A stretch of DNA of 64,000 nt from Syncephalastrum monosporum B8922 (taxonomy: Eukaryota; Mucoromycota; Mucoromycetes; Mucorales; Syncephalastraceae). The notes under the pieces are model-generated. The model was not told where the DNA came from. It saw only the letters and a list, made by a program, of their open reading frames with translations, and did not search any database. The DNA lies in contig JNEN01000885.1 of NCBI GenBank assembly GCA_000697355.1, positions 372,001-436,000 of the forward strand. The letters run 5' to 3'. The translations under genes were made by a program, and so were the position numbers. Each line of letters begins with the position of its first letter. Within the stretch, counting starts at the first letter, position 1. This document shows, piece after piece, positions 1-64,000 of this stretch.

Positions 1-1689
1 GAATCAGTAACACTTTATGACTCTCACTATCTCCCCCATTCACCTTCTCGGGGGGGGGAATACAGTTACTCGAAACTTACATATTTCTGACGGCGACTAG
101 CACTTTGTTGATTGGTGTCAAAGTGGGGCCTTCCATCAATGCCGTGATCTTAAAAGGCATACAAATGCGTGTACGGTTCCGCGTAGCCGGGTAATTTCTA
201 GTGCAACAGAACGAGTTGGCTGGTCAGTCTCGTTTGTTTAAGTCAAGGGTGGCATATATCTTACCAAGGGCTCTAATGGATCAAACGCTCCACTATCTGT
301 CTCACCGAGCCACAGATATTATTTGGGAATTGTCCGCAACGCGAAACGATACTATTTCTCGAACTATCATCCAATAGCTGCTGACATGTCTCCAACCTCA
401 GCGACAGCACGGACGAACATGTCCTTCGTGGTTTTTGGACAGTGGAGCTGGGTCTAAGCAATTTCCTTCTTGGTCGGGACGCCTTCATCCGCTCGCCCCA
501 GTTCTGAACAACCGTACTCAACTCCATCTTTCAGGAGAAGTAAGTCTGGGCGAAGAGTGTAATTTAGAGGCGGTTGCAGACATCCCATCGACCGCCCGCT
601 CTTCGTTGACCCGTACGAACGTGGCAAGGCACGTCCAATTCCTTAAGTGCAAAATGTTCATTAGTATAGACTGATGAGGCGAGAAGACAGTGAATGATAC
701 CTCGTCGGCATTACGTTAATGTTGTTAAAGCAACGCTCGGTAGGCATGCTGATCAAAATGCTTTTTCAGAGCGTTGTGTGTTCTCTGAAATAATTGATGA
801 CACCAAGGAAGCGTTGGACGTCTTTCACGTATCAAGCGCGACTCCTCGCTCTGAAATACGAAGCCAAGTAAGTGAGCTGCTTCTTGAGCAAAGTGGCATT
901 TATCAGGATTTAAGATTAAAGATTAACTCACATTTGTTAAGGCTTTGATAGCTTTCATTACATGCTGCCTTGAATCTTTCCATAGCTACCCAGAGGGCGA
1001 GGGCTCCAGACGAAAGATGGGCACAGGCGTGATGCGAGGTCCATATTTCCAATGAGCGTTCAATGGCACGGTCATGACGAGAACTGTGAAGAGCTTATGG
1101 TCATTGGGATTGTTTGAAAAAATAACAACTGTCAGTATACCACCAGCAGGCATAGATGACCTCGTAGCATGCTTACACGAACGCCGATACTGCAATATCC
1201 TGACTTGCATCCATTTTGAATTGTCACAGATGCATCGAACTTGGGTAGCGGAACAGCCTTGACCAGATTATCGATAGTCAGACGCGTTACGCTGTATAAC
1301 AGGCACCGTGCGTTAACGTGCCTGGTTAGACACATTGTTGGAGTACAAGTTCGACATTGTCCACTTGCTTGGCTTGGACAATATCCTGCCTGACCAACTT
1401 CCTCGCCTTTTCAAGTGAAAAAGATCTGAAAGGGGCTCATAAAGGTCAGTTTCGAAACAGATCACATCATTTCTTTGTTTCAATTTCTGTAAGCAGGCGG
1501 CGCTCATTTTCACTTGCCTTACCATTTTTTTTAGGAGCTTAGACACGCGCCAGGACGGTTACGATAACATTTTATATGCAACTGTTTTACGTATACCGTA
1601 AAAGCTCACGAAGTCATATTGTGCAGGTGCAAAACATAGAATTTATCACATGGTTTGGAAAAAAAAAGGAATGACTGTGCTATTTTACA
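1..1689. other. no recognisable gene
   Basis: Only short open frames of about 60-85 codons occur here, on both strands, and none resembles a protein family I know. A small plus-strand frame near 694-948 is the cleanest but has no recognisable motif. The stretch is probably intergenic or decayed sequence at the edge of the Hsp20 locus. Confidence 0.5.
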
Positions 1690-1810
1690 GCAATACGCTT
1701 TGACAGCGGCGTCAGTCCTCCGGTACGTTGATAGACACGATACCAGCATTGTAGGCTGCCTTAATGCTTTTCCCCTTGATCCCGTAGACAGTCAAAGTCA
1801 ATTTCATCTC
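1690..1810 (-). pseudogene. decayed Hsp20 C-terminal fragment
   Basis: Read on the minus strand, this segment encodes a peptide containing IKGKSIKAAYNAGIVSINVP. That matches the C-terminal part of the alpha-crystallin domain of the two intact Hsp20 genes downstream, which read NIKGEGIKATYKDGILSINV at the same place. After this block the frame meets a stop and the remaining homology (a Val-Lys region followed by a tyrosine) is only recovered by shifting frame. No intact N-terminal half is visible upstream on the minus strand. It is therefore a broken third copy, inverted relative to the other two. The resemblance is direct; that it is a relic and not a very divergent gene is inferred from the stop and shift. 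Confidence 0.6.
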
Positions 1811-1860
1811 GCAGCAGCTGAGCCGCTGGACGGATGATATTCTTCTTAACTTCCGATGAC

Positions 1861-2840
1861 TGACGTCCAGTTTAGATATGTATAGGACACTTATATATGT
1901 CGAGAGGTATTCTCAATCACCTGAGCACAAAACATGCAATAGTATACATCTATGAGCCGAAAAAATCAGTACAGAATTCAAATGCCTAGTTGTCCTTGTT
2001 GTTACCATCACATTGTCAAATCAATGATGTAGTATAGACCAGTAGCGCGCAAGCAAGTCAATCCCACTGGTAGTAGCAGCCATGCCAGCTACAATGGCGT
2101 ATGCCCAGATATCCGGATAGCGGCATCATCGCGGATAGCAGCCGGAAAAAGGACAAACCCAGCTCTTAAATCGGACGGCCCGATCTGCGTTATCACTTGA
2201 TGCAAGCTCCCCGGCTCGGCTGCCTCCGATTCACAGTTGTCTTCCTCAAATCGCCGCCAGGATGGAGCTTCGAGGATTCGGTGAGCACCCATTTACTTCC
2301 GCACCAAGATACGGTAGGTACAGCTCTTTGAGCTCCTCCGGCAAAAAGTCGTTTGCCAGCACAAGTCATCGACGCAGAGGATGAATAATCGTACGGGGCT
2401 ACGAGCAATCAACCATTGATATTCAGCTCACGTTGGACAGCGAAGGTGAACGACCACATGTTTGTCGTCACTGCCGGCATCAGTGACACATATTTGGCTT
2501 TGGTTGCCGTACGAATGCTACGCGAGAAAAATCTCACTGGAATTGAGCTTGCTTGCTTTGTGCATTTTAGCACCCAAAGCACTATCTCCACGAAGGTTCT
2601 TATTTCAGCATCAAATGTGGCGCTCACCCAAGGGAATAGCTTCAATAACTAGTCGTGGATATTTCTGCAGTACTTCATTTCGCTGTTCCTTAGGACTTAT
2701 GGGGATAAAACGTGAGACTCTGCCCCTATGAACGAACTGTTTCTGCTTCATGAAGACATACCGATATTTCCATATATTAATGTCATTAACTACGCATTGG
2801 TTAGCACAGGGTCTCTCTTGGAAGCCAAGATCCGCTGGCT
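1861..2840. other. no recognisable gene
   Basis: Open frames of 60-90 codons exist on both strands around 2090-2730. None carries a recognisable domain and they overlap each other antiparallel. This may be a degenerate gene, but nothing can be named. Confidence 0.4.
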
Positions 2841-2847
2841 GCTACTG

Positions 2848-2946
2848 GAATTTTCAGGGAGTCTTCCCGAAAGAATTTGACTCAAAATTCTACCCGACTG
2901 CGGAAGCACCTCCGGGAAGTTTCGAGAACCACAGACAACTATATAA
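2848..2946 (+). promoter_or_regulatory. heat-shock elements and TATA box of Hsp20 copy 1
   Basis: A perfect three-unit heat-shock element, GAAgtTTCgaGAA, lies at 2916-2928. Further GAA/TTC pairs occur upstream at 2848-2855 and 2864-2871. A TATA-like ACTATATAAC follows at about 2938-2947, some 55 bp before the ATG. This is the classical binding pattern for heat-shock factor HSF1. Confidence 0.8.
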
Positions 2947-3000
2947 CAACAAGAAAATCGCACATGAATAAAATACATTATAACATTGCAAAATCATCTA

Positions 3001-3456
3001 ATGGCTCTCCGTTCCCGTGTATTCAATGACGCATTCCGTGACATGCAGCGTGCCTTCTCGCTGCTCGAGGAACCTCTGCACCGAACAATGACGGCTGCCA
3101 CCCGGTTCAGCTATCCGCCTACTAATATCAAGGAGACCGATGTCAGCTACGAGCTGCAAGCAGAACTTCCCGGGTTCAACAAGGAGAACATTCAGATTGA
3201 GCAAACAGACAGCCGCTCGCTTTTGCTTAAAGGCAAACAAGAGCACCAAAATATCCAGACAGCGGAGGGCGGCCAAGAGGTCAGCAAGGATGCACCGTGG
3301 TGGACCAACGAGCGTGTCGCTGGTGCATTTTCTCGCAGCTTTTCCTTCCCGGCCAATATCAAAGGCGAAGGCATCAAAGCAACTTACAAGGATGGCATCT
3401 TGTCTATCAACGTACCCAAGGCTGATGCCAATGTTAAGCGTATCCCCATAGAATAG
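3001..3456 (+). CDS. small heat-shock protein Hsp20, copy 1
   Basis: This single-exon gene encodes about 151 aa. Residues from about 40 onward form an alpha-crystallin domain: it opens with the ETDVSYELQAELPGFNKENI strand region and ends with DGILSINVPKAD, the conserved beta-8/9 signature, followed by a short tail. The N-terminal arm has an amphipathic FRDMQRAFSLLEEP helix. Such proteins are ATP-independent holdases that form oligomers and bind unfolding proteins in the cytosol. The ATG at 3001 is preferred because the second Hsp20 gene starts at the identical MALRSRV; the frame upstream begins only with a TTG codon. Perfect heat-shock elements sit 70-85 bp upstream. The copy at 4422 is a close paralogue, and promoter homology shows that the duplication included the upstream region. 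Confidence 0.93.
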   Translation: MALRSRVFNDAFRDMQRAFSLLEEPLHRTMTAATRFSYPPTNIKETDVSYELQAELPGFNKENIQIEQTDSRSLLLKGKQEHQNIQTAEGGQEVSKDAPWWTNERVAGAFSRSFSFPANIKGEGIKATYKDGILSINVPKADANVKRIPIE

Positions 3457-4266
3457 TTTAGTTGTGTCTTTCTTAGCCATTTGATAGATTCTTTAGTCTG
3501 TGATTTGTTAAATTCTGATATCTTCTCAAGTTTGTACATGCGTCTGTAGAAAAGTTGGATAAAACTACATATTACAAGTAATACCATACCGTTACTGCCA
3601 TGACGTGTGTTTGAGACTGCATATCCTTCCTTCTAACATAGACGCCATTGTCATTGAATACTCACGAGGTTAGAAGAAAACAAACATATCCGAAAAAAAT
3701 TACATACCATAACGAATCTCGCTGTCTGTCAAACTATGTCAGCCAATGTGAGCGATATATAGGGCAGAGTTTGCATTTGAATCGTATATAAATATTGTTC
3801 TGAGTCCTTGGAGGAAGTAATCCGAACTCCCCTGAGGAGATACTCATTTCTTAGCGAGTAGAACATCATATGTCATGCGTATCCGTTTGTTTGCTTAGTC
3901 TGGTCTGAAGAGGCTTACACCTCAAGCCAGATGTTTAATTTTTGTCAATGGTTTTCTTCTTGCTATTAGCTCAGCCTGTAAGGGCGTAATCCTTTTAATT
4001 GTGTATCTCAAGCTCAACGATGATGAGAGATACATTTGGATGTCGTGATAAATCGTCATAATTCAGCTATAGACAGATAATCTGAGGTAGCCGGTATCAT
4101 TTCTAAGCTTTTATAACTCTGTCTTATGTAAATTACACAACCTCAACGTAGTTAGGTATTTATGAGCATGTAAAGCAGTACTGCCACCATTGTTACCCTT
4201 TTGATGCATAATCTCGAAATTTGATTGGTTAATAGCGAATCATGCAAGCAAAACCGGCAGTTGCCG
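3457..4266. other. Hsp20 intergenic spacer, no gene seen
   Basis: This 0.8-kb AT-rich spacer separates the duplicated Hsp20 genes. I see no open frame worth calling. A short TAGCTCAGCCTG string near 3967 recalls a tRNA D-arm, but no tRNA fold follows. Confidence 0.6.
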
Positions 4267-4367
4267 GAAATTTCGGGAAGTCGTTTGTGAGTGGATTTGA
4301 CTCAAATAGCCTACTCGACTGCGGAAGCACCTCCACGAAGTTTCGAGAACCACAGACAACTATATAA
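4267..4367 (+). promoter_or_regulatory. heat-shock elements and TATA box of Hsp20 copy 2
   Basis: Two perfect HSEs are present: GAAatTTCggGAA at 4267-4279 and GAAgtTTCgaGAA at 4337-4349. A TATATAAC box starts at 4361. The proximal HSE and TATA are nearly identical in sequence and spacing to those of copy 1, so the promoter was duplicated with the gene. The distal HSE here is tighter than in copy 1. Confidence 0.8.
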
Positions 4368-4421
4368 CAAGAAGAAAATCGCACGTGAATAAAGTACGTT
4401 TTATCGTTGTAAAAATATCTA

Positions 4422-4883
4422 ATGGCTCTCCGTTCCCGTGTATTCAATGACGCATTCCGTGACATGCAGCGTGCCTTCTCGCTGATCGAGGAACCTCTGC
4501 ACCGGACGATGACGGCTGCCACCCGGTTCAGCTATCCGCCTACTAACATCAAAGAGACTGATACCAGCTACGAGCTGCAAGCAGAACTGCCCGGGTTCAA
4601 CAAGGAGGACATCCAGATTGAGCAAACAGACAGCCGTTCGCTTTTGCTTAAAGGCAAACAAGAGCACGATAATGTCCAGGCGATCGAGGGCGAAGTAGTA
4701 CAAGATGTCGGCAAGGATGCACCATGGTGGACCAACGAGCGTGTTGTGGGTGCATTTTCTCGCAGCTTTTCGTTCCCGGCCAATATAAAGGGCGAAGACA
4801 TCAGAGCAGCTTACAAGGATGGCATCTTGTCCATCAACGTACCCAAGGCTGATGATACTGTCAAGCGTATCCCCATCGAGTAA
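4422..4883 (+). CDS. small heat-shock protein Hsp20, copy 2
   Basis: This intronless gene encodes about 153 aa and is a close paralogue of the gene at 3001. The first 45 residues are nearly identical, with the same alpha-crystallin domain and DGILSINVPKAD signature. The main differences lie in the acidic loop around residues 80-95, where this copy has a two-residue insertion (EGEVVQDVGKD region). The role is a cytosolic ATP-independent chaperone induced by heat or stress. Two perfect heat-shock elements lie 75-155 bp upstream of the ATG. It is followed by the flavin oxidase gene on the same strand. Start choice is clear: ATG in the same context as in copy 1. Confidence 0.93.
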   Translation: MALRSRVFNDAFRDMQRAFSLIEEPLHRTMTAATRFSYPPTNIKETDTSYELQAELPGFNKEDIQIEQTDSRSLLLKGKQEHDNVQAIEGEVVQDVGKDAPWWTNERVVGAFSRSFSFPANIKGEDIRAAYKDGILSINVPKADDTVKRIPIE

Positions 4884-5112
4884 TATAATTTATCACTACG
4901 TGACAGTTTCTGTAAATCATATCTTTTATATTGTTGCTGTATTGCTATTCTACATTAGTGCATATCACTCCATTTCTTTGTATAAAAAAAGAGTCAAATA
5001 TAATATACATATGCTGCTTAATCAGTATATTGGGTCTCTGTTTTACCATTACATCAACTGGAAGAATTAAACGCGTTTACTGTGAGTCAGTAATTTCGCT
5101 TCGCTCTCTGTT

Positions 5113-6662
5113 ATGCATACAGCTCCCGCAGCAGGATCCAAAGTCGTCATTGTGGGCGCTGGCGCCTTTGGTCTCTCCACCGCATATGCACTCTCTACAA
5201 AGAAAGAATACGACATTTGGGTCTTCGATCGACAGGCGATTCCCATTCCTGACGCTGCGTCTACAGGTATAAAAAAAAAAGCTTATGGATCCATTCATAC
5301 GAATCTCCCAGTGGTGATGAATGCTAGATATCAACAAGGCCGTCCGCACCGAATACGGGGAGAATGAGATTTACACAGACTTGATGCTGAGCGCCTTGCC
5401 CGTGTGGCGCAAGTGGAATGAGGAACGTAAAGCTCAGGGGCGCTCTCCCGTATATAACGAAAATGGTGTTCTGATGCTCGGGAAAAACGGCAAATTCTCG
5501 AATTATGAAGAAGCGAGTATCCGGGTGCTGCAGGACCGTGGCCATGGTGGCGCACTCGAGGAGCTGGATGCTGACGCTATCAGAACCCGTTTTCCCGTGT
5601 TTGACGGGGCTGTGAAAGCTGGCTATGATAAGGCGTGCTTTAATAAACAGGGTGGTAAGCATATTGACATTATAAGTCGAAGTCTTGCTAAAGCGCGAGC
5701 GTGACACAGGATGGTGCCATTCGAGCGAAGCCATAGTCCATCTGTACGAGAAATGTGTAGCCAACAGCGTTCACTTTGTGCTCGGGCATGACGTGGGCAG
5801 TTTCACTGGCCTTGATCTCACTGGCGACAAAGTAACTGGTATCCATACCAAGGATGGCAAGGTGCACAAAGCGGATCTGGTCGTCATGGCCGCTGGCGCA
5901 TGGACACCGGGACTTATCAAAGATATGGATCGCGCCCTTCTCGCTACGGGTCAAACAGTCGTCCAGTTCGCTTTGCCCGACGACGTGAGTGCAGCGCTAT
6001 CGTCTACCATGCCCGTTTGGTGTGCAAACATCACGGAGACAGGCATGTATGGTTTCCCACCCAACGGAGATGACAAGCTCAAGGTCGCACGCCACTCTTT
6101 TGGCTTCGGCTATCTCAACCCTCAGGATGGCATCTCCACGCCACGCACCCACTCCACCCATCCCACCGACACCATTCCTCTCAACGCTCTCAAAAGAACT
6201 CGCGCTTTCTTGGACACCTTTTTGCCTTTCACATCCCGGTTGGATGTGTCCTACGCACGTGTCTGCTGGTAAGTTAAAAGCGACAGATAAGGCAGCAATC
6301 TCACAAACTTGGTTCAGGTACTGCGACACGGTCGATGGCGACTTCTTAGTGGCACCCCATCCGAAATGGGGTAATCTTATCGTTGCCGCTGGCGACTCGG
6401 GTCACGGCATGAAGTAAGACATATGCTTATGAGTGAGACTGTGTCTTATACCATGAATACCAGATTCCTTCCTGTTATTGGCTTCAACATCTGCGACGTG
6501 ATTGAAGGCCGAGAAACAATCTATACGAAGCGCTGGGCCTACCGAGAATATCCATCAGAAGAACGGGACGCTCTGAAGGCAAAGACAGAGCAATTTTTGA
6601 CAGATGCAGAACGCACAGAAGCTTCCATGGCGACGTTGGATGAGCTCAGATCATCTATTTAA
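5113..6662 (+). CDS. FAD-dependent amine oxidase (sarcosine / fructosyl-amine oxidase family)
   Basis: Five exons, 5113-5266, 5328-5654, 5710-6268, 6318-6413 and 6464-6662, join in frame to 444 aa. Residues 10-35 are the Rossmann dinucleotide motif VVIVGAGAFGLSTAYAL. Exon 2 opens with the family signature ASTDINKAVRTEYG (the region after FAD binding). Exon 3 holds the GGW/C-H-S substrate-side motif, and the C-terminal exons carry CWYCDTVDGDF and the FAD-binding GDSGHGMKFLPVIG. The family oxidises the C-N bond of N-alkyl amino acids (sarcosine, pipecolate, saccharopine or Amadori compounds), producing H2O2; the substrate cannot be set from sequence. The C-terminus RSSI is not a canonical peroxisomal PTS1. 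The gene is convergent with SerRS, only about 110 bp between stop codons. All four introns are short GT-AG. Confidence 0.88.
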
Positions 6663-6774
6663 TGGAAAATAGTAGAATACAGAGATATATGCAATAATGA
6701 TCGTCTATCCTTTCTTAGTAGTTGCAAAAGAGAGAGAAACAGGAGATGTTTGTACAAGGGCTGAGGAAAAGAAG

Positions 6775-8348
6775 TTATGAAAGATATTTCATGTTACCCG
6801 GAAGCCATTTGCGCAGCACATCGGGGATCTCAACCGTGCCATCCGGTCGCTGGTAGGTTTCCAACAAGGCAACCAGTGTACGAGGTACAGCGATCGCGGT
6901 ACCGTTCAGCGTGTGGGCAAAATGTACGAATTTCTCTTTGACATGCCATGGCACGCGGACTTCTTTGGCACCGGCGTGCTCTTTAAATGCGGAATCCACG
7001 TACCGAATGTCGAGACGGCGGCTTTGATAGTCTGTGCAGTTGGAGGTTGAGGAGATCTATGTATATAAGCGTAAGCATTCTGTTTACCACTCTACTTCTC
7101 GCGCAGCATACCTCGCCCCACGTTTGGCGCCCCGGGAGCCATGCCTCCATATCATATTTGCGATAAGCGCTCGCACCCAGTTCCTCAGTGGGCATATCCA
7201 GCACTCTGTCGTTTGTCATTAAAACAGTCAGGGCGGTCGGCCATCGTCACTTACCGGAAACAAAGGCCGAGCTCTGTAAAAATCTCCTCCTGCAGCTCAC
7301 GCAGCTCCTCGAGGATAGCGTCACTCTGGGCCGGGGTCGAGACAGCAAAGAGCTCGACCTTGGAGAATTGGTGGACACGGTACAGACCTCGGGTCTCGGC
7401 CGAGCCATGGCCAGCCTCGGCGCGGAAAGCACGGCCAAAGCCGACGACGCGTTGAGGCAGCTGGTCCTCGTTGAGCATCTGCTGGGCAAACATACCCGCA
7501 AGTGGGATTTCGGCCGTGCCAGCCAGGCACAGCTTGGGCGCACTGGCAGGCATACTCGGGGTACTGACATCGTAGATCTGGGAGGCTTCTTTTTTGCGAG
7601 GCTGGAAACCACAACCATAGGCGACGGACGTCCGCACGACGTCGGGAGTGATGACCGGGCAAAAGTTGCGCTCGCTTGCTTTTGTCAAGGCATATTGGAC
7701 TAGAGCCATCTCAAGCCATGCACCGGCGCCCTTCAGGTAGTAGAACTTGCTGCCACTGACCTTGGCAGCCTGGGAGAAGTCGACCAAGCCCAGACGCTCG
7801 GCCAAGGTCAGGTGGTCCAGGAGGCCGTCTTCTTTGCGCGGGCTGCCAATGACTTTGAGGGGCGTCGCGTTTTCTTCTGCCCCAACGGGCACTGCAGGAT
7901 GGGTGTCATTGGGTATCAACAGGGCATGACTTTCCAGTTGCAGGTACACTTGGCTCAGTTCCTGTTCAATCGACCGTAACTGATCTTTGAGTTGTTTGCC
8001 GCGCTCAATATACTGCGTCCGATCCGCCTTGGACTTGGCCTCGCGAATAGCCTGATTCGTACGATCTCGCTCAGCTGTCATCTCAGCCTGCTGTAATTTC
8101 AGGCGTTCCTGCTCCGTGTAAAGCTGCTTCACCTTTTGTGCATTGTCGCTGTCGTAATTTCTGTTGACCATGTTTTGTTGAATCGAGTCAGCATGCGTCG
8201 CAAGGTACTTGTAGTCCAGTTGAGGAGGAATCCGATGGATGTCGTCTTCTTCTGCATTTGGACTGATAGTCGAGTACGGCTTGCGAGCGGAAGCAAGTCC
8301 AAAACGGCGTGTGGAAAGTAGAGGACGTATTAAGTAACGGTGCAGCAT
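6775..8348 (-). CDS. DIA4: seryl-tRNA synthetase, mitochondrial
   Basis: Three exons on the minus strand, 7255-8348, 7112-7205 and 6775-7056, give 489 aa (frame sum checked). The first 27 residues are Arg/Ser rich without acids, typical of a mitochondrial presequence, followed by the N-terminal coiled-coil arm (about residues 60-150) that contacts tRNA-Ser. Class II motifs are visible: motif 1 around [19 protein letters not shown], motif 2 [20 protein letters not shown], and motif 3 in [20 protein letters not shown]. The conserved [15 protein letters not shown] segment lies at the start of the last exon. The enzyme charges tRNA-Ser with serine, here in the mitochondrion (inferred from the presequence). 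No cytosolic paralogue is in the window. The introns are 50-55 nt with good GT-AG ends. Confidence 0.93.
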
Positions 8349-8833
8349 GAAAAAAGGGTTGCTGTCAACAACTCGCCGGCATTCAAACTCAAATGTGATC
8401 CCGGTCTATGAAATCCCAAGAATGCTCGCAAATTTATAGGCACAAGCTGTTACAGAAAGATCGGCAGGTCCAGCGACATGTCTCAGCTAAGTCGTCTGTG
8501 TATACTATGTACTATGGCTTCGCTCTGCTATAGACCTATATGCTAAATCACATTTTAAGTTCTGACCGAATAAATAAGCAACCATCGATGTTAGAGTGTC
8601 TGCATGTGCTACAATTACACTTATTGGAGCAACGAACTTTTGAAGTATAATCCTCTCTTGTTAGTCCAGGTTATTGGGGTCATGCCATAAAAAAGCATTT
8701 ACTGGCAGCCTCCCTTTGCGTAAATAGCTCACTTATGTACATACGTGGCATTTATGTTGACCGCTTTATCGATGTTTATAAGGGGACCTTGATTTTTTAC
8801 AAGCCAGGTGGCTGATATACCTTTGCCACCAGC
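8349..8833. other. no recognisable gene
   Basis: This is the upstream region of the SerRS gene. It is AT-rich with no open frame of note. I looked here for the missing N-terminal part of the TnpB/Fanzor-like fragment that follows; the frame is closed by a TGA just upstream of 8834. Confidence 0.5.
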
Positions 8834-9157
8834 ATGACTGGATTGCAGTATTCTGGCTTGTCCCGTCGTCTTTTCCGGAAGCTGAAAGAAGCAGAGCGGT
8901 GTGGTCTACTGGCCGTTGTTTCCGTCGACGAGTACTACTCATCACAAGTCTGTTCGTGGTGCAACAGCCGACCGATGCCCAAAGTTCAACCCCAAGGCTT
9001 TGATTATGCGCTAAACGGTATTCTCGCTTGTCAACTGTGCGGAACATTGTGGCGGCACGATATTAACGCTAGTCGAAGCACTCGGCGCATCGTGTTCAAC
9101 GGGGCCTTGGGTCGCGGTCGACCTCCTATTTTGACCAGGCCACCTCCACGACCATGA
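8834..9157 (+). pseudogene. C-terminal fragment of a Fanzor/TnpB-like Zn-ribbon nuclease
   Basis: The 107-residue open frame carries the tail of the OrfB/TnpB/Fanzor fold. Residues 30-45 read VDEYYSSQVCSWCNS, the first half of the zinc ribbon with its Ser-Gln-x-Cys lead. Residues 65-80 read ACQLCGTLWRHDINASRS, the second CxxC followed by the RuvC-III motif with its catalytic aspartate (RHDINAS, in place of the common RDxNA). A basic helix comes before the ribbon, as in the family. The tail GRGRPP resembles other fungal members. Missing are the wedge/REC region and the RuvC-I and RuvC-II motifs, and an in-frame stop lies just upstream. TnpB and Fanzor proteins are RNA-guided DNA endonucleases of transposons; this copy cannot be active alone. 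I did not find terminal repeats or a guide-RNA region. Confidence 0.6.
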
Positions 9158-12062
9158 CCACAGCCAACTCCACAAACTGCGCAGCAACTATAAAAACATA
9201 AGCATAACAAAAATGCTTCGAGGTCTCCTTTGTAAGTTCATAGCATTTGTCCACCGTAACGTACAGTATCTAATTGAATTTTTACACTCCATCCGTCTTG
9301 TTCGTTTCAGCCGAAATGGTTGGTGTGCCTGAATAATTGTTTTACGTTATCATCTGTACCACCGGTTAGACTTCCCGTAAGCGAGCTTGTTCAAAATTGG
9401 AAAGTCACGTTTACCAACGTGAGTGGGACAGCCTATCAGCCAGAAAATTGACTTGGCATGGCAGTGGAAGTGTGAGTCAACTACTTTTCCATGGTACAAA
9501 CTATCTTTTTTCCTGCCGGCGTAAATCAACAATGATCGATGCCTCAAACTCAGTTTACAGGCTGTTTGTTCTATACTATTGTGTTCGTAATTTCTATATA
9601 AAGCTGACGGTCCTTGCCGAAAAGTCACCGCTCGTGCTGTGTGCGTTGCATGTCACCTCTGTTTACATACAGGTGGTTGGCTTAAATTTTTAAACGTTAC
9701 AAATATGATACCACTTTTCTTTATAAACATCATCCTCGAAAACACACGTTGAAAAAGATAATTTCATTGAAGGTAGTTCCCTGAGCCAAAAGATGTGTGT
9801 TGCTGCTTGCACCTCTGCTGCCTATCAATCCATTGATAAAATCTAGAACGAATGAAAGTGTTTTCTACTTGGTTGGCAGCCAAGAATCTCCGAACGGCTG
9901 ATCAGCCCCGCCGCACCGCATGGGCATGCGGTCGTGCTGCTGGTGCGCGCGCTGTGACTACAGAGGTCGCACAATAAGATATTTGCTCTTGCACAATCCG
10001 CTGATCTTGCAGACGAAAACTTTGATACGCGCGGCGCGAATTTGAATTCTGCCATAGGAGACCTATATTTCTACACGAGATATGGCACCGAGGCGAATTC
10101 CTCCATCCATCCGATCAGCGTTAACTAAGAGATTATTCGAAAAAGAAATGTCGTGAAAGTAATCCGTATGCCCGGATATCTGATAGGAGTTGTTTTTTCT
10201 TGTTATAACGTGCTTTCATACTTCATTAGTGCTAATACCAAATAGCGCGCATCGTGATAGCATAAAGGCCCTTACTCGTAGTTGAACTTGCCTCGCTTTG
10301 GATTATCCAAAAAGAGGGATTTTTCGAGGTGGTTGTGGATTTCCCAATTTTGGATGATTTCTTGCATCAACAAGAAGACAATCCGTACGTACGTATCAAA
10401 GTGGACAATACTGCGTGCACGGCTAACACGGGCACTTGTATGCACTCCTTGACAGATTTACATATTTCCCATAACCCCAGTTTGAGTGGTTTGAGTTTGT
10501 GTTCGATCTATACAACGTGTTGTACCAACCAGTATCACCTTGACCCACCCGAATGGGTAACGGATGCTGCCGCAAATAGACAAAGAAGAAATTGTATGTA
10601 AAATACCTTCCTTCCACTCATACACCTTGGGTGTCAGGATATACTTTACATAATGCCCCGGCTGTACAGCAGCTTAGTGAGCTTTCTTTACGTCTCCCCG
10701 AGTTCCCCATCATAGTAGTGATGTATTAGCTAGACGTCGATATTTAGACGGGCAGGAAAAATCTGGATTTCAGCCGCGGCGAGTCGGTACAAAAGACAAG
10801 AATAAAGTCGGCGACGGCGACAGACGACACAGATGCACCATGCCTTCTGGCTAGCTGAGGCGTGATACAAACAAAGTTTGAGCAAGGTTACAAGACCCTG
10901 AGTGGTGGGATTAAATTTGAAAGAGTTGGAGTAACAACGCCTGATGAGAGTGCCGCGGAAGGAAAAAAATACGGATCCATTGAATAATCACTGCAAACAT
11001 GTTTCCTTCACATATCAACAAGAGCGTTTGCATGTAGGCTTTTGTAGTAAAAGGAGCCGATTTGCGTATCAGTAGAAGTGGGAGATAGGCAGATACCATG
11101 CATCAGCGTGGTGCATTCGCGCGAATGGAACCTGAATTCAATTCCAGCATTGTTGAAACTCAAAATACCTGATCCCGGCAACGGTGTTTTGCGATAGGCG
11201 CAATTGAAAGAAGAGCGGGGACCCAAGTACCAGGGACGTTGCACAGTGCATAAAATCACCAAATCAGGAAAAACAATGTCTTTATATTCCTTTGGTTATG
11301 CGGGGAAAGAAAACTAACTATGCTCTGGGTGAATATGAAGAGGAAAATGCCTTTTCATGTATGTTCGTCTAGCTTTACACCCTATCGTATTCGCTGAAGC
11401 GAACGGCAAAAGTACATCATAGAAAAATGGATTGCACAAGAGGCTATGCTCAATTTGTGAATCCGCCAGAAGGAAAAAAAAGTGATCCAGCCACAGTAAA
11501 GAAGCTTGTCCACGCGCACAGATCCTGCAATTTTAGTGGTTAAAATAAGAACGATCCGCAAAGCTGCCCAATGCTTAGGTTACACAAATGACTCTAGAAC
11601 CAGAGAGAAACCAAAGAGACAGAAGGACAAGAAGTGCCGTATGAGAATAGAATATGGCGAAAGGAGGTCATGCCATGTATATGTATATACCTCTGTTTGT
11701 ATCTTTCCCAGTGCGAAATGAGCAACAACTGATTCTTCAATCGGTTTTATCAATGAATGTGGCCACAGAAAATGCATAGTAATACAAGCGGGATCTTGAC
11801 AATGGACAAACGCCACCACACATGGGGTCACTTGTCCTCTGCATCTTTGACAATTTTTTTTGAAACAGACAAATGGTGCTCTTCTTTTGAGTCGGCGCTT
11901 TACTTTGGATCCTCGTCCATGGTTCTCACGTGTTGGGAGGACAAACTTCGGCCGCTCCTCCGTCATTTTCTTTATAAAGATGGATCCTACCCAACGAAAA
12001 ACATACTTCCTTTCCTATTATATTTCTGCTCTATTTCTTCTGTTTCTCTCTCTGTAAGCTCC
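9158..12062. other. long intergenic region, no recognisable gene
   Basis: Nearly 2.9 kb without a gene I can support. Short frames occur on both strands (9397-9693, 10329-10601, 11580-11966) but none has a family motif or matching codon pattern. A GC-rich patch at about 9890-9970 contains a short perfect hairpin CCGCATGGGCATGCGG. The pyrimidine-rich stretch at 11990-12060 just before the MYND gene probably belongs to its promoter or 5' leader. Confidence 0.5.
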
Positions 12063-13010
12063 ATGCCATCCAGTCGCTCGATTGTTTCAGCGGACGACAA
12101 AAAGTCGCTTTTTTTCTCCCTTTTCCAAAAGCCCCACACAATGAAACCTGCTGCTGATTCCGGGTTTTGGGAGCATGGCTATGGTCACAAGACGCAGGCT
12201 GCCATCCACAAGTCACCCAGATTACTAAATGAACACAGGCATGCCTCGTGCCGATGCAAGACGACGATCTCTTTTCACTTGTCCATGCTGCGTTATTACA
12301 AGAAACAAGTGGACGAGGAATTTGGCTTTCTGGTTTGCTCCCGGGATCTCCTTGAAGTAGTCTGGCAGATCTGTCAGGTCCTGCTCGAGCATGCGGAGCA
12401 GCAACTGCCTTCCAACAAGTATTACGCCAGTCTGAGAGGCGAGCCGTGGCTGGAACAGGTGCAGCGAGAGATTTGGGACCTGGGCAAGCAGCTGAAGGAC
12501 GAGTCGGTGGAAAGCGACTATGTAACGCCAGGCGATGGTCGCGAGCAAGAAATATGGGGCGTCGCCCAACAGCAAGATGACCAGGAGCTCTACCGACGTG
12601 CGATCCGGATCAGCATCTACTTTTCTCGTGCGCTTCTCTATCAACACCAACACAACTCTGATAAGGCCCTACTGTATTACCGTAAGTGTCTTTCTGTTCG
12701 GCCTGTTCCGCGTCAGCTGTTCGAGACACAGTATCAGGCGCAACAATCGGCCTGGGAGAACATGGAGATACTTCAGTCCCGGCTTGACCAGATGCTTCAC
12801 GAAGCTTCCATTTCGACAACCAGCCTGGACACATCCTCCGAATCCTCGGAAAGCAGTACCAATTCGCGCCGTTCCTGTGGTCAATGTGGAGCCGAGCGCC
12901 GTATCATGCCAGTCTGCGCGCGCTGCCGAACGCAGGCTTATTGCAGCCGGCAATGTCTTGTTGAGCACCAACCTGTTCACAAAACGACCTGCCAAGGCGT
13001 CAGAAAATAA
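12063..13010 (+). CDS. MYND zinc-finger protein
   Basis: The C-terminal 40 residues are a clear MYND finger: CGQCG, CARC, YCSRQC, and the His/Cys ending HQPVHKTTC. These give the C4-C2HC pattern that binds proline-rich peptides in partner proteins. Before it is a helical stretch with a TPR-like repeat around LYRRAIRISIYFSRALLYQH and KALLYYRKCLSVRP, then a Ser-rich linker. The start is uncertain: in-frame ATGs occur at 12063, 12141 and 12285, and the open frame runs on upstream to 11757 through pyrimidine-rich DNA that looks non-coding. An intron inside the N-terminal part cannot be excluded. The function is unknown beyond a likely adaptor role in transcription or chaperoning. Stop is TAA at 13008-13010. 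Confidence 0.7.
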   Translation: MPSSRSIVSADDKKSLFFSLFQKPHTMKPAADSGFWEHGYGHKTQAAIHKSPRLLNEHRHASCRCKTTISFHLSMLRYYKKQVDEEFGFLVCSRDLLEVVWQICQVLLEHAEQQLPSNKYYASLRGEPWLEQVQREIWDLGKQLKDESVESDYVTPGDGREQEIWGVAQQQDDQELYRRAIRISIYFSRALLYQHQHNSDKALLYYRKCLSVRPVPRQLFETQYQAQQSAWENMEILQSRLDQMLHEASISTTSLDTSSESSESSTNSRRSCGQCGAERRIMPVCARCRTQAYCSRQCLVEHQPVHKTTCQGVRK

Positions 13011-13388
13011 TGGTATATTGAGGCATATATACTATGTGCTCTGGCTCTCTACAATCTCCCTACCCCATTCCATTTTCATTTCCATCCCATTTATCTCACA
13101 TACCGACACACGTGTTATTCTGATACCTTTACCTCTATATTTTCTGTCATCTTTCTCCTCTTTGCTTCATTGTGTACATATAGCAACAGACTATCCTTTG
13201 TTTTGTTGCATGCATGGCCTATACGTACTCCCTTTACATAGTGTACTTCATTGCCTTTGGTATAGTGTGATTTGGTGCTGCGTTTCGTTTACTATAAAAG
13301 TCTAAATCATTTTCTCTTATTTGTTCTTTTTGTTCTTTGTCACGAACAATCTCGCTTGAGAATGACATCAACGCCATTAGCGGTAAGG
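13011..13388. other. 3' region between convergent genes
   Basis: T-rich sequence between the MYND gene and the 3' end of the ANCHR-like gene. It would hold both transcription ends. No separate gene is seen. Confidence 0.6.
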
Positions 13389-14316
13389 TTACACAATTTT
13401 ATTTCCTTTTCGAACATATCTTCGGGCGGTATGCTTTGTGGACTCATAGTCAGCCATTGCTCCACGATGACCCTCATAAAAGCATGTGTCACAATATCTT
13501 TCCCCCTCGCAATCGTCGCAGATAAGGGTCGCGTCTTCATTACAAATACCTAATGAAATTATAAGATTAAGAAAAATAATTGGGGGAATGGTTAGCTGTG
13601 TCTTATGACACATGTAAAGAGAGATAAACATACCACACCAATCATCCAACTCGTCGTGCAACTCATCCAGCTGAATGGGTTTAGGAACAACCCCTCGCGG
13701 TCTGAAAGAAGGGCTGCCTTGCTCTGATGGGCGGGTATCAAAGTTGGCTTTGGTGTCCTTGAAGGTCTGGTATCGTTTAAACAAGTCTTCCTCGCGCTGC
13801 TTATCGATCGATTCGTATTTCTTTTCGACGGCGGCTTCCTCCTGAACTTGCTTCAAAAGCGCATTGCTTTCGTCGTGATCGAGGTCCGGCTGATCCATAA
13901 AGAGACTTTGTGCCATATGAGCCTTTTTCGCTGTGGATGGCGAGATAGCGGGCATGCCAAGTGTATCGTAATTGCTATCTTGGTCGTCGTCATCCAACCA
14001 GGCGGTTTCCATTAGCCGTTCTATCTGTTCGAAGTAAGTCATTTCGTTCTATTCGAAGACTAGCAGCGACCTCTTCGTCGTATCCGTCCGCATCTTTTGG
14101 TATCTCGTAACTGCGAGCGGACTGCTTGGCAACGGGTGCTGAAGTAAAGACCTTCTCAAAGCGGTGGGCAAGTTCGTCATCACTCGATAGAGATGAGTGC
14201 GATGAGCAAGACGGAAAGACAAAGACAGTCTACCTTTCCTTTATGTCTGTGTTGCCTTTCAACTGGGCAATGCGCTTAGCAAGAGCGTCGTCCTCGTTAG
14301 TGTCATTGTTCTTCAT
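13389..14316 (-). CDS. ANCHR/ZFYVE19-like protein
   Basis: Four minus-strand exons, 14234-14316, 14071-14182, 13634-14024 and 13389-13549, sum in frame to 248 aa. The N-terminus has the MIM1-like LAKRIAQLKG helix seen in ANCHR. The middle has ELDEL-like acidic and coiled segments with QEEAAVEKKYESIDKQRE. The C-terminus is the B-box-like zinc module CGICNEDATLICDDCEGERY followed by CDTCFYEGH. Human ANCHR binds VPS4 and holds it back at the abscission (NoCut) checkpoint; fungal members lack the FYVE domain, as here. The role in this fungus is inferred from family. It is divergent from the CCDC43-like gene with only about 118 bp between the start codons, so a shared bidirectional promoter is likely. 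Confidence 0.78.
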
Positions 14317-14434
14317 TGGAATAAGCTCAAGTCACGCGCAAAGGAAGAACAGACAACGGGGAAGACCGACTGAACGCAGGACTTTTTTTTTTCTCTTCCT
14401 TCTTCTGCGCACTATATACCAGTTATACCACGCC

Positions 14435-15283
14435 ATGAGTCTCATTGACCAGGTCACTGCCCAACTCGAGACGATCAACCTCAAAGGCAAGCGGAATCAC
14501 GAGACAAAGCCAACCAAAGCCGGCTGAATCTAACCCGATCGCAACCTGATCAGACGACGATGTGACGGCTTACATTGCCGGCATTGTCGAGGAAGACTCG
14601 ATCCCGGACGACGAGAAGCGGGAGGCTATTGCCGGCTTTCTCGCAGAGACCACCGTACGTTTCCTACTTCTTCTGTCTATGAGAAACCAAACCCACATAT
14701 GTGTCTCTATCGACAGGACGAGCCAACGGAGGCCGTGATCAACAGCATCCTCGAAGGTTACAAGAACGTGCAGCAAGACAAGGTCAAAGAAGAGCAAGAA
14801 AAGAAGGCCAAGGTGCTCGAAGATGTTCAAGGTAATGTATATCTAAAACCGGATCTGATGGGATCGACTCACATTAGTATAGCACGCGAGAAGGCACGAC
14901 AGGCACAGGCTGTCAAGGAGAAGGAGGAAGCGGATGCACGCCGCGCTGCTGCCAAGGCGATGACCAAGGAAGAAAAGGCACAGCGTGAGAAGCTCATGAA
15001 GCAGTACGGCTATGACCTCGACGAGGTGCGCGAGAACGAAAAGGGCGAGACCGAGATTGTTTACAAGGACCGTGCCGGCGGACAGGCTGGTCCCGATGAC
15101 TCGGCCCTGGGAGCCAACCGCAACGCAGACATGATCAAAGAGCAGGACCAGCGCAGGCGCAAGGAGATGAAGGATCAGTTTGAACGCGAAAAGGAGCGCA
15201 ACAAGATCTTACTAGAGAAACAGCGATTGAAGGAGGAAAAGGAAAAGCGACGGACCCAGAAAAAGGAAAAAAGACGCATGTAG
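14435..15283 (+). CDS. CCDC43-like coiled-coil protein
   Basis: Four exons, 14435-14486, 14554-14654, 14717-14831 and 14883-15283, give 222 aa (frame sum checked). The N-terminal half holds DVTAYIAGIVEEDSIPDDEK, the helical PWI-like part of CCDC43. The C-terminal half is a long, highly charged coiled coil ending in Lys/Arg-rich repeats with QRRRKEMKDQFEREKERNK. CCDC43 proteins are conserved but little understood. Intron 1 (14487-14553) starts GCAAGC, a GC-AG intron. Intron 3 (14832-14882) is 51 nt, a multiple of three without a stop, so retention would add 17 residues without breaking the frame. The gene is convergent with the DNA ligase, 110 bp apart. Confidence 0.8.
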
Positions 15284-15393
15284 AACGTTGGAAATGTATG
15301 ATAGATGCTATGGAACGCAAATTGGACGGTATATCTTTCTACAGTAGTATTATCCAAGTGTAGGTGTGTATATACAGGATATGTAAAGGTTAT

Positions 15394-16978
15394 TTATACA
15401 TCGCGCTTGCCTTCGAACACGGCCTTGACGGTGGGGAACCGAAGTGAGACCACGCCGCTGTCGCCAAGCGATTCAGAAAAGTATCGCACAGTGATCTGGT
15501 TCCCGATTATACCGTCAGGCGTGTCTACATATCGCCTCCGCTGGTCGAGTGTGAAGCCAGATCCAACGCTGACGCGATTACCTTTTGAGAGGGAAAGGGG
15601 GCGCCACACATCAGAACAGGACCCGTCGATCCAGGTATATTTGTCATAAATACCTTTGTGCTCAATCACCACGCTTGTCATGACCCGCTCGTTCTTGCCA
15701 GTGTCCGACATGCGCATCCAACCAATTTCAATGTCTTTGACGACATATTCTGCATCGTCCCACTCCTTCAATTTGATGAGATCTCGACTATTCGTTGCGT
15801 TAGTCCCCGCGTCCAGGCAATTCAACCTCAACTTACGTTCGCTTTCCGAGGTAAGGCCCGTTGCGGCGCAGCATGAGACCCTCCCACCCACGCTTGACGG
15901 CCAAATCTTGCAGATACTGGAGCGTCTCAAACCTATCCACGAGGCGCTGGTGGACACGGCAAATATGCGGCTGAGACGCGCCCAAGAATGCACCTAGCTT
16001 ATGTTGGCGCTCTATAAATGGCGTGGGGTCGACGCCGTCTCGAGCGCCCGCTGTACTGATGAGATCAAAGACCTCGTACATCGGGTTGGTCATGGATTTT
16101 TGCTTCGTACGGATCTGGCGGATCGTCTCCAAGAAATCCTCCAGTTTATTTCCGTCGTCAGTCTCTTTAAACACGCATATCTCGCCATCCAGCACAAACG
16201 GAGTATGGTTGGGCTGGATGCGAGCACGGATCGCAGCCTCGACTTTCTCCAGAGAGCTGAAAGGTCGACCGGTGCGCGAGTAGAACTGGATGTCGTCCTT
16301 GCTGTTCACGACAGCCAGGCACCGTACACCATCGAGCTTGCGTGACGCGAACCACCTGTCATTTGATAGGGTTGTCCAGATGTCCTTTTCTTTCTTATGC
16401 GTGACAGCCAATGCAACAGACGTGAACGGGCACCGCGGGCTTTTGGCGTCATCCGGAGCATCGCCAGGTTGAAGCGAGTCCGCGTCGATATTTGCGTCGT
16501 CTTGATCGGTGCGGACAAGCACCTGACGAACGGTCTGGGTGGAGACCCCCATTTTGAGGTTGCGATCCAGGACGCGCCAAAATATTTGCTGCGCTTCCTC
16601 ATTGTGACAAAAAGCCCGATAGAACGAAGCGGTGGCATCCAGTGCGGCGTGGCCCGTGACACGTCGTGCTGACAAGGCATCCAAAAGACTCTCCAGAGTC
16701 GCAGGCGGTTCGCCAAAACTGTGGTCAGGACCATGCTTGTCGAGGTATTTAACAACGCTCTTAGAGGTGACATGAAGACGGAAATGAGGGTCATAAATGC
16801 GCTTCATGATAGCATGGCATTCTGGCGCGGACTCTGCAATCAGCCGCTTCTTTTCAAGCGTGCTGGAGACACCATTGACAGTCTTGGACAAGTGATACAG
16901 TTGTTCGAGCTGTTTCGTAATGATCGGTTGTTTTGGAAGGGGCGTGGCAGAAGCGGACATGAAGCGACGCCAAAACAT
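15394..16978 (-). CDS. ATP-dependent DNA ligase (OB_2-type)
   Basis: Two exons, 15837-16978 and 15394-15787. Ligase motifs appear in order: I SRKLDGVR with the lysine that takes AMP, then FYSRTGRPF, III FVLDGEICVF, IIIa YEVFDLI, IV EGLMLRR, and V RDLIKLKEW (spliced across the intron). The C-terminus is an OB fold of the DNA_ligase_OB_2 type, from DAEYVVKDIEIGWMRM to LRFPTVKAVFEGKRDV. About 510 residues, with a helical N-terminal extension but no BRCT or PCNA-type domain; this is smaller than Lig1/Cdc9 or Lig4. The enzyme seals nicks in DNA. An MFWRRF or MSASAT start (16978 or 16960) is likely; the open frame extends to 17038 but would overlap the upstream gene. The basic N-terminus may target mitochondria (inference). 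Confidence 0.85.
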
Positions 16979-17030
16979 AATATGCAAGATGAAATGAATG
17001 AGTGGGACAAAAAGCCACTTTATGATATTA

Positions 17031-17922
17031 TTATGCATGCGCAGCGCGCTCCTTGTGCATGGTGTAGAAAAAATAGTGGAATGCGTCGCCTAAAGTTTGA
17101 ACCTTGATCTCCCAGCAGTCCCTTGCGAGGTGACGTTTTCGGAAATGGGGCTGTCCAAACGTGATATACAGGAACGTACCGCCCACCTTGGTCACGCGTT
17201 CTACCTCGTCTACCTCGCCCTTCACTTCTGCTATCAGTTCCTCAGATGGATCCCATACGTCGCCTCGATCGCACATTAATGCATCCATCGTGCCTGCATT
17301 AATTAGTTTTTTTTTATCCAAACGGGAAAACAAATACCACAAATACCACTGTACCTTTGTCGATCACCACGTCAAACGATTCGTTGTCATACTTGAGGTC
17401 CCGGATATCCATTACTTCCCCTGCCACAGACACTGTATTAGAGATATCACATATAGCTCGGCGAGTCACTCACACTTCATTTCTGGCATATGTTCACACC
17501 GCTTCTTCATGGTTTCAATCACTGTGGGTGAATAGTCGATGTTGGTGATGTTCTTGTACCCGTCCTTGTACATGTCCTCGCCAAGCGCTGTATATCATTA
17601 GAATGTTGTCAATTTTGACGAATTCAAGTCAAACGCAAAAGGCGTGCTACTCACTCGAATTTCCACAACCCAACATAAGAATGGAAGCTGACTTATTCGG
17701 GATAGCCTCGTTCAAGAGTGGCTTCAGCTCGGCGTAGGTCTTGAACCAGTCAAATGTCGTCTCGGCATCCTCACTAAGAAGCAATAGCGGTGAGCAGACC
17801 AAGAATCCATTAAAGCCACCATCAGATTAAGTCTACTTTTTATATCGTTCTTCCCAATAAGCCTGTGTCTTGTAGGCTGTCGGATCGTCCGGGACGACGT
17901 CAAGAGATGTTGATGCCACCAT
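17031..17922 (-). CDS. EEF1AKMT4/METTL13-like protein lysine methyltransferase
   Basis: Five exons, 17837-17922, 17655-17773, 17474-17587, 17355-17432 and 17031-17293, sum in frame to 219 aa. The fold is a class I SAM-dependent methyltransferase. Motif I is SILMLGCGNSTLGED, the acidic loop is NITNIDYSPTVIE, and the post-motif II strand is FDVVIDKGTMDALMCDRGD, typical of EEF1AKMT4 and METTL13 N-terminal domains. It ends with the YITFGQPHFRKRHL strand. Relatives methylate lysine on translation factor eEF1A; the target here is inferred. The sequence starts MVASTSLDVVPDD with the YWEERY motif characteristic of the family. The first intron is entered after ERYK. The gene lies in tandem upstream of the ligase, stop and start about 50 bp apart. 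Confidence 0.86.
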
Positions 17923-18216
17923 GTCTGTGTGATCTGTCAAGAAAAAAAATAAGGAAAGGAGTGTTTAAAACTCAGCACACACTGCTCTAAACAATACAGC
18001 TTTTAGCAATACAGTATCATATCTGCAATTGGATGGATGTGTTTGTGTCTGTTTGTTTTCTTTATATACGTCTGGGTTTCTGTGCGTGTGTATGTATGTG
18101 TATGTGTGTGCATATGCGCTTGTCAGGGTTGGGAATAACTTGCAGAATACATGACAAGAAGGAGGACAAAGGGTGGATGCTGATATACAGAGAAGGAAAA
18201 GAGAAAGTGAAACGTA

Positions 18217-19942
18217 TCACTGCAACTCATACTGTTCATCGCGACGGCCGTGGCGGTTGCTTCGAGTTGAGTCATCTGGGTCGCTTTCATAACCCATGGC
18301 CCCGTCCGAAAGTAGAATTGGTGTGCTTTCTGCCACGACGCTGTACATGGGACCAAGGCTCTTGCGTCCTTCGTCCTCGCTGTCGCGTGGCAGGCCACGT
18401 TCACCGAACTCCTGCTCCCGCATAGCTTTGCGTGCGTTCTGCGCTGCTTTGCGCATCTTGATCCAGTTGTATAGTGCGATACCAAATAGGGTGATGCACA
18501 GACCGATAATGTTGATCACAGTCAGGCGGTCGCCAAACACAATGGATGACACAAAAATGGTGGCCACTTCCTATATATACACGTCTTAGATACTGTACTC
18601 GCGCCATGGAGTGTAACTTGCCTTAAAAATGCCACACACGCTCAGCGTAACGACGGAGGTACGCTTGATGAGGAAGAACTCGGCCATGATCATGCAAAAT
18701 GCCAGTGCACCACCGCCAAGGACGAAGCCGCTCTACGATCCTATCAGCGTATATCCCTATCAACCGCTCGAGGTATTTACCGTTTCAAGGCCCTTGGGAA
18801 ACGAAGAAAAGAAAGAGCTGCTAAAGATGGTAGGGTAGCCTTCGACAGCAGCTGACAGGATGAGAAGCACCGCGGCCTGCGCAGGCGCGAGAAAGAAGAT
18901 GGAGGCAAAAGGGTTTGTCAGGCCGATACTTTCTTTGCGCAAAAGCACTTCTGTTAATGCCCATCGTAAGCCACCACAAGCAGCTGCTGTCATGACAGCA
19001 GCAAAGCTAGTACAGAACAGTCCGTCAGCTGAACTATTCTCGACATATTGGTTAACTCTTACCCGACGATCTCAAACTCGGTTTCGTCCGAGACCATTAA
19101 GACTACGCCCGCGACAATGATAAGGATAATACAGACAAGACGCAGGCTCGGCTTTTCGAGGCGAAATAAGAAGGCAAAAATGAGGACGAACGCGAGTGTG
19201 GATGACTTGCACATGGCTTCAATAGCGTTAGTTGCGTCCACCTGTCTTGTTTGTGCGCACTTACTGTAGAAGGAGAGGGTGATAGTCTTGAGGGACAGAT
19301 TGGACAGGCCGATGTCGAGGCTCGTGGCGAGCGCACAAGGAAAGACTCTATACCTAAGCACCGCACGTTATTTGATGTGATAGGGGTTACAACGTGTGCT
19401 GCTTACATGTATTCGGAGACGGTGGGTGTCCGCGGAGGACGCAGTCTAGGAAAGAGGAGCAGGGACGAGCCTGCTAGTAGGAATTGGACGCCCATGTGCA
19501 CGCTCGAGACGAAAAGAGGGAACTGAAAGTTGTAGTGGTCTTCAGAGAACATCCATTTGTTGTATACTGATAAAAAGGTTGCGAACTGTGACAGGTACGT
19601 GTTAGTATATCATACTTTCCCTTCAGACTCCCAGCAGTCGCGACACGTTACCAGATACCTAGAAACACATAGCTTCAGCGCACTTTAGGACAATGCTATT
19701 CTAGGGTCGTACCATGTAAGTATCCACACAACGTTGACGGCGGATGACTTTAGGAGAACGATGCTGTGTGGGCTAAGCTGCTTGGAATTGTGCTTGGGAT
19801 GGTTTTCTAAGAGACCTTCTGTAGGCGATGACAAGGGATCCTCTGCCTGGAGAGACAGATTGTCGCTCTCAAAGGACAGACGCTCCTGCTGTTGCAGACG
19901 TGGTGCTTTGAGGCCCCTCGTGTCAATTGCAGGGTCGGCCAT
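18217..19942 (-). CDS. SLC35C2-like nucleotide-sugar/triose-phosphate-type transporter
   Basis: A multi-exon membrane protein with about ten hydrophobic helices. The N-terminal tail is soluble (first 60 residues). TM1 is interrupted by introns: TGG is completed by a 7-nt exon at 19652-19658, giving [20 protein letters not shown]. Later segments include [77 protein letters not shown] and [20 protein letters not shown]. These are hallmarks of the TPT/NST family, closest to SLC35C2. SLC35C2 acts in the Golgi and influences fucosylation of Notch in animals; in fungi the substrate is unknown. The last intron (18571-18621) is GC-AG. The C-terminal tail is acidic and polar. Confidence 0.85.
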
Positions 19943-20199
19943 GATCAGAGTCGCAAGTGTCCGCTGGGTCTCGAAAAGGTGCCGCTCGAAATTATATACA
20001 ATGGTGTCAAGTATAAAAAGCCAAAACTTTATTGATTCTCAAACCGCCTTCGAGCCTAAAAACATTCAAAAGAGAAGGTGATAGTCCACCCATTGTCAGC
20101 AAACCGTACACACGTCTCTCAGTATACAAATGGAAAACTACAGTTCGCTAGTCTTTTTTCTTCCCTTCCATTGACACACACGCATCCCACACCGCCATA

Positions 20200-21670
20200 T
20201 CATTCTTTTTTGGTACTTGCCATTTCCTTGACACGGTCTCGGTAGGAGTCAGACGCGGCCAAGGCACTCGTCGTACTGCTGGAATATTTGGCATGCGCAG
20301 AGCCAAGACCGGCACCTTGTGCATACTGCTCGGCTGCAATCGGGTTCACGATGCCGGAGCCGTCTTTGCCAAGACCGTCGCCTCGTTTCCAGCCCATCTG
20401 CTTCAGCATCTGAGCTCCCTTGTTATCATCCGACAACGCCTTGTTCACCGAGGTCACGGCAGCCGGTCTAAGCATAGATTAGCAAGCTGCGCAAGTGAAA
20501 GAGCCTGCATGTGAGCACAATATGAATTGCTACCTTTCAGCAGGTATCTTGGGCTTGGGCTTGCCGGTCTTTGGATACCAAGGCTCGCGGGGAAGTGCAG
20601 GCTTTTCAGGTTGGCCATAAGCCTGCCTCCGTTCAGCCGCCCGATTTCGGTAGTTTTGCTATACACGATCAACGACTTGCTCTTCTCATAGAATATAATC
20701 ACACACATATATATATATATGTATATATATATGTGTGTATGTGTGTGTGCTTGTGTATGCTGTGTCCATGATACATGTCACCATGACCACAGCAACCACC
20801 ACAACAACAGAAGATTCCTTTTCTCTGTCCGTACTAAAGCGAGCTAACTTACTTCAGCGGCTTGATCAGACTGCTTCTCTGCATCGGTCTTGGCAAAACG
20901 CTTCTTCATGCGGGCCTTGTCGATACAAGCCGGGTCGTCCAAGTTTTTCTATTCCGCCATCAAACGCAAGACAAGCAAGACAGGTTATCATTGAGTTTTT
21001 TGTTTCGAACGCATGCAGGAAGAAGGAAAGAAGGTAAGAAAGGCTAGGGCTTTTCTTCCCTCCTTCTCTTTCTCTGTTCTCTCGACTGTTGTTTGTCCAC
21101 CCTACTTTATGAAGCTCTGAAAGATCCTGATGTCGCTGCAGATCCTGACGAGTCTTAAACTTGCGTTGACAAAGCAAGCAGGCCATCAAGTCGAGGTCGG
21201 CAAACTCGTCCTCCTCTGACTCTGGGCTTTTCTCGGTCTTTTCTTGTTCCTCTGCAGCCGCTGCGGTCTTCAGTTCGGCTGATTTCTGGTTCCATTTCTG
21301 GAGTTGTCCGTGAACCTATCTGTATGTAAGGAAAAAGACAACAGACCGAAACGCACAACCTCACCTTCTTAGTAGCCAATATCGTCGGTTCTTTGTCTGT
21401 GCGCTTCCGCTTCCGATCGCCCGTCTCTTCTGGTGATGTTGCCTGCTTCTCTGGCTTTGTCTGTGAGTGAGCTGGTGATTGCGGTGGTGGTGATGAGATA
21501 GACGAGGAAGAGGAGGAAGGCAATGCAGAGGGTGGAAGAGGCTCTTGCTTTGGAGACGAAACTGGCTGTCGAGGAGCATCTGCTGAAGAGTCCTCTGGAG
21601 GAGGAATGTTGTCCGTAATCTTTGACTTGATTACGAATTTGAAAGCTGGTTGCTTCTGCTGTGAAAACAT
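20200..21670 (-). CDS. RBM5/RBM10 C-terminus-like G-patch protein
   Basis: A minus-strand gene with several short introns. The N-terminus has FKFVIKSKITDNIPPPED and a Ser/Pro-rich stretch. Next comes an acidic region and a C2H2-type finger MACLLCQRKFKTRQDLQRHQ with the LSELHK tail. Then follow the YRNRAAERRQAYG motif and, in the last exon, a G-patch: NKGAQMLKQMGWKRGDGLGK, ending SDSYRDRVKEMASTKKE. The order C2H2, YRxRAAERR and G-patch is the C-terminal module of RBM5/6/10, which regulate pre-mRNA splicing in the early spliceosome and activate DHX15 through the G-patch. No RRM, RanBP2 finger or OCRE is visible, so this fungal member is a short form. Start: ATG at 21668-21670. It is divergent from the nucleoporin gene, about 120 bp. 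Confidence 0.82.
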
Positions 21671-21792
21671 GGACTAAAAATATGTATGAACAGAAGAAAA
21701 GGAAATCAAAAAGCAGAAATTGCCTCTCTTGCCTTTTTTTCTGGGACAACTTTCAATATCTCCTTCACTACAAGTTCCTAACCAGACCAACC

Positions 21793-24561
21793 ATGATCGA
21801 CCCTTCTGCCGAGCCCGATCTCGATTCGATTGCAGTCAATTTACTAGACACTCCTCCAGAATTTCACACGAAGCAACGTACAGCGTACGAATTCAGTAAA
21901 GCAGCCCAGGAACGGTACTGTTTCTCGATACGCGTCTCTTTCTATGCACTCATTCTCTCTATAGCATCGGCAAGTTGCGATCAGCGAAGCACAGATTTCA
22001 GCCTGAAACGCAACGCGAGATTGCATGTCTACTGTATGAAGCAGACATTTGGCTTCTTTTACATAACATAAAAAAGTAAGTGGACCGTTTTTTCTCGCTT
22101 GTTTGTCTGACACGTTGCGGTTGTTTTCGTATAGAACTGCTACGTCCACACCCTTTGTGCAGAGTGCTGTAAGTATCCGCACGTAGCAACAAGTAAGCGT
22201 CTCTGAACAAGCGGTCCGTAGATGGTCCGCTCTTATATCCAAACTCTAAAGCAACGGGGCCATTCGGAATACTCGCTCGACGAAGAACACGACATGGAGC
22301 ACGAAGTAGAGACAGAGATCTTTGAACTCGCCAAAAGGAACAGACTCTGCGCCCATGATGAAGAACCGCCGCTAAAGCGACAGCGCTGCCTGGTCGATCC
22401 CACCCTCGAGCAATGCGAACGTCTGCATCATTCTCTCTATCGAGCTATTCGCGCCGGCGACAAGAACAGCATCGACCACCACCTCGAAAATGAATATTCT
22501 GTCTGGCAAAAGCTGAATATCCAGCAATACCTTGACCTTAACAGTAACTTGCATGGTATATACTTTCATAACAGCCTGGTACGTATTATTTACCTTCCGC
22601 TAGAGGACCAGCCAGATTGGACATATGAAGAACGAGAGGCATGGCGAGAAGCTTGTAGCACAATGATCGATAAGGTATAGGAACATACACACTTGTCTGC
22701 AGAGCACAGTTTGACTCATGCGCGGCAGGATGAGACCCTGGGCAAATATGGCAAGGCTCTCTTTGGTGTGGCATCTGGCGACATGGACTCCGTAAGAGTT
22801 GGATACCTATTGAGTGCCGGATGCGCTGACCTATCACTAGTCTTTAGTCGTATGCGAGACATGGGAAGATATCATATGGACGTACTATAACTCTCAAGCG
22901 GAGGAACACCTGAAACACATGCTGATATCAGCGCCTGCAAGTGATTCAGGCGAAAGCAGCATGGTCAAACTCGAACAGCTATATGCAGATCTCGCTCTAC
23001 AGAAGGACCAACATATTGAGTAAGTCATAACTATATCCCATCTTTGTAATGTTAACTTAGACACCGTCAGTGATGGCCCAATGAGCTTTTTTCACTCTGT
23101 TCTTTTGGCCATCCTGACCAACAATATGACCGCGTTTTTGGACAAAGCATACGCGTCCTTTGTTGACAAGAAGTTCGTGTCCTCTGTTCAGGCCGGGTAA
23201 GCACCACGCACACTTATTTGGTCGTAATATTGATACTCGACGCCATAGTCCGGAAGCCCCTCTTTTCAAATCTGTGCTACGGTTCGTGGCAGCTTTTATC
23301 CTTTACATGCGGGAAGATGGCGCTTCTACCAATGACGAGCAGGCCGACCATATCCTGGCCACTTATGCAAGACTCAACGGTCTACCCAAATATCTACAGG
23401 TAAAGAGCAGTAAAGAATGAGGCTATTGGGGAGAAAAGCTGATTGTGTCCTTTGCTTAGCCCCGCATCCTGACATTCTATGCCTCGAAGCTCCCAACACC
23501 TTTGCAGATTGACGTTGTTTCACAGTTCCTTTCTTGTATGTTCTAATTCGCCGTTTATCTTCTATGTACTCACAGTTTGACGCGACAGCTTCCACGTGGG
23601 CTCCTGAAGACCAAAAGGCATTGGTCGCACTGCTCAAGGACTTTGAAGCCATCGATGTGATAGGGGTCTTGAAATATACTTCTGAGCGGGTACTCAGACC
23701 CATTTTGATGCGGGCAAGTAGAGACTACGATCGATCCTCGTAGAAAGAAGACTCACTAGCCATACAGAATCCGAACCCTATATTTAATCTGGACGATGAA
23801 TTCTTTCTGGATGAAGATGAAAGTAATTCTAAAGAACTATCATGCATAGCTCAGGGCATCCAGTGGCTTGCAGTTGATGACAGTCTAAACGACGATTTTA
23901 TCAGAATGGCCGTTCAAGTGATCCGTCAGTGCCTGCGCAAGTATCCTATATCTCTTCATCCTCTTGTTATCCATAATCTAACATCGCGTTTCTTATTTAA
24001 GGCCGGCGCAATATTCACTTGGCCAAACAGGTGCTTTCCTTAGTTCCGATGGACTGCATCAACTTGGGTGTCCTTCGGAATGAGGGCGCTCTTCGTATAC
24101 CCCGCCACTTGGCTGAACTCGATCAATACCGCATCACTATCAACTTCTTTTACTCTTACCGCAATTGGAAAGCACTGATGCGCATCAAGCCAAAGGACAC
24201 GTAAGCTATTTCATCTTGACGGCGACTGAAGTGCTTTTTACTCAAGTGAGCTTAGTGGCGATCTCGAATCTTTGCGGAGTGTGCTGGCCTGGAAAGGCGA
24301 ATTCGAGGTACCATGAACTCTAATTCGCGTGCTTGAAAAAAAGCTCATCCTTTGTTATTAGCCCCTCACGCTTAAGTTGGCGAGCCAAACACGCGATCTT
24401 CTGCAATCTGAATGGTCAAAAGGTAAGGAAAATTTTTCAAAGACGATTAAACAAGAAGGCTCAAAATTCGCCTGCTTTTAGAACTCCAAATGACTATTGT
24501 ACCAAAACTTGAGAAGCGTCTACGCAAGCTGCAGGCCTGTTCAGAGCAGTTTGACAATTAA
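21793..24561 (+). CDS. NUP84: nucleoporin Nup84/Nup107
   Basis: A gene of more than ten short exons. The coding pieces read in order: MIDPSAEPDLDSIAVNLLD; after one intron KLRSAKHRFQPETQREIACL with LLYEADIWLLL; SYIQTLKQRGHSEY; a long exon with KRQRCLVDPTLEQCERLHHS and LYRAIRAGDKNSIDHHLENE; then KYGKALFGVASGDMDSV, CRTWEDIIWTYYNSQAEEHL, PMSFFHSVLLAILTNNMTAF and PLFKSVLRFVAAFILYMRED, ending with RLRKLQACSEQFDN. The CxxWED motif and the all-helical ACE1 fold are typical of Nup84/Nup107, the stem of the Y-complex in the nuclear pore scaffold. Length is about 750-800 residues, near the yeast and human forms. Exon borders were not all resolved; the span is reliable from the start at 21793 to TAA at 24559-24561. 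Confidence 0.78.
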
Positions 24562-26233
24562 TCTGAAATAAAAGTACATTTAGCCAATTATATTGGACAT
24601 GCATATCGACTAACTCGAGCAATTGGGCCGTTAACGTATGACTACGAACTTTCTTGTGTAAAATTACCATCTTGCAGGATAGTTGTAGTCTGCCGTCAAC
24701 TACGACGATGTCGGTCAGTTTTGGGATGGTGGTACGTCTATATCATGCTATCGCATAGATTTAGCTATACATACTTCTACTACACAGCCTCAAAGCACAT
24801 ATGTGTCGTAAACAAATGACTGCGTTTCTACGCATGTCGACCCTGTATGTCGGGCACTGCTTGATACAAATATCATAAGGTTTACAGGTGGTAGGACAAA
24901 AGCCCTGCATGCATACGGCCCCGGTGCTCCGATGCAAGCTGGCCACAACGAATCTGCCACGTAGCAAGAAACGAGAAGCTTATCAAACCACGGATATCTC
25001 AAACATATGTGCAACACCTCGTAATATGCTGCATGCGTCGGGTTTCAGCCTACGGAGCAATTGAGGCAGAGTAATGTTGCTATGTGAACATAGACAAGGA
25101 CGCATCTTACTCTTTGACTTGCAAGAGTAAAAATAAAATCGCGGATAGAGTAATATGTGTGACAGAAGAGAGGATCACATATTATAGTACAGAATTAAAT
25201 ACCTCAACTCAAGTTGCAGAAGAACGCCAAGATTTTCACAAGAATGTGCACAGACACTCGCCACCCCCTCCCCCGGTATAACGAGACTAATGCAACCATA
25301 TTGCACTGAGTTGAATAAAGAAAGAAGGGGCCCTTCAAAGGCGTAGATGCTCAAGTGGCGCTAATTTGTATGGTGTCTGTGGGAACGACCAGTATGTACA
25401 CTTTGCGCTTCATGTTTGCGTATCGCTTGAAAAGATGATACAGCTGCTGGGTATCAAACCTTAGTCGACGTATCGCGGAGCGGGGAGAGCCTTCCCTAAT
25501 TTATTTGCAAGCAAAACGTCATGATTCCTTTGTACACTCGTCACATGCCTATAAGCAGCGCGTACGAAGCTTTAATGATAGAACTTCGCGTCTGGGTGAC
25601 TTGTCTAAAGTTGTAGCTATATCCTTTACAGAGAGTGACCCGGGGCTGAGGCGCACATTCGCCTACGGTATTGCCGAGTTTGTGTCGTACGCAGTTGTCT
25701 TTTGGGGGTTTATATTTAATTAGGGTGAGAACAGTCGGATAAAGCGTCGAAGGAACATGATACTGTCTGTTACCAGGGATGAACATGCGGCTGTCAGTGC
25801 TACGCATGCTCCGGACGTCTAATACCTTCTCATACAGCACATTCATATTTGTGCGATGCAAAGCTTATGTGTGGGGAAGGCCGTTTTGCCGTGCATGAAA
25901 GCAATGGGACATTCCTATCTGTTTTCGATGTTGGATACATGTCGTGCCTGGAACGCTGAAACTTTTTCCCATTATTTTACTAAATTTGTCACAAAGCCGC
26001 GACCGGGTTGCCAAGCCAGACCAAGTTGAGTTGGGTGCCACAGTTCGGCGCTTCAAATGAGTTTGATGTGGCGCGTCGGGCATTATACTTGCACCACTTC
26101 TCGACAGCTGTATGTGCAATAATGGACAAGACGGCCAATGCTTGGTCGCCAAATAAGACAGGACACGGAGAGTGTGTGAAACACAAGGGCGGAAGGAGGA
26201 TGAAGTGACCTTTTTTTGACCTCTGGCGAAAAG
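24562..26233. other. intergenic region, no recognisable gene
   Basis: About 1.7 kb. Small frames (25084-25281, 25505-25723, 25541-25861 reverse) have no known motif. The last 200 bp is the promoter of CipC copy 1. This begins the gene-poor stretch that runs to 42 kb. Confidence 0.5.
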
Positions 26234-26240
26234 TATAAAA
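26234..26240 (+). promoter_or_regulatory. TATA box of CipC copy 1
   Basis: TATAAAA starts 59 bp before the split start codon of the gene. The other four copies have a similar box (TATAAAA, or TATATAAG in copy 3) at 57-64 bp from the start. Confidence 0.6.
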
Positions 26241-26292
26241 GGATATGCTCAGTGCACGTCAAAGGTCTGCACATTTTATTACATTTTCAAAC

Positions 26293-26656
26293 ATGTAAGT
26301 TCACCCTAGCCGGCTTGTATCATCCGCTAATACTGACCTTTTCATTTACCAGGGGTCTTTTCGATTTATTCCAGGAGTCGCACGAGAAGGTTAACTCTGG
26401 TGAGCACGAAGGCTCTCTCACTCACGAGCTCATTGCTGGTGCCGCTGCCTTTGAGGCTGCCAAGGCCTACAACGAGCACTGCGAGAAGAACGGCCAGCCC
26501 GTTGACCATGCTATGGCCAAGCAACTTCTTGCCGGTCTTGCCGGTGGTGTTGTTGACAAGCTGATCGAGACCAAGGGTCTGGACGCCATCGACAGCTACA
26601 AGGCCAAGAAGCACGCCGAGGACCAGCTCGCTGAGCACTTTGGCATCCAGGAGTAA
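26293..26656 (+). CDS. CipC-like DUF3759 protein, copy 1
   Basis: Two coding exons: AT at 26293-26294 and 26353-26656, joined across a 58-nt intron so that the ATG codon is completed by the first base of exon 2. The product is 101 aa, MGLFDLFQESHEKVNSG onward. It has the DUF3759 hallmarks: EGSLTHELIAGAAAFEAAKA, HCEKNGQPVDHAMAKQLLAG, and the VDKLIETKGLD core, with a Lys-rich helical C-terminus. CipC proteins were named for induction by concanamycin and are stress-responsive in fungi; the biochemical role is unknown. No signal peptide or membrane segment. It shares a 76-bp block with copy 5 and belongs with it in sequence. Polyadenylation signal AATAAA follows about 70 bp after the stop. Confidence 0.88.
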
Positions 26657-28132
26657 ATACCTTTATCCACCGTACATACCTTTTCTCTCTGCTGTAAAAA
26701 AGAATATATAAAACTTTTGTATGAATAAATCAACGTTAAGCACAACTAATGCATCTCGAGGCAACGGTGGTTTGTTTGGCCCTCATATTCAACTTACTAC
26801 ACGTGCGTATAACTTGACCTTCTCTACTTTGTTTATCTCTTCTCTATAATAAATTCAAATGTTCCCAAATGGAAGATGTATGCTCACGCGTGCTATACCC
26901 GCCATTGTAGGAAAAAAAGCGTAGAAAACAGAGCGACAGCCTGAAATGACTTCCCTGTTATTTCATAAAATACAGATATACTACGCTTCCACTTGAAGAC
27001 CTAGATTGGCGCTGAGCACACGTACTCCGTAGCGCTGTAAAAGTAGATAATGACTGACATTACGATCTAGACTTCCACTCTTCGTGACCCGAGAAACGGA
27101 CTACATCCGTGCGGTCTGCAAACAGAAATCTCTGATAATTTGTAGCAAAGTGACCCATCCTCATCTCCCGCTTTCATTGGAATCCTGAGATAGGAGGTTC
27201 AAGTTTCTATCGTTGATAGATAGATAATAAGACGAAATGATGAAAAAATCAGAAATGTATCTTGTCAGGCCAGCAATAGCCAATACGGCTCCGCTTGTTA
27301 TTCTATGCCTGCATGCATTGCCAAGGACTACACCTTGATTTCAATCTAATGCCAAAGTAGCGGCGAAATATAGGTGAAGTTTTTACCTGCCATACTCGAA
27401 AATACCGTCTGCTCTTTTATTTTGCGAGAAGACCTAAAACATCGATCGATATACGAAAGCGAGAGCTGAAATGATGACAGTATAAGCGTATTTCCGTGGC
27501 TGTCACCTACTGGTAGCTCACATTCTTTTATGCACATCTATACCATTACCATTGATGAAGAATGATCTTCCTGTCTACGAGAGGCCTATGATTTCATTTT
27601 TAACGCGAATTCACTTTCCTGTTCCTTGAAAAAAAAGTCCGCCGAGTGAGTGATCGACCGCAGTTCCGAAATGAACAGATATCTCATAATTACATATACT
27701 CAAAAGCGTCGTTAGTGTTTACGGAGGACTTCAATGATTATTGCTTGGTACAGACATATACCCTTTAGTATCGTAACTCTGCTGATCAAAAGGTAGTGTG
27801 ATGACTTTTTCTAAAAGCAGGACTTTGGTGCTATTTGCAACATTATTGTATCATGTCATCTGCGTAGCCACCTATACGCCATCCCTTGGCAACTCAGCAT
27901 ATGGAGTGTAGATTTTCTTAAAAATAGAAAAGAATATAAAGCTGGTAATGAATCAATATTTCGTCATTGCATTTCATAGTCAATATTCATAATCCTTCAA
28001 AAATCCTTTAAAGGTGCTTTGTAACACGTCGATCACCGAAATAGACTAATGGGTCTGCTGTGCGTCAGAAAAGGGTGAATAAAGAGATAACGATGATACC
28101 TTCTTGACGTACCCATAATGAAAAGAAAAAGA
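26657..28132. other. spacer between CipC copies 1 and 2
   Basis: 1.5 kb of AT-rich DNA. No open frame with a recognisable motif; a few reverse-strand frames near 27346-27537 and 28046-28291 look random. Confidence 0.5.
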
Positions 28133-28195
28133 TATAAAAGGAGGGTCTTTCGAATGATAAAAGTTTACTAAATTCACGCAGCAATTCTTATTAAA

Positions 28196-28579
28196 ATGTA
28201 AGCTCCCCTCTTCCCAGTCACTCGACAAGGAAACCGACTTATACACTGCTATTTTTATAGGGGTCTTATTTCGCACTTCAAAGAACAGCACAACTCTGTC
28301 AACTCTGCTCCTTCCTCAGGCGAGCATAAAGGCAAGTTCTCTCATGAGCTCATCGCCGGCGCCGCTGCCTACGAAGCTACCAAGGCGTACAACAAACACT
28401 GTGAGAAGAACGGCAAGCCGGTTGACCACGCCCACGGCAAGCAGCTCATAGCCGGTATTGCCGGTGGTGTTGTTGACAAGCTCGCCGAAACCAAAGGTTT
28501 GGACAAGGTCGAGAAGCACAAGGCAAAGAAGCATGCCGAGCAGCAAGTCCATACTTACTACGACAAGGAGCTTCACTAA
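28196..28579 (+). CDS. CipC-like DUF3759 protein, copy 2
   Basis: AT at 28196-28197, intron 28198-28260 (63 nt), exon 2 28261-28579; 106 aa. This is the most divergent member of the five: MGLISHFKEQHNSVNSAP onward, with a longer N-terminal loop. It keeps GKFSHELIAGAAAYEATKAY, EKNGKPVDHAHGKQLIAG and VVDKLAETKGLD. The tail ends YDKELH, unlike the EHF or HYGYQ ends of the other copies. A TATAAAA box lies at 28133-28139. It carries the same split start codon and the same 3' splice context (TTATAG then GGGTCTT). Function unknown as for the family. On the reverse strand a shadow frame is present but has no family motif. Confidence 0.85.
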
Positions 28580-30174
28580 ATCCAATTCTGATCTGCGTCG
28601 CTCCTGTACATACATATCTCCGTTACTTATATGTAGAATCAAACATCACTTGTTTTTATAAAGAAAACTATTCAAAGCTATAAATCGATAAAATATCTGG
28701 TATCGAACACAAATCGTAAATGTTCTCAGGTCGAAGGATGAGTAGACGCTGCCTGTACATAAAAGTTTCTATTCCCTTATGTTACAAAAGGATTTATACG
28801 CGATCTATCAATAAGGGATCTGATGTTTATTTGGCGCATCTTGTCATATTGGTTTGTTTTGTGATCCCAATCGGTTTTCTAAATGCATGGAGTGAAGCAC
28901 TCAATGAATCTATCTCTAGAAAAGATGTATTGAGATAGAAGACCCTTTAAAAGAATTATGATGATATTTATATACAGCGTAGGAATCATTAACGTAAAAA
29001 AACCAACTGTTAAAGGTCTTTTTTTCATATTATCTGTCTCGCAAGCGACATATTTGCTAGCGATGCCGCGCCAGGCAACTATTTCGTACGCAAGTTTGCA
29101 TAGAAGAATGTCCTTCACAGATTCCCTGAGTCTAGAAGGATACGATCCGCAACAACGTAAGAGGATTTGACCAGCTAAAAACCGGGAATTTTTTTTTTTT
29201 TTGGCTCACTTCCCACTGCATTGATAATTGGACACAGAAATACGAGACCGGTAACCCAGTGGTGACATACGCGTGCCAGCACATATGTTGATTTAAGCGA
29301 AGGACGTAAACCTGACCAGCATCTGCCGTAACGGTATGCTGGGATATTTCATCCTTTGGAACTCGACAAAATCTGGTATTGCTGATGGTAGTGCTGCTAA
29401 TGAAGCTGGACATCTCTGAGACTACCAGGGCGCAGGGCGCTTTACTGTATAGCGCCATCAAATCAGCCTGATTTGCAGGAAGTCTTCCTGATGTTGTGAA
29501 TCATACAACAGCAGTAGCCCTGCTCTTATTATTATTCTCTGTAATTTGTAGAACTTCGTCTACGTAACAAAGCTCTGGCGTGGTTTTGATGTAGAGAGCG
29601 CCTCGCACGGGTCACAAAAGTCACTCTCCGCCACGGAGACATGGCCTTCTCTATGTACCATCTGACTGAAATTGATACACAGTGAATTCATTTGTTGAGA
29701 TACATTAGCTAACTAATTCAATGACAGCTTTACTGGCAGGATCATTGGTGGCTGTTCACCTGTCAACGTCAGTCAGCATCAATCTAATGTGCAGCTACGT
29801 CAGATTTCCGCAGTCTGGCGTGTGATGCTACATGCTTTGCTATTTTCTGCTCCCAAAAATGCCAAGGATAGAACTTTAACCAATTGTCCGCGGCTCAAGC
29901 AACTGAATTGGCGAAGTGATCCATAATCCTAAAAGGGCATAAACTTCCCGCTCCTGACTGCTTCGCTTATGAAGGTTATGATTGCATAAGTCAGGAAAGA
30001 AAACTCCGCACGATGCTTCTGGCTCATTTTCCATTGGCTGCTATATTTTCCTTGGCCCTTTTCGGTCAGATATCCGGCTAAAAGCTTCGAAGGATAGTAT
30101 AAGGTGCGGCTTGGCAAAGGCTGGGTTTCCAAATTAAGAATTGAGGCGCAGAAACAATAAGGCATGGAAGTCAG
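28580..30174. other. spacer between CipC copies 2 and 3
   Basis: 1.6 kb with no supportable gene. A plus-strand frame at 28720-28938 and reverse frames at 28879-29461 lack motifs. A T-run at about 29190-29202 is present. Confidence 0.5.
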
Positions 30175-30231
30175 TATATAAGGACGCGCGTTTACCCGTT
30201 TTCAGGAACATATCTCTCATATTAAACAATC

Positions 30232-30599
30232 ATGTATGTACCCCATTATCGCGAAAAAAAATTGCGCATGATACTAACTTAGCCATCATTTGTTGCAGGG
30301 GTCTCTTTGATCACTTCCACCGCTCCCACGAAGCCGTCGAGTCTGGCAAGCACGAAGGCTCCCTCACCCACGAACTTATCGCTGGTGCCGCCGCTTACCA
30401 GGCTGCCAAGGCCTACAACGAGCACTGCGAGAAGAATGGCAAGCCCGTTGATCACGCTCATGCCAAGCAGATCATGGCTGGCCTTGCTGGCGGTATTGTT
30501 GACAAGCTGATCGAGACCAAGGGTTTGGACGCCATTGACAAGCACAAGGCCAAGAAGCAAGCTGAAGATCAACTTAACCAGCACTATGGCTACCAGTAG
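30232..30599 (+). CDS. CipC-like DUF3759 protein, copy 3
   Basis: AT at 30232-30233, intron 30234-30298 with a perfect TACTAAC branch point, exon 2 30299-30599; 100 aa. The product starts MGLFDHFHRSHEAVESG and carries EGSLTHELIAGAAAYQAAKA, HAHAKQIMAGLAGGIVDKLI and a C-terminal NQHYGYQ. It is nearly identical in the second half to copy 4, including the 3' untranslated TGTATATATCCTTGCTTCAT string. TATATAAG is at 30175-30182. The start codon is split by the intron as in the other copies. Confidence 0.88.
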
Positions 30600-31590
30600 A
30601 TTTGATCAGTTCACAACATCATTTGTATGACTGCATGAATGTATATATCCTTGCTTCATAGCTATAATCCGACTATACGGAATATCCCTCCTTCTTTATT
30701 ATATAAATTTTATGTTTTAGAAAATCACTTTATATAATTAACTCAAAGACGTCGTTCTGTAACGTGAGGTGCGGGTTCCATGTCTGTAGTGATTAATTAG
30801 ATGATTAGAGTAGTACGGGTGCGTTTTGAACATTTTACAAGCATATGCTCCCTCGGCTCATTTACCGCGCTCATTGATGTAAGTCGTAAATCTCCCGTTG
30901 AAAGTGCCTTGAGCTTTTGCTAGTGCTTCAAACAACAGATTATAGTGAAGTGTGACCCTGTGACTATTTGCGACGTTTCAGAGACAAGTGGCTATAAAGT
31001 ATGACTGGATTCATACCACATATTCAAATATTGCTCAGGGTAATATCTTTGTATTATTGACAGGAAAAGTTATGAAAATGAAGAGATGTAACCATTTTAT
31101 CTAATGGTTATAGGCTATTTAAATCAAAATGGCCCGTGCTTGTGATCTGTTTAGAAAACTGTACGATAAACATCATAGAATTTTCGGTTCATTTACATCT
31201 ACACCATACACTGTGCACTAGTTCGATTGAACGAACCGGCGCATTGTTATCATTTATACCATAAAATAACTATACACGTTCTCTGCTGAAGACAAGTTGC
31301 GTGTATGAGTGAGGCATCAATGAGGAACCTTTCATCGCAAAATAAAAAGAGAGTTTTGTTGATTACCTTGAGCATAGGGTATTGACATTATAACTACGCA
31401 TCCCAAACGCTCCATGAAATTTGCCTCACCTGTAGCAGAGCTGTTGGAAAATTATGATGAAGGAAAATGCGATGCATAGCAGCCTGCTGAGAGAGAAGGA
31501 AGTGAGAAGCCAGGATGTCACGAAAAACGATAGCAAACCGAATGCCTGCGAACTGTCGGGTCGGATAAAATTCCAGTTTTTCCGCCACCT
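30600..31590. other. spacer between CipC copies 3 and 4
   Basis: About 1 kb, AT-rich, no gene seen. A reverse frame at 31394-31624 lies over the promoter element of copy 4 and is not credible as a gene. Confidence 0.5.
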
Positions 31591-31595
31591 TTAGT

Positions 31596-31715
31596 GCAAA
31601 TAAGCTAATGCAGCTGAGCATCACTTTAGTACGTCAGGTACACGCGTTTAGACCGAAAGTGGCGAGCCAATATGGATAATGATGTAAAACTGGTGCATAA
31701 CAGAAAGGTATAAAA
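31596..31715 (+). promoter_or_regulatory. promoter of CipC copy 4 with element shared with copy 5
   Basis: AGCTAATGCAGCTGAGC occurs in this promoter near 31602-31618 and again in that of copy 5 near 34137-34153. The element has AGCT arms as an imperfect palindrome. A GGTGCATAA string and the TATAAAA box (31709) follow in both promoters. The arrangement suggests a shared regulator; nothing more can be said from sequence. Confidence 0.45.
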
Positions 31716-31766
31716 AGGGTGCCAGTTGGCTTCCCAGGTACGATGTTCTGCTCTTATTATAATACC

Positions 31767-32154
31767 ATGTACGTACACTCAACTGAACGAGCCAAGAAAT
31801 CTGCTATGAAAACCGTCAACCTTGAATTTAACTGACATATGTATCCTACTTAGGGGCCTCTTTGATCACTTTAAGGATTCGCACGAGAAGGTTGAGTCGG
31901 GCAAGCATGAAGGTTCCCTCACCCACGAACTTATCGCCGGCGCCGCCTCCTATCAGGCTGCCAAGGCCTACAACGAGCACTGCGAGAAGAACGGCAAGCC
32001 CGTTGATCACGCTCATGCCAAGCAGATCATGGCTGGCCTTGCTGGCGGTGTTGTTGACAAGCTGATCGAGACCAAGGGTTTGGACGCCATTGACAAGCAC
32101 AAGGCCAAGAAGCAAGCTGAAGACCAGCTTAACCAGCACTACGGCTACCAGTAA
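31767..32154 (+). CDS. CipC-like DUF3759 protein, copy 4
   Basis: AT at 31767-31768, intron 31769-31853 (85 nt, the longest of the five), exon 2 31854-32154; 100 aa. The product starts MGLFDHFKDSHEKVESG and has EGSLTHELIAGAASYQAAKA, VDHAHAKQIMAGLAGGVVDK and the NQHYGYQ end. From about residue 33 on, its DNA is almost identical to copy 3, yet its promoter resembles copy 5. The split start codon is conserved. The family role is unknown; small soluble stress-linked protein. Confidence 0.88.
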
Positions 32155-34126
32155 AATCGGCGCCTCTAAATGTATATATCCTTGCTTCATATCTGTAGAA
32201 CAAAGTCTATCCGGGTAGTCCTAAGACATATAGGTGTCGCAAGAAAATATTGAATATCTAAATAAGTCATTTCATGCAGATCGGCCAATTTGACCGAAAA
32301 TATGGGTGATACATGTGATGTAGACGAATAGTAATGCTGAGGGGGGGCTTAAGCATTCGCTTTGGATACGCTTTGTGCTGGCATGTACGTATTCATTAAC
32401 ATGCTGTCCAAAGCACCCTTAATTAGATTGACTTGTGCTTCCGGCTTACTGATGGCACCTATATATGTAGAGCTTGCTCAACGAATATCGTTTGTCTCTT
32501 GAACAAATAAAATCTCGAATTGCGCTTTCATATATTACTATCAAGAGTGATAGTTGCCATCATGTCCAGAGGCCAACGAAACACGCTTCGTGATACATAA
32601 ATTCTGATTGCAGTCTTTTTCAGCACCAGAAGAGGCGTATTATGTCACATATAGCTACGCGTTACAATGTCTGTCCCACTCGAGTCCGGCCTCTTTCGAT
32701 GTGCATACAAAATAAGCCAAACATGTCCGCTGTAGAACAGACACGTTCTACAGAACGCAAACTTCTTCTTTTCCATTGATATGCTTTTCATCCCATTTAC
32801 CCGGAAAATTTATGTGACGACTTGCAATGCACTTCGAGGCCCTCGGCGCCGATCATCCCAAATAATAACGCTATCCTCCCCAACCTTTCAGAATCTGTAT
32901 GCATAGCATATTAACACAGCCGACGAGATATTTGACTGGCTGTGTTTCGTACCTCTTAATTCATCAGCCACAGGCGGTCTTCTCTGGTCGACGATTAGGG
33001 AGATATAGACTGCGAACGAGTCACCATCTGCCAAGAAAAGAGCGGGCTTTCTTCCAAATATGGAGAAAAAGGACCTTTCAGAATATTTTTTCTTCTTCCG
33101 CAACTAGGCCGATTAAGCGAAATATAAAGATACTATACTGCATGATACGTGCTCATACGACATTCGCAAGAGAAAGGCACAGTGGTTCCATAGTGGCCAG
33201 GGTCGATGCCGTGAGTGGAATGTCTGATGGTTTGAGTCTGTATCCCAATGTGCAACGCATGCTGCGTCATCGTACATGCCAGGCAAACTTGTGCCATGCG
33301 AGATAGAAACTCGCGGTGACTAGTTCGGTCCGACCGTGCATGTTACATATACAAAATACACATGAGCTGAAACAAGACGCGTCTCGGCGTGGTTTCTTTA
33401 TGGATCTTGTCAAATCCATGCTTGTCCTGCGTCTCCAGCTAGCCATATGTTTGCTGGTGGCGAGTACTATTGAGAGAAAGTATGCATTTGTTTGCTGTGC
33501 TGTGAATGCGAGGAGGGCCAAGAGGCTGAGCGACCGGAACGGAAATGGGAAAGTGCCTTCGCGTCATGAGAGTCACGACTCGGGTTAGGTTACTTGTAGG
33601 AGGGTACCCTTTGTGGGCGTTGTTGATATGGGTCGTGTCATTGGCTAAACGGGTCTGGACTACTTATCAGGGTAGAAGATTAACGTTCATGGGCTCTGGA
33701 AAAGCTTATGGTATGTATCAGTATACTGACAGTATTGTAAATGGAACCAGGTTTTGGTTGTATATTCCTTTCAAGTCAGCAAGACCGACGAGCCCAATCT
33801 AAAGCCGGGTCTCGTCCCAGAAAAGCATATTATTAGCAGTGCTAGAAATCTCATCTATTCTGCTTTGTTCTAACAGTCCTAGTCTAAAGTAAATAAAGTT
33901 GCCATCATCATCATCGTCATCATCATCTTTTTGACATGAGCCAAGATGACGTGCCGCTTTAAATTTCGAAGAAGTCGACGCGTCTTATAATCGCACGAGA
34001 CGGAGCTGAGCGGTGCGCTAGCTGTACTGCTCAGTAGGGGATATTAGCAGGAAACTGAGGTCCTTGGTGTTCCTTTTCGGTGCCGTTGTCCGCTGTATAT
34101 AAGGTTCTCGTTTTCTCATAAGTTTT
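32155..34126. other. spacer between CipC copies 4 and 5
   Basis: 2 kb. Open frames at 32899-33306, 33316-33588 and 33545-33802 overlap in different phases with no recognised motif. A short (CAT)n-rich repeat occurs at 33904-33928. No gene is called. Confidence 0.45.
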
Positions 34127-34340
34127 AGCGCAAACCAGCTAATGCAGCTGAGCGACGTTTTCACAGATTTGTGCCACACTGAAGATCCAAATTTAGGCCA
34201 AAAGAGGCGAATGTATAATTTCGAGTTGCAGATGATGTCGGTGGTTGCTACCTGACGGGCGGAACGGTGCATAAAAAAAAGTATAAAAGACGCGTTTTCT
34301 GCAAACCATAGACACGACATCTTTTTATTAATTTTCAAAC

Positions 34341-34707
34341 ATGTACGTACATTGACTGCAGCGCCCACTTGGACCTACTGGATGCTGACATTTTCTTTTC
34401 CAGGGGCCTTTTTGATCACTTCCAGGAATCGCACGAGAAGGTTGAGTCTGGTCAGCACGAGGGCTCCCTCACCCACGAGCTTATCGCCGCTGCTGCTTCG
34501 TACCAGGCTGCCAAGGCCTACAACGAGCACTGCGAGAAGAACGGCAAGCCCGCTGACCACGCCATGGCCAAGCAGGTCCTTGCCGGTCTTGCCGGTGGTG
34601 TCGTCGACAAGCTGATCGAGACCAAGGGTCTGGACGCCATCGACAGCTACAAGGCCAAGAAGCACGCCGAGGACCAGCTCGCTGAGCACTTTGAGATCCG
34701 CGACTAA
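34341..34707 (+). CDS. CipC-like DUF3759 protein, copy 5
   Basis: AT at 34341-34342, intron 34343-34403 (61 nt), exon 2 34404-34707; 101 aa. The product starts MGLFDHFQESHEKVESG, with EGSLTHELIAAAASYQAAKA, KPADHAMAKQVLAGLAGGVV and the end DQLAEHFEIRD. It pairs with copy 1: the region coding ETKGLDAIDSYKAKKHAEDQ is identical at DNA level. The TATAAAA box is at 34282 and the shared AGCTAATGCAGCTGAGC element at about 34137. Start codon split as in the other copies. AATAAA polyadenylation signal lies about 60 bp after the stop. Confidence 0.88.
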
Positions 34708-37700
34708 GCATCTATTCCCAAATTCCTCGTACATACCTATCCTGTAAAAAAAACCACAGCTTTTGTATCAATAAACATCTGCCAAAACAAACCCTCGAAT
34801 ATATCAGTGATGATAAAAAAAAAAGAGCTTCATGAAGACGCGTATCATTTTGAGCTCCTTAATAGAGGAGCACTAGACAAACTGTCAGGATCGATTTCGT
34901 TATCCCAAATTGTGCACATAGGTTGAGACCGGTCTCACCTGCAGCGGACACGTACACGCCTACTGTGATGATGCAAGATGTGTCTTTATATTTATTTGAC
35001 ATAGCACCAACTGCCATGCTTCGAAATGCCCATGTACTGAGCTAATCACCTCAGTCACTGACATATTTACAATGATAAGCTGTTATTCACTTGTAAAGGA
35101 GCAGTAAGGTGATAAGTACATGTACTATCATATATATATATATGATAATTTTGTCCTGTAACTTATTATGTGAGCAAGATACTGGACCTGGCTCAACCCC
35201 CGAGCAGGGCGTCTTTATACCAGGACCCTTTGGCTGTAAGGACGGGCTTAGTTGGGTAAAGGAACCAAAAGCATGGAGGGGGAGATTAGGAAGCAGCAAA
35301 TAGAATTTAGATGTCATAGTCTCTCGAGTGACTGCAGTTTTTTTAATGTCAATGGAAAAAGAGCCGAACAAACCTATAGAGCATATCGCCAATACCTCAC
35401 TACACTGTATCTCACACTGACGGTGGAAAAGACCATAGCAAGGTTCATGATATTGTAGCAGCTTCCTGCACACGCGAAACGTAAACGGTGGTATATGTGG
35501 TTTGTCCTCATCGAGCGGTGGTTCTGTAATCGTAACTCCATAGATCACAAGACCTGGAGTCTTCACATATAAATAAATTTTCCATCAGTATCCGTACGCA
35601 ACAAATTCAAGGCGAAGCCTTCACCAGCTTCAGGAGTGGGTCGGAAATGACTTGTACGCGTACATATGCCATTGATTGATTACGAGATCAGTGTGAGTCT
35701 TTTCCCACATCGATCGTGAGACAAATTTTGCCAGGTGAAGTAGAAAACCCGAATAATGGTTTTAATATGGTAATCGAGCGACCCTTTTAACAATAAGACA
35801 TCACATCGCGTTTTCTCATAATCAATTATGAGAGCATAAAGCGATGTCTGTGGGTGTCAAAATCTACTCTATTAAAAATATGTTGAAGACCTTTCTCCAA
35901 AAATTCATAGGAAAAATAGGCGAAAAATACAAGAAACCCATAGGGAAATTAGCTGTGACGTGCCTTTCCTGACATACAGATTGCATGTATTCGGTATCTA
36001 CATACTGTATACGGTATTATATCGGCATACACATAGAGGAAAGCCGTGCAATATGATTTTCATGAATGTTTCTATCGGCAACTGGGTACGACGCCCCCGG
36101 CAAAGGGATCTGGGAGCCTTACGCCAAGCTAGCCTTCGAATTGGACAGGAGAGACCTGAAGAACAAGTGCAAGCTGTGATGAGCCGCAGCACGCGAAGGG
36201 GATTATCCGCAAAAGACACAGCTTGAAGGGTCACGAATGACCGCATCAAAGAGATCGCGAAGCAGGCTGTCTTATGGAATCATATCATACGCCGACGGCC
36301 GATACGAATTTTTTATAGATTCCAGCATGATATGAAACCATAAAGCCTGATCTATGCACTGCTCTACCAAAGGTATACGTGGCTATCATTAGCACGTAGA
36401 TCGTATGACTACATGCTAGCATGCCATACGATGACTCGACTGTGGTTATTCTTTATACGCCTTGATTCTGCGAGAACTGTTTGACACGTCTTCCGCTGAA
36501 ACATATGACATCAATGCTCTTTTCATAAGGACTCTGTTCTCTATCGGCAAACGCAAACTACGTGATAGCAAAGTAAGCCAATGAGACCTTTGAAACGCAA
36601 AAAATATCTGACGTCAATCCCTGTCAAGATCTCTTTTCTCGTGCGTTATTCATTCCCAATGGCAGACGCGGTTCACGTAATTTCATGAAAGTCCATCGAC
36701 GTGAGTCCGTCTCATAAAAAGAGCTCTGTTTTCTCCCACGTCTGCTTTTCTTCTTCTTTTCTTTGTCCTTCTCAAAGTCATTTTCTCCGGCAAGTACATT
36801 TATACATAGAACTATGGGTATAATCTAACAGACACAACATAGACGACACGAGTTCCCCTCAAGTCCCTCTGCCACCGGTTGCTCGTCCATGCACCGGTGT
36901 GCACGATAGTAAGTTGTCGCGTTGAAAATACAATACATTGGACATCTTTAACAGTGCTCCCACGTATACGTAGCTTGTTGTATTGCGTTTTCTTCTCCTC
37001 CCGTCTTCTCTCCCGTTTGGGTCTCTCTTCCTCTCTTCCGCTCGCGCCCTCGCACCCAGAGGTTTTTTTTGCGCTTTTTTCCTCTGTCCGTAAGTGAACT
37101 GAACTACATAAGAAACTGAAACCTGTCAACATATACTCATTTGATGTCAGGTCCGCTCCTTTTCCTTTCCGTTCCTTTTGTCCTCCTTGCTTTGTCCTCC
37201 CTCCTTTGTCCTCCTCCCCCGCCCTAGCCTACGGTAGAAGCCGGTAGTAGTTTAAACCTTTTACTATAGATATATTCCCAAATATGTCCAGCCCCACCCA
37301 TCATGGTAAGTGACTCACATCGGATGAAATATCATGAGACATGGGTTTAACAAAAAGAATTAGACGCGTGCCCTCCACGGGCGCGTTTGTTAGATGAGGT
37401 GGCGGCCTGCCGCCTTGCGCGCGCAATAACGAACCCTGCTCTACCGTAGGTATGTAGAAAGTGCACTTCAGTCTAACGACCAACTGACTTTGGAATGAAT
37501 CTCGATAGGCTAGTTTCCGTTATATCTTTTTTTAGATATGTCAGATTTAGTTATCAGAAAATAACAATGAAGTGAAGTCTGTAAATGACTGCTACTGTGC
37601 AACTGATCCGGGTTTCTAATCTACCAGTACATGACTTGAACAAAAATATTGTTATTTTAGGTGGCATACCATACAAAATCTTTTAAATCTTGCGATCCAT

Positions 37701-37796
37701 CCAAGCTAGCTTAGGCACAAAGACTGTTAAGCATCTGTTTTGAATATGCAGCAACGATTGTCGAATTAGACTTTTATCTCGGAAGCGAGCGATAAG
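34708..37796. other. long intergenic region, no recognisable gene
   Basis: About 3.1 kb. A (TA)n patch is at 35131-35143. A strong pyrimidine-rich block of CCTTT and TCCTCC repeats lies at 37150-37225. After it, an ATG at about 37284 opens MSSPTHHG immediately followed by GTAAGTGACT, which looks like a first exon and donor, but no downstream exon was found. Nothing else is supportable. Confidence 0.45.
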
Positions 37797-38149
37797 ATGG
37801 TTTCATTCGTGCAAGCGGCGCACGCTTCTCTTCCGCACATAACATACCTTATGGGTATCAAAGGTCTCCACCATCACGCAAAAGCAGCTGAAGCCTACGA
37901 CGAAGGTGTATCCAACATATGGACACCGCAAAGGTGAACATCTTCATTGACGCATGGTGCATGTTCTTTACCCTCCTACAAGCCATCATTGGTCCAAGGT
38001 TGCTCATATATAATATCAAAGCTAAGAAAGATTTGTGGATGAATCTCATAAACTGTATAACAATCCTGCTAAGGAATTCAACAGGTGTTGATGTGGTAGA
38101 AGGAATTTCGGCGCAAGCGGTAGCGAAATTTGTCGTCGAACTGAAATAG
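37797..38149 (+). pseudogene. possible decayed CipC/DUF3759 copy
   Basis: A short frame (37797-37937) reads GLHHHAKAAEAYDEGVSN before a stop; a His-rich stretch leading into EAYDxV is common at the N-terminus of fungal CipC proteins. Directly after, in the frame used just before that stop, TSSLTHGACSLPSYK resembles the family SLTHELIAGAASY block. A third frame stays open to 38149 with no further match I can show. If correct, this is a sixth, broken member 3 kb beyond copy 5. The match is weak and frame-shifted, and the call could be wrong. Confidence 0.3.
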
Positions 38150-41100
38150 TATGCTGGACTGTTTGTAACTAGATTCTTCCAGGCTTGTAGGAACGGCCAA
38201 TAGCATTATCTTCACAACCCCAGTAAACATGATCGATATTAATAAAATTAGGTATTACTAAAGCACACACGAGCTCTGTTCTGCCAGCGACGTTAGAAAA
38301 CCCAGCGTCCATCAGAGTGTTGGAGGATAAAATATTAACAAGTAGACGCTAGATACTGCCTCAGAGAACGGAAGGAGGTCGCGATCCTTTGGTGCCTTTC
38401 CCTGCCGCTTAAGGATTTCTTTGGACCACGCCACTAGCTCCTGCACAGGATACCGGTATTGCGAACCTATACCTATATAGTGCGTATAAAATCATTCTTA
38501 AACGAGTTCAGTCAATAAGTAGCTCCAAGTAAAGGACTTTGTAGAATGCTTAACGACTCAAGCCGCCATCCAGCTGAGAAAACCAGTGTATTATATTCAT
38601 GTAACTCATGATGTTCAATAATCCTAAGATGGTGCTGGTGCTTACATTTATCGTAGCAGGCTAGAAAGATATGCGTAGTGTTTATTTAGGTAGGTCGAAC
38701 CAATACAATGTGTATTCTTTATTTAATTCATATGAGCTCATATACGTAACGGCTGTTCTAATCGTTTTGAAACGCACGCATATGATTAAGCTGAAATAGC
38801 CAGAGAATCCTCCTTTTCGGAGAAAGCCGGCGTGTTAGAAGCGCTTTCATCTCTCCGTGCCGAACGTGCGAAATGGCAACAGCCTACTCCGCTCTTTTTA
38901 GCCTAGCGCTTTCCATTCACGCTAGAAAATCAGTGAGACTTGATGTCGTAACATAGACTGCCGTATGTACAGCCACATATTTAAAAAGACTTTTCGATAG
39001 ATGCAGCTCTCGAAGGGAACGATGTAAATAAAGTTATACGACGAAACAAACAAGCTCTCATATGCATCTCAGCCAAAGGTGGAGCCGACGTCAATATAAA
39101 ATAAGAAAAAACCCACGCATGGAAAACCCGCCGAAAAAAGATAATAGTAGAGAAGGTGAGAAGTCCTTGATTTTTCTCCTAGTCTGCCTACCGGACTGTA
39201 ACTCTTTACATTTGTAGCTACCGAGTAACTATTTTCCGCTGGGTCCCGTTTTTTCAGACTTTAGGCCCTCGCCATTTTGTTGTTGTTTATGGCGCAAAGG
39301 CGCGTAAAATAACAACGCTTCTTGAATCCAACTTATAACTACACCGTTCGCGTCATCTTCGTGGCTGACTTGATTATTACAGTCCAAGGCTGGCAACAGT
39401 AAAGAGTGCAGACAGACATCGTTGTTCATTCTTGTTGTCACAACTCGACGCTGAAGGAAACGGCATGTCGCAGAAAAGTGTATTCAAACTTTGTTACACC
39501 ACAGCGACATGCTTATGACTTGGCGCTAAATGAAAAGCCGAGGAGCCGTGTATATTTACACATGCTTTTTGATGCGGTACTTGTACTCTGCTGACTGCAT
39601 ACGGATCCTGCCGTTATTGGATAACGCGTAACGCGTAGTTTTAGTCATATCATATCACAGCTTAAAAGCAGACAATGATATATATTATCTGGAAAGGATC
39701 ACGAATGCAGTTTCCAACCACTCAGCCAGTTGATGCACTATCGTGGCGTACTACAAATTTCCACCGTGAAGAAACGTCAACCAATGAGAATTGCTTACTT
39801 AAGCTGGGTTAGCAGCGCTGCAACCTCAGACCAAGAAGTCTTACGCTGGGCGAATCAGTTACAGACACAGCCAATCATACGAACCAAGAACTGATTGAAT
39901 ATCCCCAAAATTACATGAGACAGCGACTATTCGTAAAGTATATAGAGGAGTGAGCAAATTCTGTCGTCAGTAAGCTCCATAGAACCCATCGACTTTCTAT
40001 TTCTACCGCCCTTTTAGGCTTTGTTTGCAAGCTTTTTTGTCGTCCGGTGTATCCATATGCTTAGAATACATCCAATGTATCCCCTATTTGATCACATCCT
40101 GGTTATCTTCCATCGTAAACAAGAGCACAATACAGTGTTTTGCGGCTTTATATTGGTAAAGATATAAATACTGCAGGTATGCAATTTACTACAATCATTT
40201 CTACCTCAAATGCAACCAAAATATGGACGAGTCGCCGATATGAGCAAATCACCTTACAAACTGAACTTTGTCTCTAGCAAGTTATTGATCATGTACTTAT
40301 ACCTGTCGCCATGCAATGATAGTCTACTTGACCCCACAAAAGACGATCAAAATATGTCTGTTAACGGAGTATATACAATGTAAAGAAATCAGTGCATCAA
40401 ACAAGTACCTGGTCAAAGCTAAAAGTGTCCAAAATGTGTGCGAATAAACATCAATGGACCAGCCGACCTGCAGGGGATGTCAACTAAGGCAGCAATCACT
40501 GGCTGCACAAAGAGCGATCAAAGCTCTCTTTACGCGCAGCGAAACTTGCAGAAAACAGAACGTGGATAGACTTCAGGCAGCAAGGAAAAGACAGTATTTT
40601 ATGACTTGCGCTTTAGTGGGCTGCAAAATACGTTTCTATAAAAGGTCATCTTTTTGCACAGCCTCAAAATCGTATGTTACAGACACTTGATTAGAGGAGC
40701 TATAGTCTTGCTTATAGACAAGGAGAAGGCTTTGTAACGGAAACATACTGATAATCCTTTCCTTATAGACCATATTGAACAATTTCGCTGATGAGATTAC
40801 CCAAACAGAAAAATTTCCTTCGCCGGAAAAAAAAAAAACTCAGTGAGCCGCTTCCCGCGGAAGGCGGATTTCTTTTTCAGCATCCATCGTATTGTAAAAG
40901 AAAAGAAAACACCAAGCCTAAATTGTTTCTATTGGAAACAAACCCAATAAATATGTAGGGTTCTCTTGGTTTGCGCTTCGGCTCTCAAAACCATGAAGTA
41001 AAATAGTACAACAACGTCACCCACTCTCTGGGAAACGAAAACACCATAATTTAAATCAAAGGAGGTTGGAACCGACAGTGGAGACGAATGCAGATGGCAA

Positions 41101-42212
41101 GTGATAAATCAAAATGTATTGTGCAACACCGCGGAAGCATACTGGTGGTTCGTAACATTATGGATGAGGGACAAGCACGATAGGATGTTTACTTTGGGCA
41201 GGTGGGACGGTTTGATAAGCAGGTCCCCTTGGTCCCTACGGGTTGAACGGGAATACTGTTTGAGGAAATCGGAGTTGTTGCTCAAAGCATCCAAAGATGA
41301 CCAAGACTCAGAAAGGTGGTGGTGTATACTTGGTGTGAAACCGTGAAAGGATGTAAATTTGGAGAGAGAAAAAAGATGTTGTTCCCACGGCATAAGCATG
41401 GTAAGCTCAAAGTGAAGAAGAGACGGCTGGGAAAGAGAGAACAATAAACCGCAGAAAGAATGTCCGACAAGAAGTAAGCACCTTTGTTGTGCGGGGGTTC
41501 GGCAGTGAATGTTTTACATAATGGGCAAAACCGGAGGACCCTCAGGTCCCTACGAATTTGAAAAAGGGCGGAACCTGCCTCTGGGAAACGGAACGGCAGC
41601 TGGAGAACGGGAACCGGGTCTGCAAAGCTCAACGGGAAGTCTTTGAATAGAAACAAGGACCAATCCCATTCTCCAAATGGCTTACGATAGTATAACCCCG
41701 CAGCACCGATCAACCCATTAGACCGCGTTTGTGATCGGAAAAAACCAGGTACCGTGAGAAACATCGTTACCAAATATTCCCCAGTGATGACTCCCGGCCA
41801 AAGTCGGGCTCGACATATTTAAACATCCTCATCAAGTAGCAAAGTAAGTTTGCGGTGAGTTAGTGAGTGAGTATATAAAAGCACATGCTAGATATAGATG
41901 AAGCGGTATCGGATCATTGCAGTGGAATAATAAATTGTGGGGGTACGGAGAAAAGCGGGGGCCATGAGGGGGGCGTTATGACAACAGAGCGGAGCCCCAT
42001 CAGCTTGACTAAGCGTGGAGATGGGGGGAGAATGGTGCAGGAGCGCGCTGCTGTTGTGGGGGACTGCCCCGGGATGTTTTCCTGATTGACTCCATTACTC
42101 TGTTTCCCATTCCGGACGCTATTTTTTTTTTTTGCTTTTTCATATGACGATATTCCGAACGTAAGGAACAGACACCCTCTGTTCTTCCTCTTCTCCTTCT
42201 TACTCTCTGGAC
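38150..42212. other. long intergenic region with weak coding relics
   Basis: About 4 kb without a supportable gene. On the minus strand at 38312-38473 an open stretch reads SQYRYPVQELVAWSKEILKR before a stop; it looks protein-like but I do not recognise it. At 39003-39103 the plus strand reads AALEGNDVNKV and then GGADVNIK before a stop, like an ankyrin-repeat scrap. Frames at 40454-40690 and on the minus strand at 41282-41773 are open but unrecognised. The last 300 bp, ending in a T-run at about 42121, is probably the promoter of the WRKY-like gene. Confidence 0.4.
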
Positions 42213-43679
42213 ATGTCAACGACAAAGAACGCTGCCTTTATCCTATCGTCAAATACCCATTCTTATTCCCCTATCTTTGTTTCGGACGAACGCAACAGCC
42301 ACTTCAGCCGCTTCTATCCCAACAAACACTCCTCTGTTACTACCACTTACCCGCCGTCGCCGCCTGGGACCGCCACATTCACTACCTCAAAGAGTGATAA
42401 CTCAAGATCATCCTCAGCAAGCCCCACCATGAAACCGTCGCATGGTAATCTCTCAAAGTCGCCGTCGTGGTGCCCATCAACACAAACGCATTACATGTCT
42501 CCGTCTATTGCATATCACTATCAGAACCCCCATAGTCAGCATCAGCACCCACACCAGCACCAAAGACAACATCAACAATCTCATGCGCAGCGACCTTCGC
42601 TTGTACCAGCTATTGGTAAAGAAGTAGCAAACCAGCCGCATTTCAACCTTGAAAAAGTGGTGCATCAGTATGGGGAGCAACCTGAGCTTTTGGAGCTGAT
42701 TCTTTCCAGCAAAGTTGAAGAAGATCGGCGGCGAGCTGAAGAAGCGAAATTACGGCAAAAAGAGATCGATTATCTCTTGCAGCAGCAGCAGCAGCAGTCG
42801 CAGCCGCAGTCGCAGCCGCAGTCATCGCAGAATTTGGGCTCTCCAGAAAAGACCTGGAAGTCTGCTGAATGGCCCCCTTCACCACCACGCACCAGCAGCC
42901 ACGACGCCACATCCTCCTCTTCATCTTCATCTTCATATTCTTTCCTGCCACGAATCCACTCACCTACGCTGTCTTCAAATCACCACCACCATCACCACCA
43001 CCAGCATCAGCATCCATACCACCGGAAATTGTCCATACCCGCGGAAACATTTTCTGCCGCCGAACGTCGGAAAAGTGCGGCCAGTATCGACAGCTTGCTG
43101 GCTCCTAATGAATCACCGAAGCAGCAGAACAAGGCTTTACCACCCTTATCGGCCGCTATGGCTGCCCAGCGCATGAGGTGAGAATGGAAAAGCGTCATTA
43201 TAGATAGCATTACTAAATATCAACCTAGTGAACTGCCTTCGTTGCCGGATGACGAGCACACACATTATCCACCTGACATGCGTTCCAGGAGTGTACCTGA
43301 TAATAAGCTCCCGATACCTCCAGCCTCGTCCCGTCGAGTGATTCGTCCCACTGCTGCCCGTCGGAGGCGCCGCGAAATGCAGGCCATCAGTACCATCATT
43401 GAGACGCGCGAGTTCCCGTACAATGATGACTATCTATGGAAGAATAATGGCAACACGACGCACAAGAAGACGGGCCACCGTAGTATATACTACAAGTGCT
43501 CTAACAGTGCTAAGGTAAGAACATATACTATTTTCTTATCATCCCTTAACATATTATTATAATAGGGATGTCCCGTGAATAAGACCGTGACCTTCAAAGA
43601 TGATAGTTCATATCTCATCAAATATCGAGGACAACATCTGTCCGAATGTAGTCGAATAAAACGCATCATTGATGTCTAA
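42213..43679 (+). CDS. WRKY-GCM1-like zinc-finger transcription factor
   Basis: Three exons, 42213-43177, 43229-43514 and 43566-43679, sum in frame to 454 aa. The first 320 residues are low-complexity: Ser/Pro, His-rich and Gln-rich runs, with one charged helix (EDRRRAEEAKLRQKEIDYLL). The second half has a basic RRVIRPTAARRRRRE patch and then the DNA-binding domain: NDDYLWKNNGN, SIYYKCSNSAKGCPVNKTVT, and IKYRGQHLSEC. Spacing C-x6-C and H-x3-C with the YxW...YYxC...GCPxxK pattern fits the WRKY/GCM1/FLYWCH superfamily. The classical WRKYGQK heptad is replaced by LWKNNGN. Role: DNA-binding regulator in the nucleus (family inference). The 3' end is about 200 bp from the mobile element that follows. 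Confidence 0.72.
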
Positions 43680-43881
43680 GGTTCCATCCTATCACAATGA
43701 GAAACGTCTCAATTCCCAAGAACCCTTGCAGGGTGCTGTCGTATTCGCAACTCGCTGAGTGCTGTACAAATTAACCTTTCCGTACGACAATGTGTAATCG
43801 ACTGGGATAGGTGTGTCGTATCCTTGTGCGTGCCGCATCTATAAAAGTAGAATGGTTGTACAGCTAATCAACTCGTAATTA

Positions 43882-44160
43882 CAGTTCGTTACCTTTGATT
43901 GAGCAAGTGCCCTGAAAATGAGCAACTCCCCAAAAATAAGCAACACTCCAAAAATGAGCAAGTACTCTGAAAATGAGCAAGCACTCTGAAAATGAGCAAG
44001 CACCTCGAATATGAGCAGCACGGCGAAAATGAGCAACGTAACGCAAAGTGAGCAGACAAAATATACAAACTTTTATGGATTGGGAGAGTCATTTAATACA
44101 CTTGATACACTTGATACACTTTGTCGCGATCTCATTGGCTGTCATTTTGACCTTTTTTTT
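43882..44160 (+). repeat. left terminal inverted repeat
   Basis: Nine units of GAGCAA(G/C) with a period of 18-19 bp start at 43901, 43920, 43938, 43956, 43975, 43994, 44013, 44031 and 44050, separated by CTCTGAAAAT-like spacers. They are followed by a unique 40 bp, three copies of a GATACACTT repeat, and TGTCGCGATCTCATTGGCTG leading to a T-run. The same series, inverted, is at the right end. Confidence 0.85.
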
Positions 44161-44604
44161 CCTCACACTCTGCCTTCATTTCGTTTTTTTTTTTTTTTTT
44201 TTTTTTTAAATTCTTTTTTTTTTTTTTTTTCAAATGCTTCTCTTTCTCAAGTTGATTCCATGATGAGCAGACAAAATATGAAAAGCGCGTACAAACTTTT
44301 AATGGATTGGGAGAGTCATTTAATACACTTGATACACTTGATACATTTAATACACTTGATACACTTGATACACTTGATACACTTGATACACTTGATACAC
44401 TTGATACACTTGATACACTTGATACACTTGATACACTTGATACACTTGATACACTTGATACACTTGATACACTTGATACACTTGATACACTTTGTCGCGA
44501 TCTCATTGGCTGTCATTTTGACCTTTTTTTTTCTCACACTCTGCCTTCATTTCGGCTTTTTTTTTTTTTTTTCAAACGCTTCTCTTTCTCAAGTTGATTC
44601 TATG
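44055..44604 (+). repeat. tandem duplication and 19-copy 9-bp repeat in left arm
   Basis: The segment from CAGACAAAATAT through the T-run to TCAAGTTGATTC(C/T)ATGA occurs twice, at about 44055-44265 and 44267-44604. The first copy has three GATACACTT units; the second has 19 (44322-44492). Both end with the same sequence just before an ATG, so the leader of the gene was duplicated together with the inner part of the arm. T-runs of more than 15 nt are at 44185-44230 and 44557-44572. Confidence 0.8.
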
Positions 44605-44609
44605 ACAAC

Positions 44610-45734
44610 ATGGCAACAGAAGAAGGTATGTGTATTCTTCAAACGCATTTATTTTTTCTTATAAATTAAGTTCTTTTTGTATTAGACTTGGATCAATTAT
44701 TGACATTTAAGCTCCCAACTGATCAATTGCCTGGCAGTGATCTAATGTCCAAGGCCATCTTGAAAACGAATCAAGTCGTGGATTTGATATCTCATGCCGT
44801 GCTGGACGTGCCTCCTGGAACGTATACCGCAATCGCCAACACGGAATGGAACGACGGCACCCGCTCCGACGTCGTGTACATTCCCCGCCTCGCGATCAAT
44901 CATTCTTTGCCTCCTTTCCTCATCGAGATTCAAAACACCGTGAACGAAAACTTTTTACATCGAATTATCCAATACAGCATCAACATCAAACGCGTTTACA
45001 ACATCAAGCCGATTGTGATTATCTTCTGCATCGAAGGTATCAGTCCTGCTGCCATTCTTGACCATTTTCAGCCATCACCAAGCGGAGCCTGGTTGCGTTC
45101 CTGCACCGTTCATCATTTCTGGGCCGAAGACTGTCTAATGGTGGGTCCATGCACCTTGCCTTCGTCCAGTGAAACTTCCATGACACCCATGCTTGCCCTG
45201 GCTCGCTTCTTCATCGAACAATCACCGTCGTTATTTGGCCACAGCTGTGCCGAGAACGACACGATTCGCCTGCTGTATGGGATGGCAAAAGATATCGTTT
45301 TGCAAACCAATGAATCCAAGTACAATTTCGTCGACGCCATGGATACGATCTGCGACACAAATCTCACTCTTTGGAAGCAAACTCAAGATACCATCAACAA
45401 GCCGGGAAAGCAAGCAAAAGTGATTGATCGCGCTCTGGACTACAATCGAAGACTCAAACAACGATATTCCCAGCAGAATGACGAATCAAGCAGCCAAGAG
45501 TCTCTCGAAGAACCTGTGTTTGCTTCGTTAGCAGGTCCCTCATCCTCATCTCAATCATCAGCACACTTACGTGATGAAGAAACAAACTTTGTCATCAATT
45601 TCCGCAAAAAACGAATCGGTCGAATGAATTGGAGTGCATGTCTTGCTGCAGGTCGCAAGGTTGGTCTTTTCTCGTATTATGCTAATGCTGCAAGCTTGCG
45701 TGTGAATTACCGCAAACATATCAAGAAATATTGA
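44610..45734 (+). CDS. element-encoded PD-(D/E)XK-like nuclease (putative)
   Basis: Two exons, a 16-nt first exon 44610-44625 (MATEE) and 44686-45734, give 354 aa (frame sum checked). The ATG follows the duplicated leader. Around residues 55-120 the pattern fits the PD-(D/E)XK fold of Rpn/YhgA-like nucleases: RSDVVYIP with Asp67, a beta strand PPFLIEIQ with Glu86-x-Gln88, a helix NENFLHRIIQYSINIKRVY, and a strand KPIVIIFCIEG. The D...ExQ version replaces D...ExK, as in Rpn. A middle helical part and a Ser/Gln-rich linker lead to a basic C-terminus with KKRIGRMNWSACLAAG and YYANAASLRVNYRK, which looks like a DNA-binding helix-turn-helix. It is the only gene of the element and the best candidate for its mobility enzyme. 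No DDE motif or zinc finger is seen. The family call is inference from motifs alone. Confidence 0.6.
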
Positions 45735-45799
45735 CCAGTCATTGCACCACGAGACTGTTTCGACAATATGAATGCGGATTTGTACATGAATTTTTTTTT

Positions 45800-46162
45800 A
45801 AAAAAAAAAAGGTCAAAATGACAGCCAATGAGATCGCGACAAAGTGTATCAAGTGTATCAAGTGTATCAAGTGTATCAAGTGTATCAAGTGTATCAAGTG
45901 TATCAAGTGTATCAAGTGTATTAAATGTATCAAGTGTATCAAGTGTATTAAATGACTCTCCCAATCCATAAAAGTTTGTATATTTTGTCTGCTCACTTTG
46001 CGTTACGTTGCTCATTTTCGCCGTGCTGCTCATATTCGAGGTGCTTGCTCATTTTCAGAGTGCTTGCTCATTTTCAGAGTACTTGCTCATTTTTGGAGTG
46101 CTGCTTATTTTTGGGGAGTTGCTCATTTTCAGAGCACTTGCTCAATCAAAGGTAACGAACTG
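45800..46162 (-). repeat. right terminal inverted repeat
   Basis: It mirrors the left arm: an A-run, GGTCAAAATGACAGCCAATG, twelve copies of AAGTGTATC (45842-45949, two of them variant), then the inverted GAGCAA units, read here as TTGCTC about every 19 bp, to the terminal CGAACTG. The difference in 9-bp copy number from the left (3 plus 19 against 12) shows that this array varies in length. Confidence 0.85.
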
Positions 46163-46228
46163 TATCAGAGGAGTCTGTAACCGCACAGTGTCACCACGTT
46201 TTATTTTGTCTCCTTCATGTTACAAAGC

Positions 46229-46378
46229 ATGGACAATGACCAGACACAGTTGTACGATATGGATAAGACAACGGAAGAAATAGATATGTATGTGAACTTT
46301 TTTTATTCCCAATAATAGTGCGCATATGCTTGCTCTAGGAAATTGAGTGAGTTGGATGATCAAAGGATGTTAATATAG
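46229..46378 (+). CDS. possible spliced micro-ORF
   Basis: ATG at 46229 opens MDNDQTQLYDMDKTTEEID; a GTATGTG donor follows and an acceptor TTGCTCTAG before GAAATTGAGTG restores an ATG codon and continues KLSELDDQRMLI to a stop. The whole is only 32 residues, polar and acidic. It may be a real short protein, the start of a longer gene, or chance. It lies immediately outside the right end of the mobile element, so it could also be a gene clipped by the insertion. I do not recognise it. Confidence 0.22.
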
Positions 46379-46943
46379 TCTCGAACACGAAGAACATGGA
46401 TTTTGATAACTGAAATTGGCCAAGGAGAAATACCGCAACTCTCCACGCATACGTGAGTACTGTCTATATGCTTGGTCTCGTTTTTGCCATTGGGTAACGT
46501 ACAACTTGGTCCATGCTGGCACTTAGCGGTGTGCGGACGGTTCTTACTATAGCACGAGTATGTGAGCCATATACAGACAACGTCGCCAGAGTCTCTAGGT
46601 GTTGTAATGTGAGAGACAAGCTTATGCAATTTATCCACTAGATCATACTACTGTTGGTACATAGTATGTATGCTGTATGAACACCGTGTTATAGAACCAT
46701 ACATCAATCTGCGTAGCATTTTGACTGGACGGATTCCTACGTTTTTGCCATAGAGACGTATTACCCATATTTGCCCCTGAACCAACGTTTTGGCGTGAGT
46801 AAATATACCAGGTGCTACTGTGGGTAACTGCTTCCATGTATTCACCTGACCTTATGCCAGAAAACCAGAACAATGGGCACGATGATTGTAACTTGTATTT
46901 GATGTAGATGATGCAATGAATGAACAGACTACAGTATAAGCTT
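46379..46943. other. no recognisable gene
   Basis: Short reverse-strand frames only. Nothing matches a known family. The stretch lies beyond the 3' end of the helicase gene. Confidence 0.55.
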
Positions 46944-49270
46944 TTATTTCCTTTTCGAGTCCTTCTTCTCCTTATTGGTCTTGAACCATGTCCTTGCTGG
47001 GCGGTTAAAGATCTCTTTTTCGTGTCTGATCATATTTTGACTTCGGCGGATCTGCATCTCTGTCTCCCGGATAGCGCGCTCAGCCTTCTCTTCCTCAAGA
47101 ATCTCAGCAACCTGAGGTGACAGCTGCTCAACCTTGGTGCGGTATTTCAGAATGGTGTCCTGGGGAATAACTCTGTTTTTGACTTGTGACCCGGAATTGG
47201 CAGACTTGATGGCCATTTTCAGCAATTTTCGGTCCGCCTCTCCCACGAGTGTAATGGCCCTATCATTAGCTTTAGCTTCTAAAGATCATCACGCAGCTAT
47301 CCGTCACTTACCGGCCAGTACGGCCTGCTCTTGCTGTTCGACCCACACGATGGAGGTACTGTGCAAACTGGGCAGGCATATTATAGTTGATGACGACGTC
47401 AATACCCTTGATATCCAGACCTCTGGAAGCCAGATCAGTGGCCATCAGATAGTCCACCTTGCCGTCACGGAACAGCTCCAGTGCTTCCAAGCGCTGCTCT
47501 TGTGTCAGGTTACCGTGCAGTTCGGCAGCGTTCAATCGCAGCAAGCCGAAAAGAATTCTCATCTGATGGGCAGCGGCTTTGGATCGGAAGAAGATAATGA
47601 CCTTGCTCTTGAATGTTTTGCGGCACAAGGTAGCAAGGATGGCAGACCTATCACCTTCGCGGGTGGCACGAATACGCACGAATTCCTGGATCAAGCGGTT
47701 GGCGGCCTGGGTGTTCTTGTCGACAAACAAGCGTGCAGGAGCGTTCAAAGACATGCGAACCAGCTGATCGACGTTGTCCGTCATCGTGGCCGAGAACAGC
47801 ATGGTCTGTCGCGATTTGGGACACGATTTGACAATCTCATTCAATTCGTCTGCGAAACCGTCTTCCAGCATACTTTATATCAGATGGTTACAAGTCAGGT
47901 TCCTGAATATTTGTTTGTGTTTTCCCGCCTCCAGTCCAGAACTTACCGATCTGCTTCGTCCATGACCAAGATTTCACATGTATCCAAGAAGAAGCCAGCC
48001 GAGTTCCGTACGTGATCGATCAGACGACCGGGCGTGGCAACAATCACATCTGGCTTCAGTTTGAGCTCGGCTTCCTGCCGTTTGAGGTTGAGGCCACCGA
48101 CACAGAGACTAAAGGTAATATCGGTGAAAGCAGCAAGCTTGACAGCAACACTGTGGACCTGTGCAGCCAGCTCACGTGTCGGACAAAGAACGAGGACGCG
48201 TGTCGATGGAGTTTGACGGGGCCGGTATAAGAGACGCTCGAGGATAGGGATAACGAAGGCAGCTGTTTTACCGGAACCGGTCTGAGCACCACCACAGATA
48301 TCTTTGCCGGCCAAAGCAATGGGGACGGTACGTTGCTGAATCTCAGTGGGCTTCACAAAACCAACACTCGCCAAGCCTTTGAGAATGGGGCGAGAAAGGT
48401 TCATGGAAGTAAACGAATCGTGTGCTTCGGACTGAGTCTCTTCCTCGGGGGCAAAGTAGGCTTTCTTGCGCTGACGGATAATGACACTCAGTTCTATGTC
48501 CTACATACGCTCTCTTCACATGCTGTTGTAACATACCTTCTCTTCTTCTTCGTCGATGGCCTCTTCGTCGTCAACCTCCTCCTCGGAGGTCTCGTCCTCG
48601 GAGTCCTCTTCTGATTCGCTTTCGGAATCCTCCTCGGAGTCCTCCTCGTCGCTGTTCTCGAAAGCTTTTTCTGTAGCGCCCGCGCCAAAACCGTCGTTGT
48701 CGTCGTCTTCATCGTTGTCGGACTGATCGTCACTGGCATCCTCTTCTGTTGGTAGTCAGTGTTTGCCCGAGTGCCAGTTCAGTGTCCCAACGTTACCTTC
48801 TTCATCGGCCTTGGCAGTGTTCTTTTTGGCTTTGTTTTCCTTACGCTTGCGAGCAATCAAGTCATCAATGCTGGTTCGCTCCACTGTGTTGAACTAGAAT
48901 AGCAGATAGGGCGAGTAAGTTAAAAGAGAAGCTGTCATAAATAGAAATATGTGAGATATACCCTCTTCTCCTTGAGCATGCTACGGGCTTGAGTAAAGTC
49001 CCAAGCATGGTTCGGGCCGGTTGATCCACCGCCATCAACAGCAAATGTGAATTCAGGGTTGAACTCTTCTTCGTTGGCGTCGTCGTCATGGGTGGGTTTA
49101 GTCTTCTTGGAAGCTTTTTTGGCAGCAGCCTTTTCTGCTTTCCGTTTCTTCTTGTCTGTCTTGTTCACAGGCTTTTCGTCGACAGGCTCAGCAAACTCTT
49201 CCTCCTCCTCCGGGACGAATTCATTGTCTTCGTCAATGGTCATAATAAAGTCATCGTCGGCAGCCACCAT
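46944..49270 (-). CDS. DRS1: DEAD-box RNA helicase Drs1/DDX27
   Basis: A minus-strand gene of several exons. The N-terminal third is acidic and lysine-rich ([14 protein letters not shown], then a long Asp/Glu/Ser tract), typical of Drs1. The helicase core shows Q motif [10 protein letters not shown], motif I AQTGSGKT, Ia PTRELAAQ, Ib [46 protein letters not shown] and [13 protein letters not shown]. The C-terminal tail has the charged [20 protein letters not shown] helix and a basic end. Drs1/DDX27 acts in the nucleolus in 27S pre-rRNA processing for the 60S subunit. The ATG at 49268-49270 starts [13 protein letters not shown]. The gene is divergent from Cox7a. Confidence 0.95.
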
Positions 49271-49785
49271 GGTGAATATAAAAAAGGATCGATCCGGGTG
49301 TCAAGAAGCAAGAAAAAAAAAGGTGTAAGTTGGAGGAGAGCCAAATTCGGCAGCCCCAAGCCACTCTGTTCATGCAGCTGTGAACAGGTTCAGTCTGTCT
49401 TCAGCATCAGGCACAGACGCCTTAACAAAACTTTAGGGGCGTACGACGTCATGCAGTGTTCACACGTAATTATGGCTCGCTCCATTACCTTCTTGTATTT
49501 TATACGAGTGACTACGGGTGTTTGCTGCTAAGAACCTCCAAGATATACCGTATAGTGCAGACGTTAATGCAACGAGGAGAATATCGTATACAATATACAC
49601 GTACGGAGAAATGGATGAATAAAAAATAACAACACTATTATTTTAGTTATGTGCGATGCAGGGAGAGTACATGTAAATACATATGGTGTTTGGGTAACAC
49701 ATGTAGAGTTGGGAGGTCGAATGGTTTTTTTTCCCATCGGGCCACTTTCTTTCCCTTTTCCACCCCTCGCTTCCACTTTTCAAAC
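49271..49785. other. shared upstream region of DRS1 and COX7A genes
   Basis: 0.5 kb between divergent starts. The part before the cox gene is pyrimidine-rich and includes an 8-nt T-run and a TTTCCC cluster (49728-49760). No separate gene. Confidence 0.6.
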
Positions 49786-50027
49786 ATGTTGAACCGCCCA
49801 AACCGCGTCCTTGAACACCAGCGCTACTTCCAGGCTCCATCCCAGACCCCGCTTTGGCTCAAAGGTCCTCGCGACAAGGCTTACGCTTTTGTCGTCTTCT
49901 CCACCATCGGCGTTGCGCTCACCGGCGCTCTCTGGGGTACCGTCAAGTACGTCCTTCGTCTTGTTCATTCTTTTGTATCAGAGCTGACGTGCGCGTTTAT
50001 CATAGGATGGCCCGTGGAGAGAAATAG
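49786..50027 (+). CDS. COX7A: cytochrome c oxidase subunit 7a
   Basis: Two exons, 49786-49946 and 50006-50027 (a 22-nt last exon), make 60 aa (frame sum checked). The N-terminus MLNRPNRVLEHQRYFQAP is basic. It is followed by TPLWLKGPRDKAYAFVVFST, the conserved PLWLKGPRDK motif before the single membrane helix, which runs VFSTIGVALTGALWGTVK. The tail is MARGEK. The protein is a small structural subunit of complex IV in the mitochondrial inner membrane; fungal members are about this length. The splice site within the penultimate AAG codon is clear: GTACGT donor, TCATAG acceptor. Without splicing the frame would run into unrelated residues. Confidence 0.88.
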
Positions 50028-50422
50028 AGCAATGACGAATAAACTAAAAGGAGCATCTTGTCTTTCTGCTTTTTGTTACTACATTGTAACATATTATGGT
50101 ATGCATATCGTAGTATGACACTTGGAATGAGAATGATATGAGTGATATTGCTCAGGCAAGGGTGTCTATATGAATATGAATATGTGTATGCGTATGTTGT
50201 GTATGTGTGTGTGTGCGTGTTTCTGGGCGTTGATCGGGGATTTGGATGACCGCCATCTGAGACGTTTCGCCTCCTGCCTTGTTGCCCTTTGCTTCAGCCG
50301 TAGGCTTTTCCCTTTTACGTTTCTCTTATACACTCTTCCTTTTTCCTTACATTCATACCTATTCAAGTACGTTCTTGTCGCATTCTATTGCTGATTGTTG
50401 TCTTAATTCAACCCATGACAGA
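50028..50422. other. spacer, no gene
   Basis: 0.4 kb between two plus-strand genes. A TGTATG/TGTGTG-rich stretch lies at 50180-50222 and a pyrimidine-rich leader precedes the V-ATPase ATG. A 5' intron ending near CATGACAG at 50413-50420 is possible. Confidence 0.5.
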
Positions 50423-51569
50423 ATGGCTGCACGACCCTTGGACGACCAGGAAGTTCTCAGCGAGATGAACAAAATGGTACTCTTCCTCAGTCCATTACTG
50501 CTTTGCAGTGCGTCTTTTGCACCTCTAACCCGCCCTTCTTCGTGCGCGTATTAGGTTGCCTTCATCAAGCAAGAAGCGCTTGAGAAGGCAAGAGAAATCA
50601 AAGTCAAGGTGAATATCCCTCTTTACGCGTGTATTTTCCTACTTGTCTGACACTCTGACCTTATTGTACCATTCTGCCTTCCCTTCGTCGTCCCTTCCTT
50701 TCTATCTATCTATCTATCTATCTATCTACCTACCTATCTCTTTCATTCTACACAGGCCGACGAGGAGTTCAACATTGAGAAGGTAACGCCCCTGCCAGTG
50801 TGTTTGAGCTCGTTATCTGATGCACATACAGGCAAAAATCGTCCGTCAAGAATCGCTCAACATCGAGGCTGTCTTTGAGCGCAAGACGAAGCAAGCCGAG
50901 GTCCAGAAGCGCATGTAAGCAGCAACGGTACCTTTGAATGACGCAGTGGCTCAATGCATGACCTAGTGCCCAGTCGAACCATATCAACAAAGCGCGTCTG
51001 CGTGTGCTTCAGGAACGCCAACAGGTCTTGGATTCACTCTTCGACGAGGCACGAGCCTTGATTCAGGACGTTTCGTCCGACCAGGACAAGTATGCCTCTG
51101 TGGTCGAGAAGCTTGTCTTGCAAGGCGCATATTCCCTCATGGAACCCGAGATTTCCGTGCAGTGCCGCGAAGCTGACCTTGACATTGTCAACTTTGCTGC
51201 TGAGCGTGTTTCCCAAACATACCAGGAAAAATTCCAAAAGCCCATGAATATCTCTGTCTCCGAGGAGTACCTTCCCGCTTCCAGGTAAAAAGTCCATTCG
51301 ATGTTAAGCGATCGTGCTCTGCGTTTTCTTAACCTTTGGCTATCCCAGCGCTGGTGGTGTCATCATGTCTGGTCTAGGTGGTAAGATTACGGTCGACAAT
51401 ACTCTCGAGACCCGTCTGGCTCTCTGCAAGTCTGAGGTAAGTCCCATACGCAGCCGGATATGTCCCCAATGTTGCTGACATATTTATCTAATTGCTCTCG
51501 ATATAGATGCTTCCCCAGCTCCGTGTTACCCTCTTTGGCAACTCCCCCAACAGAAAGTTCTTCAACTAA
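50423..51569 (+). CDS. VMA4: V-type H+-ATPase subunit E
   Basis: Seven exons, 50423-50476, 50555-50608, 50756-50782, 50832-50914, 50967-51284, 51349-51436 and 51507-51569, sum in frame to 228 aa (yeast Vma4 is 233). The N-terminus is MAARPLDDQEVLSEMNKM, followed by the helical VAFIKQEALEKAREIKVKAD and EEFNIEKAKIVRQESLNIEA, the conserved stalk helix. The C-terminal part includes GGVIMSGLGGKITVDNTLET with the RLALCKSEMLPQLRVTLFG end. Subunit E forms a heterodimer with G in the peripheral stalk of the vacuolar ATPase and resists rotation. Two exons are tiny (27 and 54 nt). Intron 2 contains a (TCTA)n microsatellite. Confidence 0.95.
50699..50737 (+). repeat. (TCTA)n microsatellite
   Basis: About eight copies of TCTA with interruptions (CTACC near the end) lie in intron 2 of the VMA4 gene. 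Such repeats are prone to length change but do not touch coding sequence here. Confidence 0.85.
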
Positions 51570-52223
51570 CGCTTTGATCTCAATAAATATCAAGTCTGCC
51601 ATTGTTGTAAACCTCATACACGCGCAAAAATGGGATGCAGATAGAGTTATTTGCTATGTACGTTTTATAGGCTTTTTTTTTCTGGCCCCGAACATGGAAG
51701 CAACATATCGAGCGTAAGATACTGCCGTATAGCAGCATCGTAATTAAGGCAGATATTTATACCTAGCACTCGAACGAAACACCGGTACCACGTAGTGTTA
51801 TATGATTATCAGCTATGTGATTCGATATACATAAGGCACAGATCTTATGCAGATGTCGACATTAGACGTGCATGCGTTAGGCGCATATGAAATATATGTA
51901 CGTACAGGATATCCTCTGTAGCTAAGAAATGTATTGTAATGCTAAGTGGAATTAAAACAACCGTGTGTCCAAGCGTGGATATTGTCATCCGTTATATGAA
52001 GGGAAGTTGTTGGACACCATGATAGACAGAAATGTATGTATAAAACCATAGCGAAGGTGCATGAGGAGCACATGGATATAAAGTAATACAGTTCGAGGTA
52101 GAACTAGTTTATGGAAATTAAGACGATGTTATAGTAGTTTCAGCTATGAATACATGTTTTTACTGTATGCCTAGAGTGCTACATGCGCACAGCAGAATAT
52201 GCGATTACGGGGGTATGTTCGAG
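51570..52223. other. 3' spacer, no gene
   Basis: AT-rich sequence between VMA4 and the convergent acyltransferase gene. Short AATAAA-like signals occur near 51583. No other feature is seen. Confidence 0.6.
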
Positions 52224-53390
52224 CTACCGAGGTCCATACGGACAGATAGAGCCCAGCCTGGAGTCCATGAAACGCGGGAAGAAAGGTACCTCAGCCTCGA
52301 GCTGCAGACCAATGCGTAGATAGGGATCGATAAAAAGCGGCGCGGAAATCATGACAAACGTCCAAGTGAGGGTACGGGCGATCCAGGTGGGCAAGGTCCA
52401 GGACGAGGGCGAAGAGAGGACAGTACCCAGGCCCTGCAGCAAGAAAAAGCAGGTTTGGATGCCAGGCACGCCAGGGAGCTGCCAATACTTGCTGTAGCCA
52501 ATCATGGCCATCAGGATATAGTCGTGCATGAAGCCGGACAGGGCAAACACAGCCAGGGTGCCTGCCGCACGGCCGAGTCGCTTGTGGTTGGGGAAGAGCT
52601 GTCGAACAGGGTCGTATGCCACGCTGCGGAAGGCAGTGCGAAAGACCTGATGCCAGCGGCGGCCCCATAGCTCATGGATGGAGCGAGCCTTCCAGGGCGC
52701 ATCAAACAAGGGGGGTCGCGAGCTGAACTCGAGCAGGTACTGGTGCTGCCATACCACCGTCGAAAGCAAGAGCTGCAGTGAGTACCGTAGCAAGTGCAAG
52801 GTGGGTACAATAGCAATATGGCAGATCAAAGCAATGCCGGCTGTCGAATAGTAGTAATAGTATGAGCTCCACCCCGGCATGCCCCACGGCTCCTTGCACA
52901 CCCTCAGAAAGCCGTCCAGGGTCGACATGAGCGGGACATAGAGAACAAGTCCCACCAAGCTGTATGCTGCCAAAAAGAGTCCATCGCGCCGCGCATGTGC
53001 CGGATCAGCCTGAATAACACTCGCATCGTCGTCCTTTTTCGCGGGTGCCGAAGATGCATTCCAGCGATTCAGAATGTCGTAAAAGGGATCGAGCGGCGAG
53101 CCAGCAGGCAAGCGGGCCCGATCGCGGATGAAGTGGAGCATACCAAAAGCCATGAAGCAGGCCATGGTAGAGACAACGGCAAGATCAATGAAGGCACCAT
53201 TACGGCTGTCAAACACAATGGGCACCGCCAGTTGTAGTAAAAGAACGGTACTCAGTAGAGTCGTGGTATTCTTTTGTTTTCGTACTGTTGTTCGATCACG
53301 TGTGAGCCACCAAAAAAGAAGGGAGGGGACGGCGCAACTTCCATAAAGCAAGGCACGTTCCCCGAGGCCAGGCTCTCGTAATGCTTCCAT
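52224..53390 (-). CDS. wax-synthase-like MBOAT acyltransferase
   Basis: A single exon of about 388 aa. Many hydrophobic segments are visible, for example TLLSTVLLLQLAVPIVF, FLAAYSLVGLVLYVPLM and TAGIALICHIAIVPTLHLLR. The wax-synthase domain signature SIHELWGRRWHQVFR is followed by GFMHDYILMAMIGYSKYW, where the His is the expected catalytic residue of the membrane-bound O-acyltransferase fold. Homologues transfer fatty acyl groups to alcohols or act in secondary metabolism in fungi; the substrate is not predictable. The ATG at 53388-53390 (MEALREPGLGERALLYG) is preferred; the open frame upstream starts only with GTG. No paralogue or metabolic cluster lies beside it. Confidence 0.8.
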   Translation of the reverse strand: MEALREPGLGERALLYGSCAVPSLLFWWLTRDRTTVRKQKNTTTLLSTVLLLQLAVPIVFDSRNGAFIDLAVVSTMACFMAFGMLHFIRDRARLPAGSPLDPFYDILNRWNASSAPAKKDDDASVIQADPAHARRDGLFLAAYSLVGLVLYVPLMSTLDGFLRVCKEPWGMPGWSSYYYYYSTAGIALICHIAIVPTLHLLRYSLQLLLSTVVWQHQYLLEFSSRPPLFDAPWKARSIHELWGRRWHQVFRTAFRSVAYDPVRQLFPNHKRLGRAAGTLAVFALSGFMHDYILMAMIGYSKYWQLPGVPGIQTCFFLLQGLGTVLSSPSSWTLPTWIARTLTWTFVMISAPLFIDPYLRIGLQLEAEVPFFPRFMDSRLGSICPYGPR

Positions 53391-55860
53391 ATCAGCAGAA
53401 AGAAAGAAAAAGAAAGGAAGTTCACCGCTCACATTGCATTCGATTTAGACGGTCAATTATTTTACAAAGCCCGAAGCAGCAACATCATGCACGTCCTGGC
53501 CCCATACCTTGTGCAGAAAACGTCTGTCTTGAGCAATACATTATACTGAGCATCTATGTCTTTCTTATAAGTGCTCCTTGTGATGCCGAGCTTACTAGAA
53601 GTAGACCAAGCATACAGAACAAAAGGAACCAGGCACATGGAGCAGAAGAGCACAGGCAACCACTTGCAATGTGCAGTGTGAATGTACGATTGTACATGTC
53701 TCTTACAACCTGCGTGCTGCCTGCTACTACTATGTTACACGAGCCTACCCTCGATATCGGTGTTTGTCTACGCGATGAACAACGGAAGAAAAAGAAGAGG
53801 AAATTAGGGTTATGTAATCCCTGTTTGAGGGCAGTTGCGCCCCTGTAGAATAGGACCCCGGCCCTTTTCTTTGTTTTTTGTTTTTTGTTTTTTTAGAAAA
53901 ACGAATCCAAGTGTTGTCTCTTTGCGGTAAAAAAAAAACACTCCAGAAGTTGGAAGAGGCTCTCTCTGGATCCTGCTGACCGAAGTATTTGCGATTTGGT
54001 GCGTTTTATAAAAAGACTCCTGGATGGGACAAGCAGTAGGGTGGACACGAGAGCACAACATAGGATCACTCATTATACTCCACTTTAGGTAATTTTACCG
54101 AATTGCAGTATGGACTGTTATTCTGCAGCCTTTTCTCCTTCACAGCTAATTTTATATTTCTGACTGAAAGTTCATGGCCACTTGTTTGCTAAAATGACGA
54201 TAGATGAAATGTCATGGAGCCTCATAAAGCGCCTTAACGCTCAGACTGATCAAGACTTACTTGAATCGTCACTCCTAAATGCTCTATTATTGATTTTGTA
54301 TCGTACATGACATTGGTATGAAAAATGCATGTAGACTTGTGCGTTTCATGCACAGGCGAAACCAGGAACAGGGTGTCCAGAACTTTTAACCTTGTCTGAG
54401 TGCATTCGCTGTAAAAGAAAAAGACCGACTTGCCTAAACGAGAGAACGATCTGCAAAAAAATAAAATAAATACACCTCGTGAGGCGGTTTATGGGGTGTC
54501 AAGCGGATGGTCTGACTTTTTGATTTGAACCCGACGTGGGCCCATGCTTATGTCAAGGTAACCTGCGCGTACTCCTACTTCTATCTTCCTAGCGGTTACA
54601 TGATATTCACGCATGAAGAAAAGTATCTGTGCCGCATAGATTTCGTCCAATAATCCACCAGCTATCATAGAATAGCGAATTGATCTCGCGGATAAATGCT
54701 AGAGAAATGGTGGAAAAGTTTTGATCTTTTTTAAAGAAAAACAACACCATCGGCTGAGATAGAAAAAGAGAGATGTCCATCTTAGTTGATTGAAGGCAAG
54801 GAGAAGTAGCTTTCTCCCCCGCGTAAATAAGAAACAGCCACATATTAGAAAGGGAAGGAAGAGGAGCAAGATGTGCTGTATCAAGTAAGCGTATCATGTG
54901 GGGGAGTTACACTATTATGGCAGAATGCGTGTATGCTTCTGGTTAACGTGGCACGCTTTGACGGCTGTTCTTCACTATTCTTTTTAAGCCGCTTACGCAG
55001 AGGTTCATTCATAAAACTAAATATGGGAAGGCTATGAAAGGGCGGTACAAGAAAAAAAAAAAAGAAGGTGAAAGTAACCCAATGCCGATCCAGATGGAAA
55101 ACCACACTATGCGGGACATGGAAGTTAATGGCCATGTTTGTTAAATAAGGCACCATCAGAAACGTCATTTTTGGCCTATATGCATGCAAGGAGACAGACG
55201 ACCCATTCTTTTCTAGAAAAGAAAAGGTGCATTGACCCAGAGTGTCAGGCGGGACGAGAAAGTGAAACAAGGTCGATCGACATGCGTCACCAACAAGCAA
55301 GTAAGTGAGCTGAGGACAGTTCTCTCCGCCATTTAGCATTTATATTGGCTTGTGCATGCATATCTCACCATGGTTTAAAATTCAAAATTCGAAGAAGTGT
55401 TTTGCTTTAGAGTGTGGAAAGGGCTGATCCTTTGCATTCAATATAGAAGCAATAAAATAAAAAGAGTACAGAAGAAGGGGTTCCAAGTAGGAAGAAGGGG
55501 TAGGGAAGTATTCGAGTCCTTGGACACGAAAAGAAATGGGGGCAACGTTAGGCAAAGTCAATTATGGAAGTGAACTCAGCCTCTGAAAGGGAACAGGAAA
55601 AAGCACGCACCACGGAGAGAGGTCGCGAGAGAATGAGAGAGCGAGAGAAGCGGGGGGAGGGGAGGGTCAGTGTGTAATGTTTTTGTGTTGGGGGCCCGAG
55701 GCCAACGAGTAAAAGTATAGAAATAGAATTAGAAAGCCTTTTTTGAGACACAAGGGCTCTTTTCTATTTTTTTTGTCACTCGCTTTTTCCACACACACAC
55801 ACACACTCATTCTTTTGATACTTCCCTCCCTTCCCGTTCCGCCGGCAACCCCAAGTCACC
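53391..55860. other. long intergenic region, no recognisable gene
   Basis: 2.5 kb. Frames on the minus strand (53810-54073, 54607-54897, 54881-55339) and the plus strand (53381-53848) lack motifs. The last 200 bp before the kelch gene is strongly pyrimidine-rich on the plus strand and includes a (CA)n tract at 55790-55806; purine-rich GAGAGAG runs lie at 55615-55665. This looks like a promoter and long leader. Confidence 0.5.
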
Positions 55861-58083
55861 ATGCCGACAACCATGCAAATGCAGTCCATTTCGGGCATCA
55901 TCACGCAGGTGCGGACAACATCTGGCGAGGTGCCACCGCCGCTGGTCGGTGCGTCGGTAACCGTCTTGGGTGATCATGTCTTTGTTTTTGCCGGCCGCCT
56001 TGTCTCCTCCCGCAAAATGACAAACCACATGCACGTCCTTGACCTCAATACGCTGGAGTGGTCTCGTCATATCCCTCCACCGGACTCGGACAAACCCCCC
56101 AAGCCTCGTTACTTCCACTCAGCAAGCGTCTATGGCCGCTCGATTGTTATGTTCGGTGGCATGGGTTACTCGCGTGTCTCGGCCGACGGCTTGTGCGTTC
56201 TCGATGATATCTCGGTCTTTGATGTCGATACCATGAGCTGGCGTCGTCCCGAGATGAAGCCTTCTTTGTTCGCGCCTCGGCCTCGCTATGCGCACCTTTC
56301 ATCTATCACAGAGGACAGACTAATTATTGTGGGAGGACAAGACATGAATAATAATTACCTCGGCGAAATCAATGTCCTCGACCTAAAGAACTTTGAGTGG
56401 GTCCAGGTCAAGAACCTCGACAAACATGTCGGCGCCTACCGCTCCATTGCCATCACAACCCCTCCGGGCACCCGGTTACCGGTCATGCTGAAGGATCCGA
56501 ATATGGAACAGCCCTTTGATGACGAGGACGAGGCAAAAGAGCCGGGCTTGGGAGGTGGAAGCAATCACCGCGCGTCTCTCGTACGCCAGTACGGCCAGTC
56601 CTTGCAGAACTCGCAGGAGCCCAACCCGATATACTTATACACCAACTACAACTTTGCCGACGTGAAACGCGAGCTGCAGCTCATTTTCTCTCCCGCGTCT
56701 ACTTCTTCCAATATTGAGGATTGCTCGGGCTTCATGACCGGCTCGGCCATGCCCCCCGGCTTGCGTTTTCCGACCGGCCACACCCTCGGCCATCACCTCG
56801 TGCTTGCTGGCACTTACCTGTCACCCCAGAGTCAGGCCTACACCATCTGGTCCCTCAATCTCGGCACCCTCACCTGGTCAAGAGTAGAGACGGGCTCAGT
56901 ATTCACCTCAGGGTCGTGGAACAAGGGTGTGCTCCATGAGGACACCAACCGCTTGCTCGTCTTTGGTCACAAGTCGCGCAACCTCCTCGAAGACTACAAC
57001 AACCGCCAAGTAAACTTTGACCACCTCGCATCTGTCGATCTCGAAGCCTTTGGCGTCTACAGGCTCCCGCCCACGACCTGCTCCAGTCTCGCTCAGGAGA
57101 TGGGTCTCTCGCTTCTCAACGAGCCATCCGTGTCTGATTTCCGAATCATAACCCGAGAAAAACAAACCATCATGGTTAACTCAGCCGTTCTTTGTCAGCG
57201 GTGGCCCTACTTTGACGAGCTCATGAAAGCCAACCGCTCCGAACAGCAAGCGGAGAAGTCGCCCATTGTCAACCACAGCATGGAGTTCTTATACCCCCAC
57301 GCGGTCGTTATTGCGCTGTTGCAGTACATCTACACGGATAATCTACTCACAGCCCAGCAATACCAGCCGCACGTTCTCTCCCAGCTCATGCTCCTCGCCG
57401 ACATGTACAACTTGCCGCGTCTGCGCGATCTGACCGCACATGCCCTGCATCAGATGCTCAACATGTCCACCGCACCTCTCATTTTTGAAACTGCTGCCCT
57501 CTCACATCGTACCAGCTTGCAGATCCGCGCCCTTAAGATGATGATCGCTGCCAAAAAGATGATACAGCAGCAACAGATGCGCGCCAGTCAATCCCCTCGG
57601 CAGCGCGCCCCATCCATCACTGGCTCTGTCATGGAGCCGCAAAGTTCACCGACATCGTCCATGTCATCTGGCTATCACCCCGCCTCACCTCTTCCTCATC
57701 GCCAATACTACAACTCTTCTGCATCTCAGCCCGCGCTCGACTCGCGTGCGCCATCCATGTACGAAACCTCCAGCACAACCAACAGCGCTGCCACTTCACC
57801 CACCCTATCTGCATACCGCACCCGGACACCTTCGCTGACGAACCGCTCCATGTACTCAACCGCGCCGCGGTCATCCACGGCTGGACCTCTTTTCGGACGC
57901 AATGGGTCCTACAGTCCACCCGACACACCGAGTCAAGCAGGCATGCCCCAGCATAATGTGATCGACACCGATCTGACCCATCCGGTCGAGCCGACCCCCA
58001 CCTCGGGCACGGTTCGGTCCAAGGAAAAGCCAAAAAAGAAAAAGCAATTCCTGGAAGCGTTTGGTAGCAAGCTCTTCCAGTAA
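55861..58083 (+). CDS. kelch-repeat BTB protein (Ral2/Mds3-like)
   Basis: A single-exon gene of 740 aa. The N-terminal half holds kelch repeats: PPLVGASVTVLGDHVFVFAG, RYFHSASVYGRSIVMFGGMG, RPRYAHLSSITEDRLIIVGG and, after an acidic linker, FPTGHTLGHHLVLAGTYLS. Around residues 425-555 a BTB/POZ domain: DFRIITREKQTIMVNSAVLC, LYPHAVVIALLQYIYTDNLL, and QLMLLADMYNLPRLRDLTAH. The last 170 residues are Ser/Pro-rich and end in a polybasic KEKPKKKKQFLEAFGSKLF. This combination is seen in fungal Ral2 and Mds3/Pmd1, which act in Ras signalling and growth or meiosis control. Assignment to one of them is by architecture only. The lack of introns is unusual beside its multi-exon neighbours. Confidence 0.82.
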   Translation: MPTTMQMQSISGIITQVRTTSGEVPPPLVGASVTVLGDHVFVFAGRLVSSRKMTNHMHVLDLNTLEWSRHIPPPDSDKPPKPRYFHSASVYGRSIVMFGGMGYSRVSADGLCVLDDISVFDVDTMSWRRPEMKPSLFAPRPRYAHLSSITEDRLIIVGGQDMNNNYLGEINVLDLKNFEWVQVKNLDKHVGAYRSIAITTPPGTRLPVMLKDPNMEQPFDDEDEAKEPGLGGGSNHRASLVRQYGQSLQNSQEPNPIYLYTNYNFADVKRELQLIFSPASTSSNIEDCSGFMTGSAMPPGLRFPTGHTLGHHLVLAGTYLSPQSQAYTIWSLNLGTLTWSRVETGSVFTSGSWNKGVLHEDTNRLLVFGHKSRNLLEDYNNRQVNFDHLASVDLEAFGVYRLPPTTCSSLAQEMGLSLLNEPSVSDFRIITREKQTIMVNSAVLCQRWPYFDELMKANRSEQQAEKSPIVNHSMEFLYPHAVVIALLQYIYTDNLLTAQQYQPHVLSQLMLLADMYNLPRLRDLTAHALHQMLNMSTAPLIFETAALSHRTSLQIRALKMMIAAKKMIQQQQMRASQSPRQRAPSITGSVMEPQSSPTSSMSSGYHPASPLPHRQYYNSSASQPALDSRAPSMYETSSTTNSAATSPTLSAYRTRTPSLTNRSMYSTAPRSSTAGPLFGRNGSYSPPDTPSQAGMPQHNVIDTDLTHPVEPTPTSGTVRSKEKPKKKKQFLEAFGSKLFQ

Positions 58084-58154
58084 TGAACTCTAAAAATTAT
58101 TATATACGACTCTTTTTTATATCGTCTTTCTATCGATCTATGATTTCTAGTGTT

Positions 58155-59337
58155 CTACCAGCGCAGACGTTGGCCTAGGGTATGGAACTGATCTGCCATC
58201 ACGCCAATTTCGGAAGAGCAGTTGCTATCAGCGCGTTTCGCGAGGGCCTTGGGCATCTGCGAATGTTTGGATGAATGGTCGGTGTAACCCAACTTATCAT
58301 GACTTACTTCTTTCTCAAGAAACTCGACACGATTCTTGTGACTCGGATGGGTGCTGACGAATTGTGGGGGGCCGCTGCCGCCGGCAGTTTCCATGCGTTG
58401 CCAGAGCGCGACGGCTTCTTGTGGGTTAAAGCAGGCCTGGGCCATCAGCTGCAGACCGATCTCGTCCGCTTCGACTTCGCATTTGCGGGAGAAAGGCTTC
58501 AGGATGACAAAGTTGAGCGCGAGCTGATTGGCAAGGAAGGCAGGATCGATGCCAAATAGCCACAGCGTCAGCTGCAGAGCGAGGACAATCTTTGAGAAAC
58601 TGAGCTTCTCGGCACTGTGTCGCGCGAATTGGTGGGCAATCTCGTGTCCGAGGACAGCGGCCATGCCGTCTGGAATATGAAAAAGGAACAAATAATAGAG
58701 TTAGTTTGTTTGTCTGGTGAAACAAAAAGTATTAAGACGTGTCCTACCTTCATTTTCAACAATGGGAAGGATGCCGGTAAAGACAAAGACCTTGCCACCG
58801 GGTAGAACAAAGGCGCTAGAGAGAAAAAAGAAAAAACACAGTGAGCGTGCGCGTGGATTACACCGTTTTCGCGTCCAAAGGATTGGAGAACTTACTTTCG
58901 CTCGGGGGAGTCAATGACGTGGAATTCCCACTGGAGGTGGTCCATGCCTGCGGCATGAACAATGCGCTGTGCAACCCTACGCACAAAGAGCGTGTACGGG
59001 TGGTGGCTGGGGAGTACCTTGCGGCCATACTGCGCTATCACTTCTTGGTATGCTTGCTGCGCCATGGCTGGGATACGCATATGAAACGTCGGATTTGGAG
59101 AACAATGAATATCTCTACTCCTGCCACGCATATGACTTTTTTCTTTCGATGGTTACCTTTCTCTTGACCCGGGGTGACGTCCATGAAGCGGTATCGCCCG
59201 CTGAGCGGCACCTGTTCGAGGTGGGTGACATAGTATCCGCCAAAGAGCACGGTGGCTGTGCCGGTGAAGACCCACAAGCGCTTAGACATGTAGAAAGGTG
59301 CCTGATTGCCGAATCGCTTGTACTCGTTGCTGCGCAT
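58155..59337 (-). CDS. OMA1: OMA1-like mitochondrial metalloprotease
   Basis: Four exons on the minus strand. The first encodes a basic start, then FTGTATVLFGGYYVTHLEQV and PLSGRYRFMDVTPGQEK, the family membrane segment and RxRFxDV motif. Next is AYQEVIAQYGRKVLPSHHPY with the AGMDHLQWEFHVID core, then AFVLPGGKVFVFTG, and the zinc motif GHEIAHQFARH. The third ligand region is CEVEADEIGLQLMAQA, and the exon ends with STHPSHKNRVEFL, also conserved. OMA1 is a stress-activated inner-membrane metallopeptidase (M48) that cleaves OPA1-type and other proteins. The start is uncertain: an in-frame ATG is at 59335-59337, but basic, presequence-like residues (FLPRLLNRQQNAAFHIHTP) continue upstream in frame with no ATG before a stop. 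The gene is convergent with the kelch gene (71 bp). Confidence 0.88.
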
Positions 59338-59611
59338 GCGGGGACGTGGAAAGCCGACAGGAGTGTGGATGTGAAAAGCCGCATTCTGCTGTCGGTTGAG
59401 AAGACGAGGGAGAAACGACGACAAGAGGCCGAAGTGGACACCGTCCGGGTCCTTCTGTGCGGGAATTTTATTCCCCTCCTGCCAAAAACCTCCTCCTCAA
59501 CTTGCTCCTCTCTTGGTTCTTTCTTCTCTTCTTCTTTTTCTTTCTTTCTTTATATCACTTTAGTGTCTCTTTACTTCTACCCACCTAACTTCTTATTCCT
59601 AGTATTCCATA

Positions 59612-60374
59612 ATGGATCTTCAGTCATTGAAGCCCATCATTCTAGGTAAAACGCCAACCAATCTGACTTCCTAGCCCTCTTCTGAATTCCTGTACTTTAT
59701 GCAGACATTTTACGCGCCTCTGATCTATCGACTGTGTCAGTCAAACAGGTTCGGCAAGACCTTCAGTTCAAGACGGACATCCCTCTTGAGCAGCACAAAA
59801 AAGAGCTGAAGCAGCTCATCACAGAGTGCTTTTCGATTGTCACGGAAGAGCACGAAAACAATAGCAGCAGCGAAGAAGAGGCAGCCTCTCCCAGAAAGAC
59901 ATCCGCGCCAAAGCCCAAGGCAAAGCCGAAGCCAAAGACGCAGCAGCGAAAGCGCAAGGCAGATGCGGAAGAGAAGCCCAAGAAACGGCGCGTGCTGGAC
60001 CCTGCTGCGATGGAGAGGAACCCATTTACACGGACCTGGATTCTGAGCCCTGAAATGGCCGCGTTGACGGGAGAAGAGAAGGTAATCAAGGAAGGAAGAA
60101 AGGAAAGCAAGAGAGAGAGAGAGATATCAACGGAACGTCAAATGCCATTTAGTTATCACGGCCAGGCGTCGTTAAGCACGTGTGGAAGCATATCAAGGAG
60201 AACAACCTGCAGGATCCCAACAAGAAGACGAACTTTTTCTGCGATGATCAGCTCAAAAAGATCTTTGGCGAGAGCTACATGAGCGGATTCGCTATGAACA
60301 AGAACGAGTATATCGGAAAGCATCTCTTGCGACCCGCAGTCGAGGATCCTGTTGATGAAAGTACGCAGGAATAA
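59612..60374 (+). CDS. DEK_C-SWIB domain protein (Uaf30/Tri1-like)
   Basis: Three exons, 59612-59645, 59705-60081 and 60153-60374, give 210 aa (frame sum checked). The N-terminal 60 residues form a DEK_C helical module: LKPIILDILRASDLSTVSVK, then RQDLQFKTDIPLEQHKKELK. The centre is basic and probably nuclear-targeting (KPKAKPKPK and KPKKRRVLD). The C-terminal part is the SWIB/MDM2 domain: NPFTRTWILSPEMAALTGEE, LSRPGVVKHVWKHIKENNLQ and DDQLKKIFG. Yeast relatives are Uaf30, a subunit of the RNA polymerase I upstream activating factor, and Tri1. Which one this is cannot be told. It converges with the Myb gene, 52 bp between stops. Confidence 0.88.
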
Positions 60375-60426
60375 AAGCGATATTTGTAGTTTATTTGGGT
60401 GAAATCCGGATATCCTTTCCTTTTGC

Positions 60427-61719
60427 TTAGCGTCTCACAGCACGACGGCGTGGCGGCGAGTCAGGTTGATACGATCCTTTGTCCACGTAGGCGAAGGGAC
60501 CCAGTGGCTCGTTGTTCAACTTGCGGTATTTGATCTCATTGCGCGCCTTGTCCTTGATTTGGACACCATTACGACCTTCTAGTCGAGGATGCATCCTCGT
60601 TCTGATGGCTTCCCACGAGGGACCCTTAATTATGCTTAAACCTTCCTCGAGTGCCGCTATCTCATCATTCGTCCAGAACTTTGTCGGATTTCTTTTCTTT
60701 GCTGTTTTCGGCTCTGGCTGTGACCTTGGCTCTGGCTGTGGCCTTGGCTCTGGCGCTCGAAACATAGACGGCAATGTGCGCTTTCTTGGCCGCTGCTGAG
60801 CCTGTGGCGGTGGTCGTTGCTTTTTCGCTGGTTCAGGTGTTTCCTCCTCAGGTGTTTCCTCCTCAGGTGTTTCCTCATCCTCATCGTGCGATCCATCTTC
60901 TTGGACGTACTCGTCGTCGTCTGAGTTTTGCTCCTCATCCGCTTCTTCGTCGTTGTGCTCTTCTTCTTGCTCCTCTGAATATGTCTGCACTGCCCTGCCA
61001 GAGTTCGTCCGTCTTTTCTTGGTCTGTGGGATGCGAGGGCTGCCAGTGCCAGAGTCATTATCAATGTTGCTGCTGTTATTGCTGCTGCTGTTGCTGCTGT
61101 CTGTGCCATTAATGCTTCGTTGGTGCTCCTCTTCATCGTCGGTGAGGTTTAAGATGGAGCTTTGCGTATCCTGAGGAGGAGGTGTGCCTTGAAGGTTTCC
61201 GTCTTCGTCAATCAAGATGCTGAATTCTTGCGTTTCTCCCATGTGATAGACGCGTTCCTTGCTCGAAGTACGGAAGACGGCCATGCTTTCCTCTTGCTCT
61301 TGGGTATCTTCCAAACGCACTGACAACGACGACTCTTCTTGTTGCTCTTCTTTATGGGCCTGGTAAACAGCTGAGGGACTCGCTTCAGGTGTACCGTCTC
61401 CGAGTTCGCCGTTGTCTTGGTTTGTTATGTCGGTAGCATCCTCATATTCGTCCTCACTGTTGCTGTTGCTGTTGTCAGCTATTTCGTCTTGAGCGTCTTG
61501 AAATTCCTCGTCCGATTGTTCGGGTGCATCCTCGAATTGGTCTAGCACGTCTTCAGCATGGGTGTCGTCCAGACTGGTATTTCCGTTCGCCTGTGCCTTC
61601 GGTTGTAGACCACTACCACTTGAGGTGCTTCGCTGTGTCGAATCTTGACTAGGCATCGTTAAGTAGAAAGTGTGAAGTAACGTAGGAAAAGAGCCGACGA
61701 CAACAGTCACGTCTAACAT
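60427..61719 (-). CDS. telobox Myb-domain protein
   Basis: A single-exon gene encoding 409 aa from the ATG at 61656, or 430 aa from 61719; MPSQDSTQRSTSSGSG is the more likely start. The first 300 residues are acidic, Glu/Gln/Ser-rich and low in complexity, with a PEEETPEEETPEPAKKQ repeat. The C-terminal part holds one Myb/SANT repeat: KFWTNDEIAALEEGLSIIKG, SWEAIRTRMHPRLEGRNGVQ, IKDKARNEIKYRKLNNEP. The VQIKDKARN helix recalls the telobox of telomere-binding Myb proteins (TRF, Taz1, Tbf1). Binding of telomeric repeats or ribosomal-gene promoters is the family role; which one applies is unknown. Confidence 0.75.
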   Translation of the reverse strand: MLDVTVVVGSFPTLLHTFYLTMPSQDSTQRSTSSGSGLQPKAQANGNTSLDDTHAEDVLDQFEDAPEQSDEEFQDAQDEIADNSNSNSEDEYEDATDITNQDNGELGDGTPEASPSAVYQAHKEEQQEESSLSVRLEDTQEQEESMAVFRTSSKERVYHMGETQEFSILIDEDGNLQGTPPPQDTQSSILNLTDDEEEHQRSINGTDSSNSSSNNSSNIDNDSGTGSPRIPQTKKRRTNSGRAVQTYSEEQEEEHNDEEADEEQNSDDDEYVQEDGSHDEDEETPEEETPEEETPEPAKKQRPPPQAQQRPRKRTLPSMFRAPEPRPQPEPRSQPEPKTAKKRNPTKFWTNDEIAALEEGLSIIKGPSWEAIRTRMHPRLEGRNGVQIKDKARNEIKYRKLNNEPLGPFAYVDKGSYQPDSPPRRRAVRR

Positions 61720-62112
61720 TTATCATTCGACGCGCTTCTTTCGTGTACTTGCACACACACTCACACACACACACTCGTGATGAAACATGTAAATATCTCA
61801 TTTGCAGATTTATTGAACACACACAAGTATTGGCCAAATATCTATTGTTTTCATGCCTTTGATTTTCCTGCATTCATGTGAAGGAATTCGGGAAATCCAT
61901 TGTGCAATAGAAAAATTCTGCATATAACTTGTGAATCGCGTCTTACTACTGCGCAGAACGCGCATTATGGCAAGAAAAGGAGTTATAAATACTTTCAAGT
62001 AATAAAATGGTTTACAAGGTAAGTGTGTATACAAAAGGATGGTGTTCTATATCCGAGTATATTTATGTTTTGAGTTGGGAACTAGCAAATATCGGGAGTC
62101 GATTAGAGCACA
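61720..62112. other. spacer, no gene
   Basis: 0.4 kb between two minus-strand genes. A (CA)n-like stretch is at 61750-61773. Nothing else supportable. Confidence 0.6.
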
Positions 62113-63736
62113 TCACCGACCAAAGTATTGTAACTCAAAGTAGCGCAGCACGAGGTAGGTCACGATACTGAGGACAATGGAGAGTTCAAAGCCGAGGTCA
62201 CCACCATAGTCACCAATCAGCTTCGCGAGGGGTCCAACGAACCACGTTTGGTTCATACCGATCAGCGCACCACCAAAGCCAACACAGACTGCTGCGACAG
62301 CAGCAAGACCCACAGGCAGCTTGCGTGTCGAGTTCCAGTCCTCCACAGGATAGACATTATGTTCGAGAATAAGTACAAAGACGTAAGGCGCGGTGTAGTA
62401 CGTCAAGAGGAGTAGGAAGTTGTTCAGCAGCACCGAAAAATGTTCAGCGCCAAAGATGGCCGCCACGGTGTAGACCACGACTGCAAATGTCGTAAAGCAC
62501 CACTGGGGCACACGCCAAAAGAACGAAGTGGTCGACTGCAAGGACAGACCGACGCTATAGCCATCTGGGATGTTGGCAGACATGATACCCACCGCAAGTA
62601 CAACAACAACTAGACAACATTTTAATACAGTACGGTCAGCAGCGTCTGGGCGTACCTTGCCAAATCCATGGAGTGGATCCAATGCGGCACCGACGAGGCC
62701 ACCTACGTCGTTGGACTCGTAAGCAGACGCCCACGCTGAATTGTTGGCAAGGCCTGTTGTCAGGCCAACCCCTAGTGTCTGAAGTAGCACACTCGGAATA
62801 AACGCGCCAAGGAAGGCAAGGATGAACATCGCTCCACGGTTCGTGTTGGCCGGCTGCAGAAAGGGTAAGAATGGGTAAGAATGGACCATGAACCAATTTT
62901 CTATCCGCGAATATCCTCCTTTTATTTCCGTTGTGTATAGCTTTACCTGTTTAACAGAATAATCCGCAGAGCACGTAGCCCAACCTGGGTTGTAGCCAAT
63001 GACAGCAGCTGCAAACGACAGGAAGTTGCCTGCCTCGGTTGCGTCACTGCTGGGAATAGGCGGCACCGACATGTACTTGGCACCGACACCGAGCATGCAG
63101 AAAAAGACAACCCACAGCGGGAGCCAAGCAAAACGTTCAAACTTGTGGACGAAATGGTATCCAAAGAGAGAGACAATGAGTGTACAGCCTGCTACCAGGA
63201 GGATACCCGCGTAGTTGGGTAGTTTGCCTTCGCTGACACTCGACAGGAGCTGGCCAGCTAGGATGAGATTAATGCACGCCCAGCCGAGACAAATGATGGC
63301 GTTCGCGACTGCTGGTATCACAGTGCCTATCATGCCGAAACTATAGCGTGTCAGGACCATTTGACGCATGCCATACCGAGATCCAAGTGTTACAAAGAAG
63401 GCACCTGCACATTTTGTTAATATCTGCATTGTTTGCATTAACATTTTTCTTTTCTCACCTGGAATCACGATAATAAAAGAGATTGTAAACTGGAATCGCC
63501 AACACGCCTATTGACATGTTGGCCAACGTTGTGTCGATCGAAAACCAGACCGTAAAGTTGTCAAATATGGAGGTATGCGTGCGTTCATTCTCGGGAACAG
63601 GCCGAATGCCCTGCATTTCGACCTGAAGGGTTTCGCCTCCAAATCGCCCGCTCGTTATAGACTCCTCATCGCCTTTTGTCGCTGATCGGTGCTGATCATA
63701 GCAAGGCTCATGCACCTCATGCTTCTCACCCTCCAT
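62113..63736 (-). CDS. NCS1 nucleobase permease (Fcy2-like), with frame discontinuities
   Basis: A membrane transporter of about 12 helices. Signatures include ENERTHTSIFDNFTVWFSID with TTLANMSIGVLAIPVY, GSRYGMRQMVLTRYSFGMIG, AIICLGWACINLILAGQ, GYNPGWATCSADYSVKQ then PANTNR (across a 93-nt intron, 62854-62946), and GIMSANIPDGYSVGL. These fit the purine-cytosine permease branch of the NCS1 family, which brings nucleobases in with protons. Two places do not read through: the exon 1/exon 2 junction (intron 63405-63458) is off by one base relative to SFIIVIP-GAFFVTLG, and a 46-nt intron-like piece (62610-62655) would shift the frame if removed. Either sequencing/assembly errors or a young pseudogene. 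ATG at 63734-63736. Confidence 0.75.
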
Positions 63737-63811
63737 GAGCAGAAAGACTGACGAAAGTGTAACAGTGGACCAGAAGCTAGTCGAATGGACTTCTTTATTT
63801 TATTTAATCTA

Positions 63812-63842
<31 letters not shown>

Positions 63843-64000
63843 ACCCCCCGTTAAAAAGCTTCCAATCCCAAAAGGGTGTGGTCCCGAGCGATAACAAGGA
63901 AAACCGAGGCCTGAGTGTCTCACTCCATTCTCGATGTCAACAAAGCTGCAAGTGTAATTTTCAGGCAAAGCGGTTCCTCACATGACCTGATACACCTTGT
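63737..64000. other. upstream region of permease gene
   Basis: Contains a T-run of about 23 nt followed by AAAAAAA (63811-63840). No gene seen before the window ends. Confidence 0.6.

Follow-up and report, generated by a model that had tools for sequence, protein, structure and literature searches.

A TA-flanked inverted-repeat element of Syncephalastrum monosporum with an Rpn-like PD-(D/E)XK nuclease gene and no DDE transposase gene

THE ELEMENT AND ITS ENDS

The window analysed here, 64 000 nucleotides of contig JNEN01000885.1 of Syncephalastrum monosporum B8922, carries an element of 2281 bp (positions 43882–46162) whose one intact spliced gene encodes a protein of 354 amino acids (Table 1). 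The inverted ends start with CAGTTCGTTACC at 43882 and finish at 46162 with its complement, GGTAACGAACTG. The two arms differ at only 2 of 237 nt (positions 30 and 62), and with the flanking TA included they form 242 nt of 99% identity; near-identical arms of ∼240 nt are no chance event. A preliminary description of this DNA, made from the sequence alone, had claimed a terminal inverted repeat (TIR) element with such ends and TA flanks, and these measurements bear it out.

TA is present on both sides of the element, whose ends were detected at this one locus of the 27.5-Mb assembly. When the two flanks were joined as they would be in an empty site, they matched the focal locus only; because the assembly thus offers no empty site, the TA could belong to palindromic ends of the element rather than to a duplication.

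Each arm contains nine repeats of ∼19 bp with the core TGAGCA, which in one of them reads TAAGCA. The inner side of both arms is adjoined by tandem arrays of a 9-bp unit (ATACACTTG and its complement), and within the 268 kb examined, arrays of at least 10 units of 9 bp occur only here and at two further loci of the same gene family, L033 and L034. A GATA core seemed by eye to recur in the 9-bp units, but to no greater extent than chance would allow.

Table 1. Features of the focal element (window coordinates) and facing pairs of DDE genes elsewhere in the genome (contig coordinates)
Feature	Position	Strand	Basis
TA flank, left (putative target-site duplication)	43880..43881		
Left TIR, starts CAGTTCGTTACC	43882..44121	+	
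19-bp iterons in left TIR	43900..44036	+	
9-bp tandem array ATACACTTG, 18.9 copies, separated from the start codon by 117 bp	44323..44492	+	
Exon 1, MATEE and one base of codon 6 (16 bp)	44610..44625	+	
Phase-1 GT-AG intron (60 bp), GTATGT...TTAG	44626..44685	+	
Exon 2 with stop codon; Rpn-like PD-(D/E)XK protein	44686..45734	+	
PD-(D/E)XK core, exon-2 residues 29–119	44769..45041	+	predicted structure, alignment
C-terminal three-helix, HTH-like region, exon-2 residues 291–348	45555..45728	+	predicted structure, alignment
9-bp tandem array, inverted copy, 11.9 units	45842..45948	-	
Right TIR, terminates in GGTAACGAACTG	45923..46162	-	
TA flank, right	46163..46164		
Facing DDE pair, C117	97676–101959		
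Facing DDE pair, C94	46658–52051		
Facing DDE pair, C147	213437–216811		
Facing DDE pair, C73	88249–90846		
Facing DDE pair, C73	214160–216602		
Facing DDE pairs, C165	42378–48317		
Facing DDE pair, C20	82472–85438		

THE NUCLEASE GENE

The element has no DDE gene, and its other open reading frames of at least 50 amino acids are repeat-derived or overlap the nuclease gene. Three queries, two of which are DDE_3 by Pfam, found no match in the window at E 1e-3, in a genome that has 70 match rows for PF13358. The preliminary description had been right in reading a single intact spliced gene without a DDE transposase, and likewise in the catalytic motif that it named: D67 and E86-x-Q88 are present (exon-2 residues D62, E81 and Q83; R98, discussed below, is exon-2 R93). 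In a 21-row alignment the non-gap rows retain D67 in 18 of 19 cases, E86 in 19 of 20 and Q88 in 17 of 20; the motif residues are kept across the Mucorales.

The predicted structure of the exon-2 protein presents the helix and strands in the order of the PD-(D/E)XK fold, followed by three C-terminal helices. In this model the core runs helix-strand-strand-strand-helix-strand, the D standing before the second strand and the E-x-K/Q on the third; the preliminary description had proposed to abandon its reading if structure prediction lacked such a core. The top five Foldseek chains for the model were of NucS, EndoMS and MspJI. A sequence search of solved structures reached at best E 0.071 with a profile and gave no match with the single protein. 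Among 21 copy pairs that passed a filter (alignment score 90, 40 codons, synonymous difference <0.7), some with few codons or near-saturated dS, dN/dS ranged from 0.07 to 0.54.

An hhalign run (A4 against five Rpn proteins) placed D67, E86-x-Q88 and R98 opposite D63, E82-x-Q84 and R94 of Escherichia coli RpnA. The D, the E-x-Q and the later R of Rpn/YhgA-like proteins (Transposase_31, PF04754) thus recur in the focal protein at identical spacing (19, 2 and 12 residues), and by eye the D-x-x-x-K near the N-terminus is shared as well. The alignment scored 33.9; reversed profiles gave 27.2 and 26.7, and none of 40 column shuffles exceeded 23.4. Its probability was only 23%, with a P of 9e-4 for the one pair. 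According to passages of PMC5350276, the RpnA residues aligned here are needed for RpnA activity.

The focal protein nevertheless differs from bacterial Rpn in lacking a match to PF04754, in its place within a eukaryotic TIR element and in the intron of its gene. With PF04754, hmmscan gave no match for the focal protein at E 10 or for 10 family members at E 1, and a search of the genome at E 10 found none, the positive control having given matches in 2 of 14 genomes. PF12784 also found nothing in the genome; since no control genome gave a match either, that search is uninformative. For rpn genes themselves, a preprint (PMC10327210) states that no target-site duplications were found.

RELATED COPIES

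In a tblastn search of the genome the gene proves to be multicopy: 37 merged nuclease loci were found, mostly fragments. They combine 45 matches with the focal protein (E ≤1), the weakest possibly due to chance, and 45 with its Parasitella relative P0003 (E ≤0.01). Only 4 of the 45 focal-protein rows span more than 240 of the 354 residues, and two of these contain stops; many of the remaining rows are short, and the copies examined are broken into pieces in different frames. The fragments are scattered over many contigs, several copies lying <5 kb from contig starts.

All named relatives belong to the Mucorales (Rhizopus, Parasitella, Lichtheimia, Radiomyces, Cokeromyces, Thamnidium, Circinella, Absidia and Mucor). 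They come from database searches, two of which scored the best 8000 candidates, and taxonomy was checked for one species per genus. Viral and prokaryote collections, searched with patterns from single proteins, yielded no relatives.

The second intact nuclease gene, at L033 on C125, shares 39% identity with the focal gene across the BLAST match and has a 67-bp intron after a first exon of 40 bp, in phase 1 like the focal intron after its 16 bp. The gene is surrounded by inverted repeats of 114 nt (97%), 107 nt (83%) and 27 nt (93%) and preceded by a 9-bp array of 17.4 units, so the layout resembles that of the focal element with a different TIR sequence. Its outer arms are only 83% alike, and the right one is interrupted by an inverted insertion with TA on its flanks; the searches gave no additional copy that would set the boundary of this element. 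The insertion (L033 6087–6191) is an inverted repeat of ∼106 bp with ends CTGGATTTCCACTTTCATTTT. At L034, a broken nuclease gene has an 18-unit 9-bp array upstream.

Other arrangements were seen among the copies. At L036 and L042 the nuclease-gene copies are inverted (palindromic), with repeats of up to 652 nt (90%) at L042. L039 1–1123 and L047 307–2534, near the starts of contigs C82 and C193, are 96% alike and possibly subtelomeric; L047 also has a self-similar stretch.

SEARCH FOR OTHER ELEMENTS WITH THE FOCAL ENDS

A DNA search of the 27.5-Mb assembly with 199 bases of the TIR, by a method that skips simple repeats and very common words, returned the two focal copies only. The 20-mer of the focal end, with up to three mismatches allowed, occurs at six sites including the two focal ones, against six for a reversed control. 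The 14-mer variant TACAGATCGTTACC made up five of the 11 sites found, where the reversed control gave 15. One copy lies near a DDE_3 match, and the sites were considered as those of a Tc1 relative and rejected as a host gene: the copy examined, which is 94–99% identical to the other four over 337 bases, encodes a stretch that we take to be ATP synthase beta.

The preliminary description had also looked ahead to copies with the same ends that carry a DDE transposase, which would make the focal element a passenger; none was found in the genome. The 5′ regions of two DDE genes, at L038 and L062, align with each other, and with the focal TIR they share only short chance stretches (the longest 16 nt, 88%, E 1.6).

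NEIGHBOURING DDE GENES

The transposase at L038 is an open stretch of 313 amino acids that matches DDE_3 at E 5e-29, and DDE_3 genes of this type (L38-type) number 128 match rows, or 88 merged loci, in the genome. At both C148 and C117 the DDE gene is preceded by what is presumably the 3′ end of a cyclophilin gene (L038 6601–7125 and L062 1–40), so the repeated unit may include a piece of a host gene.

Nine of the 37 nuclease loci have a DDE gene no more than 4 kb away, making 10 pairs where 0.95 would be expected from a uniform spread, a crude control because transposon-rich regions cluster. In all 10 the DDE gene is directed at the nuclease gene; the two share a strand in four pairs and are on opposite strands in six. 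The pairs at C38, C80 and C14 look like related forms of a single arrangement, and the independent cases are therefore fewer than 10; L043 is a weak further case. L38-type genes on opposite strands and at most 6 kb apart face each other in eight of eight pairs (Table 1), two of which share one DDE gene at C165, and in the pair at C20 they bracket the nuclease gene of L034. These pairs give the impression of long inverted arms that carry the transposase and enclose a variable middle. In the C117 pair, the 251 bases sampled from the middle hold a short repeat common to several other loci and no nuclease gene. From the directed pairs and C20 it follows that some members of the nuclease family are located within, or next to, facing arrangements of Tc1 type. 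Neither the focal element nor L033 gave a DDE match.

At L051 3790–3970 there is a short inverted-repeat element, flanked by TA, whose ends read CAGTAGCC. Similar DNA occurs at L036 4936–5037, L046 4966–5076, L043 5076–5177, L029 1953–2034 and L063 1–134, and thus in several nuclease-gene loci and in the middle of the C117 pair.

DISCUSSION

CAGT ends with TA are hallmarks of Tc1/mariner (IS630) elements, left by their DDE enzymes. The focal element has both, in a genome with many DDE_3 genes, and departs from that group in having no DDE gene and in its TIRs of ∼240 nt with 19-bp iterons and 9-bp arrays. Another comparison is with elements that encode YqaJ, a PD-(D/E)XK relative. Passages of PMC4482050 describe ISL2EU (PHIS superfamily) as eukaryotic TIR elements with a 2-bp A+T target and a YqaJ nuclease ORF, adding that most autonomous candidates also encode a DDE transposase and that the duplication is AT. 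The focal element likewise belongs to a eukaryote, has TIRs and a nuclease ORF, and is bordered by a putative 2-bp A+T target; where ISL2EU joins a DDE/THAP transposase to the YqaJ ORF and duplicates AT, it has no DDE ORF and is flanked by TA. In Tn7, TnsA has a DDE partner, TnsB. TnsA is a PD-(D/E)XK enzyme that acts in transposition as part of a heteromeric transposase, according to PMC10327210; unlike Tn7, the focal element encodes no partner and no second gene. The authors of PMC10327210 know of no autonomous transposase with a PD-(D/E)XK fold. In the open-licence literature we came across no description of a eukaryotic TIR element whose single gene is Rpn-like.

Because a nuclease gene takes the place of the usual transposase, either the nuclease helps to move the element or the enzyme of another transposon does. 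We lean towards the former, judging it somewhat probable that this is a DNA transposon with TIRs, of a Mucorales family, whose Rpn-like PD-(D/E)XK nuclease helps to cut its ends; the estimate covers a nuclease acting alone and one acting with a DDE partner, less a little for the details of binding. The protein would contribute to mobility by binding the TGAGCA iterons of the TIRs through its C-terminal helices and by cutting at the TA-flanked ends with its nuclease domain. The element might then be joined to a new TA by host repair of a 2-nt staggered cut that the PD enzyme makes alone, or by a DDE transposase of Tc1/IS630 type acting in trans, in the role that TnsB has beside TnsA. That the nuclease acts alone, by whatever chemistry, is quite possible though short of probable. 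The specific form of this idea, a new eukaryotic superfamily in which an Rpn-like enzyme binds the iterons, cuts at TA with a 2-nt stagger and leaves the ends to host end-joining with no DDE chemistry, is tentative and somewhat unlikely. A partnership with a Tc1-type DDE enzyme we hold to be rather doubtful.

The DDE neighbourhood is what speaks most strongly against a nuclease that works as a transposase by itself. It also favours a non-autonomous element of Tc1/IS630 type that a TA-specific DDE transposase would mobilise in trans, with the nuclease as cargo or as an accessory remaining from an element that had both a DDE and a nuclease gene. The CAGT ends and TA fit such a passenger, as do the abundance of L38-type genes (128 match rows, 88 merged loci), the 10 pairs found for 0.95 expected, every one pointing at a nuclease gene, and the eight facing pairs with the bracketed gene at C20. 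However, both intact copies seen, the focal one and L033, are free of DDE matches; no sequence elsewhere in the genome was found to resemble the focal ends, the best lead having been a host gene; the 5′ regions at L038 and L062 meet the focal TIR by chance stretches only; and C38, C80 and C14 are perhaps copies of one event, in a genome whose transposon-rich regions could bring both kinds of gene together. We regard this passenger status as a substantial chance but not the expected outcome. An ordinary family of duplicated host nuclease genes, defence or effector-like, with one by chance inside a long inverted repeat, is improbable: the position of several copies near contig starts would suit it, and two papers describe Rpn proteins as bacterial anti-phage toxin-antitoxin systems (PMC10327210) and REase domains in CRN effectors (PMC5289972), but the clean TA-flanked ends, the iterons within the TIRs, the like layout with a different TIR sequence at L033 and the scatter of fragments over many contigs argue against it. 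The same small chance covers every explanation beyond the nuclease alone, the partnership and the passenger. The preliminary description had offered either a new PD-(D/E)XK transposon or a captured nuclease gene; the TIR element, the Rpn-like gene with C-terminal helices and its multicopy state stand, while the DDE neighbours oppose a transposon driven purely by the PD enzyme.

If the nuclease that we favour as a cutter of the ends moves the element, it would represent a new chemistry for cut-and-paste transposition in eukaryotes. Should it depend on a partner of Tc1 type, the pair would be a eukaryotic counterpart of TnsA/TnsB whose DDE family differs from the one in ISL2EU. In both cases the name ‘transposase_31’, puzzling for Rpn proteins, is tied to a real TIR element.
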